From a virus, in IMG/VR virus record IMGVR_UViG_3300027515_000002, positions 1 through 42,422 of that record: a DNA stretch of 42,422 bases, one strand, 5' to 3'. Positions 1 to 42,422 of this stretch are shown here, piece by piece (within the stretch, counting starts at the first letter, position 1; every line of letters starts with the position of its first letter). Made by a program: the position numbers and the translations under genes. The notes under the pieces are model-generated. The model ran no database searches, was not told the DNA's origin, and worked only from the letters and a program-made list of their open reading frames with translations.

Positions 1-3000
1 CGGAGGGGTAGTTCTGGTCGCTCCAGGAGATGCCGTCGGGCGACTCAATCACACGGCTTCCCGAGCCGATAGCGATGCTCCCCTTGCCCGTGATGGCATC
101 AGGAGGGACATCCGCCACCAGCGGCAAGGTCACCTGCTGGCTGCCCTTGTAGAACAGGGGAACTGTTCCGGTGTTGCGCACCGCCATGATGGTGCTGCCA
201 CTCACCATGAGCGCACCGCAATAGTGGTTGCCCCAGTCCGAGATGATACTGCTGAAGGTGCTGCCGTCGGTCGAGCGGATGATGTGCTGCACGCCGCTCA
301 GACCTGCGGGGGCGTTCATGCGCCCATAGACGTAGATATCGTTGGGCACATACTCCCGGACGCGCGGGAAGGCGATGTAGCTCTTGCCCAACACCTCGGA
401 GATGGTGGCGCTGCCCAAATCGGTTCTCGCGAGACGGGAGAGGTCCGAGGTGCTGCGCTTCTCCAGATAGAGCTTGTTGTCGCTGCTCCACATGGTGACG
501 TAGAGCACATCCCCTGCAGCGGTGTCGACGTCCATCCAGATGGGATAGGAGTCGCCATACGACCCGGCCGGTGCGTCGAAATAGGTCTCATGGATGCGGA
601 TGTAGGCGATGCGCGCCCTGGTATGTCCCTGATACCCACGGATGTCCATCCCAATCCACTCGCTGATGTCATAACTGGAGAGGTGGGGAGTCGAGACATA
701 CCACGTATCCGGCTGGTTGGACTGACCATACCAGTCAACGCCATTGGTGCGTCCATAAGGGTTGTTGTCCTCCCACATGCGCGGCTCCGACGCCCAATTG
801 TTTGGGGATGCCCCATCGAGCATGTACCTGACCTGCACCTCGATGTACCCATTGACCCGTCTGAATGAGGCCCCGAAATGCGCGCGCCAACCGACGCCGC
901 GGTTGCTGGCAAACGCCCTGGTGCGCCAGAAGGCGCCATAGGTGTCATCATTGCCGTCCACGATTCTGTCCAGGTCGGACCAGCCGTAATGGTCCTCCTC
1001 AGGACACGGGGGGTTCCAGTCCCACCAGGTGGCGGGGTAGTCCCAGTTCATGTCGCTGATGGAGGTTGCGTAGTAATACTGGCCGATTTTCTGGTAGGAA
1101 GCGCCGCCCAATGGCTGCCACATCCACCCCTCACCGTTCCCGGTGCACTTTAATATCCAGCCCCGCCAGTTACCGGCGCTATTTTGCCAGCGCACCAGGA
1201 AATACCACTCGCCGGCACGGTAGTTATTCGGCGTGCCCATCACCACGTCACAGTTGGCGAACGTCGGCGCTGGACTGTCATCCCAGGCGTTCGGAGGATC
1301 GCCCATTCCGGTCACCTGCGACCAGTTGCGCCCGCAGTCCGTGCTCCGGTAAATTTTGCCCGTCTGCAGACGCCACAGAATAGCATCCTCGATGTCCGTG
1401 CTATTCTGAACAGTCGGCCAATGCGGATCAAATCCGCCTTGATTGTCGGTGATCGTCGCCGCGCCATTGTTGCGCGTCTCCCATGTCCCAGCCAATGTTT
1501 GATTGAGGTGGCCTAGATTATGATCGAACGCTGCCAACCGCCCACTGGCCGCCGGTGGCTGGGGAGGTATGACCGGCGGCGATGGTGGCGTGATGTTGTT
1601 GTCATCCGGTGGATTGGCCGGGTAATCGCCGTCCACGCCGTCCTGGCTCTCGACCTCTGGCTCAAACACGGCATCGACCAAGATACTGCCGGCCGCCGGG
1701 TCGTAGCTGGCCGATACGTTTCGGCACACCAACCGCTTGTTCGTCCAGACGATCCCACGTGGTGTATCACCGGCCTCCAGGCTGAGCGTCCACCACTCCT
1801 GCGGCACAATGTCCAGCGCGCCGAGGTAATGCCCGGCGAATTGAATGCGCACCTCAGGATACGGGTTATTGGCCGCCGCCAATGCGCGCCCGGCCAGCTC
1901 ATTCGCCTGTGCCTGGCTCGCCAGTATCTGCCGCTCGAAATGCATCACCTGAGCGCCGATATCGAGCGGCGCATTGCCGGGCGCCTTGCTGATGATCGGT
2001 GTGCGCGGGTAGGCGAAGCCGCTCAGATGCACCATCCCGACGCGCGGTTCGGGTTGATGCAATATGGTAATCTCGCCGCGCCGGTCAGCCGCCGTGATGT
2101 CACTGATTATAGTGAGCGCATTCCGGCGTGTGGCATTCAACATCTGTGCATCCTCGGCGACGTACACCTGTCCGAGCTTGTTGCAGCAGACATGCGCGAA
2201 GATTCCATAGTTGCGCGCGAAGTTATCAGCTTGGGTGTACAGGTCACCCTTGGCGAAGTCCTCGATGGTCTCCACTCGCAGCGTGTTCGCCATCGGCAAG
2301 TATACGTCGGCAATGTCGAACAGCGTGCTGTGCCAGCGTAAATAATGATGCACTGCCTCAGCGACCGTCGGGCCAGTGAACTCATACCATTGATCCTGCG
2401 TGCCCAGGGTCATCTTTAGAGGCACAGAGAACATCATGGAGCGCCGCAATAGGCCATCAATCGTCGTTGCTTCAAACGTCACGTCGCCGGTATTCCAATC
2501 CTGCCTGACAGTCTCGCCGCGCACGTAGCCGACGAACAGGATATTCTTGGCATACGGATAGTTGCCGCCGATCAGCACTGGTGTGTTGCCATAGATCGCC
2601 TCGTGCCATAACACAACTAGCGTGCCATCCGGTAAATCGCTGGTCGTCGCACCGCTATAGACTCTCAGACGCGCTGTCCAACCGCCATGCTCCCAATCCC
2701 CCGTCAGTGATTCCAATGTGAACGCAGTGATCGGCGCGTTGCTGCCAGTCCGTTCGTGACAGAATACCGGTCGCCGCGTCGTTTGTGTCTTGCCATTGCT
2801 GTCGGTGACTGTGAGCGTGACCCAGTGCGCATCGGTGAAGCGTTCGCTCCCGGAAATACTGAGAATCTGTGTCGAACCACCCGCTGTCCAACTATAAGTC
2901 CCTGGGCCGATGACATCCCAAGACCGGCTAATGATATTCTCGCCACGGAAGGCATAACCGGCATCATTGTTGGTATCAGCGAACACGAATGTCGTTTCTG

Positions 3001-3475
3001 TACCATCATCAAATTCGGCGCGCGGTGGCCCCATGATCGCCACGGGCCTCAGTTGTTCATTCTCGTCGGTGTATGGAATGTCATAATCCTTGTAAAAATT
3101 GCCGGATGCATCGAACCGAGGGTAGACCGGCCACAATTCCCAATTGCGTTTGACCGTCAGATACTGGTCATTCGCCCAAACCAGACTGTTTTCGCTGACA
3201 GTGATGGTGTTAGTCCCAGTGTTGATCGCCCGCACGCGCACCTTGCCCACATCGCATGCGCCGGGACTCGTGCCAACCCACATGGTCATTCCTGGCAGTA
3301 CGCTATCCTCGCCGCTATCATTGTCATAGACGATGCTGCGGGCACCCCGCGCAGGTGACGTCATGTTCACCTGCGCGGTGAACACCGATTGCGGCTTGAG
3401 CACGGACAAATACAGCGTTGCTTTGTGGCCGCCAGCCCGCAATAGGTTCTTCTCATCCGAACTGAGCGCTGTCAT
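1..3475 (-). CDS. Large tail-tip (hub-like) protein with Asp-box repeats, cut by window start
   Basis: The frame is open from ATG at 3475 to the window edge, about 1,158 codons. The ATG overlaps the TGA of the preceding gene by 4 bases. Position after the tape measure, and the mix of beta-rich and alpha/beta sequence in residues 1-620, suggest a tail hub or tip protein that carries receptor-binding parts; this is inference. A proline-rich linker lies near residues 625-645. The part after it has Asp-box motifs (S-x-D-x-G-x-x-W/F) as in BNR/sialidase-type propellers: STDCGRNW near 712, STDGSTF near 1067 and SPDGISW near 1146. Codons corresponding to 519-1197 are 99% identical to a block in the gene at 37372-39570. 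If the window is circular, the frame continues into the frame ending at 39563, giving about 2,100 residues. Confidence 0.75.
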   Translation of the reverse strand, partial: MTALSSDEKNLLRAGGHKATLYLSVLKPQSVFTAQVNMTSPARGARSIVYDNDSGEDSVLPGMTMWVGTSPGACDVGKVRVRAINTGTNTITVSENSLVWANDQYLTVKRNWELWPVYPRFDASGNFYKDYDIPYTDENEQLRPVAIMGPPRAEFDDGTETTFVFADTNNDAGYAFRGENIISRSWDVIGPGTYSWTAGGSTQILSISGSERFTDAHWVTLTVTDSNGKTQTTRRPVFCHERTGSNAPITAFTLESLTGDWEHGGWTARLRVYSGATTSDLPDGTLVVLWHEAIYGNTPVLIGGNYPYAKNILFVGYVRGETVRQDWNTGDVTFEATTIDGLLRRSMMFSVPLKMTLGTQDQWYEFTGPTVAEAVHHYLRWHSTLFDIADVYLPMANTLRVETIEDFAKGDLYTQADNFARNYGIFAHVCCNKLGQVYVAEDAQMLNATRRNALTIISDITAADRRGEITILHQPEPRVGMVHLSGFAYPRTPIISKAPGNAPLDIGAQVMHFERQILASQAQANELAGRALAAANNPYPEVRIQFAGHYLGALDIVPQEWWTLSLEAGDTPRGIVWTNKRLVCRNVSASYDPAAGSILVDAVFEPEVESQDGVDGDYPANPPDDNNITPPSPPVIPPQPPAASGRLAAFDHNLGHLNQTLAGTWETRNNGAATITDNQGGFDPHWPTVQNSTDIEDAILWRLQTGKIYRSTDCGRNWSQVTGMGDPPNAWDDSPAPTFANCDVVMGTPNNYRAGEWYFLVRWQNSAGNWRGWILKCTGNGEGWMWQPLGGASYQKIGQYYYATSISDMNWDYPATWWDWNPPCPEEDHYGWSDLDRIVDGNDDTYGAFWRTRAFASNRGVGWRAHFGASFRRVNGYIEVQVRYMLDGASPNNWASEPRMWEDNNPYGRTNGVDWYGQSNQPDTWYVSTPHLSSYDISEWIGMDIRGYQGHTRARIAYIRIHETYFDAPAGSYGDSYPIWMDVDTAAGDVLYVTMWSSDNKLYLEKRSTSDLSRLARTDLGSATISEVLGKSYIAFPRVREYVPNDIYVYGRMNAPAGLSGVQHIIRSTDGSTFSSIISDWGNHYCGALMVSGSTIMAVRNTGTVPLFYKGSQQVTLPLVADVPPDAITGKGSIAIGSGSRVIESPDGISWSDQNYPS
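519..1197. repeat. 679-base direct repeat, copy 1
   Basis: This block is the same length as 37943-38621 and I count only about six substitutions between them, with no indel. On both sides the two genes remain recognisably homologous in protein but are strongly diverged in DNA, so the edges of near-identity are sharp. That pattern fits recent gene conversion or duplication between two tail-fibre genes, or an assembly path crossing a shared block. Confidence 0.9.
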
Positions 3476-3852
3476 ACTGCCACCAACCGCCGAAACTCAA
3501 TTTGCACGTCCAGGTATTTACCGGCCACACGCTTTTTCATTAAGTCAGACGGCCAGATCATCACTCCGCGGTATTTGACGAATGCCTCGCTCGCATTGCG
3601 CGTCTTGATGTAGACCGCTGCGCTCTTGCCGCTGCAATACGTTCGTAATTTGGCCAACTGCGCTGTGGTCAGCAGGTCAAACGTCCAGATCGCCATCGGG
3701 TAACCATCGCCACCTATCTGGCCGTCCGCCTTATCGTACTCGCGTGTGTACTCGATGAACACGCTGCGCGGCGGTGGGAGTGGTGGCGACAACGACTCAA
3801 CGTTGGTCGTGGTACTGGTGGTCCCGATCTCGTAGTCATAGACCGGCATCAT
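3472..3852 (-). CDS. Minor tail protein between tape measure and hub
   Basis: A 126-residue protein whose ATG overlaps the tape-measure stop and whose stop overlaps the next start, so it is translationally coupled on both sides. It has a short Pro/Ser-rich segment near residues 20-30 (SPPLPPP) followed by a compact domain with beta-like hydrophobic alternation. I recognise no family motif. Its position suggests a distal tail or tail-tip connecting protein, as in many siphoviruses; this is inference from context only. Confidence 0.6.
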   Translation of the reverse strand: MMPVYDYEIGTTSTTTNVESLSPPLPPPRSVFIEYTREYDKADGQIGGDGYPMAIWTFDLLTTAQLAKLRTYCSGKSAAVYIKTRNASEAFVKYRGVMIWPSDLMKKRVAGKYLDVQIEFRRLVAV

Positions 3853-6020
3853 GCCCTCGCATATTCTCGGAGTAGTTCAACTGTCTGCGCGCGGATGGCC
3901 GACAGCAGCCCAGTGTAGCTATCCTGCGCACCGATGTTGATGGTCTGATTGAAGTTGTTAATAGCTCCACGTCCGGCGGCCAGCATGGCTAACACCCTGT
4001 CCTGGCTGAGCAGGCCGCCGGTCAGCATCTCAGCGCTGCGTGTCGCAGCCGCATTAAGTACGAACTCGCGTCCAGCCTCGCCGAGACGGTACAGCCCCGC
4101 CACCGCGTAGCCGCCCATTGCGCGGCCGTGTACCGGCTGATAGGTTACCTGAGCACGCAGCTGGCGCATATCCCGCAGCGTTTCCTCGAGCAACTGCTTG
4201 GCCATTGCGTTGCGTTGTTGCTCCAGCGCCAGGAACTCTTTGTTGAATCCCTCCAGTTCCAGGATGCGATCACGAAATGCTTGCTTCTCGGCGTCTCGCT
4301 CCGCCTTCAGTTGAGCATCCAGATCGGCCATCCGTTCCTGATAGTCTGCCTCAAGGCGTTGCAGCTCGATTGCGCGATACTCAGCTGCTCGCGCCTGTCG
4401 ATATTCGAAGTCGGCCTGCATGTCCTCTTGTTGCTGTTTGAATTGCGCCAGACGCTGATCACGCTGTTGGTTAAACGCCTGCTGCATGTCTTCCAGTTGA
4501 CGCTGATAATCAGCCTGTCGCCTGGCATTTTGATCGGCAAATTCCTCCTCGGCCCGCCGTCGGTTGATCTCGTAATTGCGCGCGTTGCGCAGGAATGCGA
4601 TCGCGTCGCGGGCGGCGACGGCATCCTCCTGCTGCATTGCATAGTCCTCACGCATCCGCGCCATCCGTCTCTGATGTTCCGCTTCGGCACGCTCGGCCTC
4701 AATGCCGTACTGCACCGCCAAGGCAGTGCGTTGCTCATGGTAACGCGCCTCCATATCAGCCTGCGACTTGAGGAAATCGCGCATCATGCGTTCGCGCTGA
4801 CGATTAAAGTCTGCCTGCTGTTCATTTTGCAAACGCGCCCAGTCCTCGTCCATCTGCGCGCGTCGTTGGTTGAAGCGTTTGATGGTATCCTCCCGGTCAC
4901 GATTGTACTGCTGCTCAAGGGATTCGAGTCTTTGTGCCAAGTCCCCGGCTGCCTTAAGTGCCCCGGCATAGTCGCGCTGCACGGCGGCTGCCTGATTCGC
5001 TGTGGTCGCTACCGCACGGGCGGCGTCAGCTTGCGTCTGTTCGGCTGTTGCCGCGTCGGTCAACTCCCGCTGCAACGCTTCGGCTTCGATGGACACAAGT
5101 CCCAGGTTTTGCGCTGCTTGAGCGATCCAAACGGCTTTCTCTTCGATGCTGCCGGGACCCGGAATGAGGGCTGCAAGGGCTGTGGATGCGATGGCGAGGG
5201 TCTGGGCCTTTCCTGTCTCCTGCCCGGCTTTGCCTCGCTCAAATACCCCCTGCCAGGCAATGGCGCCCTCTTTCAGTAGCGTGACCAGGTTGGTGAGCGT
5301 CTCGATCACGCCGCTGCCGGTAAGAAACTTTCCAAACTCGGTTTGGAAGTCCGCCCAGGCAGCCGTCAGTTGTTCCAGCTGACCGATGGTATCAATCTGC
5401 ACACCACCCAACTGCTCAGCCTTCTGGCGTGCCTTTTCCCACGCGGCGTTCAGGAACGCCTGCTTCTTCTCGGCTTCTGTCAACTGGTCTACCGTCTTGC
5501 CGAGCATCGCTGCATAGCGCGCTTCAGCCTCGGTCAAGTTCATCTTAATGCCGAGGTTGTCCAGGATCAGAGGTGATTGGCGTCCGAGCGCGGTAGTCAG
5601 GTCATCTACTGCGCTCGCGGCATCTTTGCCCATCGCCTGCCCCAGCACAATGGCGATCCTCGCCAGATCGCTCATCTCCTTTTCGTTCTTCACCACGTCC
5701 AGCAGCATGGCCTTGTTAGCCATCCGCATTGCGTCCAGGCCGCTGATTGTATTCTTGGAGGCATCGGTGATGGCTTTGATCATTGCCTCGCCTGATGCGC
5801 CCAGTGATCTCGCCAGGTTGTCGGTGGCTCGCCCCAATCGTTCGGCATTGCCGGCCATCAGTAACGACTGCTTGCTGAAGGCAATCATCCCCGCTGTAAC
5901 ACCACCAGCCCCGAGCATAAGTCCCAGCTGTTGCACCGCTCCGGTTATACTCTGTAATGCCGTGCGGACTTGTGAAGCGCCGTTGACTCGCAGCAGGATA
6001 TCCAGCGTATTAACCGCCAC
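3849..6020 (-). CDS. Tail tape measure protein
   Basis: About 723 residues. The chosen start is GTG at 6020, with AAGGAG eight bases upstream; the frame can be extended to a TTG at 6056, but that has no comparable ribosome site and lies further inside the preceding gene. The N-terminal 250 residues resemble phage tape-measure N-termini (small-residue-rich, SITGAVQQLGLMLGAGG). Residues about 340-620 form a very long charged coiled coil rich in Q, E, R and D. The C-terminus contains a short Gly/Ala-rich stretch. Known role of the family: sets tail length and is ejected with DNA. The usual 0.15 nm per residue rule would give a tail near 110 nm. It follows the tail chaperones, as expected. Confidence 0.9.
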   Translation of the reverse strand: MAVNTLDILLRVNGASQVRTALQSITGAVQQLGLMLGAGGVTAGMIAFSKQSLLMAGNAERLGRATDNLARSLGASGEAMIKAITDASKNTISGLDAMRMANKAMLLDVVKNEKEMSDLARIAIVLGQAMGKDAASAVDDLTTALGRQSPLILDNLGIKMNLTEAEARYAAMLGKTVDQLTEAEKKQAFLNAAWEKARQKAEQLGGVQIDTIGQLEQLTAAWADFQTEFGKFLTGSGVIETLTNLVTLLKEGAIAWQGVFERGKAGQETGKAQTLAIASTALAALIPGPGSIEEKAVWIAQAAQNLGLVSIEAEALQRELTDAATAEQTQADAARAVATTANQAAAVQRDYAGALKAAGDLAQRLESLEQQYNRDREDTIKRFNQRRAQMDEDWARLQNEQQADFNRQRERMMRDFLKSQADMEARYHEQRTALAVQYGIEAERAEAEHQRRMARMREDYAMQQEDAVAARDAIAFLRNARNYEINRRRAEEEFADQNARRQADYQRQLEDMQQAFNQQRDQRLAQFKQQQEDMQADFEYRQARAAEYRAIELQRLEADYQERMADLDAQLKAERDAEKQAFRDRILELEGFNKEFLALEQQRNAMAKQLLEETLRDMRQLRAQVTYQPVHGRAMGGYAVAGLYRLGEAGREFVLNAAATRSAEMLTGGLLSQDRVLAMLAAGRGAINNFNQTINIGAQDSYTGLLSAIRAQTVELLREYARA

Positions 6021-6333
6021 CGATCCGCTCCTTAACTCTCCGTGATATGGCCGCAATCATCAGCATGTCTTCCATCAGCGCCTCCGGTTGCTCCAGGTAG
6101 CCGCCCGCCAGTGGTAGTGCCTGCCAACCAAGCGCCTCTCCCAGAGTCCACGAGCGCCACGCCCGTTCCAGATCGTGCAGATACACATCAGGCAATTCAT
6201 CACCAGTATCCTGTGCCCTGTGCCAGAGCGTGAGCCGCCGGTACAGCTCCTCGCTCTGACTTACCCTTTTTTTGGGTCGTCCTCCTTTATTGGGTTCCAG
6301 TGGGGATTGAGGCGGTAGACGGCCTCGCTCCAC
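6010..6333 (-). CDS. Tail assembly chaperone, frameshift-encoded extension
   Basis: Open frame of 107 codons overlapping the end of the chaperone gene at 6261-6593 by 73 bases. It is most likely read as a C-terminal extension after a -1 shift on the A7 run at 6267-6273, giving the long chaperone form, as for lambda G and GT; its own ATG at 6333 lies inside the upstream frame. The segment after the slip (from KKRVSQSEELYRR) is acidic and helical. It ends with TAA at 6010-6012, overlapping the tape-measure start. The long form is expected to bind the tape measure during tail assembly. Confidence 0.7.
   Translation of the reverse strand: MERGRLPPQSPLEPNKGGRPKKRVSQSEELYRRLTLWHRAQDTGDELPDVYLHDLERAWRSWTLGEALGWQALPLAGGYLEQPEALMEDMLMIAAISRRVKERIGGG
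6224..6273 (-). promoter_or_regulatory. Programmed -1 ribosomal frameshift site with stem-loop
   Basis: On the minus strand, frame 0 reads AAA AAA then GGG TAA, preceded by another A: the canonical slippery heptamer A AAA AAA followed by G. The stop (6261-6263) is four to six bases past the slip. Three bases past the stop a stem pairs CAGAGCG (minus strand, 6258-6252) with CGCTCTG (6230-6224), with an inner GAGC/GCTC stem, a typical stimulator. The site is between the two tail chaperone frames, where such shifts are known in siphoviruses. Confidence 0.75.
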
Positions 6334-6593
6334 AGGTTCACTAAGCGCTCCGGCAGATCGCGGAACTCTTCAAACGTCAACGGCCACGGGATGCCATCTA
6401 CTGCCTGAGTTGCTGCGGTCAGGTCAGGGAACGTGATCACCCGCAGTAGCCACTGCTCAGGCGTCTCGTCCGGCACATCCAGCCTAAGTGCCTCGCCGCG
6501 CAACACACTGCGTCGCATGCCCATGGCCACACTGGCCTCGCTGACGGTTATTTCTATGTCCTCATACTTGATCGTTTCCGTGGCAAGTGGCAT
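6261..6593 (-). CDS. Tail assembly chaperone (short form)
   Basis: A 110-residue protein ending at the TAA just after an A7 slippery run. It begins MPLATETIKYEDIEITV and has a helical centre (EEFRDLPERLVNLWSEAVYRLN). I do not see a family signature beyond general resemblance to phage tail chaperones, but three context facts agree: it follows tail tube, connector and head-morphogenesis genes, immediately precedes the tape measure, and has a -1 frameshift signal at its 3' end. Expected role: keeps the tape measure soluble during tail assembly. Confidence 0.75.
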   Translation of the reverse strand: MPLATETIKYEDIEITVSEASVAMGMRRSVLRGEALRLDVPDETPEQWLLRVITFPDLTAATQAVDGIPWPLTFEEFRDLPERLVNLWSEAVYRLNPHWNPIKEDDPKKG

Positions 6594-6601
6594 CCTGCCC
6601 C

Positions 6602-7072
6602 CTATAGCAATTGCAATAGCTTATCAATCTCGCGCTGGAACCGGTGCACGATCCAGTCCTGCAGCTTCTCCAATACATCCTGCGCCGTCTGCCAGCGGCC
6701 CTGATGGATGACAGCCTGCCTATCCCGATCTTGCACCCAAGGCGCATAGACGACATTCGTGCCGACCCGGCCCTCGATGCCGTCCACCGTTGAGCTGATG
6801 CGCATTGTCCAGCTCCGCCCCAGCGTGCCGGTTCGCCTGTAGGGCACCTCGATCAGCCCTTCTCGCAGCGCGGCAAAGAACCACCGGCGTTGCTTCTCGC
6901 TCTTGAAGCCGGTGAACGTGCCATGCTCTGGCGGTTTCGGATACCTGGCCAGTTCGTTCCACACCTTGTTGAGCGAATCGCCCATTGCCGGCCTCAGATT
7001 GGTGAACGTTGCCAGTTTGCCGAACTTCGATACGAGTCGGTCTACACCCTTAACCTGAATGCTCAGTTCCAT
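6602..7072 (-). CDS. HK97 gp10-like head-tail joining or tail completion protein
   Basis: 156 residues. I use ATG at 7072 (MELSIQVKGVDRL) because it has GGAG just upstream; the frame also has an ATG at 7180 that would lie deep inside the preceding gene. The start 'VKGVDRLVSKFGKL' followed by a helical region is typical of the HK97 gp10/neck family, which joins tail to head. It overlaps the end of the head-morphogenesis gene by 23 bases and is followed 9 bases later by the tail chaperone gene. Assignment rests on the N-terminal pattern and context. Confidence 0.65.
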   Translation of the reverse strand: MELSIQVKGVDRLVSKFGKLATFTNLRPAMGDSLNKVWNELARYPKPPEHGTFTGFKSEKQRRWFFAALREGLIEVPYRRTGTLGRSWTMRISSTVDGIEGRVGTNVVYAPWVQDRDRQAVIHQGRWQTAQDVLEKLQDWIVHRFQREIDKLLQLL

Positions 7073-7787
7073 CCGGCTCCTCGGATACCACTGGCGTGAT
7101 CCAGCACCGACAATTCGGGTGCGCCGGTGGCAGCATAATCCCGCCCGGAAACGGCTCAGTGATACCAACCACTGTCCCATTCAGTGGGCCGCAGATAGAA
7201 CACACCAGTTCATCGTTGGCGGTATTCCAGCGCCGTTGTTGCACCCCCGTCTGCTGAAAAACCAGCTGGTTGGCTTCGGCATAGGCGCGCGTCACCTCGG
7301 TAACCGCGATCAGCTTCGCACGCTGCGGACCGAACAGCTGAACCAGCTGCTTATCGCGCATCAGCTGCTGCAGTGGCTGGCCGGATACCAGCCAATCGCC
7401 CACCTTCTGGCGCAGGGCCTTGCGCGTCGTGGCTGTGATGCCGCCAATCTCAGAATAGGCATATTGCTGCGCCCATTCTTTGGCGTTCTCGTTGACCAGC
7501 GCCCAATCGATGCCCATCACCGGCAGCTGGACATTCGGCACGGCAGTGGCTGATGCGGCAGCCGCTTGTACCGCTGCCTGAGCCTGGTTCACGCCGTTGC
7601 TGGCCGCCTTTTGTAATGCCAATACCATATCATCTTTAAACTGCTGATTCACTATATCAATGGCATCCAATGCTTGTTCGAGCGGCATCCCGCTCTGCAG
7701 TTGAACGATGAAAGCCTTCCATTGCTGTTTGAACAGACGCTTGAAAAAGAGTATCTGATCTCTTTCAAGTTGATATCGCCGTGCCAA
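7050..7787 (-). CDS. Phage head morphogenesis protein (SPP1 gp7 / Mu gpF family)
   Basis: 245 residues beginning at TTG 7787, the only good start I find after the portal stop; GGCGGA lies upstream. The N-terminal half is helical. The C-terminus has the family signature: WNTANDELVCSICGPLNG followed about 20 residues later by PPAHPNCRCWITPV, with Cys and His that probably bind a metal. Known role: minor head protein present in a few copies near the portal. It directly follows the portal gene, the usual pairing. Confidence 0.85.
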   Translation of the reverse strand: MARRYQLERDQILFFKRLFKQQWKAFIVQLQSGMPLEQALDAIDIVNQQFKDDMVLALQKAASNGVNQAQAAVQAAAASATAVPNVQLPVMGIDWALVNENAKEWAQQYAYSEIGGITATTRKALRQKVGDWLVSGQPLQQLMRDKQLVQLFGPQRAKLIAVTEVTRAYAEANQLVFQQTGVQQRRWNTANDELVCSICGPLNGTVVGITEPFPGGIMLPPAHPNCRCWITPVVSEEPDGTEHSG

Positions 7788-7824
7788 CCATTGTTCCGCC
7801 TTTGTCAGCTTCTTGGCCTTGATC

Positions 7825-9267
7825 TCAGTACCACCAAAGCCGAAAGGGCATCGCGAACGCCGCTTTCACCTCCTCCTCGGTCGTCGCCGTCGCCAATTTC
7901 GCCAACACACTGGCCTTGATCTCAGGCGGAATGTGCTGGCTCTCGAAATCGTAGGCTGCCGGCTCACCAGCCCGCACCCGCCGCCGCGCGATGCTCTCCC
8001 AACGCCTCAAGTCCTCACGCGCAGCCTTAGTTATGTCACTTGCCACATCTACGCTAAATGACATGTCTCCGAGCGGTTCGCCCTTCACAGCGAGTGGTAC
8101 AAGCGTTTCTCCCAAGATCGGATCATCTAGCGGATCAAGACCCAGCTCGTGCCGCGCCTCATTGACGGTTTTCACCTGCCAGTATGCCTGGCGTTCCTGC
8201 ACCAGCAGCGCGCGATCCTCAGTGCGAATGTCCTTGAAACGGCACTCTAGATCATCTCCAAAGTCAATGCGCACCATCTGATTGGTGATGGTCTCGGCCA
8301 TCAGAACCAATACCGGCCAGACCGCCTGCTCGATCATCACCGCCTTCGCTGCTTCCGAGTTGGCGCGCGTCGCCTCCTTGGCCCAAAATCCCGCTGGGAT
8401 ACCAAACACGCGGTCTATCTCCTCTCGCGTGAACGTCCGCCCCGCCAGAAACTCCATGTCCTTTGGGCTGATGCTGAGCGGGGTGACCGTCACGTCACCA
8501 CTGCGCACGATGAGAAACCGCCGTTGGTTCCCGATCAACTCGGTCTGTAGGTCGGCCTTCGCCCGCGCAAAATTCGGCTCTGACATCTCCGCCGGCACAC
8601 TGATCAGCGTGCGCAGTGTCACGTCATCACGGAACGTCCGCATGTTCCAGGCGCTCGCCGCGATGTCGGTCTCAACTGCCATCCGATATGCCGTGAGTGG
8701 TGAGAGACCACGGTGGTAATCGAATGGATTGGGGAAGCGGAAGAAAACCACTTGCTCCGGTTCGAGATAGATGGGCGGACGCCCATTCATGGGCGTGTAC
8801 CGGTAACCAGCGATGTAGCGTTGTGTGTCAGGTATCGGCTCGATGTGGCTGGATGGAATGGGCCACAACTCGCGCAATTCACCAGCACGATCATAGACCT
8901 TCAGCCAGTAGGCCTCACCGCGCAACAGCAACCACTGTATCGTGTATTGGCGCATCCACGCTGATCCCATGTACGGGTTGGGCCGTTCGAGCAACCTCTC
9001 GACAGGATGATCCTCTATCTCATTCTGCCCCTGCCAGATGTCCACGTCGGCCGCGCTGGCCTCGTTGGCAATGACACGCACATCCGAGTACACCCACGCG
9101 CTGGTGATTGCCAGCCGTTCACGTTCCTCTTGCGAATAGTCATTACTGCCGAGGCCAGCGCCAAGCGGCGTCTCTCCGGCAAACACGGCCGCAACCGGCG
9201 TGCGTGTGGCTTTGACGTAGCCGAGCCGCGCGATGGTGCGATCCAGCCACCGGTCGAAAAAGGCCAT
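7825..9267 (-). CDS. Portal protein (HK97 type)
   Basis: 480 residues. ATG at 9267 is chosen because GGAGG sits eight bases upstream; the frame continues to an ATG at 9303 but that overlaps the tail tube gene. Hallmarks of the portal family are visible: an N-terminal SAWVYSDVRVIANEAS segment, HPVERLLERPNPYM, GEAYWLKVYD, a PIPSSHIEP segment and the RTFTREEIDRVFGIP crown/stem region. The C-terminal tail has the charged residues typical of the clip and crown. The dodecameric portal forms the DNA channel at one capsid vertex. Its place after the tail tube gene rather than after terminase is unusual. Confidence 0.93.
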   Translation of the reverse strand: MAFFDRWLDRTIARLGYVKATRTPVAAVFAGETPLGAGLGSNDYSQEERERLAITSAWVYSDVRVIANEASAADVDIWQGQNEIEDHPVERLLERPNPYMGSAWMRQYTIQWLLLRGEAYWLKVYDRAGELRELWPIPSSHIEPIPDTQRYIAGYRYTPMNGRPPIYLEPEQVVFFRFPNPFDYHRGLSPLTAYRMAVETDIAASAWNMRTFRDDVTLRTLISVPAEMSEPNFARAKADLQTELIGNQRRFLIVRSGDVTVTPLSISPKDMEFLAGRTFTREEIDRVFGIPAGFWAKEATRANSEAAKAVMIEQAVWPVLVLMAETITNQMVRIDFGDDLECRFKDIRTEDRALLVQERQAYWQVKTVNEARHELGLDPLDDPILGETLVPLAVKGEPLGDMSFSVDVASDITKAAREDLRRWESIARRRVRAGEPAAYDFESQHIPPEIKASVLAKLATATTEEEVKAAFAMPFRLWWY

Positions 9268-9281
9268 GGGCCGGCCCTCCG

Positions 9282-10088
9282 CTATGCAACTTCGTAGAAG
9301 CAAACTACTATATCACCGACGCCCGGCTTGGTTGTCGGTGTCACACCGTCCGTTGCCTTAGTGGCCGTTGCGTCCAACGTGCCGTTCACCCACACGCCGT
9401 GAATTTTATCCGTACTAACCGCCTGACGGCCCGCAGCGAACAAGAACTTGGTCACCACATTATCACCCTTCCAGGCAACGATGTACGGCTTATACTGGGT
9501 GATAAACCGGATCACCTGCGCCTGCGTCACGCCCTCAGTGTTCAATGACAGCGCTGTCCCCCAGAGGTGCTTGGTGACTAGTTGCGGAACGATGCTAAAA
9601 GAATACTCGGCGGCGTTCTCATTGTAGCCGCTGTGGCGTGCGAACAGCAGCGCACGTGGAATTACAACGCTCTCGTATACCCGTGCGCCGGTCTCGGTCA
9701 GTGCCTGGCGGTACGCCATAATCGCGCATTGCGGTTCAAATCCGCTCTTGTCAGTGATGCCGCCGACCAGGCCCTTCGCCTCGCCAACCGTGAAGTTGAT
9801 CACCGCCCGCGTGAGCGCCTCCAACGCCATGTTGCCGCGCGCAATGGTGAGGGTGCCATTTATGCCCTCCAGCGCCGGTAGTGCGTCCATCGCGTACAAC
9901 CGATCGTCACCTGTGATATTGATGATGCGAGGCTCTGGCTCATTCAACTCCAGCGTCTTCGCACCCTCGGCTTGTATACCCTCATAGACTGTCGTACTGG
10001 TGGCCGCCGGATAGCCATTGGCGTCCAGTGCGTAGATGGTGGCATAGCGGAACCCGCTGCCGCTGGTCTTAACTGATGGAGCTGTCAT
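9282..10088 (-). CDS. Major tail tube protein
   Basis: 268 residues, starting MTAPSVKTSGSGFRYATIYALD. The organisation (ALDANGYPA near the start, EPRIINITGDDRL, a long beta-rich body) resembles phage tail tube proteins, which stack as hexamers to form the tube. The C-terminal 70 residues look like a small immunoglobulin-like or decoration domain (KFLFAAGRQAVS, VVCFYEVA). It has a strong GAGGTAAT ribosome site. It follows the tail terminator candidate and a zinc-ribbon protein. Confidence 0.7.
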   Translation of the reverse strand: MTAPSVKTSGSGFRYATIYALDANGYPAATSTTVYEGIQAEGAKTLELNEPEPRIINITGDDRLYAMDALPALEGINGTLTIARGNMALEALTRAVINFTVGEAKGLVGGITDKSGFEPQCAIMAYRQALTETGARVYESVVIPRALLFARHSGYNENAAEYSFSIVPQLVTKHLWGTALSLNTEGVTQAQVIRFITQYKPYIVAWKGDNVVTKFLFAAGRQAVSTDKIHGVWVNGTLDATATKATDGVTPTTKPGVGDIVVCFYEVA

Positions 10089-10281
10089 TGATTACCTCCT
10101 CGCGCGCTATCGGCGCGCCCTCTGCATTCGTTTCAAACACTGGGCCGAGATACTCACCCAATGGGCCGCGATTGCATTCGCACTCAGCAATGATGCGATT
10201 GGCCTTTGTGGGATGTGGCTTTAACTCAACCTGCCGCCCGCATCGCGGGCATTGGACTGTGTTAGTCCGTATATGTGACAT
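10069..10281 (-). CDS. Small zinc-ribbon-like protein
   Basis: 70 residues from ATG at 10281, preceded by GGAGGAGATCA; a longer frame to 10389 would lie entirely over the preceding gene. The protein contains CPRCGRQVEL and, 20 residues later, CECN, a likely four-cysteine zinc site. The remainder is hydrophilic. It overlaps both neighbours by about 20 bases, so it is coupled to them. Function unknown; zinc ribbons recur in at least four other genes of this genome. Confidence 0.7.
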   Translation of the reverse strand: MSHIRTNTVQCPRCGRQVELKPHPTKANRIIAECECNRGPLGEYLGPVFETNAEGAPIAREEVINDSSIS

Positions 10282-10702
10282 TGATCTCCTCCTGCACCTG
10301 CACTGTGAATTCGGCGCCAATGTAGACGCCGCCATAGTCCTCGATGGCGACCAGTCCACTGTCGCCTGTAAACCGCATGGCCAACACACCGATTGTGCCT
10401 GCTAGGCCGGGCGCGCCCAGGAAGGCATTCCGAGCGGCCTCCAACAACGGCTCGGCCAATTTACCCTTATAGCGCATCTCCACTGGCGACTGCACCGGCG
10501 TGACATAGAGAATGCACCGGTACGTGCGTATCTCAATGCCCAGACCGGAGCACGTCTCATACGTCGCTGCGCCCGGCCAGTTGACGAAGGCCGGCAGCGT
10601 GGTGAGTGCGTTGGGTGTCTCGTCCAGGCTGTACGCCGCCTTGACACCCGTGATCGTCTTCTCCAGCGCTGCCAGCGCATCAGTGACGGTTGCCACGCTC
10701 AC
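10262..10702 (-). CDS. Tail terminator or minor tail protein candidate
   Basis: 146 residues, coupled to its neighbours by short overlaps. It starts MSVATVTDALAALEK and has the alternating pattern of the tail-completion fold seen in gpU-like proteins (IRTYRCILYVTPVQ, VEMRYKGKLAEPLLEAARNAF). It sits just before the tail tube gene, where tail terminators usually lie. No diagnostic motif is visible, so the assignment is from size, position and fold impression. Confidence 0.5.
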   Translation of the reverse strand: MSVATVTDALAALEKTITGVKAAYSLDETPNALTTLPAFVNWPGAATYETCSGLGIEIRTYRCILYVTPVQSPVEMRYKGKLAEPLLEAARNAFLGAPGLAGTIGVLAMRFTGDSGLVAIEDYGGVYIGAEFTVQVQEEINVTYTD

Positions 10703-11541
10703 CGTGCATATCTCGCAATTACCAATCGCACGTCTGGTGGCATGGCCTCAGGGATGCTGATGATCCCCTGCTGCGCCGCCTGGACGCGCTCAGCGTAGGG
10801 TTGGTCGCGCTGGCCGTACAGCCAAGCCGCTAGCCGTTTGGCCGCCGAGACGATGTCGCTCATTGGTCGGTATACCGCAATTGCCGCCCCTGCATCGTGC
10901 GCCGCAGCCGTGCTGCCGTTGACTCCACGCCGCACAGTCAGTGTATTGATCGTGCCAGCCGTGACGGCGCTGACGTACATGAACTCGCTGTCCACCCGGA
11001 TCAGATGCCCAACCTTGAAGCGCGGCGTCAGACCGTCCAAGTCTGGCCCATCGGCGTCATTGACCGGCAGCGTCGTCGTGCTGTTGTCCACTGCGGTCAT
11101 TAGAGCATCAACAGAGTCCCAGGCATTGGCCCACGCTTCGTGGTATCCCCAGATACCAGTAACGGCATGCGCACGCTGGGGCGTCGTGCTGTATTGTAAT
11201 GCCGCATGCTGGCCGTCAATCCGCATCTCGATGCGATCAGCCGGCAGTAGGTTGTGCTGTCCGCCGCAGGTGAGATAGTAGTCGCTGGCTGCCACTGTAA
11301 CCATGCCATTATTGATCGTGAATGTGATGACCTCCAATAGGTCGTCGTCCAGAACCAGCACACTGGCATCACGCGGATGGTCGTAGTAGCGCGTTGCGAT
11401 GAGCGGATAGAACCGCCGTCGGCAGGCCGCGTCCAGCATGCGACTGGCTTGCTCGGCGAACAGGCTGAGCAGCGTGTCGCTGTCGGTCTCCGTGATCCTG
11501 AGATAAGCCTTCAGATCATGGAGCATGCAATACTCATTCAC
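10699..11541 (-). CDS. Head-tail connector (gp6/gp15-like adaptor) with insertion
   Basis: 280 residues. Residues 1-65 (LHDLKAYLRITETDSDTLLSLFAEQASRMLDAACRR in the family pattern) match the helical start of phage head-tail adaptor proteins. The C-terminal 60 residues return to helices (SAAKRLAAWLYGQRD, DVRLVIARYAR). Between them is an extra beta-rich part of about 150 residues, so it is longer than usual adaptors (about 100-200). Expected role: ring under the portal. Overlaps neighbours by 4 bases on each side. Confidence 0.7.
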   Translation of the reverse strand: MNEYCMLHDLKAYLRITETDSDTLLSLFAEQASRMLDAACRRRFYPLIATRYYDHPRDASVLVLDDDLLEVITFTINNGMVTVAASDYYLTCGGQHNLLPADRIEMRIDGQHAALQYSTTPQRAHAVTGIWGYHEAWANAWDSVDALMTAVDNSTTTLPVNDADGPDLDGLTPRFKVGHLIRVDSEFMYVSAVTAGTINTLTVRRGVNGSTAAAHDAGAAIAVYRPMSDIVSAAKRLAAWLYGQRDQPYAERVQAAQQGIISIPEAMPPDVRLVIARYAR

Positions 11542-11771
11542 GTCCGCCGACCTCGCCTATGATATTCGCTGGCTTTAACCTCAACCAGAGGCGGTGAAGA
11601 CGCCACCGGTGGGAGGTCCTCTACCGGCTTGGCTAAACCAGCGTCACACAGCCCGCGCGCGTACCAGTCAGGGTAGTCAACCACAGCACCTGCCTGCAGC
11701 ATAACCGCACGACCCGGCGGGTCACTCTCAAAGTTGGTGTAGGGAGCAGTCACCAGGATTTCGATTTTCAT
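11538..11771 (-). CDS. Small structural-region protein, unknown
   Basis: 77 residues. It contains AVVDYPDWYARGLCDAGLAKPVE, resembling short proteins found between capsid and connector genes in many siphoviruses; no function is known to me. The tail is proline-rich and basic. The start has weak ribosome site features, and the stop overlaps the connector start. Confidence 0.6.
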   Translation of the reverse strand: MKIEILVTAPYTNFESDPPGRAVMLQAGAVVDYPDWYARGLCDAGLAKPVEDLPPVASSPPLVEVKASEYHRRGRRT

Positions 11772-11789
11772 CTCAGCATGTCAGCCTTC

Positions 11790-12224
11790 TTATGGAATGC
11801 CCTTGATGCACCAATTGATCGGCACTCCCGTAGTTGCGGGCGCAGGCGTCGCATTGTACTTCCATACCTTCGCGGTCACCGTTCCCGATATGTTAGTGAA
11901 TGTCACGAAGGCGTGATCTTCATGAAAATCAGCGCCCAGGCTCACATTCACGTACACCGGCGTCGCCAGCCCGTGCGGCAATGTACCTGTACCGGTGATG
12001 ACGGTTGATCCGCACACCTCGGCCTGACCGGCGGCCGGGTAGTACAGCATGTTCATCGTTGCGCCGGGCGTCACTACCACTGCGCCGCCAGCCTGGATCA
12101 CCATCCGTTCGCCGCCTTGATCAAAGTAGATTTTGGTCTGGTGTTGCGCCCATATCGGCAATGCGAAGAGCAGCATTACCAGCACTATGCCTATGGCAAT
12201 CCCAATTAGACCTCGCTTGCTCAT
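11790..12224 (-). CDS. Structural-region protein with signal peptide or N-terminal anchor
   Basis: 144 residues beginning MSKRGLIGIAIGIVLVMLLF, a basic start followed by a hydrophobic stretch ending LPIWAQH, which looks like a Sec signal with an AxA-like cleavage region or a membrane anchor. The mature part is beta-rich and Gly/Thr-rich (QAGGAVVVTPGATMN). A good GGAGGAG ribosome site precedes it. It sits between the capsid/decoration genes and the connector genes, where secreted proteins are not expected. The protein at 35660-36070 has the same layout. Function unknown. Confidence 0.65.
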   Translation of the reverse strand: MSKRGLIGIAIGIVLVMLLFALPIWAQHQTKIYFDQGGERMVIQAGGAVVVTPGATMNMLYYPAAGQAEVCGSTVITGTGTLPHGLATPVYVNVSLGADFHEDHAFVTFTNISGTVTAKVWKYNATPAPATTGVPINWCIKGIP

Positions 12225-12277
12225 CGTCGTTCTCCTCCTGGAGGGGCGAGTTTCCCCGCCCCTCCCTCGTCAATGTG

Positions 12278-12745
12278 TTAGCCCACAAACGCTAGCTGAT
12301 TGGCCGCGGGGCAGATGGTCGCCAGCTGTGTCACCGGCTCGCTGGTCAACGGCAGCAGATACAGTATGTCGGCATACGTGCCATTGGTGAGCGTACCACC
12401 TGCAACCACCGTGACGTACTTGTAGCCGTTGTTGATGTCCAGCTTGTCGGTCTCGATGGTGATCAGCACGAGGTTATTGTCCGACGCACCCGTGCCTGTC
12501 CATTTGCAATGGGCCTCGCTGATCGCCTTGAGCGTGCCATTAGCAGCCGATGCCTGCTTGACCTCGAACGTCGGCGCGTCGCTATCGTGCACCGTGCCGA
12601 GATGGATCAGCACGTGAAACCGCTCGCAGCCAGATACATCCACATACGACCCCGACGCCGGGTAATTGCCGGCCGTGATCTGTGACTCCGGCGCCGCCTT
12701 GCCCGGCACGATCTTATACTTGTTGGCAAAAATCTCACCGCTCAT
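12278..12745 (-). CDS. Capsid decoration-like protein
   Basis: 155 residues immediately after the major capsid gene with an AGGATAAC ribosome site. The sequence is Gly/Ser/Thr/Ala-rich with beta-strand alternation (GYKYVTVVAGGTLTNGTYADIL). Position suggests a head decoration or fibre protein. A similar composition and a few shared patterns occur in the protein at 36080-36583, perhaps a distant paralogue. No motif confirms this. Confidence 0.5.
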   Translation of the reverse strand: MSGEIFANKYKIVPGKAAPESQITAGNYPASGSYVDVSGCERFHVLIHLGTVHDSDAPTFEVKQASAANGTLKAISEAHCKWTGTGASDNNLVLITIETDKLDINNGYKYVTVVAGGTLTNGTYADILYLLPLTSEPVTQLATICPAANQLAFVG

Positions 12746-12766
12746 TATCTGTTATCCTCCCCGGCC

Positions 12767-14110
12767 TCAGCTGGCCGCCACCTTCTGAACAGCGAACTTC
12801 CACGGCTCAAGCAGGTTGCCACCGATGCGCCTCCGGACATGAAACTCCACTTTGTTGATGCCGGTGTTGCTGTCCTGGAAGCGCACGACCGACAGCCCCA
12901 GCCGCTCCACGATGCGGTACCCGGACAGGTCGCCGTAGATCAGCGGATAGGCGTTGGCGGCAATGTCCGGCATGCTCTCGCTCTCGCGCCAGGGTTGCCG
13001 CATGAACGCTTCCCCAACTTCCAGGTACTCGAAATAGAACCGCTCTTGCCTGTCCTGGAATAGCTCGATGACACTAGCTGTGTCACTGTTGCCGATCCAG
13101 CAAGCGTTGCGCCGGTACTGGCTCGCAATGCCACGCCTCAGTTTTTTGACACCCTCCACAGTCAATTGTGAGGCGTGACCACTGATAACCTCAGTCAGCC
13201 CGTGTGCATTCGCCCCTCCAGGCAGGATACCGCGCGGCTTGCCCACACCGTCGCCTACCAGGAAGGCCTCATCCTCGTCAATCGCCAGTGTGTCGGTCAC
13301 CAGCGAGTTGAAGATGGGCACGATGTTCTGCGCATCCTCGATGAGGCTCTGCGACATTGCCACCTTATAGGTGTAGGTGTTGACATTGATGGTCTCCAAC
13401 CCCCAGGTGAAATTCTTCTCCGCCGGCGCAGCCACTTCGCTATCCCACTGGCCGCGCATGCCTGTGCGGTATTGATCGTTGCCACCTGTCAACTTGAGCC
13501 ACTGGATGGCATTACTAGCAGTCTGAATGACCAGCGCCCCGCCGCCACGCACGACGGTCAAACCCGGCAGCCGACCGAGTATCTCGTTCGCTATCTGTGG
13601 TGGCACGGCGTAGCCGCCCAGCGTGTCCTGCCCCTCGACCATCGTCGCCTTGATTTCACTGACGGTCATTCCATCCTTGAGCATCGCTTTGACATCCGCG
13701 ATGTCCCACACCTGCCGCGTCAGCGCCCGGTCGGCAATGCCCGATCGCAAGTAACGCGTGAATGCCTTGATCTGCTCAAACGCCACCTGACGGTAGTCGC
13801 CACCGTAGATTTCACGCATCACCTTGTCTGTCGGCTCATCAATTGCCCCGAACCGCAACACATGCGCGGCTTCAATCGCCTTCACATTGGCCTGCTGTGT
13901 GTCACCAGTCGGGAGGTCTGGCCGCTCCGGCTCGGAAACCGCCGCCAACACGCCATCAGCAGCCTTGATGGCCTCCGCCCGCTCGCGATAGGCCTTCGCC
14001 TCCGCCAACAGCGCGTTGGCCCTCTCGACATCTGGTGCATCACTTTCCAGGATTGCCCGCGCCTCGGCGGCCTTGACTTTCGCAGCCGCCATCAATTCCT
14101 GAGTGTTCAT
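12767..14110 (-). CDS. Major capsid protein (HK97 fold)
   Basis: 447 residues. Residues 1-110 are a charged helical segment (LMAAAKVKAAEARAIL and so on) as in the delta domain of HK97-type capsid proteins, which acts as internal scaffold and is normally cut off. The rest has the family order: GGYAVPPQIANEIL, TASNAIQWLKLTGG, TYKVAMSQSLIEDA, DEDEAFLVGDGVGKPRGIL and a final VEFHVRRRIGGNLLEPWKF. The protease gene overlaps its start by 4 bases, the usual pairing. Confidence 0.95.
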   Translation of the reverse strand: MNTQELMAAAKVKAAEARAILESDAPDVERANALLAEAKAYRERAEAIKAADGVLAAVSEPERPDLPTGDTQQANVKAIEAAHVLRFGAIDEPTDKVMREIYGGDYRQVAFEQIKAFTRYLRSGIADRALTRQVWDIADVKAMLKDGMTVSEIKATMVEGQDTLGGYAVPPQIANEILGRLPGLTVVRGGGALVIQTASNAIQWLKLTGGNDQYRTGMRGQWDSEVAAPAEKNFTWGLETINVNTYTYKVAMSQSLIEDAQNIVPIFNSLVTDTLAIDEDEAFLVGDGVGKPRGILPGGANAHGLTEVISGHASQLTVEGVKKLRRGIASQYRRNACWIGNSDTASVIELFQDRQERFYFEYLEVGEAFMRQPWRESESMPDIAANAYPLIYGDLSGYRIVERLGLSVVRFQDSNTGINKVEFHVRRRIGGNLLEPWKFAVQKVAAS

Positions 14111-14925
14111 TCTGTCTCCTCCGCAAGTTGGATTAATAGCTCCTCCAGAGCCACCCGCGCCTTCGCTGCCTTCACACCCGACGCCCCCGCGTCGGCAGTA
14201 TCAGCCAGGTCTGGCAATTCCAGGTGCGCTGCCTTGTACGCCGCTTTGATTTGCTCAACCGGTCGCAACCGATATTGCGCCGGCACTGGCGTCAATGTGT
14301 CCTCGACCACTGGGAATGACAACAACTTGCCGTCTGGCGCTCGTTTCACCAGATGCGACGCACTCCCAGGCGAGTAGAATAGCCGTTCCGCTTTCAGCAA
14401 CGGCTCGACCATCGCCCAGTAGCGATTACTTTTGTCAATCCAACTCTGTACGAACACGCCGACGTCGTCGGATTTCGCATCCAGCCGTTTGCCGATGACG
14501 CTCAGCCCGATGCTATCATCCAGCCCGTGGTGAAATAGCAACGGCGCCGATTTATAGTGATCCAGCATCAGCTCTGTCTCCGGCGTGAAATAGTCACCTT
14601 GCAGGTCTTTCATTGCCGGGTTGCCCCAGAGCAGCAGATAGCCACCTATCACCGCGCCGGTGTCATCCTCGGTCAGCATTTTGACCGCCATGCCCTTGCG
14701 CTCTCTATGCTCCTTCACCCATCTTTCGGCTTCCTCGACTGTCCACTTCTCCTTATCGAACAGGTATGATTGCACGGTCGTGCTATCCTGACCTTTGAGA
14801 CGTCCAATCACTGCACGGATACCATCCTCGTCACTGAGCGTAATGGTGCGAAATGATCCCTCCTCGAAATCATCCGGGTCTCGTTGCCGAATACGGATGT
14901 ACTTATCAGTCACGTCTACTGGCAT
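14107..14925 (-). CDS. Prohead maturation protease (S78-like)
   Basis: 272 residues. The core has GGYLLLWGNPAMKDLQGDYF, then LLFHHGLDD (candidate catalytic His) and RLFYSPGSASHLV (candidate catalytic Ser), then PVVEDTLTPVPA, the typical order of the HK97 prohead protease family. An N-terminal extension of about 85 residues (to the MAVKML segment) precedes it. The C-terminal helix is probably the capsid-binding region. It lies directly before the major capsid gene with a 4-base overlap. Confidence 0.88.
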   Translation of the reverse strand: MPVDVTDKYIRIRQRDPDDFEEGSFRTITLSDEDGIRAVIGRLKGQDSTTVQSYLFDKEKWTVEEAERWVKEHRERKGMAVKMLTEDDTGAVIGGYLLLWGNPAMKDLQGDYFTPETELMLDHYKSAPLLFHHGLDDSIGLSVIGKRLDAKSDDVGVFVQSWIDKSNRYWAMVEPLLKAERLFYSPGSASHLVKRAPDGKLLSFPVVEDTLTPVPAQYRLRPVEQIKAAYKAAHLELPDLADTADAGASGVKAAKARVALEELLIQLAEETE

Positions 14926-14933
14926 ATTTCACC

Positions 14934-16160
14934 TCACACAAACGCAAAGATTATGTCTCGCTCCACGCATGCCGACCACGCCAGCGCCAGGCTCATCACA
15001 CAGTCGTCGTGTATGCCGCTGGGCGCAGCGTAGCGCACCATACCAGACGGCAGCCGCGACATTTCATAGGCCGTCAATTCCTCGATCAGCACAGGATCAT
15101 TCGGGATGGTGATCATCCCACGCTCGAACGCCAGCGCCAGCGATTCGATGATCTGCGCCTTCGAAGCACTGGTCGTCATGAACGCCCGCACCGGCAGTCC
15201 ATCGCGCTGCAATTGCTCGATGATGGGCTGCCCCATCGCATTGGCCTCGGCAATGATGACGTCGGGGCGATATCGTTCAGCCAGTGCCTTGAGGCGGTTG
15301 GTCTGCAAGGCGTAATCAATCTGATTGAACCGGTCAATCGCCACCACCGCGCGCTTCTGCACGTCCAGCACCGTGATGACCGTCCAATCCTCACTGCGCC
15401 CCCAATCCACACCAAAAACATACTGCCCGGACGGTTCGACATCACCCACCGCCTCCCGCACACGCCGGAAGACGCCACCACCGTCCTCGACAAACTCGGC
15501 CAGTATTTCCTGACGGAACGTGCGTTCTGGGAGCATGCGCCACAGCCGCTCGATCTCCTCAAATGGCACATGCGGGTTCTCTAGCGGATGCGGCTCGCGC
15601 ACTAGCGCACCGTCGCGGATGGCAACGCCTAACGTCGGTGCCATGAATGCCGCACTATCCGGCCGTTCCTGGGCCGCCACGAACTCGCGATAAAACCAAT
15701 TGTGCCCGCGCGGCGTGCCAATCAGCCATGCCCAGCCGCCGGTGTCAATCAGCATCGGGCGCAACACCTCATACCACGCCCGCTCGTTTACGTCGGCGCA
15801 CTCATCAATTACGACGCCGTCAGCAGTGTGGCCGCGCGCGTTGTCGGGATCATCCAGCGACCGAAACCGGATCACACCACCCGTCCAGAACACCGCTTCC
15901 ATACGCTGCTGGTAAAACGTTGCATGAGCGCCGACCGCATGTCGCGTCTCATCCCACGCCACACGCACCTGGTCAAACGTCGGCGCACCCCAGATGTACT
16001 GACCGCCGCGCACCGCCGCCTCAACCATAATCGCCATTGCCAGTGTCGTCTTGCGCCAGCGCCGGCCCGCGCTCAACACCGTTATCCGGCGTGAGTGTCG
16101 CCGGACCGCTATCTGGCCAGGATGCGGGTATGGGAGTTTTATCACGCCAATCGTTGACAT
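14934..16160 (-). CDS. Terminase large subunit
   Basis: 408 residues. The ATPase half has a Walker A-type loop SAGRRWRKTTLAMA near residue 30 (the usual Gly before Lys is Arg, the Lys-Thr-Thr is kept), Walker B DGVVIDECAD near 117 and a coupling segment GTPRGHNWFY. The C-terminal nuclease half has FGVDWGRSEDWTVITVLD near 250, IIAEANAMGQP and the final HDDCVMSLALAW, supplying the acidic residues of the RNase H-like site. It packages DNA into the prohead. It overlaps the small subunit gene by 140 bases. Confidence 0.95.
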   Translation of the reverse strand: MSTIGVIKLPYPHPGQIAVRRHSRRITVLSAGRRWRKTTLAMAIMVEAAVRGGQYIWGAPTFDQVRVAWDETRHAVGAHATFYQQRMEAVFWTGGVIRFRSLDDPDNARGHTADGVVIDECADVNERAWYEVLRPMLIDTGGWAWLIGTPRGHNWFYREFVAAQERPDSAAFMAPTLGVAIRDGALVREPHPLENPHVPFEEIERLWRMLPERTFRQEILAEFVEDGGGVFRRVREAVGDVEPSGQYVFGVDWGRSEDWTVITVLDVQKRAVVAIDRFNQIDYALQTNRLKALAERYRPDVIIAEANAMGQPIIEQLQRDGLPVRAFMTTSASKAQIIESLALAFERGMITIPNDPVLIEELTAYEMSRLPSGMVRYAAPSGIHDDCVMSLALAWSACVERDIIFAFV

Positions 16161-16542
16161 ACTCGATCACCAACCGTTGGCCACCAGTTGTGATGTCGGT
16201 CCTGATCGGAGCGTCCAATCCCAGCAGGCGTGCGCGCCGTTCCATGATGCGCAACACTCTGTCCACCGCGCCGAGGTTGCCTTGCCGCGCTTGCGGGTAG
16301 ACGGCCAACAAAAGGGCGTCGAGGCGCTCACTCTCCAGCTGGCGCAGCTCATCGGCGGGAGGACGAAGAGTTTTTTCGAGGGCGGCCTTGATGGCCTCAT
16401 ATGCACCAGATGGGCCGCGGAAACCGAGTTTCTCGGCAATCATCTCGTATGTGGCGCCCGCTTTGCGCAGCTCGAGTGCCTGACGCTGACGTTCAGTAGA
16501 TTTAATTCGGCGCGGTGACTGCAAACTCTCACTCATTTTCAA
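16021..16542 (-). CDS. Terminase small subunit
   Basis: 173 residues. Residues 15-60 form a helix-turn-helix (RQALELRKAGATYEMIAEKLGFRGPSGAYEAIK pattern) for DNA recognition. Residues 60-115 are helical (ESERLDALLLAVYPQA, VDRVLRIMERRARLLGL), the typical oligomerisation region. The long Pro/Asp-rich tail overlaps the large-subunit gene by 140 bases in another frame, larger than usual. Confidence 0.85.
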   Translation of the reverse strand: MKMSESLQSPRRIKSTERQRQALELRKAGATYEMIAEKLGFRGPSGAYEAIKAALEKTLRPPADELRQLESERLDALLLAVYPQARQGNLGAVDRVLRIMERRARLLGLDAPIRTDITTGGQRLVIEYVNDWRDKTPIPASWPDSGPATLTPDNGVERGPALAQDDTGNGDYG

Positions 16543-16553
16543 TCGTCATGGTT

Positions 16554-17075
16554 TCAAGGAAATCCCGCAGAACTGTCATATTGCCATCTGTAACCGCACA
16601 TAGGACACTCGACGTATTTACCGCCATCAGCATTCGGTTCTCCTAGCCCGTCCAGTTTATCGGATACCTGTAAACGGCTCATCCGCTCGTTCAGCATCTC
16701 CTGTACCGCCGCATTGCCCGTCTGCACATCCCGCAACAGCGCATCGAGTTGTTCCTTGTCGGCAGTAGCCATTGCCGCGATGGGATCGAACGTCGCCAGG
16801 ATGAGTTTCTCCTCTTCCTCACTCAGCTCGACGTACAGCACTGGCACGGTCGGCTCATTGCGGCGCAGTGCCAGCGAGACGCGCAGGTGGCCATCCACTA
16901 CGTGCCCGGTGCGCTGATTGACAATGATCTGATCTACCCAGCCTACCTCATCGAGCACGCCCGACAACGCATCTTGTTGCGCCTTCGGATGGATACGCCA
17001 ATTACTGGGGTTAGCCAGCAGTTGCTTAGGGTCCTCCTCCCCGCTGCCAATGATGCGATTCTTCCAGGTTGTCAT
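16554..17075 (-). CDS. ParB/sulfiredoxin-like nuclease-domain protein
   Basis: 173 residues. The N-terminal half has the ParB-like core: LLANPSNWRIHPKAQ, GWVDQIIVNQRTGHVVDGHLRVSLALR (the conserved G-H-x-R), then VPVLYVELSEEEE. The C-terminus ends CPMCGYRW, half of a zinc ribbon. Such proteins often precede terminase genes in phages and may have nuclease or DNA-binding activity linked to packaging; the exact role is not known. Confidence 0.8.
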   Translation of the reverse strand: MTTWKNRIIGSGEEDPKQLLANPSNWRIHPKAQQDALSGVLDEVGWVDQIIVNQRTGHVVDGHLRVSLALRRNEPTVPVLYVELSEEEEKLILATFDPIAAMATADKEQLDALLRDVQTGNAAVQEMLNERMSRLQVSDKLDGLGEPNADGGKYVECPMCGYRWQYDSSAGFP

Positions 17076-17131
17076 TCTATACGCACCGTCAGTGGCCTGT
17101 GCCCAATCTCCGTATCATCACCGCTTCTCGA

Positions 17132-17410
17132 TTACCACCACCCCAGCGATTTACCGATACCGATCGCCGCAGCAACAACCGCAGCAACAACCCCTCCGCC
17201 CGTCGCGCCCGCTCGTGCTATCTCAAGGCGCAGTGTGTGCAGATCAACCTGTAATCGTGATAGCTGCTGATGATTCTCACGCGACTGTGCGATGGTCTCA
17301 CGATATGGGCAGCGTTGTGCCTCACTCTCAACCAATGCACGCAGCTCTGCGATTTGTGCCTCGATGCGCGCTAAATCTTCTCGGATGGATGCCACCTCGC
17401 TGCGTGTCAC
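17132..17410 (-). CDS. Coiled-coil membrane protein, holin-like
   Basis: 92 residues. Residues 1-65 form an amphipathic coiled coil (VASIREDLARIEAQIAELR, SRLQVDLHTLRLEIAR); residues 70-90 form one small-residue transmembrane helix (GGGVVAAVVAAAIGIGKSLGWW). This layout resembles XhlA-type holin partners. With the next upstream gene, also a membrane protein, it could form the lysis membrane pair, placed at the front of the late operon rather than beside the hydrolase. Inference only. Confidence 0.55.
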   Translation of the reverse strand: MTRSEVASIREDLARIEAQIAELRALVESEAQRCPYRETIAQSRENHQQLSRLQVDLHTLRLEIARAGATGGGVVAAVVAAAIGIGKSLGWW

Positions 17411-17419
17411 GGCGTGCCC

Positions 17420-17614
17420 TCAGCGGAGAGAAATAGGCTGTCCTGTCACGAACCGCAGCAGGATTGCGAGTACCGAGACAACGATGCCCACGATCTCGAC
17501 TGTCTGCGGGTCGGGTTGGTACGTCTCGTAGCCGAACAAACCGGCGATATTGATTAATGCGAAGAGAATGGCAAACCAGAATGTGCGTGATTTCCAGAAT
17601 GGTTTTGCGTCCAT
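17420..17614 (-). CDS. Small two-helix membrane protein, holin candidate
   Basis: 64 residues from ATG at 17614, with GGGAGG seven bases upstream and a candidate promoter 28 bases upstream; the frame extends to 17728 but the extra part spans the promoter. Two transmembrane helices are visible (FWFAILFALINIAGLFGY and VEIVGIVVSVLAILLRF) with a short polar loop, basic start and end. The layout matches small phage holins. It is the first gene of the late operon. Confidence 0.6.
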   Translation of the reverse strand: MDAKPFWKSRTFWFAILFALINIAGLFGYETYQPDPQTVEIVGIVVSVLAILLRFVTGQPISLR

Positions 17615-17635
17615 AGACTCCCTCCCAGTTTGGTC

Positions 17636-17650
17636 AACTCTATTATACCA
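17636..17650 (-). promoter_or_regulatory. Candidate late promoter (extended -10)
   Basis: On the minus strand TATAAT lies at 17647-17642 preceded by TGG, an extended -10 element (TG-N-TATAAT). The -35 box at 17-base spacing is poor, which extended -10 promoters tolerate. The leader to ATG 17614 would be about 22 bases. It points into the structural gene run and is back-to-back with a plus-strand promoter about 110 bases away. Confidence 0.5.
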
Positions 17651-17753
17651 GCAGGGGGTATCAGAAATTGCACCACTCAGTGACGAATTGTCACCGATTT
17701 CTGGCGAAAGATTAAAATTCTCAAACAAACACGAAAATTGGCGTCAAAACCTC

Positions 17754-17782
17754 TTGACAAATGTAGTACATTGTGGTACAAT
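17754..17782 (+). promoter_or_regulatory. Strong promoter with ATGTA-N-TACAT operator
   Basis: TTGACA at 17754-17759, a 17-base spacer and TACAAT at 17777-17782. The spacer contains the palindrome ATGTA-G-TACAT. The stretch from 17760 to 17786 matches 30583-30609 at all but three positions, covering operator, -10 and start region, so both promoters are probably controlled by one regulator. Confidence 0.8.
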
Positions 17783-17851
17783 AGGGATAGAATAATAGGA
17801 TGGAATATGCCCCGGCTCCGAGGGCAAAATCGGGCAGGAGAGGACAAAATA

Positions 17852-18283
17852 ATGATAACAAAAGTTTCGAGACGAACAGAAGAGAAACTCAATCTACAAC
17901 CAAGAAATCCGTACGGCTTTTTCTGTAGTGGGATAGAGGTATACAATGGTGAAGATGATGTAGTAGAATACTCCGGAGAGGGTTGGTACGGTTTGTTTAG
18001 ACCCACTGGAGAAACATACGTTGTTTGGAAACGTCTGCCCCGGGAATTCCCGGGCAAAGGGGATTGGAAGGAGTACGAGGAATGGAAAAGGAGTCTAGGA
18101 TTTCTAGAAAGCCGATACTTTAAAGGCGAGGACTTCTTTCCGTCCGAGGTCGGTTCCCTGCTGGATAAAGCAGGGAACCTGCAAAATTATGACGAATTCG
18201 AAACAACCAAGATTGTTGATTGCATAAAAAGAAAAAATTTTGAAGAAGCTGTAAAGCTACTAAAACAGCTCCTGCAGCTTTGA
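17852..18283 (+). CDS. Accessory (moron-like) protein, unknown
   Basis: 143 residues from ATG at 17852, preceded by AGGAGAGG eight bases upstream; ATG at 17807 in the same frame has a weaker site and would add 15 residues. The protein is hydrophilic, aromatic-rich (YGFFCSGIEVYNGEDD, GWYGLFRPTG) and ends in a charged helix (KRKNFEEAVKLLKQLLQL). No family recognised. It stands alone on the plus strand between its own promoter and terminator, and its DNA is more AT-rich than its neighbours, the typical form of a prophage-expressed moron gene. A role in lysogens is inferred from that layout. Confidence 0.7.
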   Translation: MITKVSRRTEEKLNLQPRNPYGFFCSGIEVYNGEDDVVEYSGEGWYGLFRPTGETYVVWKRLPREFPGKGDWKEYEEWKRSLGFLESRYFKGEDFFPSEVGSLLDKAGNLQNYDEFETTKIVDCIKRKNFEEAVKLLKQLLQL

Positions 18284-18329
18284 GATCAAGCGCCCGCTTC
18301 CGAGGCGCTAGAAAGAAATATCGGAGAAC

Positions 18330-18363
18330 GGCCGCCGGTCTCTCACGAACCGCGGCCTTTTTT
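18330..18363 (+). terminator. Rho-independent terminator
   Basis: GGCCGC-C-GGT pairs with ACC-GCGGCC across a 9-base loop (stem 18330-18339 and 18349-18357), followed by T6. It closes the single-gene unit of 17852-18283. Confidence 0.8.
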
Positions 18364-18382
18364 GTTTTTTCACACAAATCGG

Positions 18383-18455
18383 TATAATACCATTGCTCCG
18401 CCGGAGATAGCATCTCCGGCCCGACAACCCGCCTTGCAGCGGGTTGTCTCTTTTT
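18383..18455 (+). ncRNA. Possible small RNA or second terminator (two hairpins plus T-run)
   Basis: A TATAAT at 18383-18388 (no good -35) is followed by two strong hairpins: CCGGAGAT/ATCTCCGG around 18411-18419 and ACAACCCGC/GCGGGTTGT (18424-18432 with 18439-18447), the latter followed by CTCTTTTTATT. The second hairpin is a good plus-strand terminator. Together with the TATAAT they could define an RNA of about 60 bases. The terminator is clear; the RNA is a guess. Confidence 0.4.
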
Positions 18456-18675
18456 ATTCCCTCACTCGTCGCCACCGTGGCGGATTGGTGCTATCGTCCA
18501 GATAGATAGGCACAACCCTGCCAATAGCGTTGAGAAATCTCCGTGCGCTCAAACGCGTCACATCCAGCAACCTTGCCGCCTCTGCCGTGCTGATGTGCAC
18601 GCCCTCACACAATCTCCAAACCAATAGCGCTCTACGCTCACATCTGCTCAACTCGTCTAAGTCATCTCTATCCAT
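18454..18675 (-). CDS. Small helix-turn-helix DNA-binding protein
   Basis: 73 residues from ATG at 18675 behind a G-rich ribosome site; the longer frame to 18729 lacks one. A winged or simple helix-turn-helix covers residues 12-58 (RRALLVWRLCEGVHIS, TAEAARLLDVTRLSARRFLNAIG), followed by a short wing-like end (VPIYLDDSTNPPRWRRV). It is the last gene of the early operon, suggesting a regulator, perhaps of late genes; target unknown. Confidence 0.7.
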   Translation of the reverse strand: MDRDDLDELSRCERRALLVWRLCEGVHISTAEAARLLDVTRLSARRFLNAIGRVVPIYLDDSTNPPRWRRVRE

Positions 18676-18751
18676 CCCCCCTACCCCATTGCCGATTATA
18701 CAAAATCGCCACAGAATGGCGGTACACATAATTGCACATTACATTGCATAT

Positions 18752-19357
18752 TTATCCCCGCAATAATCGTTGCAATACTCGTCTCCCACGCTCTGTCAGC
18801 TGCCGACCACCACGACCGCGGGAGACGGTCAGGAATCCCGCCTGCCTAAATGCCTCTGTAATGCGCTCGTATTCACTGCGTGATAACGGCTCAGGCGTCC
18901 AGGAGTGCACCGAGAGCGATCGTCCCTCTAACGCCGCCTGCACAAATAACCTCAGCCGCTCGTCGTCTATCGGCACGTCAGCAATACGCATGCGCTGGAC
19001 ATTGCCCTCCGGTGTGGTCTCTGTCAGCTCCAGCCGTACCGTTTGAGGTATCGGTTCGATACGCTGTACCAACGGCGTCTCGGTGCGCCAGATCGTCTCG
19101 TGGGCAGTCTGTAGTGCCGACCCCCACGAGACGACAAATGCGATCGCGGCGATCAACAATGCTACCCAGTCAGGCAATTCGGTCAGCCAGCATAGCACCA
19201 GTGCACAAACCCCAGTGGCCAACGCCCAGATCAGCGATTGCAGAAACGGCACAATAACATCCCCGGTGACACTCGGCTCACGGGCCGGTTCGGTTACCTC
19301 CACAGGCCACTCAGGTGTAGCGACAAATCGTCCTGCAGCGTCACGCAGGCGAGGCAT
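18752..19357 (-). CDS. Membrane protein with C-terminal winged-helix-like domain
   Basis: 201 residues. It begins MPRLRDAAGRFVATPEW, has two transmembrane helices at about residues 36-60 and 65-85, then a polar segment and a C-terminal region resembling a winged helix (LSRSEYERITEAFRQAGFLTVSRGRGGRQLTERGRRVLQRLL). A membrane anchor joined to a DNA-binding-like domain is uncommon and suggests a membrane-tethered regulator or anchor for phage DNA. Family not recognised. Confidence 0.7.
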   Translation of the reverse strand: MPRLRDAAGRFVATPEWPVEVTEPAREPSVTGDVIVPFLQSLIWALATGVCALVLCWLTELPDWVALLIAAIAFVVSWGSALQTAHETIWRTETPLVQRIEPIPQTVRLELTETTPEGNVQRMRIADVPIDDERLRLFVQAALEGRSLSVHSWTPEPLSRSEYERITEAFRQAGFLTVSRGRGGRQLTERGRRVLQRLLRG

Positions 19358-19369
19358 TATCCCCCCGAC

Positions 19370-19573
19370 CTAGGATACCGGCTGCTCTGCTTCATCCTCC
19401 GGCACAATGAAAATCACCGGTGAATTATCCTCGCGCCTCATTGCACGATAGGCACGCACCAGCCTGACCAACCGCCTGCGGCTCTCGGATAGCCGCTTTA
19501 TGCGCCGTTCCAACTCACGCATACGGCGCAACTCGCATTCAACATAACTGAGCGGAACGATTACCGTGCTCAT
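19370..19573 (-). CDS. Small basic coiled-coil protein
   Basis: 67 residues. Residues 10-50 are an Arg/Leu-rich coiled coil (ECELRRMRELERRIKRL, SRRRLVRLVRAYRAM); the tail is acidic (VPEDEAEQPVS). A GGAGGAGCAG ribosome site precedes the ATG. Unknown; in the early operon. Confidence 0.65.
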   Translation of the reverse strand: MSTVIVPLSYVECELRRMRELERRIKRLSESRRRLVRLVRAYRAMRREDNSPVIFIVPEDEAEQPVS

Positions 19574-19585
19574 CTGCTCCTCCTG

Positions 19586-20083
19586 TCAGTCACTGCACAT
19601 CTCACAATACATCTGCCGCTGTTCCACCCGTCGCACTTTCTCATGTACAATTTCCCATGGCAGGTGACAGGTATAGCCGATCCCCGCCCGTCGTGCCCGC
19701 AGGTAAATGCCAGAGGCACTCATGGCCACAACGCGCCAGGTACTGCCCTCATATCTGACCAGATCACCGACTGCAAACTGTTGCTCGTTCATGATGCTAT
19801 CCTCATCCCATTCCCAGTTGAATTCTCGTTCACAGAGTGCTGTTTCTCCGCTGTTGACACGTATCTGACATCGTCGTATAGCAGAACATTTATAACAGGG
19901 AATGCATTTTCCTGATACCGGTTTGCTTTTCTTAGAGCATTTCTGTTTCCGCTCTAGCCGCTGAAATCGCACAGGGGTGCCAGGCGATTTGCCTGTCTTC
20001 TGCTGAGGCTGTGTCTCAGGATACACAGCCTCAGCAGGTTGCTCGATCAGATACAAAACGCCCAGTATGGCCCGCCCAATCAT
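19586..20083 (-). CDS. Protein with cysteine cluster and SH3-like C-terminus, downstream of tas
   Basis: 165 residues, overlapping the end of the tas gene by 4 bases (TGA/ATG coupling). The N-terminal half is basic with CIPCYKCSAIRRC near residues 61-73. The C-terminal half (from MNEQQFAVGDLVRYEGSTW) looks like a small KOW/SH3-like barrel and has its own ATG at 19792 with an AG-rich site, so a shorter 68-residue product is possible. The first 40 codons include a perfect 15-base hairpin. Whether it works with the Tas system is unknown; the coupling suggests co-expression. Confidence 0.6.
   Translation of the reverse strand: MIGRAILGVLYLIEQPAEAVYPETQPQQKTGKSPGTPVRFQRLERKQKCSKKSKPVSGKCIPCYKCSAIRRCQIRVNSGETALCEREFNWEWDEDSIMNEQQFAVGDLVRYEGSTWRVVAMSASGIYLRARRAGIGYTCHLPWEIVHEKVRRVEQRQMYCEMCSD
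20000..20037. repeat. Perfect 15-bp hairpin just downstream of tas
   Basis: CTGCTGAGGCTGTGT (20000-20014) is the exact reverse complement of 20023-20037, with an 8-base loop. It lies about 45 bases past the tas stop on the minus strand and within the next gene. No T-run follows on either strand, so it is not a standard terminator; an RNA processing or stability element is possible. Confidence 0.8.
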
Positions 20084-20874
20084 ACCAATACCATATCCGT
20101 GTGCCCTAAAACCGCCTGAACATACGGCTCTGATACCGGCAATCCCTCAGCAGTGCGCCAGCTCAGCCACAGATTGCTCAGAAATACCTTGGTCATCTTG
20201 CGCATGGCCATCAGATGCAGGTGATTGTCGGTAAAGCGCTTCCGATGGCTGCGGATACCGCACACTGATGCAGGCAGATTGCACTGATCACACCAGGGTT
20301 CGGGATATTCCCGGCGTTTGCGCCCCTTGTACTCGTAATAGACGTCTATCCATGGCTTTGTCTGCGCACGCAGAAATTGTTCGGAGATCAAATAACAGGT
20401 GGATTTGAGATGTGCACTATAATGTGCCTTCTCTCCGGATTTGCGGTATTCCCGCCGTCCGTCAATCACTGCATAACCCGCAAATCGCCATAGCGATGAG
20501 ATTGTCGGGAAATTGCCAGTGTCGTCTATCTGAGCGATCAACTGAGCGGCCAAACCTCCCGCACCCAGACCCTTGAAACTGGCAATCCATTCCCATATAG
20601 GGACAGCCTCAGCAGCGCGGATCATCTCCTGGCGCGTGTACTCGACTGCATCATCCAGTTTGATTCTGTCCATGACTTTGCGTTCGAATTCCACGCTGAG
20701 AGAACATACCCCGCGCTCGACGGCGCTGATGCGCAGCAGGTGGCGCTTGCGCATCTCGACCAGCTCGTACCAGAACCGATATGCCTGATACAGCTCGGGA
20801 TATTTGCGGGGTTTGAGCTGAGGCAACTGATTATCATTGCCATTTCCGTTAATTGTGATTTCCGCTTGTTCCAT
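20080..20874 (-). CDS. Nop-like/IS110 C-terminal-like protein, candidate TasA of a TIGR-Tas system
   Basis: 264 residues, ATG at 20874 with AGGAGAGG five bases upstream. Residues 25-95 are helical (coiled-coil-like). Residues 97-170 match the core shared by Nop domains and the C-terminal Transposase_20 part of IS110 transposases: FKGLGAGGLAAQLIAQI, then FPTISSLWRFAGYAV, then SGEKAHYSAHLKSTCYLISEQF. A Cys motif follows (CDQC at 195, Cys at 205), then RKRFTDNHLHLMAMRKMTK and WLSWRTAEGLPV. The IS110 N-terminal DEDD nuclease domain is absent, and no HNH or RuvC domain is visible. A 36-base-period dual-spacer array begins 28 bases upstream, and a second lies further up. In published TIGR-Tas systems a Nop-domain protein binds 36-nt tigRNAs and targets DNA by two spacers; TasA forms lack a nuclease. 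Assignment is by architecture; alternative: an orphan IS110-like domain. Confidence 0.8.
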   Translation of the reverse strand: MEQAEITINGNGNDNQLPQLKPRKYPELYQAYRFWYELVEMRKRHLLRISAVERGVCSLSVEFERKVMDRIKLDDAVEYTRQEMIRAAEAVPIWEWIASFKGLGAGGLAAQLIAQIDDTGNFPTISSLWRFAGYAVIDGRREYRKSGEKAHYSAHLKSTCYLISEQFLRAQTKPWIDVYYEYKGRKRREYPEPWCDQCNLPASVCGIRSHRKRFTDNHLHLMAMRKMTKVFLSNLWLSWRTAEGLPVSEPYVQAVLGHTDMVLV

Positions 20875-20902
20875 CTTTACCTCTCCTGTTTATATCTCGT
20901 GT

Positions 20903-21309
20903 AATTCGCACAACCCCTTTAGGTTTCATCGCCAAAATGGCTCGCACAAGCAAGTTGGGTTTCACCGAACGACTGGCTCGCACCAGATGTATGGGTTTCA
21001 CGCTGGACGTGGATCGCACTCGCTGACTGGGTTTCACTTAATTTTTGGCTCGCATCCCTCCCTAGGATTACACGTATCATTCGGCTCGCACTGCATTTAC
21101 GGATTTCACCCCTACACTGGCTCGCATTTGCCTCGCGGGATACAAGCGAACGCTGGCTCGCACGACGCCACTGGAGTTCACGTCAGCCTTGGCTCACGCA
21201 CCAGCCGATTGGGTTTCACGTTCTACCTGGCTCGCACATTACAGACGGGTTTCACTCTGCGTATGGCTCGCACTACGTTTACGGGTTTCATCACAAGATC
21301 GGCTTGCCC
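20903..21309 (-). repeat. TIGR-like array 1: 11 units of 36 bp plus terminal half
   Basis: On the plus strand the unit is GGCTCGCAC, 9 variable bases, GGGTTTCAC, 9 variable bases. Units start at 20903, 20939, 20975, 21011, 21047, 21083, 21119, 21155, 21191 (38 bases, two inserted), 21229 and 21265, with a half repeat at 21301. Spacers are all different. The base before GGCTCGCAC is nearly always T. The unit at 20903 and those at 21047-21145 are degenerate (for example GGATTACAC, GGGATACAA). Neighbouring genes are on the minus strand, so the RNA probably reads GTGAAACCC-N9-GTGCGAGCC-N9. The two repeats share 6 of 9 bases, a pseudo-symmetry like the C/D and C'/D' boxes of box C/D RNAs. The array lies between the gene ending at 21239 and the candidate tas gene. 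Confidence 0.9.
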
Positions 21310-21826
21310 ACCCCAACGGCATCAGTGTCACCCAGAATGGCAGCCGATAACGATCTAGCGCCTCATACAGCCAAGCACGTTCGAATTCCTCCAGCGCATC
21401 AATGCTCGGCGTATCAACATAGACGAGAACATCCTGATAGATATCAATGCTCTCATCCAGCTCCAATCGAACCGGTTTATGCGGGCCAAAATGCCTGGCA
21501 ATCTCTCGACGCATTTCCTGTAGAAACGGTATCAATTCCCTCTGCGCCTGTATCAATTTCCTGAAACGTTTTTCATCATCAACCTCATATTGCTCCAGGT
21601 ATTGTTCCCATACGCTATCATCACCTCCTTTCTGTTCTGTAGCGCCTGGTAGAGTAGGTGACGGCACAATGATGACCTCATCTCCCAATTTACGTTGCAA
21701 TTCCCTTATTTCGTCGTTCTCTGCATCCACAACACACTCCACGACAGTGCCGTGCAATAATCCCAGATAGTACAGTGCCTCAATAACTCTTATTGGACTG
21801 CCACTGATAATCCATCGTGCCATCAT
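21239..21826 (-). CDS. Array-associated protein, long paralogue
   Basis: 195 residues from ATG at 21826 (second codon also Met), with AGGAGG upstream. Residues 1-57 (WIISGSPIRVIEALYYLG, VVECVVDAENDEIRELQ, DEVIIVPSP) resemble most of the 72-residue protein at 22178-22396 at roughly one third identity. An acidic linker follows, then a helical region and a hydrophobic stretch near 165-175. The last 20 or so codons run through the end of array 1 in frame (ETRKRSASHTQSETRL), and the stop is supplied by spacer sequence. Function unknown. Its place, with an array on each side, suggests a role tied to the arrays or merely an upstream leader gene. Confidence 0.7.
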   Translation of the reverse strand: MMARWIISGSPIRVIEALYYLGLLHGTVVECVVDAENDEIRELQRKLGDEVIIVPSPTLPGATEQKGGDDSVWEQYLEQYEVDDEKRFRKLIQAQRELIPFLQEMRREIARHFGPHKPVRLELDESIDIYQDVLVYVDTPSIDALEEFERAWLYEALDRYRLPFWVTLMPLGWASRSCDETRKRSASHTQSETRL

Positions 21827-21850
21827 TTACCTCCTGATTTCTCTGTCGCT

Positions 21851-22188
21851 ATATCGCATAGGGCAACCGGTTTACACTTTTGCCTCGGCTCGCACATCCA
21901 ACCTGGGTTTCACGATACAGATGGCTCGCACAATCGGGTTGGGTTTCACCGAGGGTGTGGCTCGCATCCGTTGCCTGGATTTCACGGGCAACATGGCTCG
22001 CACAAGCAATCTGGGTTTCACATACTACCTGGCTCGCACACTCGACCTGGATTTCACTCTGCTAATGGCTCGCACCACCTATATGGGTTTCACCAACCAC
22101 CTGGCTCGCACTACCTTGCTGGGTTTCACCGAGGTTGTGGCTCGCACATCCCACCCTAGGTTTCACCAAACCTGTAGCTATATCGCAG
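21851..22188 (-). repeat. TIGR-like array 2: 9 units of 36 bp with degenerate ends
   Basis: Same two 9-mers and same 36-base spacing as array 1. Plus-strand units start at 21851 (degenerate), 21887, 21923, 21959, 21995, 22031, 22067, 22103 and 22139 (last one has a 10-base spacer), with a terminal degenerate half at 22180. GCTATATCGCA occurs at both array ends (21848-21858 and 22177-22187). Spacers are unique and not shared with array 1 as far as I can compare. Less degenerate than array 1. It fills the gap between two paralogous minus-strand genes, and the upstream gene's stop codon is inside the terminal repeat. Confidence 0.9.
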
Positions 22189-22396
22189 CCAATACATAAT
22201 CCGAATACATGGTGTCTGATTCCAGGGGAATGACTTCCACGCTCCCACCGTTGTATTTCCGCACCCAGTCAAGGCCGTCTTGTATCTGGCCTGGTGTCAC
22301 GTCAACGATGCATTCAACCCTAACATCGCCTAATTGACCTACTGCGTATAGAAACTCCAGCACGTTGATCGCGTGTCCTCTAACCCGGTATTGCAT
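22178..22396 (-). CDS. Array-associated protein, short paralogue
   Basis: 72 residues, ATG at 22396 with GGAGGTGAGG upstream. RVRGHAINVLEFLYAVGQLG, VRVECIVDVTPGQIQDGLDW and SVEVIPLESD line up with the N-terminal domain of the protein at 21239-21826. The alternating strand-helix-strand pattern suggests a small alpha/beta fold. It ends at TAG 22178-22180, within the first repeat of array 2. No known family recognised. Confidence 0.7.
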   Translation of the reverse strand: MQYRVRGHAINVLEFLYAVGQLGDVRVECIVDVTPGQIQDGLDWVRKYNGGSVEVIPLESDTMYSDYVLAAI

Positions 22397-22414
22397 TGCC
22401 TCACCTCCATCCAG

Positions 22415-23188
22415 TTACACTGCTGGCATCGCATCATGAGAAATGGTGCGATAATCAGCACCTGCCACCTTGATTACCAGTCCTGCCTGCATACGGGAAT
22501 ACAGATATCCCAAACTGTTATCCCCATCCGATTTGGGATATGTATTCAACGCAAAAACCGTGCCGCGCAGATGAGCATTGCGATAACGCTCATCAATCAG
22601 CCGGTATACCTGCTCCAGTGCCCATTCGGTATGACGAATTTTATCAACCTCATCCAATGCCAGAACGGTAACACCGCATAATCGCCCAAATGTGCTATTA
22701 AACGTATCATCCTCATAGGTTTGACGCAGTGCCTGTAACAGATCAGGGAATGTGTAATAAACGGCTGCTATGCCGTTCTCACAGCAGGCGTTCACCAGTC
22801 CCGCCAGGAGATGCGTTTTGCCGACACCATAACTGCCCCACAGCGTCAAAAATCCTCTGGGATTCTGACTATATTTGACAACCTGCTGGAAGGCTTGATG
22901 GTTTTTCTCATCTGTCTCAAATGTCTCTAATCGTTTATCACGCAAAACGCCTGTCAGTTGAGAAAACTCCACCAAACGCTTATGCAATTGGCCATCATGA
23001 CAGGTGGGACAGGGGATCGGCTTGCCAAATTGCGGGTCTTTATAATCCACGTCGGCAACCAGAAATCCCGCCCCACGACAGGTAGGACAATCAGGTCTCT
23101 CGTTTCTGATCTGTGATAATCCCCCGTTCGCGATAGAGGGCATAGAGTTCGTCCTTAGTGAGATCAAATTGTCGGCAATATTCTGCAT
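22415..23188 (-). CDS. DnaC/IstB-type ATPase, helicase loader
   Basis: 257 residues from ATG at 23188 (AGGAGG six bases upstream); ATG at 23143 (MPSIANGG) is an alternative that reduces the 98-base overlap with the preceding gene. An N-terminal zinc finger (CPTCRGAGF and CPTCHDGQ near residues 34-64) precedes an AAA+ core: Walker A GSYGVGKTHLL near 120, Walker B VLALDEVDK near 176, and VFALNTYPKSD as sensor I. Expected role: loads the replicative helicase at the phage origin with the upstream initiator. Confidence 0.88.
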   Translation of the reverse strand: MQNIADNLISLRTNSMPSIANGGLSQIRNERPDCPTCRGAGFLVADVDYKDPQFGKPIPCPTCHDGQLHKRLVEFSQLTGVLRDKRLETFETDEKNHQAFQQVVKYSQNPRGFLTLWGSYGVGKTHLLAGLVNACCENGIAAVYYTFPDLLQALRQTYEDDTFNSTFGRLCGVTVLALDEVDKIRHTEWALEQVYRLIDERYRNAHLRGTVFALNTYPKSDGDNSLGYLYSRMQAGLVIKVAGADYRTISHDAMPAV

Positions 23189-24488
23189 CGAGTTCCTCCT
23201 GTGTCATCGGCGGATGACCATTTCTCGCACGTATCCGATTAACCTGTTCCAACGTCAAAAAACTAATTTCCCTCTTGAGAACATTTCGCTGTTTCGCTTG
23301 CGCCTGCGGCCCGGCACGCGCCTCAGGAATCCCTTCTCGATACCAGCGCGCCATGCCGTCCACATTGGATGGGTTATAACCGCGTTCTACCCAGGTGCGG
23401 ATGACCCGCTCCCAACGAGCCAAGTCAAACCCATTCTCCCCTGCCAACGTCCTAATACAGTCCCGGATGGCAGGTCGCGGAAACCTGCCGGTAACCTCCC
23501 GATATACCCGCTCAGCATCAGCACGCGTCTGCAGCCATGTCCCGTTATCCTGCGACGGATCAGCCACAGCAGTTCGTGTTCCCTGCGCCCTAACCTGTAA
23601 TATATGCTCGACAGGGTCTAAAATTTGAGCGTTTTTGTCTGATTTGCGCATGCATGCATGTATATATATATCTGTATCTGTATCTGTTTCTGTATCTGTA
23701 TATGTGGGACAAACCTCATCGGACATTTTGTCCAATGAGTCATTTTGTCGCGGCTGCGTAAAATCTATGGATTTATATGTGTTTTCAGGGGTAGGTTGGA
23801 CATCGGTAGGACACTGGTCGGACACGGTCGGACACGGTCGGACACGGTCGGACAATGGTAGGACAACGGTAGGACAAACCTCATCGGACATTTTGTCCAA
23901 TGAGGGAATAACAGCCTCCAGACGGTGGGGAGCATTTCTGAGGTCAGGCGTATGGTCAATAATCAGTCCCAATTCGACCAGTCGTCTCAACGCGCGATGG
24001 ACGGTTTTTACCGACAATCCCACACGTTGTGCAATAGTGTTTTGCGTAGCGTAACAAACTCCATCACGGCGACGACAAAAAGCTTGCACTGTTTGCCAGA
24101 CCAACGCCTCGTGATGGCTCAACCCAAATCGTTCAACCAGATCGTTCCAGTCATCTGTGTCATCTGAGGTCACAAACTGCCGCTCATCCCAATGAGCGAT
24201 GCAGATAACATCCCCCTCAATCACCAGCATGTTGAGGGCAATCATCTGATCAATCAACCCTTGTACTACATCAGTTTCCAATCCCATTTCATCAGCGATG
24301 TCATCAACGGTCATAGGGATGTCATCGCTGAGTAGAAGCCTAGCGGGAACGTTTGACTGAGCAGCGAAACACAGGATGGTTGTCCAGAAACCTATGACAA
24401 ATACCTTGTGATGTCCCGTTATACGTGCGATACGCAGAAGTTTGCGTTCAGCGGGAGTGTCTACATATAGGCGAAACCATGGATTCAT
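23091..24488 (-). CDS. Replication initiator (DnaD-like, helix-turn-helix)
   Basis: 465 residues. It begins MNPWFRLYVDTPAERKLLRIA. A winged helix-turn-helix is visible at about residues 148-190 (YATQNTIAQRVGLSVKTVHRALRRLVELGLI). A low-complexity centre (residues about 205-285: repeats of SLDKMSDEVCPT, VRPCPTVSDQCPT and DTETDTDTD) is encoded by the iteron-like candidate origin. The C-terminal part has a DnaD-like helical domain (ARWERVIRTWVERGYNPSNVDGMARWY). Initiator followed by loader is the usual phage replication pair (compare lambda O and P). Confidence 0.85.
   Translation of the reverse strand: MNPWFRLYVDTPAERKLLRIARITGHHKVFVIGFWTTILCFAAQSNVPARLLLSDDIPMTVDDIADEMGLETDVVQGLIDQMIALNMLVIEGDVICIAHWDERQFVTSDDTDDWNDLVERFGLSHHEALVWQTVQAFCRRRDGVCYATQNTIAQRVGLSVKTVHRALRRLVELGLIIDHTPDLRNAPHRLEAVIPSLDKMSDEVCPTVVLPLSDRVRPCPTVSDQCPTDVQPTPENTYKSIDFTQPRQNDSLDKMSDEVCPTYTDTETDTDTDIYIHACMRKSDKNAQILDPVEHILQVRAQGTRTAVADPSQDNGTWLQTRADAERVYREVTGRFPRPAIRDCIRTLAGENGFDLARWERVIRTWVERGYNPSNVDGMARWYREGIPEARAGPQAQAKQRNVLKREISFLTLEQVNRIRARNGHPPMTQEELDAEYCRQFDLTKDELYALYRERGIITDQKRET
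23655..23910. other. Candidate replication origin inside the initiator gene
   Basis: Plus-strand features: an AT-rich TATATATATA next to five TCTGTA/TCTGTT hexamers (23658-23705); nine GGACA motifs mostly as GGT(A/C)GGACA at 10-11 base intervals (about 23797-23890), i.e. on one helix face; and a repeated block ACAAACCTCATCGGACATTT and onward (about 32 bases) at about 23709 and 23874 containing the palindrome GGACA-TTT-TGTCC. Iterons plus an AT-rich segment in an initiator gene is the lambda ori layout. Function is inferred. Confidence 0.65.
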
Positions 24489-24991
24489 GTGCGTTCTCCG
24501 ATAATCTTACGTGCCTGACAAGGTATGCAGTGATCGAAAATACACTGTTCATGTGTCTCCCCAACCCTCATCCCTAATTCGTACCGTCTAAATGCAAACC
24601 ACTCCCAAATCTCCCATGGACTAGCATCACCCGCCTTATTCACAATCTCTCTGACCTTGCTCCGTGGTACTTTAAAATCCCGGCTCAATTTCCACACTAT
24701 ATCACCGGGATCACAGGGAAAAACATGGAAATAATAAGCGCTGTAATAGCGATCTATAATACCGCGGGAGACGTCGATTTTTATCCCCTCGCCTGTATCA
24801 CAGGCGCTTACGTCCAGATAATCCCACGCCACCTCGCCTCGGTAGCAAATACATCCGGGCGCCTTTATGGACAGAGTGTATCTGCTACCTACTGCGTCCA
24901 GCAGTAAAGCATTCATTTGCGCGTCATCCAATTGGATGACGAAACAATACTCTCTTCGCCCTCTTATCCAGACATTACGTTTCATGTTCAT
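24485..24991 (-). CDS. Unknown early protein, paralogue of 25108-25530
   Basis: 168 residues. The start MKRNVWIRGRREYCFVIQLDD resembles the other protein's MNIWIKCNGYCIFFDIEE, and both continue with a Cys-containing alpha/beta region. The C-terminal half (DIVWKLSRDFKVPRSKVREIVNKAG, then CIFDHCIPCQARK) contains helix-turn-helix-like and Cys-rich segments. No family recognised. Its stop overlaps the initiator start by 4 bases. Confidence 0.65.
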   Translation of the reverse strand: MNMKRNVWIRGRREYCFVIQLDDAQMNALLLDAVGSRYTLSIKAPGCICYRGEVAWDYLDVSACDTGEGIKIDVSRGIIDRYYSAYYFHVFPCDPGDIVWKLSRDFKVPRSKVREIVNKAGDASPWEIWEWFAFRRYELGMRVGETHEQCIFDHCIPCQARKIIGERT

Positions 24992-25107
24992 GATCTCCTC
25001 TTATGGGACTCCCCCGCGCCCGGCAGCGGGGGAACGGCTTCTATGCCACGCGCCTAACCTCCGTTGCACCAGCTCGCCACATAGCAGCCACCCTACCTCC
25101 TTTCTAC
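24992..25107 (-). other. 116-base gap with a 16-codon ORF and hairpin
   Basis: On the minus strand AAGGAGG is followed by a GTG-initiated frame of 16 codons (VAAMWRAGATEVRRVA) and then a GC hairpin CCCCCGC/GCGGGGG at about 25011-25032, just before the next gene's ribosome site. It could be a leader peptide or attenuator, or have no function. Confidence 0.3.
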
Positions 25108-25530
25108 TCAACCAACAGCTTCTGCCTCCACGGGCCGGGCGAGGCAGTTGTATGCTTCACACGGTCGTTTAAACTCACGGAATAGGCAATATTCAGGGGG
25201 AGTGGCCGATAGGGTTTCTCTCCAACCTTCGGTGCGTAGAAAATAGAACGTTGGAGAGTGATAGCTATGTTCATCCTCTGGCAATGTATAGATGTTGATG
25301 TGATAACCGTATCGAGTATTAGTTTGTTGTGCCCCGTACATTAAATCCTTGACAGTAAATGCGCAGACCTCAACGCTTAATAATCCCCGTTCGCAAATAC
25401 GTGCAGGAATATACATACCAACAAAACCGACAAGGCAGAACGAATCCCGTATCATTTTCTCAACACATTTTTCCTCTATATCGAAGAAAATGCAGTAACC
25501 GTTGCATTTTATCCAGATATTCATAGGCAT
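25108..25530 (-). CDS. Unknown early protein, paralogue of 24485-24991
   Basis: 140 residues (ATG at 25530, or two codons later at 25524). The N-terminal 35 residues resemble the neighbouring 168-residue protein; the remainder is unrelated to the eye, with many aromatic and Cys residues (SVEVCAFTVKDLMYG, YCLFREFKRPCEAYNCLA). Early operon; function unknown. Confidence 0.6.
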   Translation of the reverse strand: MPMNIWIKCNGYCIFFDIEEKCVEKMIRDSFCLVGFVGMYIPARICERGLLSVEVCAFTVKDLMYGAQQTNTRYGYHINIYTLPEDEHSYHSPTFYFLRTEGWRETLSATPPEYCLFREFKRPCEAYNCLARPVEAEAVG

Positions 25531-25533
25531 CCC

Positions 25534-25818
25534 TCAGTATGACGGCTGCCAGCAATCCTGCCCTGCCATTTCCCAATAGGCCGTTGCCTCAGCAGCACTG
25601 ACCCATTGGCCATACCAGGCCAAGTGCCACTGCCATGTTTCGGGATCGGCCATATTGCCCGTCAGCCACCAGCACACAGCGCAGCAACAACGCTGGCCAT
25701 AGCCGTAGTCAACTACCTGCGCCCCGGCATCGTGGGTCATTGAGAGGACTAGCGCCAGTGCCAGAGCGAGTGCCAGAATGACCACAGCAACCACACAACC
25801 CAGCTCATCACGGTTCAT
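25534..25818 (-). CDS. Small secreted or membrane-anchored Cys/Trp-rich protein
   Basis: 94 residues from ATG at 25818 behind GAGGAGG. A short basic/polar start is followed by VVAVVILALALALALVLSM, then AGAQ, a plausible signal peptide with AxA-type site. The mature part has CCCAVCWWLTG and many Trp residues, with SAAEATAYWEMAGQ. A role at the cell surface (for example superinfection exclusion) is possible but not shown. Confidence 0.6.
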   Translation of the reverse strand: MNRDELGCVVAVVILALALALALVLSMTHDAGAQVVDYGYGQRCCCAVCWWLTGNMADPETWQWHLAWYGQWVSAAEATAYWEMAGQDCWQPSY

Positions 25819-26158
25819 GGATTTCCTCCTCGATAAATCTCTTAGCAATCTCAGAGGAAACTACTCCCATTCCCTCGCAGAGAGGGCAATGTTGTGGTCG
25901 GAAATCCGACCTGGGCATCAACCCTTCCCAATGCCCCACCCGTGCACCAGGCACACAAAATCCCTCTCCTCCACATTGGGGGCATTCGTCCATTGCACTC
26001 GCCGCTTCTACCTGCTGTGCGAACAACCATTTCTCGTAGGCTAATTCCTCACACACAGGGCATGGTGAGTAGTATGAGTGTGTTGTTCCACAGTTAGGGC
26101 AGACCTCCTCGTCTGCCCGACGCAACCCCACAATAACCTCATCCTCATACGACCACAT
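25808..26158 (-). CDS. Multi zinc-ribbon protein
   Basis: 116 residues from ATG at 26158 with GAGGAGG upstream; the longer frame to 26338 lies over the annealing protein gene. Four CxxC knuckles (CPNC, CPVC, CPQC, CPLC) suggest two zinc sites. The third and fourth, CPQCGGEGF and CPLCEGMGV, resemble DnaJ-type zinc knuckles. Function unknown. Confidence 0.7.
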   Translation of the reverse strand: MWSYEDEVIVGLRRADEEVCPNCGTTHSYYSPCPVCEELAYEKWLFAQQVEAASAMDECPQCGGEGFCVPGARVGHWEGLMPRSDFRPQHCPLCEGMGVVSSEIAKRFIEEEIHEP

Positions 26159-26969
26159 CGGCGTCCTCCTCGCTGCCATCCACAATTGGCAACTGCACTG
26201 GATCAGCATGTGCCTGCGCCTGTGCCTGTGTCTTGGCGACGGCATGTCGCAATGCCGCTTCAGCAGCCTGCGCCCATCTATCTGTTTCGGCAGGGCGCGG
26301 CCAATTCCAGGTAGCACCCAGTTCCACTCTGAGGGCATTCAACAGGTGCAGAACATTGTCATACGGCACTTGCACCCGTTCATTCACCCATGTCAGTAAA
26401 TCCTTGGGTGAATGGGGGATTTGAGATATTTCTGGAGTATTCGCTATTTGCGATTCATGCCCATTGTCCTCTATAGGGGATTGGACAGCTTCTGTAGGAA
26501 CAACCTGAATGTCAGTTGTATCTAACTCTGCCTCGTCCATCCAACCCAATCCCACCAGAGATAGCGTGACACGACGTTTGGCCTTTGTCATGGCCTTCAT
26601 AATGGCATTGGCACGATCTAAATCATTTAGACCCTGGATCGGCACAACACCTACGTCATAATCTTCGCGTCCATCTCGGTCACGGGCATGGACAATTACA
26701 ATGGCGAGATCATTCTCAATTCTCAATTCTGGTTGAGTGGGGAATGTAATTCCGCGTAAACGGCGCAGCTGATCAGTTGCATCCCGTTTGCAATATAGAC
26801 GTAGCTGCCCATCACGGAATCGAATGTAGCCGAACGGTTGAGTGAGAGGGTTTAATCCCAGACTGCGACAAACCGCCACATAATAGGCGGTTCGTTCTCG
26901 CGGGGATATTTTTGACAAATCCCCCATAACAGCCGTTCTCTCGATCAATGCGAATTGATTGTCATTCAT
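26145..26969 (-). CDS. RecT-like single-strand annealing protein
   Basis: 274 residues. The core TAYYVAVCRSLGLNPLTQPFGYIRF and LRLYCKRDATDQLRRL, followed by DVGVVPIQGLNDL and NAIMKAMTKAKRRVTLSLVGLGWMDE, matches the order seen in RecT-family phage recombinases (the final motif is the conserved T-K-A-K-R-R-x-x-L-S-x-x-G segment). The C-terminal 100 residues are variable, as usual. Expected role: anneals single strands in phage recombination. A PD-(D/E)XK-like nuclease lies two genes upstream. Confidence 0.75.
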   Translation of the reverse strand: MNDNQFALIERTAVMGDLSKISPRERTAYYVAVCRSLGLNPLTQPFGYIRFRDGQLRLYCKRDATDQLRRLRGITFPTQPELRIENDLAIVIVHARDRDGREDYDVGVVPIQGLNDLDRANAIMKAMTKAKRRVTLSLVGLGWMDEAELDTTDIQVVPTEAVQSPIEDNGHESQIANTPEISQIPHSPKDLLTWVNERVQVPYDNVLHLLNALRVELGATWNWPRPAETDRWAQAAEAALRHAVAKTQAQAQAHADPVQLPIVDGSEEDADVVV

Positions 26970-26970
26970 C

Positions 26971-27171
26971 TCATGCCTCCTCGTATAACTGTTCTAGCGC
27001 ACGCTGTAGTTCTCTTCCTCGCAGACCCTTGGCGCGCAGCATGGCGATGTCTGCGAGATAGGCCGCCTCCTCCGGGGTCATCCCAAATTGAATGGCGTTA
27101 CGAAAAACTCTGGCGGGGATCTCAATTTGCCTGATTTCTGGATCGGTGATATACTGTGTTCGAATTTCCAT
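26971..27171 (-). CDS. Small early protein, unknown
   Basis: 66 residues from ATG at 27171 with AAAGGAGAT upstream. It contains EIRQIEIPARVFRNA and FGMTPEEAAYLADIAMLRAKGL, then an acidic helix. No family recognised. Adjacent to the annealing protein. Confidence 0.65.
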   Translation of the reverse strand: MEIRTQYITDPEIRQIEIPARVFRNAIQFGMTPEEAAYLADIAMLRAKGLRGRELQRALEQLYEEA

Positions 27172-27188
27172 ATCTATCTCCTTTCTTT

Positions 27189-27716
27189 TTATAAAGCCGC
27201 GCGATGGACGGACATCGGCGCGGCATTTTTTACATCCTCTAACTCCTCCCACGGGTGCAGGGCCGCCGATGGCAGAACATACGTCGGCCCATATCCCAGG
27301 TCACGGATGTTCTCCCGACGCAATAGTTCATCTGCCCATGTCCAACCGGCACAGCGATACACCGGCATCTCGCCGACCATGAGCACATAAATGTCGGCAT
27401 CCGATAATCGTTTGCCGATATAGACACAGAGCATTGGCGTGCGCACATAGCGTGTCGTTTTCACGTCCACGCGATAGCCATTCAGGAGACAATCATATGA
27501 CCCAGAGCGTGGGGAGATGCTCATATCGGGGCAGACGTTTGCGAGGATGCAGAATGCCAGCTCGCCGCCGATGCCGTTGAGATCGGTATAATCCGGCGGC
27601 TGCTGCCCAACCTTGCGATCAGGCACGCCGTTAGCGCGATTATTCTGATGGCGCAATTGCGCCAATAACCGTGCTACTGCCTGCTGGCCTTGATCAAGAG
27701 TGACGTTCACGCGCAT
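27189..27716 (-). CDS. PD-(D/E)XK-like nuclease
   Basis: 175 residues. The motif order GGELAFCIL (Glu), SGSYDCLLNG (Asp) and YRVDVKTTRY (D-x-K) is the PD-(D/E)XK signature in residues 50-90. Near it are NGVPDRK and CPDMSISPRSG. It may act with the RecT-like protein as an end-processing nuclease or as a restriction-like endonuclease; the family is broad and the partner is inferred from the neighbourhood. Confidence 0.7.
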   Translation of the reverse strand: MRVNVTLDQGQQAVARLLAQLRHQNNRANGVPDRKVGQQPPDYTDLNGIGGELAFCILANVCPDMSISPRSGSYDCLLNGYRVDVKTTRYVRTPMLCVYIGKRLSDADIYVLMVGEMPVYRCAGWTWADELLRRENIRDLGYGPTYVLPSAALHPWEELEDVKNAAPMSVHRAAL

Positions 27717-27930
27717 CCTCGATTGCCGTCTGCCATTTCTCAGCAGCTAAAGAGCGCGCCTTGGCACAGATGGCCAGGATGGTTAGGGCGCTGCGGAAAA
27801 CCTCCTCCCAGCTGCCCTGTCGCCAGGCGTGCGCCCGAATGACGCGTGCTTCATCCTCGACGTCCAAAATGAGAGCAATGATGTCTTCAATGCCGTGCAC
27901 CCGCTTCCAATCACTTGGTGCTGGCATCAT
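27694..27930 (-). CDS. Small helical early protein, unknown
   Basis: 78 residues, starting ATGATG at 27930, largely helical (IEDIIALILDVEDEARVIRA, VFRSALTILAICAKARSLA). It overlaps both neighbours by about 20 bases. No family recognised. Confidence 0.6.
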   Translation of the reverse strand: MMPAPSDWKRVHGIEDIIALILDVEDEARVIRAHAWRQGSWEEVFRSALTILAICAKARSLAAEKWQTAIEDARERHS

Positions 27931-28228
27931 TATCCTCCATAGTCATCTCAGCCAGGCGCTCATGGTGTAGCGCCGCAGCAATGCGGTCTACACCGTAGGC
28001 CAGGACGGTGGCCAGACCGGCAGCAGCGCTGATGGCTGCAATGCCCAGAACGGTCTGCCAGTCACCATCCAAGCCGCGCCAAACTGTCACGCCGATGAGA
28101 ATGCTGCCCACGCCGTAGGCATAGGCAGCCAGGCGAGGAAGCGGCTTACCCAATAGCAAATGCCAGGGAAACCAGTGACCGAGGCTGATGATGAGTGCAG
28201 TGATAATCAGAGAGAAAGTAAAATTCAT
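27911..28228 (-). CDS. Three-helix membrane protein
   Basis: 105 residues. Hydrophobic helices at about 4-18 (FSLIITALIISLGHWF), 33-52 (AAYAYGVGSILIGVTVW) and 60-82 (VLGIAAISAAAGLATVLAYG), with an acidic C-terminus. A TAGGAGGTTTAGGAGC leader gives a ribosome site. Early membrane proteins of this sort may act in exclusion or replication anchoring; no evidence here. Confidence 0.6.
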   Translation of the reverse strand: MNFTFSLIITALIISLGHWFPWHLLLGKPLPRLAAYAYGVGSILIGVTVWRGLDGDWQTVLGIAAISAAAGLATVLAYGVDRIAAALHHERLAEMTMEDNDASTK

Positions 28229-28369
28229 CGCTCCTAAACCTCCTATTGGAGTTATAATGAAAGTAAGGAGATGGATATGGATATGGCACGCATACGTGCA
28301 CCTCCTATGCTGGCGGCAGTCGTCGTCACACGCTCACCGCCAAGCAAAAAGAGGCCATCCGCCTCGCCG
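28229..28369. other. Short gap with no clear gene
   Basis: The minus strand carries two tiny overlapping frames after the ribbon-helix-helix gene (15 and about 25 codons; the second has AGGAGG before an internal ATG and encodes a 13-codon Ile/Ser/Leu peptide). The plus strand has a TATAAT and GGAG but no convincing gene. Leader peptides are possible; I make no firm call. Confidence 0.25.
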
Positions 28370-28588
28370 TCATTTGGAGGGAGTGCGCTCTCCTTCCGAC
28401 ACGAACGAGGCAGACGGCCTCAATACATCGTGCGTCCTGGCCCACCAGCGCAGCGCATACCGCACCGCACCGGATAGGCCGGACGTGCCTGTCCTCTTCA
28501 TTATTTCCATGGCGATGAGCAAATCATCACCATGGAGATAGAGATTTTTTCTTTGTCCTTGTCCCTTCATCCTACCATGAATGTTCAT
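28370..28588 (-). CDS. Ribbon-helix-helix-like protein, first early gene
   Basis: 72 residues from ATG at 28588, or 66 from ATG at 28570. RKNLYLHGDDLLIAMEIMKR, then GLSGAVRYALRWWAR fits a ribbon-helix-helix fold (strand, two helices). The early promoter -10 ends at 28602, so the leader before 28588 would be only about seven bases. As first gene after the repressor-controlled promoter it may be a Cro-like regulator; inferred. Confidence 0.65.
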   Translation of the reverse strand: MNIHGRMKGQGQRKNLYLHGDDLLIAMEIMKRTGTSGLSGAVRYALRWWARTHDVLRPSASFVSEGERTPSK

Positions 28589-28601
28589 AATTCTTTAAGC
28601 C

Positions 28602-28630
28602 ATTATATCACACTTTTGTGTCATTGTCAA
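28602..28630 (-). promoter_or_regulatory. Early promoter (near-consensus) with internal operator
   Basis: Minus strand: TTGACA (28630-28625), exactly 17 bases, TATAAT (28607-28602). The spacer contains ACAC-TTTT-GTGT. This promoter drives the early operon and is the probable main target of the adjacent repressor. Confidence 0.88.
28610..28621. promoter_or_regulatory. Candidate repressor operator 1 (ACAC-N4-GTGT)
   Basis: ACAC-TTTT-GTGT lies between the -35 and -10 of the early promoter. The same 12-base dyad with a different centre occurs at 28661-28672, 51 bases away. Confidence 0.6.
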
Positions 28631-28660
28631 GAGGTTTCAGCGCCATTTTTGGAAATTGTT

Positions 28661-28672
28661 ACACGATTGTGT
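28661..28672. promoter_or_regulatory. Candidate repressor operator 2 (ACAC-N4-GTGT)
   Basis: ACAC-GATT-GTGT, extended to TTACAC...GTGTAA over 28659-28678. It sits between the early promoter and the repressor promoter, where it could control both. Confidence 0.55.
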
Positions 28673-28709
28673 GTGTAAAGATTTCAGCAATATTCTTGGG
28701 GATACAGGA

Positions 28710-28715
28710 TATAAT
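28710..28715 (+). promoter_or_regulatory. Repressor promoter -10 (leaderless start)
   Basis: TATAAT at 28710-28715 lies six bases before ATG 28722, so transcription would begin at or next to the A of the start codon. No good -35 is seen, which fits a promoter that needs activation, as lambda PRM does. Confidence 0.5.
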
Positions 28716-28721
28716 GATGCT

Positions 28722-29093
28722 ATGTTAGAATGGGAACGAGTACAGCGGTTTTGGGAATGGTTCGATAGCGCACGTGGTCAACTCTCAATCAGAGAAATTG
28801 AAAAACGTGCCTATGTACCGCGCGGTCGCATCGGTAATCCCTATAGCGATAGGCGCAAGCCGTCACCCGATGTATGCGCTGCTATTGCCAGAGGACTGGG
28901 ATTGCCGCTGGAGACCGTGCTGAAAGAGGCAGGCTATTTGGAGGAGGTTGACAATGAGGCGGATGTTGAAATCCGTCAGATTGTCGGATACCTCAGGGCG
29001 CTTTCACCCGCGGAACGCACGATGGTGCGTCGCTTCGCCGAGTTTTGCTACCGATCTGCTCTCGAAGCCATGTCGAAAACCCCGGAGGAGTAA
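28722..29093 (+). CDS. Cro/CI-type repressor without S24 peptidase domain
   Basis: 123 residues from ATG at 28722; an upstream ATG at 28656 in frame would lie across the operator and lacks a ribosome site. A helix-turn-helix of the Xre type spans residues about 18-65 (GQLSIREIEKRAYVPRGRI, then PSPDVCAAIARGLGLPLETVLKEAGYL). The C-terminal 55 residues are helical (SPAERTMVRRFAEFCYRSALEAM). There is no LexA/CI S24 domain, so RecA-driven self-cleavage is not available. Divergent from the early promoter and next to the integrase, the expected place of a prophage repressor. Confidence 0.85.
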   Translation: MLEWERVQRFWEWFDSARGQLSIREIEKRAYVPRGRIGNPYSDRRKPSPDVCAAIARGLGLPLETVLKEAGYLEEVDNEADVEIRQIVGYLRALSPAERTMVRRFAEFCYRSALEAMSKTPEE

Positions 29094-29193
29094 GTCCCAG
29101 CTTCATCCGCAGCCAAATATATAGACCGCACAGTAGAGGGGAATAGTCAATTAAAGCGGGTTTGGGTGGTTTATCGGAGAAACCTGTAAACAT
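28993..29193 (-). CDS. SOS-controlled small protein antisense to repressor, antirepressor candidate
   Basis: 66 residues, ATG at 29193 with GGAGGGAG five bases upstream. A consensus promoter overlapped by a LexA-type box lies about 40 bases further up. The frame (MFTGFSDKPPKPALIDYSP, then LYIWLRMKLGLTPPGFSTW, basic tail) overlaps the last 101 bases of the repressor gene on the opposite strand. Family not recognised. The layout suggests damage-induced expression that counteracts the repressor, by protein or by antisense transcription; it could also be a non-coding transcript. Confidence 0.6.
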   Translation of the reverse strand: MFTGFSDKPPKPALIDYSPLLCGLYIWLRMKLGLTPPGFSTWLREQIGSKTRRSDAPSCVPRVKAP

Positions 29194-29220
29194 TGCTCCC
29201 TCCAGTGATAAAAAGGCAGC

Positions 29221-29265
29221 TTAGAACACTAGTTCTAATTTAGCAAATTTTTCCTCGTTTGTCAA
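29221..29265 (-). promoter_or_regulatory. Promoter with LexA-type SOS box
   Basis: Minus strand TTGACA (29265-29260), 17 bases, TAAATT (29242-29237). The palindrome TTAGAAC-N4-GTTCTAA (29221-29238) covers the end of the -10 and the start site. Its core GAAC-N4-GTTC matches the LexA box of Gram-positive-type bacteria. Confidence 0.75.
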
Positions 29266-29320
29266 TAGGTAAATCGTACCGAATGGGATGCAGTTATGAG
29301 GGAAATTTTAGGTAATGCAC

Positions 29321-29507
29321 AGATAGCACAGCTGATTACGGCGGAGATAGCACGGCTCGCTCGCAAGAGCAGCTGTGCGCACTACGGCAGATTGTGAGAA
29401 GCGCACGGTTCACATCCGTGAGGTCAGAGGTTCGAACCCTCTCGCGCCCACTATACCCCGCACTCTAGTGCGCACGGCTTCCTCATCACTTCATCCGTGC
29501 TATCTCC
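29321..29507. repeat. Candidate integrase arm sites around attP
   Basis: GGAGATAGCACGG (29343-29355) is the exact reverse complement of 29495-29507. A further AGATAGCAC lies at 29321-29329. They flank the tRNA-derived core at similar distances (about 50 bases), like arm-type sites of lambda-like integrases. A second inverted pair, GTGCGCACTA near 29375 and TAGTGCGCAC near 29466, lies closer in. Confidence 0.65.
29404..29450 (+). other. attP core: 3' half of a tRNA-Val(CAC) gene
   Basis: CACGG/CCGTG anticodon stem (29404-29408 and 29416-29420) with loop TTCACAT (anticodon CAC at 29411-29413), variable bases AGGTC, T-arm AGAGG-TTCGAAC-CCTCT and acceptor end CGCGCCCA to 29450. The matching 5' acceptor strand and a D-arm are missing, so it is not a working tRNA. 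A tRNA 3' half just before a tyrosine integrase gene is the typical phage attachment core. Confidence 0.85.
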
Positions 29508-29552
29508 AGCACAAAAACATCCATTATGCATCACATACTGTAGAGCGCACGT

Positions 29553-30533
29553 ATGGGCATCCCCCTGTCCGCAGCTATCGAGGAGTTTCTCACTGTACGC
29601 CAGATCAACGGCTGCTCACCCTATACGCTGCGCAATTACCGCCTCGACCTGCAGCGTTTTGCACAGTTCGTCGGCCCAGATACGTTTGTCTCCACCATCA
29701 CCGTCGAACATGTTCGCAATTTCCTGGCCGCTCTGCAGACGACGCCATCCGAACCGTGTGGCATCGCTCCACGCCCACCGCGCCTGTTATCCCCGAAAAC
29801 AATACGTAACGTCCACACTACGCTGCGCTCGTTCTGGCGCTATCTGATCGAAGAGGGATACGTGAGGAGCAATATTATCGCATCCGTGCGCCCACCCCAG
29901 TCGCCTCAGCCGGCCATCCAGCCGCTCACACGCGATGAGGTGCTCGCCATCCTGCGCGCGATTGACCGTTCTGCACCGTATCGCAATCGTCCTGATGTCA
30001 GCAACGTTCGTCCTGCGCTGCTGCGCAACCGCGACCGCGCCATTATCCTCGTGTTGTTGGACACGGGGGTGCGTGCCGGGGAGTTGTGTGCGCTGCGGGT
30101 GGAGGATTACAACCCCGCCACAGGGGCAATCGTTGTGCGCGGCAAATCGCGCCTGCACTCAGGACGGGGGCGTCAACGTGTGGTTTATGCGGAACAGCCG
30201 ACACACCGTGCGCTGCGTGCCTATCTGGCGCTGCGCAACGCCCATGCCGACGAGCCGCTGTTTGCCACTCAGGAGGGCAAACCGCTCACGCGCCGCCATC
30301 TGGCGCTGCATCTGAAACGCATCGGCCAGCGTGCTGGCATCCCCAATCTGCATCCCCATCGGCTGCGCCATACCTATGCAATTGAGTATCTGCGCAATGG
30401 CGGTGATCCGTATACGCTGCAGCGCTTGCTCGGCCACAGCACGCTGGAGATGGTGCGCCGCTATTTGGCCATCAGCCAGGCTGACTGTGCTGCGGTACAT
30501 CGGCGCTGTTCACCGGTGGTGAATTGGCTATGA
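29553..30533 (+). CDS. int: Tyrosine recombinase (phage integrase)
   Basis: 326 residues. The N-terminal SAM-like core-binding domain (SAAIEEFLTVRQINGCSPYTL; TIRNVHTTLRSFWRYLIEEG) is followed by the catalytic domain: Arg in LDTGVRAGELCALR near 174, Lys in VVRGKSR, HxxR in HPHRLRHTYAIEYLR near 272, His in LLGHSTLEMVRRYL and nucleophile Tyr near 304. It integrates the phage at the host tRNA-Val gene through the attP core about 100 bases upstream. The C-terminus has a Cys/His/Arg tail. Confidence 0.95.
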   Translation: MGIPLSAAIEEFLTVRQINGCSPYTLRNYRLDLQRFAQFVGPDTFVSTITVEHVRNFLAALQTTPSEPCGIAPRPPRLLSPKTIRNVHTTLRSFWRYLIEEGYVRSNIIASVRPPQSPQPAIQPLTRDEVLAILRAIDRSAPYRNRPDVSNVRPALLRNRDRAIILVLLDTGVRAGELCALRVEDYNPATGAIVVRGKSRLHSGRGRQRVVYAEQPTHRALRAYLALRNAHADEPLFATQEGKPLTRRHLALHLKRIGQRAGIPNLHPHRLRHTYAIEYLRNGGDPYTLQRLLGHSTLEMVRRYLAISQADCAAVHRRCSPVVNWL

Positions 30534-30576
30534 GCGCGAATTTTCGACCAATTGTCCAAATTCGTCTCATCAGGTA

Positions 30577-30605
30577 TTTACAAATGTAATACATCGTGAT
30601 ACAAT
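30577..30605 (+). promoter_or_regulatory. Promoter with ATGTA-N-TACAT operator, twin of 17754-17782
   Basis: TTTACA (30577-30582), 17 bases, TACAAT (30600-30605). The spacer holds ATGTA-A-TACAT. From 30583 to 30609 only three bases differ from 17760-17786. Confidence 0.75.
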
Positions 30606-30636
30606 AGGGGAAGAGGAGAACAAAAGAGGAGGGAAT

Positions 30637-30840
30637 ATGAAGAAGCATTTTAATATCCGGTTGAATCAAGAGGAATACCAAATTATTTGCCGCCTGGCGG
30701 ATGATTTGTTCGAGGGTAATCTCAGCCAGGCGATTCGTTTTGTAATCCGGCAGTATGCACGGAGTAAACTGGGACGCGAGCAGAACGACCATCCAACCGA
30801 GTACGAGACTGAAATCGTACCTCAAGAATCCCTCGTTTAG
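30637..30840 (+). CDS. Ribbon-helix-helix regulator
   Basis: 67 residues, ATG at 30637 with GGAGGGA upstream. KKHFNIRLNQEEYQIICRLA, then GNLSQAIRFVIRQYARS fits the ribbon-helix-helix fold (DNA-reading strand, two helices); the tail is acidic. It is directly under the promoter it may regulate, and the same operator occurs at the 17.75-kb promoter. Its 3' end overlaps the convergent gene 30722-30988 by 119 bases. Confidence 0.75.
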   Translation: MKKHFNIRLNQEEYQIICRLADDLFEGNLSQAIRFVIRQYARSKLGREQNDHPTEYETEIVPQESLV

Positions 30841-30988
30841 CCAGCTTTCCCAGCTGGCGATGCACCCAGTTGTGGCTACGTCCCAGCGCCTCAGCGATCT
30901 CTCCCGTGCTGAGGCCTGCGCCATCAGGGGTGCATTGTTCCTCCAGAAGACGCAGTAACTCGTCCATTGTAAAATCAGGACTCTCCAC
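30722..30988 (-). CDS. Small winged helix-turn-helix protein
   Basis: 88 residues from GTG at 30988, whose G is the last base of the upstream TAG, with AGGAGG seven bases before it; ATG at 30967 is the alternative. Helix-turn-helix in TGEIAEALGRSHNWVHRQLGKL and a wing in RGILEVRFQSRTRLDGRSAR followed by VPVYSV. It ends the late run and faces the 30637 gene tail to tail. Confidence 0.7.
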   Translation of the reverse strand: MESPDFTMDELLRLLEEQCTPDGAGLSTGEIAEALGRSHNWVHRQLGKLAKRGILEVRFQSRTRLDGRSARVPVYSVHTAGLQNESPG

Positions 30989-31800
30989 TAGGCCACCTCC
31001 TGATATTCCTCGCGCCTGAATGGGGGATGAGGGAACAAAAATGGGCGTACCATCGGTACACCCTCTCCGATTTCGATTATCACCATCCCCAGATTGCGTA
31101 ATACTGCACGATTGGGCGTCTTGCCACGCAGCACATATGACGTGGCCAGCTGCCATGCGGGTGTGGATATCTCCAGGCGCAACGGCAATCCGTTCGCACC
31201 CTCCAGGTAGTGCCAATGCGCCCGATGGCTGTGTGAGCGCACAATCACATCGGCATGCAGCCCTGCCATGTCACTGAATTGTCCTTCACGCTCCAGCGCT
31301 GTGGTGACATAACGTAGCATCACCGATTGGGCATGGGCGATGTCCAGCTTCACGCCTCGCACGTCCAACAGCAGCCAGTCCCAGCTGTGTCTTCCGTAGA
31401 GGTCGCAAATCGCTCCCAGCTCACGCCCGACCGTCTCGACGGCAATATCTTCCTCGTCGTGATAGCGTGTTCCTCGCAGCACATATGTTCTGCCGCGCAG
31501 GCGGCGCTGAAATGGCTCGGCAACCATCAGAAATGCCTCGGCCTGGCGGATAATCTCCGGTTCCAGGATAAACCTGCCGCTATCGCGCGGCTGTTTTCCG
31601 TCAATCAGATCACCGTTCCAGACGAGCATGTCCAGTGTGGGAATTTCACGTGCAATGCGCAGCCAGTTGTCCCAGAGATACTGCTGGCCGATATGGAGCG
31701 TGTATTTCCCGCCATATGACGGTTGGGCATCGGGATGCCATACCCCGAACATCGAACCGACGTGTATGTCGGCGATCACTCCAATGCGGAACGGGCGCAT
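30988..31800 (-). CDS. Calcineurin-like metallophosphoesterase
   Basis: 270 residues. Metal motifs in family order: D-x-H in GVIADIHVGS near residue 10, GDLIDG near 63, RGTRYHDEED (in place of GNHD/E) near 108, and RSHSHRAHW (GH-x-H type) near 190. The third motif is degenerate. A phage metallophosphoesterase in the lysis/tail region could act on nucleic acid or cell-wall phosphoesters; substrate unknown. Confidence 0.8.
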   Translation of the reverse strand: MRPFRIGVIADIHVGSMFGVWHPDAQPSYGGKYTLHIGQQYLWDNWLRIAREIPTLDMLVWNGDLIDGKQPRDSGRFILEPEIIRQAEAFLMVAEPFQRRLRGRTYVLRGTRYHDEEDIAVETVGRELGAICDLYGRHSWDWLLLDVRGVKLDIAHAQSVMLRYVTTALEREGQFSDMAGLHADVIVRSHSHRAHWHYLEGANGLPLRLEISTPAWQLATSYVLRGKTPNRAVLRNLGMVIIEIGEGVPMVRPFLFPHPPFRREEYQEVA

Positions 31801-31851
31801 GGTCTCACATGATGGTTTGTATAATAATTGTTATACCAACCGTAATGTCTC

Positions 31852-33516
31852 TTAACGGCTCGCTTCTTCAATCTCATACAGGCGCGGTGTGACTTCCTGT
31901 ATCAATTGTCGGTGCGCTTCTCGAATAAACTCGATCGTCTTCAGCGCCTCTTCGATTTTGCGCGTCGCTTCCTCCGACCACCAACGAGCAGCTGTAACCG
32001 TCTCAGCATTGATTGTTTTACCCAACTGCGGGATCGTCCCCCATAGGCGCAACCAGTGACGCACATAGGTAGATATGTAAACCTGCGCAGCATTGCTTTT
32101 TAGGTTCTGTGCTGCGGTGTTGCCACCATAATAAGCAGCCAATCCCCGCAACAGTTCACCGTTATTTGCCGCAATTGCACCTGCCAGGATGGATGTGCCG
32201 GTCTTGATGTTAGTGTCAGGGTCTAATAACTCCTGCTTTGTCGGTCGGTCGGCGAATTGGCTGCCCGCCTCCCTGGGCATGACCTGCATCAGTCCCACTG
32301 CTCCCACCGTACTGACGGCATTGGGATTACCAGCGCTCTCTATGGCGATAATTGTGCCGATAACCCGTGGGTCTATGTTGTATTGTTTGCCATATTTTTC
32401 GCACAGCTCACGCCAACGTGTAATTTCGACACTGCCCCAAATCTCCTGCGGCTGTGGCTGAGGAGTCGGCTGCGGCTGCGGTTGCGGTTGCGGCTGCACG
32501 GCAGGCCAGAGATGCGTGACCAACGGTACACCTGCAGGTTTATCCGGCTTCCAAGGCGGTTTGGCATATTTCGGTAGTGGCCACGGCTGTGGTGGATTAT
32601 GCTGATACAGGCCATTTCGCACTTTATAGGCATGTTCCAGCCATAGGCTGGTGAATTCAACAGGTCGTGTACAATATGTCGCCCAGCGATTGTCCTCAAA
32701 ATCGTAGGTGAATATCGTAGCACCGATGACGCGGCCGTCTGCCACCAGCTGTCCCTCATAGGCTACTAGCTGTGCGAAATAGGCTTGCGCTTTATCAGAC
32801 CGCCCCATGCCCTGCCAGCCATAATAGTCGCCTCCAGGAACGACGTGGCTATCAATACCGCATTCGGTAATAATGATCGGCACATTCCATGGACAGGCAC
32901 GGAAGCGACCGGCCCACCATCCCCAGTTTTCCTGCGGGCCGTTGACATACCAGTATTCATGTAGTCCCAGGAATCCTTTGTGCTTCCAGATCGCCTCGAT
33001 CGCCTCCACGAACGGCTTCCAGATCGGCGGTGAATCGGGCGGCTCTTGTGGTTGCCCGTTCCCAGGCCATCCTACACCGAGGTTTAGTGCCACGACGCGG
33101 ATTTGTGCCGCCGCTAGACGTTGTGCCAGGCGTGCATAATAGGCTGCGACCAGTTCGGGCGGCTCGTTGGCCCAGATCATTGGCTCATTGAGACCCTCAA
33201 CAGCCAATTTATCATCCCATAAACTGTTCTTGCTCAGGATGCGCCACCACTCATCGGCATGGCGGTCGGCTATCTCAAGTGCATGCTGGCGGTCGCGCAG
33301 ACCACGGCCACCCCATTTGAGATTCTCACTGATCTCGTAGTTGCGCAGCACGACGAGCAGCTGTGCTGCCTCCAATGCTACATCTGCACGTCTAGCCGTC
33401 TCACCAGAGAAGAATAGCTTGATGACCGGCGGGGCGAGTTCGCGAATGAATTTATCATCCTGCCCCCCAGCATGCATCGGCGCCCAGTGAGGGCATAACA
33501 GGGTATTTGTCACCAT
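31852..33516 (-). CDS. Two-domain cell-wall hydrolase: TIM-barrel glycosidase plus lytic transglycosylase
   Basis: 554 residues. Residues 1-310 look like a clan GH-A TIM-barrel glycosidase: VEGLNEPMIW near 107 supplies the acid/base Glu (N-E-P) and IIITECGID near 216 the nucleophile Glu. A Pro/Gln linker (repeats of PQ) spans about 345-365. Residues 370-500 are an SLT-type domain: catalytic Glu in IIAIESAGNPNAVS, then GAVGLMQVMP and RGLAAYYGGN. Expected role: endolysin or virion-associated lysin. No signal peptide seen. It follows a zinc-ribbon micro-gene. Confidence 0.85.
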   Translation of the reverse strand: MVTNTLLCPHWAPMHAGGQDDKFIRELAPPVIKLFFSGETARRADVALEAAQLLVVLRNYEISENLKWGGRGLRDRQHALEIADRHADEWWRILSKNSLWDDKLAVEGLNEPMIWANEPPELVAAYYARLAQRLAAAQIRVVALNLGVGWPGNGQPQEPPDSPPIWKPFVEAIEAIWKHKGFLGLHEYWYVNGPQENWGWWAGRFRACPWNVPIIITECGIDSHVVPGGDYYGWQGMGRSDKAQAYFAQLVAYEGQLVADGRVIGATIFTYDFEDNRWATYCTRPVEFTSLWLEHAYKVRNGLYQHNPPQPWPLPKYAKPPWKPDKPAGVPLVTHLWPAVQPQPQPQPQPTPQPQPQEIWGSVEITRWRELCEKYGKQYNIDPRVIGTIIAIESAGNPNAVSTVGAVGLMQVMPREAGSQFADRPTKQELLDPDTNIKTGTSILAGAIAANNGELLRGLAAYYGGNTAAQNLKSNAAQVYISTYVRHWLRLWGTIPQLGKTINAETVTAARWWSEEATRKIEEALKTIEFIREAHRQLIQEVTPRLYEIEEASR

Positions 33517-33531
33517 CTTCCCCCTCTCTCC

Positions 33532-33660
33532 TTAACGTCTGTGCGGTGTCCTCCTGCCACAGGCAGTGCAGACCCATTCATCCCCATTCCGTTTATGTAG
33601 AGTTGTCTTGCAACAGTTTTTACAATACCTGTGTTGTTCCGTCGGATGTCCGAAGTCCAT
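33532..33660 (-). CDS. 42-residue zinc-ribbon micro-protein
   Basis: ATG at 33660 with GGAG seven bases upstream; stop TAA at 33532-33534. The protein has YCKNCCKTTLHKRNG and WVCTACGRRTPHRR, two CxxC pairs spaced as in a zinc ribbon. It is short enough to be missed by length cut-offs, but the Cys pattern and spacing between neighbours support it. Unknown role, next to the lysin gene. Confidence 0.7.
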   Translation of the reverse strand: MDFGHPTEQHRYCKNCCKTTLHKRNGDEWVCTACGRRTPHRR

Positions 33661-33688
33661 TGGTCGTCTCCTTTACATCGGTAATAGG

Positions 33689-34006
33689 CTAAATCGTCTT
33701 TTCCAATGTGCCTGTCAGCAGCTGTTGCAATACCTGCGTTGTCTCACCGGGTGTCCGAAGCATGTCTATGACATTCCGGTGCATCGCGACCAGCGCCTTG
33801 ACAATCGTCGCGCTGCCCTGGGTCTTTTGAATTTTCTGTCGTGCTTGCACCACCACCGCTTCGGGATGCTGTTGCTTGTAAGGTAACGCGCGGTTGGGGC
33901 CGAGGTAGTCGAAGAACGCAGTCAACGCACCCGGCCGCCAGCTGAGCATCTTGACCGGATGGGACGGACTACTGTTGGCAACCCAGATTCCAGGACGACG
34001 CATCAT
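33689..34006 (-). CDS. Unknown tail-region protein
   Basis: 105 residues, starting ATGATG and overlapping the preceding stop by 4 bases. It has LSWRPGALTAFFDYLGPNRALPY followed by helical sequence and ends TTQVLQQLLTGTLEKTI. No family recognised. Between fibre genes and the lysin. Confidence 0.6.
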   Translation of the reverse strand: MMRRPGIWVANSSPSHPVKMLSWRPGALTAFFDYLGPNRALPYKQQHPEAVVVQARQKIQKTQGSATIVKALVAMHRNVIDMLRTPGETTQVLQQLLTGTLEKTI

Positions 34007-34371
34007 AGCATCTTCGCCAATGCCACCAGCGTTGTAATGATTTCACCATCGCCGGTTGCATTCAGAATAGCTGTTCTCGCTGCATCAAAGGGTGATGTTG
34101 TTTCACGCTGCGTCTTACCAGTTTGGCGTGCCATTTGGCCAACCAGAACTATATCTCCTGGTCGGAGCACACCACGTTGTGCCTCATTCTCCAAACGTGC
34201 TACCTCCCGCAACGCCCAGCGGCGAAACCCGCTCTGTTCCACAACCAGACCGTCATCAGTTTCAATCACTACCCCCTCGATTTTGTTCGCCACCGCCGCG
34301 TACAACATCTCAGCCGTGTCAGCTTCCACCCAGATGACTGTATCTCCAGAAACGATTGGTGTTCTCATCAA
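34003..34371 (-). CDS. Unknown tail-region protein
   Basis: 122 residues. The first half is beta-like (TVIWVEADTAEMLYAAV, EGVVIETDDGLVVEQ), the second helical, ending IITTLVALAKML. It overlaps the next gene by 4 bases. No family recognised. Confidence 0.6.
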   Translation of the reverse strand: MMRTPIVSGDTVIWVEADTAEMLYAAVANKIEGVVIETDDGLVVEQSGFRRWALREVARLENEAQRGVLRPGDIVLVGQMARQTGKTQRETTSPFDAARTAILNATGDGEIITTLVALAKML

Positions 34372-34377
34372 TATCTC

Positions 34378-35358
34378 CTAATTGCCCAGGAAAATGAGGC
34401 CGAGTCCGATTGTGTATCCGCGTCGGTTCTTAATGTAGATGAGGCCGTCGCTGTGCGTGTGAACGTTGAGCTTGCCATCTATGCCGTCGTTCGAACCGTT
34501 GGTGAGAGCGCCTGTTCCTGTGACGGTATTGCTGGCGAGTACAAGTGCGTAGCAGTAGGGTGCTGAGTTGGCACGGTAGAGAATTAGTCCGCCGGTGATG
34601 CCCACGTCATTGCGGTTGTAGACCAGCATGACTCCCACGTCATTGGATGGGTTGAACGACAGCACAGTGTCGTCATTGAGGGAGAACATCCGCCCTTGTA
34701 GGGCGGCGTCGTTGGCGAGGATGATGTCGTCGGATGCGGTGATGGTGCTGGAGACGGTGAGCGTGCCGGTGACGTCTACACCATAATCTGCCTTGAGCCG
34801 ACCGCTCGCATCACAATATACCGCCGCCGCTGGATTTCCATCGCTGGCGCTCAGCGCACTCGATAGATTGCGCCACACCGCCACACCAGCTGTGGCATCC
34901 ACACACACGTACACCTGGCCGTTGGTGATGTCTATCCAGCGCGAACCAATCACGTAGCCCTTGGTGCTATCGTCATTGACTGTCGGCGCACCTGACCCGA
35001 TGTTCTGCCAGTTGGACATTGACAGCACGTGCCGACTGAGCGTCCATGTCTCCGCCGGTTGCAATGTACCTGACCACAATACCCGCGTGTTGGCACCATT
35101 CACGTACCGTACCGTCAGCGTAACCGACGAAGCGTTGCGGTTGTAGATGATGATTTCTTTCACAATGCGCCGCACGCCAGATGATGGTGCAGCCACCAAC
35201 GTGACCTCTGTCGTGCCGTTCAGTGCCCCGTCATTGGCCGCCTCGGTGAACGAATCAGACGTTGCGTCGGCATAGGTGGCTACAAAATCCGGGTTGGTCG
35301 TTGGTGACGCACTCAGTACCGCAGTGATTGATTTGCTGGTTGAGTCGAGCACTAGCAT
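34378..35358 (-). CDS. Tail fibre-like structural protein
   Basis: 326 residues from ATG at 35358 (GTG at 35367 is an alternative). The protein is Ser/Thr/Asn/Ala-rich and beta-like; it has GSRWIDITNGQVYVCVDAT near 140, a motif common in phage fibre and virion proteins, and repeated short strands later (GTLTVSSTITASDDIILANDA), as in beta-helix fibres. It probably forms part of a fibre or baseplate decoration. Inferred from composition and context. Confidence 0.6.
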   Translation of the reverse strand: MLVLDSTSKSITAVLSASPTTNPDFVATYADATSDSFTEAANDGALNGTTEVTLVAAPSSGVRRIVKEIIIYNRNASSVTLTVRYVNGANTRVLWSGTLQPAETWTLSRHVLSMSNWQNIGSGAPTVNDDSTKGYVIGSRWIDITNGQVYVCVDATAGVAVWRNLSSALSASDGNPAAAVYCDASGRLKADYGVDVTGTLTVSSTITASDDIILANDAALQGRMFSLNDDTVLSFNPSNDVGVMLVYNRNDVGITGGLILYRANSAPYCYALVLASNTVTGTGALTNGSNDGIDGKLNVHTHSDGLIYIKNRRGYTIGLGLIFLGN

Positions 35359-35663
35359 GAGAACCACCCTCGTTGCAGATGGATTAGGTGAACATGTGCT
35401 TCCGGCGGAAACACTGCCGGCTTGCCGACCACATCATCCCAATTGATTGTACCCGCTCCGCTACCAATCAATCGCCAGGTTTCCATTTCCTCATCCCACA
35501 TTTTCCACAGAGGATTCGCCGGCGTTCCATCTACACCGATGTCAATCCACAGAAACCCGTCGTCGCCAGGCCCGACCGATGGCACAGTCGGTGACCGCAG
35601 ACATACCGACCTGAAGCGACCCCATTGGTCGGTAATCAATGCCAGCACGCGGTTGCCAATCAT
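35352..35663 (-). CDS. Small fibre-associated protein
   Basis: 103 residues from ATG at 35663, overlapping the previous stop (ATGA); the longer frame to 35834 lies over the previous gene. It contains PGDDGFLWIDIGVDGTPANPLWKMWDEE, a pattern seen in fibre/virion proteins, and INWDDVVGKPAVFPPEAHVH, a motif typical of tail fibre segments near chaperone or collagen-like parts. Likely fibre component. Confidence 0.6.
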   Translation of the reverse strand: MIGNRVLALITDQWGRFRSVCLRSPTVPSVGPGDDGFLWIDIGVDGTPANPLWKMWDEEMETWRLIGSGAGTINWDDVVGKPAVFPPEAHVHLIHLQRGWFSC

Positions 35664-36070
35664 TGCCCTACCACCGCCACCGTTGGTGTAATCGTGCCGG
35701 TGGTGACACTCACCTGCACAAGCACATCGGGATAGTACGGTGACGCCGCCGCAATGGTCACCACACCCGTCGCGCGCTGGGATGTGCCCACCGACCCGCT
35801 GGCTGTCAAGGTCTGGAACGTCACACCACGCCATTGACGGGTGATGGTGATGTTCGCCGTTGCACTCGCGCTGCCATTCCCCGTGTCGTAGAACAGGTAG
35901 ACGTAATTCGCGCCGTTGACATTCAAACTGCGGTATTGCACCGTCTGCGTGACGGCTATATCACCACGCCATAGTAGCACCTCGCCCGGCCACACACTCT
36001 GCGCCGCTACCGGGGCCAACGCTCCAGCCACCAGCGTCAATCCGAGAACAATTGCCAGAATGATTTTCAT
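35660..36070 (-). CDS. Protein with signal peptide in the tail gene run
   Basis: 136 residues: MKIILAIVLGLTLVAGALA, then PVAAQS, a clear Sec-type signal with AxA cleavage. The mature part is beta-rich and Ser/Thr/Val-rich. Same layout as 11790-12224. Both may be exported, for example acting at the surface after infection or displayed through the membrane; no function known. Confidence 0.65.
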   Translation of the reverse strand: MKIILAIVLGLTLVAGALAPVAAQSVWPGEVLLWRGDIAVTQTVQYRSLNVNGANYVYLFYDTGNGSASATANITITRQWRGVTFQTLTASGSVGTSQRATGVVTIAAASPYYPDVLVQVSVTTGTITPTVAVVGQ

Positions 36071-36079
36071 CTCAGCCTC

Positions 36080-36583
36080 CTATCGGTGCAGATAGACATT
36101 GCAGGTCACGGTCGCCGTCCCACTACTGGCAACCACCTCAATCATGAAATATGGTGCGTTCACGTCCACTTCAACGGCATGGTTGCCGTCTGTCAGGGCA
36201 GATGCGACGCCTATCGTTGGCGCATAATCGTCACCTGTCTGGGTGAAGCGCGGCACGAGATTGACAGCCAGCGTCGCGCCGCTGGACAGTCCGGATACTG
36301 TGATGAACACGGTGCACTTGTTGAACCCGCGCGCGTCAATGGCTGCTGTGAGTGATCCGTTTGTACCACGTTTGGCCGGCGTCGTATCAACACTCAATCC
36401 GTTATGGCTCGTGTCAGTGCGCCAAACCGGCAGCACGCCCAGCGCAGCATATCTCTTGCTAGCAAACGTCTGGGCTGCGACCGCCCAAAGTAGCGCGAAT
36501 TGTCCATCTGCTGGATCAACTAGGCCAAGAAATTTTTGCGATCCGGCATCAATTGGGAGAGTATCACTGATTGCCTGTGCCAT
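36080..36583 (-). CDS. Unknown tail-region structural protein
   Basis: 167 residues, beta-rich (KCTVFITVSGLSSGATLAVNL, HAVEVDVNAPYFMIEVV, TVTCNVYLHR). Composition and some spacing resemble the decoration-like protein at 12278-12745. Virion component is likely; exact role unknown. Confidence 0.55.
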   Translation of the reverse strand: MAQAISDTLPIDAGSQKFLGLVDPADGQFALLWAVAAQTFASKRYAALGVLPVWRTDTSHNGLSVDTTPAKRGTNGSLTAAIDARGFNKCTVFITVSGLSSGATLAVNLVPRFTQTGDDYAPTIGVASALTDGNHAVEVDVNAPYFMIEVVASSGTATVTCNVYLHR

Positions 36584-36586
36584 AGG

Positions 36587-37375
36587 TCATACTCCACAGC
36601 ATGGTAAGGTATTAGCTGCTGTCATTGTGCCAGTCATATCAGCAGCAGCGAACAGTGGCCGCGCGTCCTGAAAATCGGCCTTCTCATCTAGCGTCGTGTC
36701 GCCATATTGCAGCAGCACGAATGCCGACGGAATGCCCCCCTCCGGGATAGCAGGATAGGGTGGCATGCTGCCTCCCAGCGCGCCGGGCGCCACTTTGGCG
36801 GTGTTAGTCGCGGTATCCAGGTACACCAACACACGCCGCGATTTGCCAACTATCTGTGGCACGTGACTCGACAGGTCGAGACTGTCCGTGCCGAGGTAGT
36901 ATTGCCGCGCGCCGCCAACATAGTAAACGAACGGTGCGACGCGTACTGTCAGTCCAGATGCCGGCTCACAGCGCAGAGGCACGAGCATGCGTAGATACAC
37001 ATCCACAGGGTCAGGTGCGTAATAGCCGTCGTAGCGGATGTGTGACCTGGCATGCTCTGGTAGAAATGGGTTGCCGTCATAACTGGCGTGCTGTGCCAGA
37101 ATCTCCCAATCCACGTCCAGGATGCGTCGCCGGGACGGGTATTTCGGGTCTACCGCAATCAGCACTGGCAAACCGGCCCAGGCTGTCACGCTGCCGTTGA
37201 ATACCTGAAATACGCCACCATGTTGCCCATATTCACGCGCCCAGACATAGCCAGGCCGGTCGCGCACCTGCACCGAGCCATCAACTTTGATCAGCTCGGC
37301 CTTGGTAATGTCGCGGTTGCTCTCCAGACCGGCTTCCCGTTGTTTGCGTGCCAGTACTGCGTCTCGAAGGATCAT
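36587..37375 (-). CDS. Tail/baseplate-region protein
   Basis: 262 residues. VQVRDRPGYVWAREYGQH and VFNGSVTAWAGLPVLIAVDP, then YYAPDPVDVYLRMLVPLR and RRVLVYLDTATNTAKVAPG; these resemble proteins found after hub genes that begin with a small OB-like part and continue with beta repeats. Its ATG overlaps the preceding stop by 4 bases. Family name not known to me. Confidence 0.55.
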   Translation of the reverse strand: MILRDAVLARKQREAGLESNRDITKAELIKVDGSVQVRDRPGYVWAREYGQHGGVFQVFNGSVTAWAGLPVLIAVDPKYPSRRRILDVDWEILAQHASYDGNPFLPEHARSHIRYDGYYAPDPVDVYLRMLVPLRCEPASGLTVRVAPFVYYVGGARQYYLGTDSLDLSSHVPQIVGKSRRVLVYLDTATNTAKVAPGALGGSMPPYPAIPEGGIPSAFVLLQYGDTTLDEKADFQDARPLFAAADMTGTMTAANTLPCCGV

Positions 37376-39570
37376 GCGATAAAGAGTAAACTCCTGATAT
37401 CCCCGCCTGGCGGGTAGGATTGGTCAGCCCAAGTCTGGCCGCCATCCTCACTGCGGATGACGGTCGTGTCTGACGCCATTGCTAATGTGAGCGTATTTGG
37501 GATGATCGTCATGTTATCAGGCCGCACATTACCGGACAGAGGCACAGCCGGTTGCAACACAAACCCGCTGCCAGCATCCTTCCACAGTTTCGGCGTCCCG
37601 CCGGTATTCTCGACCGCCCACAGTATCCCGTCGTGGCCGACGATGAAGAATCCGACTGTGCTGGCATTGTCGAATTCGTTTGCGACCGGACTGAATGTCC
37701 CACCTCCATTCGTGCTCTTCAGCAGATGATAGCCGCCCGGGAGCCGACCATGCACGTAGACCACATTGGGATCAAATTCCTGAACGCGTGGGTAGGCGGC
37801 GTACGTGCCGGCAATTATCTCCGCGATGGTAGCCGTTCCAAGCGATGTTTCACTGATTAGGGATAGGTCGCTGGTCAATCGCTTCTGAATGGTGAGGTTG
37901 TTGTCGTCGTCACACATTGTCAGGTACAGGTATGCACCATTGGCGGTGTCGACGTCCATCCAGATGGGATAGGAGTCGCCATACGACCCGGCCGGTGCGA
38001 CGAAATAGGTCTCATGGATGCGGATGAAGGCGATGCGCGCCCTGGTATGTCCCAGATACCCACGGATGTCCATCCCAATCCACTCGCTGATGTCATAACT
38101 GGAGAGGTGGGGAGTCGAGACATACCACGTATCCGGCTGGTTGGACTGACCATACCAGTCAACGCCGTAGGTGCGTCCATAAGGGTTGTTGTCCTCCCAC
38201 ATGCGCGGCTCCGACGCCCAATTGTTTGGGGATGCCCCATCGAGCATGTACCTGACCTGCACCTCGATGTACCCATTGACCCGTCTGAATGAGGCCCCGA
38301 AATGCGCGCGCCAACCGACGCCGCGGTTGCTGGCAAACGCCCTGGTGCGCCAGAAGGCGCCATAGGTGTCATCATTGCCGTCCACGATTCTGTCCAGGTC
38401 GGACCAGCCGTAATGGTCCTCCTCAGGACACGGGGGGTTCCAGTCCCACCAGGTGGCGGGGTAGTCCCAGTTCATGTCGCTGATGGAGGTTGCGTAGTAA
38501 TACTGGCCGATTTTCTGGTAGGAAGCGCCGCCCAATGGCTGCCACATCCACTCCTCACCGTTCCCGGTGCACTTTAATATCCAGCCCCGCCAGTTACCGG
38601 CGCTATTTTGCCAGCGCACCAAGAAGTAGTGCTCCCCGCTGCGGAAGATGTTGTCCGCCCGCAGGAAAATCTCACACTTCTCCAACGTCGGCGCCGGGTC
38701 ATCACCCCAGGCGTTGGTGGGGTCGGAGATGTTCGTCATCTCCACCCAGCTCCTGCCACAATCGGTTGAGCGGTAGATGTGGCCGGTCTCGACGCGCCAC
38801 AATATGGCCCGTTCGATATCGGTGCTCCCCTGCACCGTCTTCCAATGCGGGTCATAGCCCCCCTGGAGGGCGGTGGAGGAGGCGCCATTGTTGCGCGTCT
38901 CCCAGCTGTTCTGGGCGGTGCGGTTGAGGCATCCCAGGTTGGCGTCGAAGGCGACGAGGTTGCCGCTGGGCAGCTCCCCCTCATTGGGCGGAAGGGGGGT
39001 CTGGGGGCGCTCCGCCGTGGCCCAGCGCGACATGGAAGCTTGCAATCCCAGGCGGTCCAGGGCGCGCACGGCGAACCAAGTCTTGCCAAAGGTGAAAGGG
39101 ACGCGCTCTTCCGCCTTGTGCCCGGTGTAGACCACCACGGCATTTGTGCCGTTCTCATCATCGGCGCCGTAGAGGATATAGCCCGCGACGCGCGACTGGT
39201 AGGATGCGGGCAACCCCCACTCTACCATGTAGTCTGACGCGGTGGCATCCACGTCAATCCAGGGAGGTGGGAGGGGGAGGACGCTCTCGTCTTGCGAGGC
39301 GGATGCCTTCTCATAATCGGCGGGCGAGGAGAAGACCGCCAAAAGGCATGGGAAGCCCTGATGGAAGCCGATGACGCACGACTTCCCTGGCCGCAGGATG
39401 TCCCACGGGATGTTTGCTGGGACGCGCACGTTGTTGACAATGCGGTTGGAGCCCATGGTGCGCACGGTGACAAAGCCGCTGTGCACCGATGTGATGACAG
39501 CGTCGGTGGGCTGTTGCCAGCGCGGTGGGTTGATGCGCCTGAGGTGCTCCAGGGTTGTGATTCTAGACAT
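37372..39570 (-). CDS. Tail protein with FN3-like and Asp-box (BNR) repeats
   Basis: 732 residues. The first 75 residues look like an OB-type tail-tip domain (VITSVHSGFVTVRTMG). Residues 100-190 resemble a fibronectin III repeat (YMVEWGLPASYQSRVAGY, TWFAVRALDRLGL). From about 200 the protein matches the second part of the 1-3475 gene, with Asp boxes STDCGRSW, STNGGGTF and SEDGGQTW. Residues encoded by 37943-38621 are almost identical in both genes. Receptor or sugar binding is likely. Overlaps the frame ending at 39563 by 8 bases. Confidence 0.75.
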   Translation of the reverse strand: MSRITTLEHLRRINPPRWQQPTDAVITSVHSGFVTVRTMGSNRIVNNVRVPANIPWDILRPGKSCVIGFHQGFPCLLAVFSSPADYEKASASQDESVLPLPPPWIDVDATASDYMVEWGLPASYQSRVAGYILYGADDENGTNAVVVYTGHKAEERVPFTFGKTWFAVRALDRLGLQASMSRWATAERPQTPLPPNEGELPSGNLVAFDANLGCLNRTAQNSWETRNNGASSTALQGGYDPHWKTVQGSTDIERAILWRVETGHIYRSTDCGRSWVEMTNISDPTNAWGDDPAPTLEKCEIFLRADNIFRSGEHYFLVRWQNSAGNWRGWILKCTGNGEEWMWQPLGGASYQKIGQYYYATSISDMNWDYPATWWDWNPPCPEEDHYGWSDLDRIVDGNDDTYGAFWRTRAFASNRGVGWRAHFGASFRRVNGYIEVQVRYMLDGASPNNWASEPRMWEDNNPYGRTYGVDWYGQSNQPDTWYVSTPHLSSYDISEWIGMDIRGYLGHTRARIAFIRIHETYFVAPAGSYGDSYPIWMDVDTANGAYLYLTMCDDDNNLTIQKRLTSDLSLISETSLGTATIAEIIAGTYAAYPRVQEFDPNVVYVHGRLPGGYHLLKSTNGGGTFSPVANEFDNASTVGFFIVGHDGILWAVENTGGTPKLWKDAGSGFVLQPAVPLSGNVRPDNMTIIPNTLTLAMASDTTVIRSEDGGQTWADQSYPPGGDIRSLLFIA
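37943..38621. repeat. 679-base direct repeat, copy 2
   Basis: Partner of 519-1197, about 99% identical, same length and strand. The edges of identity fall inside coding sequence of both genes without frame change. Confidence 0.9.
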
Positions 39571-42422
39571 TGCTCACCTTCCGCGTCCCCAACGTCTGGA
39601 TGAAGCTGCTGTCGAAGCGCAGCGTGATGTCGTCCACGATGTAACTGCCGTTGATTCCCTGTGCCTGGTTCACAATGACCACCAAATCCTCCGGCTCCAC
39701 CTGGAGGTTGGGAAAGCCCTCGAAATTACACTGCTCCGAAAGCTCCACCGAGTCGCGCACCAGCATGTAGGCCTCCTGATACATGGCCTGATGGGTCATC
39801 AAATCGGGCATGTACACCTCGCGGAACCAGCGCCCCAGAGGGAGGAGGGCGCGTGCCTTGTACACGGCGTACCCCTTGGCGCCGTTGACACGCGCCTCGG
39901 TAATCAGGCGGTCCTGGGTATAGCGCCCGATGCGGAACATCGTCTCGTCGTAGGTGGCGGCGAGCACGCGGGAGTTGAAGTAGCCCATGCGCAGCTTCCC
40001 ATCCGCGTCCATAAAGCGGCGTATCCTGCGCTGGGCCAGGAAGTTGTTGAGGCATTCCAGGACCGATTGGTTGCTCTCCATCTGGGCCACCCATGGCACC
40101 TCGGAGAGCTCGGCGAGGTGCACGTCGTCGAAGTCCCCGTAGGCGCCCACCCGTCCGTTGACGCGGAAGCCCCAACGCGGGTCGTCGGTGGTTGGATAAA
40201 TCCAGAAGCTGCCCAACAGCCACGAGCCCAGCCAGAGGGAGACCCAGTCGTTGTACAACGCCATGCGCATGGGGAGGGAGATGTCGTATGGGATGGTAAT
40301 CGGCAGCGGCACCTGGTTCATGGTAATCAGGGCGCCGCCCTGGTTCCAGACCAGGCGCAGGTAGTTGTCCTCCACCCCGATGCGCCAATAGTGCGAGGTA
40401 TCGCTGCTCCAGAAGACAAAGCCGCCGTAGGGCATCGTTGTGCTGAAGGTGAAGTTGGCGTCGAGCACCGGCTCGCGGTCGGTGATGTCCCTGTAGATGT
40501 AGACGTGTTTCCCGCCCGACTCGATGTAGGTGTCCTTCACCACCTCGGCGGGGAGGCGTTCCTCGGTGCGCACCTCAATCCCGGAGCGCCAGACGATGTG
40601 GCGTGCGATATCGTCCACCGTCTGGGTGACGTTGGTTGAGGCGACGCGCCCGTTCCAGAGGTAGACGCGGTTGGTGTAATCGGGGTTGTTGGCCCAATCG
40701 GCCCCCAGGAAGCCGCGCGCGTAGAACCCGAACTTGGCCGCTCCCAATGCCACGCAATCGGAGCGCTGGATGGCCAGCTTCCACTCCCCCTCGAATTTCT
40801 TGGTGGTGTTGTTCCAGAGGCGATAGTAGCAGCGGATGTCTGCCCCTTGGACCACCATGCGCATCATCAGGGGATATCCCAGGACGATAGCATCATCGTG
40901 GAAGGTGTTGAGCACATAACGGGTGACCTTGCCATCAGAGTGCTCGTAGAAGAGGTAGAGCACCAGGAGGTTCGAGCATCCCGTGGGTGGGAGCGTCACG
41001 GAGGGGATATTCCCGGTGACGCGGTCGGTGGCGTCGTCATATCCCTCCGGCCATGGCATGGACCGGTCGGTGTTCCACTCCGGGAGCATCCCCTCCCAGG
41101 CGAAGATGTAGCCATGGCGGTTGCCTTTTGCGCGCGCACAGACGCCCACCGCGGAATAGCCGCATGTGCCCCAGCCATGTTTGTCCATCACGCGGAATTT
41201 GTTGTTGGGGAAGCTGGGGTCAAAGCCCATCCGCCAGGCGTAGCCGTTGCGAATCTGGGTGTAAATCTTCCCCTCCTCGCCATCGGGGAAGCGGATATCC
41301 TGCGTCTTCATCCCGTTGAAGTCGTAGAAGTCGGTGCCCATGCGCACGGCCATCTCCACCTGGGCATCCATGCATTCCGGGAAGAGGAAGGTGGCCACCT
41401 GGTGCCAGAGGTGTTCGCGGATGTTGCCCGAATCCATCATGATGAAGTTGCGCGGGTTGAGCGCGGCGCTGTTGGCCCACGACGGCTCTTTGACAATCTG
41501 CCAATCGCCGCTGTCGATGACCCATTGGTCGGTGTCGTTGGGCGGGATGGCCACCAGGTCTTGCGGGAGGATGTCGGTGTAGATGCGCATCCTGGTGTCC
41601 TGCAGCGGCTTGGCGGGGAGGACAGTGACGCGTCCGTTGAAGGAGGGTTCCTCAGTGGAGTAATCGCACTCGATGGTGTCGACGTAACCACATCCCACCT
41701 GGGTGAGGTATTCCTCCCCATTGTAGAGGGCGCCCGCCTCGATGGTGACGAAGGCGTTCTGCTCCCAATCGTCGGACAGGGGGCCGAAGGTGGCCAGCTC
41801 TGCCACCATGTCGGGACCGCGTCCCGTCTGGGTGATGTTCCAACCAAGGGTGGAGCTGCTGATGTCCTGGCGGTAGTCCGAGATGCCCACGATGTGGGTG
41901 GCCGGGGCCTGGTAGACGTGTCCCCAGCCGACCATGTAGAGCACGTGGCCTGAAGTGGTGGGGACGAGCAAAATCGGACCGCAATCGTTCTCGGTCATGG
42001 TCTCGTCCCATCCCCCTGCGGCGATGGGGTGCGGTTCGGTCCAGTTCTTGCCATCCATGGAGCGGGAGTAGGCGATTTCGTACGTTCGTGGAGCCTCGCC
42101 GTCAGCGTCAACGGCCTGGGGGATTTCGCACGACTCCTCCAGATGGACCCAGCTCACGAAGAGCTGTCCGTTGACAAAGCTGGCGCGTCCTTGGGTGTAG
42201 AAGCAGCGCAAGTTGTCGTCCTTGAAGTTGTCGCCCTGGTAGACGATGCTCTGCAACCACCAGAAGTTGGAACGTGCGTGGAAGCAGAAGATGGCGTTCT
42301 GGCTGCCCGTGTCCGCCAGGTTGTTCATGCGATATCCCGTTGCCAGGACAAGGTAGTCGTAATCCGAGCTGATGGTCTCTCCAGCGAGGGCATCACGGCT
42401 TCCTGGATGGGGCACCACGGAG
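39563..42422 (-). CDS. Large tail protein with lectin-like and hub-like parts, cut by window end
   Basis: About 953 codons, open to the window end; the first in-frame start is GTG at 42418, but the frame continues upstream, so this is probably the 3' part of a larger gene. If the five shared end bases are overlapped, it continues the 1-3475 gene in frame. The early part has sialidase-like segments (YSRSMDGKNWTEPHP). Middle segments look like concanavalin-like lectin domains (NFTFSTTMPYGGFVFWSSD; WRIGVEDNYLRLVW). The last 150 residues resemble a tail hub C-terminus (LITEARVNGAKGYAVYKARA, EPEDLVVIVNQAQGINGSY). Host binding is inferred. Confidence 0.7.
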   Translation of the reverse strand, partial: SVVPHPGSRDALAGETISSDYDYLVLATGYRMNNLADTGSQNAIFCFHARSNFWWLQSIVYQGDNFKDDNLRCFYTQGRASFVNGQLFVSWVHLEESCEIPQAVDADGEAPRTYEIAYSRSMDGKNWTEPHPIAAGGWDETMTENDCGPILLVPTTSGHVLYMVGWGHVYQAPATHIVGISDYRQDISSSTLGWNITQTGRGPDMVAELATFGPLSDDWEQNAFVTIEAGALYNGEEYLTQVGCGYVDTIECDYSTEEPSFNGRVTVLPAKPLQDTRMRIYTDILPQDLVAIPPNDTDQWVIDSGDWQIVKEPSWANSAALNPRNFIMMDSGNIREHLWHQVATFLFPECMDAQVEMAVRMGTDFYDFNGMKTQDIRFPDGEEGKIYTQIRNGYAWRMGFDPSFPNNKFRVMDKHGWGTCGYSAVGVCARAKGNRHGYIFAWEGMLPEWNTDRSMPWPEGYDDATDRVTGNIPSVTLPPTGCSNLLVLYLFYEHSDGKVTRYVLNTFHDDAIVLGYPLMMRMVVQGADIRCYYRLWNNTTKKFEGEWKLAIQRSDCVALGAAKFGFYARGFLGADWANNPDYTNRVYLWNGRVASTNVTQTVDDIARHIVWRSGIEVRTEERLPAEVVKDTYIESGGKHVYIYRDITDREPVLDANFTFSTTMPYGGFVFWSSDTSHYWRIGVEDNYLRLVWNQGGALITMNQVPLPITIPYDISLPMRMALYNDWVSLWLGSWLLGSFWIYPTTDDPRWGFRVNGRVGAYGDFDDVHLAELSEVPWVAQMESNQSVLECLNNFLAQRRIRRFMDADGKLRMGYFNSRVLAATYDETMFRIGRYTQDRLITEARVNGAKGYAVYKARALLPLGRWFREVYMPDLMTHQAMYQEAYMLVRDSVELSEQCNFEGFPNLQVEPEDLVVIVNQAQGINGSYIVDDITLRFDSSFIQTLGTRKVSNV

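Follow-up and report, generated by a model that had tools for sequence, protein, structure and literature searches.

A candidate LexA-switched micro-gene facing the 3' end of a non-cleavable phage repressor

Many phage repressors are without a self-cleavage domain, and to our knowledge it is mostly unknown how prophages held by such repressors sense DNA damage. This question is posed in compact form by the window, a 42,422-nucleotide stretch of viral DNA (positions 1-42,422 of IMG/VR record IMGVR_UViG_3300027515_000002), in which a short repressor gene meets, tail to tail, a small open reading frame lying behind an apparent SOS promoter. By what route might such a prophage leave the lysogenic state when the DNA of its host is damaged?

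The repressor gene (28722..29093, plus strand, with its ATG at 28722 and its stop at 29093) encodes 123 residues, with an XRE/HTH_31-like helix-turn-helix (HTH) domain at the N terminus and a two-helix element at the C terminus. The protein weakly matches HTH_31/HTH_3 in Pfam and matches a PHROG transcriptional repressor family (E=2e-4), and its AlphaFold2 model is all-helical (pLDDT 92.7), the HTH domain being followed by helices 79-92 and 96-118. Pfam returned the HTH only and no S24 peptidase domain, which together with the model bears out the view of an earlier note on this DNA that the repressor is not of the classical RecA-cleaved CI type. An M78 peptidase gene, as in ImmR-ImmA systems, was likewise absent among the ten ORFs scanned around the repressor with Pfam and PHROG. 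Since a TATAAT (28710..28715, plus strand, read from the sequence) stands just 6 nt before the repressor ATG, the repressor mRNA is probably leaderless.

Divergent from the repressor is a probable early lytic promoter on the minus strand, TTGACA-N17-TATAAT (28602..28630), which matches the consensus at 12/12 positions. The first early gene (28370..28588, minus strand) encodes 72 residues that appear ribbon-helix-helix-like by eye and have no match in Pfam or PHROG; a weak terminator (28365-28351) comes after it. The repeat ACACN4GTGT occurs in two copies in the whole window, both by this promoter: ACACTTTTGTGT at 28610..28621, within the promoter spacer, and ACACGATTGTGT at 28661..28672. We regard both copies as probable operators of the repressor.

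Opposite the 3' end of the repressor gene, and antisense to it, lies the promoter we call P_SOS (29237..29265, minus strand). It consists of TTGACA (29265-29260), a 17-nt spacer and TAAATT (29242-29237), a 10/12 match with a TG directly before the -10; 3 promoters matching this well were found in the window, compared with 2.7 expected. A palindrome, the LexA-box candidate TTAGAACACTAGTTCTAA (29221..29238), covers the final 2 bases of the -10 as well as the expected transcription start near 29230. It has 0 mismatches to the 14 specified bases of TTAGAACN4GTTCTAA, and the window has no second site that comes within 3 mismatches, where chance would provide 0.54 sites per window at that threshold. 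Against a matrix trained on lexA boxes it scores 9.6, with 14-24 for the lexA boxes themselves, and ranks fourth in the window. This low score arises because its N4, ACTA, leaves one half-site off-consensus (GAACT) and so breaks the pattern GAAC-R-N-N-Y-GTTC on that side, a deviation shared by several other SOS-type promoters such as TTAGAACTTATGTTCTAA before a recA-like gene (gene names by eye). The palindrome was also considered as the repressor's own operator, a reading that is disfavoured because the ACACN4GTGT repeats flank the early promoter instead; if those are the repressor's operators, GAACN4GTTC would be the site of a different protein. No Rfam family matched within 28000-30000.

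The open reading frame behind the box, ORF66 (28993..29193, minus strand), starts 27 nt after it and would encode a candidate micro-antirepressor of 66 residues. A Shine-Dalgarno (SD) sequence, GGAGGG (29198..29203, minus strand, read from the sequence), stands 4 nt before its ATG, and its last part overlaps the repressor gene by 101 bp (28993-29093). The promoter and the palindrome covering it had been described in the earlier note and are confirmed here to the base, and the 66-codon gene with a strong ribosome site and a 101-base overlap, also described there, is present in full. The codon statistic of ORF66 is -0.10 overall, at about the 75th percentile of spurious ORFs, and 0.01 in the half outside the repressor overlap, at the bottom of the range of real genes. 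These weak statistics, the early promoter with its ACACN4GTGT repeats and the recurrence of the arrangement in other phages (below) go beyond what the earlier note had described. A single-sequence AlphaFold2 model, of low overall confidence, places helices at 17-32 and 39-49. Helix 17-32 resembles a 35-residue frame in one related locus, L157, at a level reached in 49 of 60,000 shuffles, uncorrected for the frames tried, and in that locus a different frame has the better SD; similarly, L365 has FATWLR, at p 0.015 and again uncorrected for the frames tried, in the ORF that corresponds to ORF66, where the motif reads FSTWLR. Given the frames tried, both likenesses are weak. ORF66 has no match in PHROG, Pfam or NCBIfam, which thus gave no sequence relation to a described antirepressor family such as those of Gifsy or Tum, and among the viral contigs searched there were no close relatives of ORF66, the repressor or the integrase. 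Taken together, the coding evidence for ORF66 is moderate, despite its exact geometric fit.

The host of the virus can be approached through its attachment site. The attP core, 53 bp on the plus strand (29400..29452), is identical to the 3' half of a tRNA-Val(CAC) in an Anaerolineae MAG: a 34-nt part of it gave one exact match in a GTDB-species collection, from which the identity continues over all 53 bp. At 46% identity, the best homologue found for the repressor likewise comes from an Anaerolineae genome, and annotated phages yielded no relative of the repressor. These matches support a host within the Chloroflexota (Anaerolineae). To the right of the attP core is a tyrosine integrase gene (29553..30533, plus strand) with Pfam and PHROG matches. 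Beyond the integrase, at 30637-30840 on the plus strand, there is also a ribbon-helix-helix-like ORF of 67 residues with good codon statistics and no Pfam or PHROG match.

In the Anaerolineae lexA is nearly universal (145 of 150 genomes), and GAACN4GTTC was found at most 160 bp upstream of lexA at 27 of 30 loci, compared with about 0.003 expected per locus; these boxes almost always read GAAC-R-N-N-Y-GTTC. Across 396 Anaerolineae genomes there are 20 sites of the form TATAAT-N5-AGAACN4GTTCT, which precede lexA, recA-like, imuB-like and other genes (names by eye), and about 75 more with a spacing of N6-8, whereas the reversed-pattern control returned 0 in both searches. Given these sites in dozens of genomes, the empty control and the SOS-type genes downstream, we take LexA-controlled promoters of the build TATAAT-N5-8-AGAACN4GTTCT to be real in the host group. 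With an Anaerolineae host, the box upstream of its lexA genes, and box-promoters for which the control gives zero matches, P_SOS is very probably a LexA-controlled promoter.

The convergent geometry recurs well beyond this window. Among 42 loci with homologues of the repressor, 4 (L155, L157, L164 and L166) have a box 0-150 bp past the repressor stop; since just 2 boxes lie elsewhere in the 116 kb of these loci, 0.27 would be expected in that zone. In L157, which is the same phage as L203/L280 and IMG/VR contig 3300035312_000516, and in L166, a leftward promoter whose -10 is directly followed by the box reads into the repressor gene in antisense, as in the window. The box of L164 sits on the repressor stop codon, and a small ORF is not evident there. 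In L155 (1389-1440, locus coordinates) the box is on the repressor stop as well and is followed by an SD-led ORF of 82 residues in the repressor's own direction and then a tRNA; this box may serve a rightward SOS gene rather than an antisense gene. Loci L004, L015 and L077 were set aside, as their box past the repressor stands by a rightward gene and there is no antisense mini-gene. That gene is the integrase in L004 and L015, two related phages with A1-type repressors. There (L004:1450-1487, L015:4333-4370) an exact TTAGAACN4GTTCTAA, past a tRNA-like attP, precedes the integrase ATG by about 20-35 bp, so that LexA possibly controls the integrase of these phages.

A scan of IMG/VR that used the promoter-plus-box pattern alone gave at least 154 distinct sites, and in at least 21 of them the promoter points at the 3' end of a gene for a short HTH repressor without S24, 86-143 bp away (127 bp in the window). 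The repressors of these modules are mostly 111-158 residues long, and the phages are mostly AT-rich and Firmicutes-like. Eight further convergent cases among the matches listed are scattered over -16 to 1,402 bp, and the mirror geometry, with the repressor 3' end behind the promoter, does not occur among the matches listed for these sites (at least 154). A good box is absent in L311, whose repressor is a relative of that of L277, one of the convergent modules. The Streptococcus relatives phi7917 and Javan215 were rejected, their repressors being full-length (about 256-260 residues) and larger than those of the modules described here. With about twenty other phages in the same arrangement, it is probably a widespread and hitherto undescribed means of sensing DNA damage for prophages whose repressor does not cut itself.

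In most of these modules an SD-led ORF of 30-49 residues starts 15-40 nt past the box (27 nt in the window) and ends at or slightly inside the repressor 3' end. A family that we call alpha comprises 8-9 phages: L389 (MKEEYIIRIVELLNQCNDISLLDLILRLLQKSR), L238, L251, L246, L355, L376 and L442, plus L308, which was found via its repressor and not its box, and L102, found via its box without the promoter requirement. Family beta consists of L453 (MNDNKAQLIELIETLNEKQILFILTFLKRILGKD), L277 and perhaps L345, and family gamma of L386 and L418. Pairs of alpha and of beta peptides differ at few second and many third codon positions; for L238 and L251 the differences at positions 1/2/3 number 10/2/17. Such a pattern is a coding signature and points to purifying selection in one family (8-9 phages). 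None of the relatives' peptides has a significant match in Pfam, NCBIfam or PHROG, and two alpha peptides compared with annotated phages had no match there.

Across 8 modules, identity between peptides tracks identity over the last 45 residues of the repressors (rho 0.64, Mantel p 0.007); for the HTH part of the repressors the corresponding value is -0.15. For example, L389 and L355 are 26% identical in the N-terminal part of the repressor (few aligned columns), 56% at its C-terminus and 70% in the peptide, and for L389 and L386 these figures are 51%, 25% and 26%. This marks the peptide and the repressor C-terminus as a putative single cassette; as the two are adjacent, their co-inheritance could also be mere linkage. 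The idea that each peptide mimics the C-terminus of its own repressor in sequence found no support, as own-pair scores were mostly no better than those of shuffles and had no class specificity.

We consider it reasonably likely that the locus is an SOS-controlled convergent micro-antirepressor module in which ORF66 acts on the C-terminal helices of the repressor. In the lysogen, host LexA on 29221-29238 would shut P_SOS, and the non-cleavable repressor (28722-29093) would hold the leftward early promoter at 28630. Upon DNA damage, RecA-stimulated self-cleavage of LexA would open P_SOS, a transcript would start near 29230, and its strong SD would direct translation of ORF66 into a small helical protein. 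This protein would most likely bind the C-terminal helical part of the repressor, breaking dimers or DNA binding, and the resulting inactivation of the repressor would release the early promoter. The same transcript would run antisense through the repressor gene and could, by read-through, reach the first early gene (28370-28588); it may thus reinforce the effect by transcriptional interference or as an antisense RNA. While the sequence anatomy, the LexA-type promoters of the host group, the recurring geometry and the codon-level selection on the relatives' peptides are shown by the sequences, we infer that LexA binds, that P_SOS is transcribed, and that ORF66 is translated and binds the repressor. 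That an antirepressor or antisense RNA under LexA control would bring about SOS induction was already the proposal of the earlier note, and the host, the survey of LexA boxes and the roughly 20 phages with this geometry lend support to it. Of its two branches, the protein is favoured over antisense RNA alone because the Firmicutes-type relatives have conserved peptides under selection.

It is nevertheless conceivable, if unlikely, that the effector is the RNA or the act of transcription itself, by way of polymerase collision, antisense RNA and/or read-through that bypasses the early promoter, and that ORF66 is non-functional. P_SOS does point straight through the repressor gene, and a leftward terminator-like site between it and the early promoter is absent in the window and in L166 and weak in L157. 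The weak codon statistics of ORF66 and the L164 box without an evident small ORF are in keeping with this, and lambda OOP offers a precedent for an antisense RNA with an associated LexA box (PMC5869508). However, most relatives have an SD-led short ORF right behind the box, with codon-level selection in one family, and silencing new synthesis alone would act no faster than the standing repressor decays. The precedent is also a limited one, in that the effect of OOP on CII is little or none after SOS induction of lambda (PMC2327240).

We think it improbable that the box is instead the terminator hairpin of the repressor mRNA, or the site of some other protein, next to a promoter likeness that arose by chance. 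The palindrome does fold as a hairpin with T-rich sequence after it, and its off-consensus half-site, its low score with the lexA-trained matrix and the fact that promoter matches of this quality are not rare would all suit such an explanation. But at -7.5 kcal/mol and z -1.65, with only 2 G-C pairs among the 7 palindrome pairs, it is a weak hairpin, and for this reason the terminator was rejected; the likely operators of the repressor are the ACACN4GTGT repeats near the early promoter, and box, promoter and repressor keep their geometry at a fixed distance in more than 20 phages. Small SOS proteins often have other targets and the box of L004/L015 stands 35 bp upstream of the integrase instead, yet it seems more improbable still that a real LexA-controlled promoter drives an ORF66 aimed elsewhere (a host cell-division block, SOS modulation or the integrase), given that convergent linkage to short repressors is fixed in unrelated phages and that peptide type tracks the repressor C-terminus.

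The micro-antirepressor that we favour has partial counterparts among known systems. In Bacillus subtilis the SinI-SinR pair is one in which a helical micro-protein disrupts an HTH repressor via its C-terminal helices; it belongs neither to a phage nor to the SOS response, and no sequence relation to it is shown, the SinR DNA-binding domain being one of the weak fold matches. In CTXphi, host LexA directly controls a phage promoter. The same holds for GIL01 and its gp7-LexA (PMC4551915). In these two phages LexA itself is the phage repressor, whereas here LexA would control a gene opposing a separate repressor. Established LexA-controlled antirepressors are GfoA/GftA of the Gifsy phages (Salmonella), Tum of coliphage 186 and AntC of N15 (PMC3121763). 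Gifsy resembles the module proposed here in combining a short repressor without self-cleavage with a small antirepressor directly under LexA, and differs in the place of its antirepressor genes, which are found near dinI and not within the immunity region (PMC3121763). Here the gene is convergent with the repressor and overlaps its 3' end, and the peptides are unrelated to known families.

Lambda OOP agrees with the layout predicted here in that a promoter associated with a LexA box yields RNA opposite the 3' end of a gene for lysogeny (PMC5869508), but its target is cII and not the repressor, it is non-coding, and it has a minor part in SOS induction (PMC2327240). The TF-smORF modules of vibriophages and others (Silpe 2023) share with the modules proposed here tiny, homologue-less proteins and a non-proteolytic inactivation of the repressor, but work independently of SOS, under the control of a phage transcription factor (PMC10432266). 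No account of the convergent arrangement turned up in the literature searched, which included few subscription papers. LexA-controlled antirepressors and SOS-independent, repressor-inactivating smORFs are both known; the convergent LexA-switched arrangement appears to be new and is probably widespread.

It is tempting to go further and propose a general induction device in phages of at least two phyla, in which a LexA-switched micro-gene of 30-70 codons would stand tail to tail with the gene of a short non-cleavable repressor, the distance being fixed at about 90-140 bp. Unrelated helical peptides would have filled this slot time and again, each fitted to the C-terminal domain of its repressor and exchanged together with it. 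We would give this generalization an even chance of being correct. A short repressor gene with a LexA-box promoter that lies 90-140 bp past its 3' end and points into it would then predict SOS inducibility, a signature that could be applied to uncultured gut and hot-spring phages. The same signature would expose micro-proteins missed by gene callers and supply many natural pairs of repressor and peptide.

Some other features were noted alongside these modules. A near-identical element, ACATTAGGTATAATAGGATAGAACTTAAGTTCT, recurs in many contigs (L241, L252, L254, L256, L270, L284, L288, L301 and others), about 305 bp past the point where a gene encoding a large protein (up to about 735 residues) ends, and is probably not a LexA site. 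At 21850-22190 of the window, between leftward genes, about eight units form an array that repeats every 36 bp; they contain the conserved stretches CTGGGTTTCAC... and GGCTCGCAC... with variable stretches between them. Finally, a gene of the window at 31852-33516 encodes a protein of 554 residues whose C-terminal half contains a lytic transglycosylase domain and whose N-terminal half, judged by eye, is glycoside hydrolase-like.
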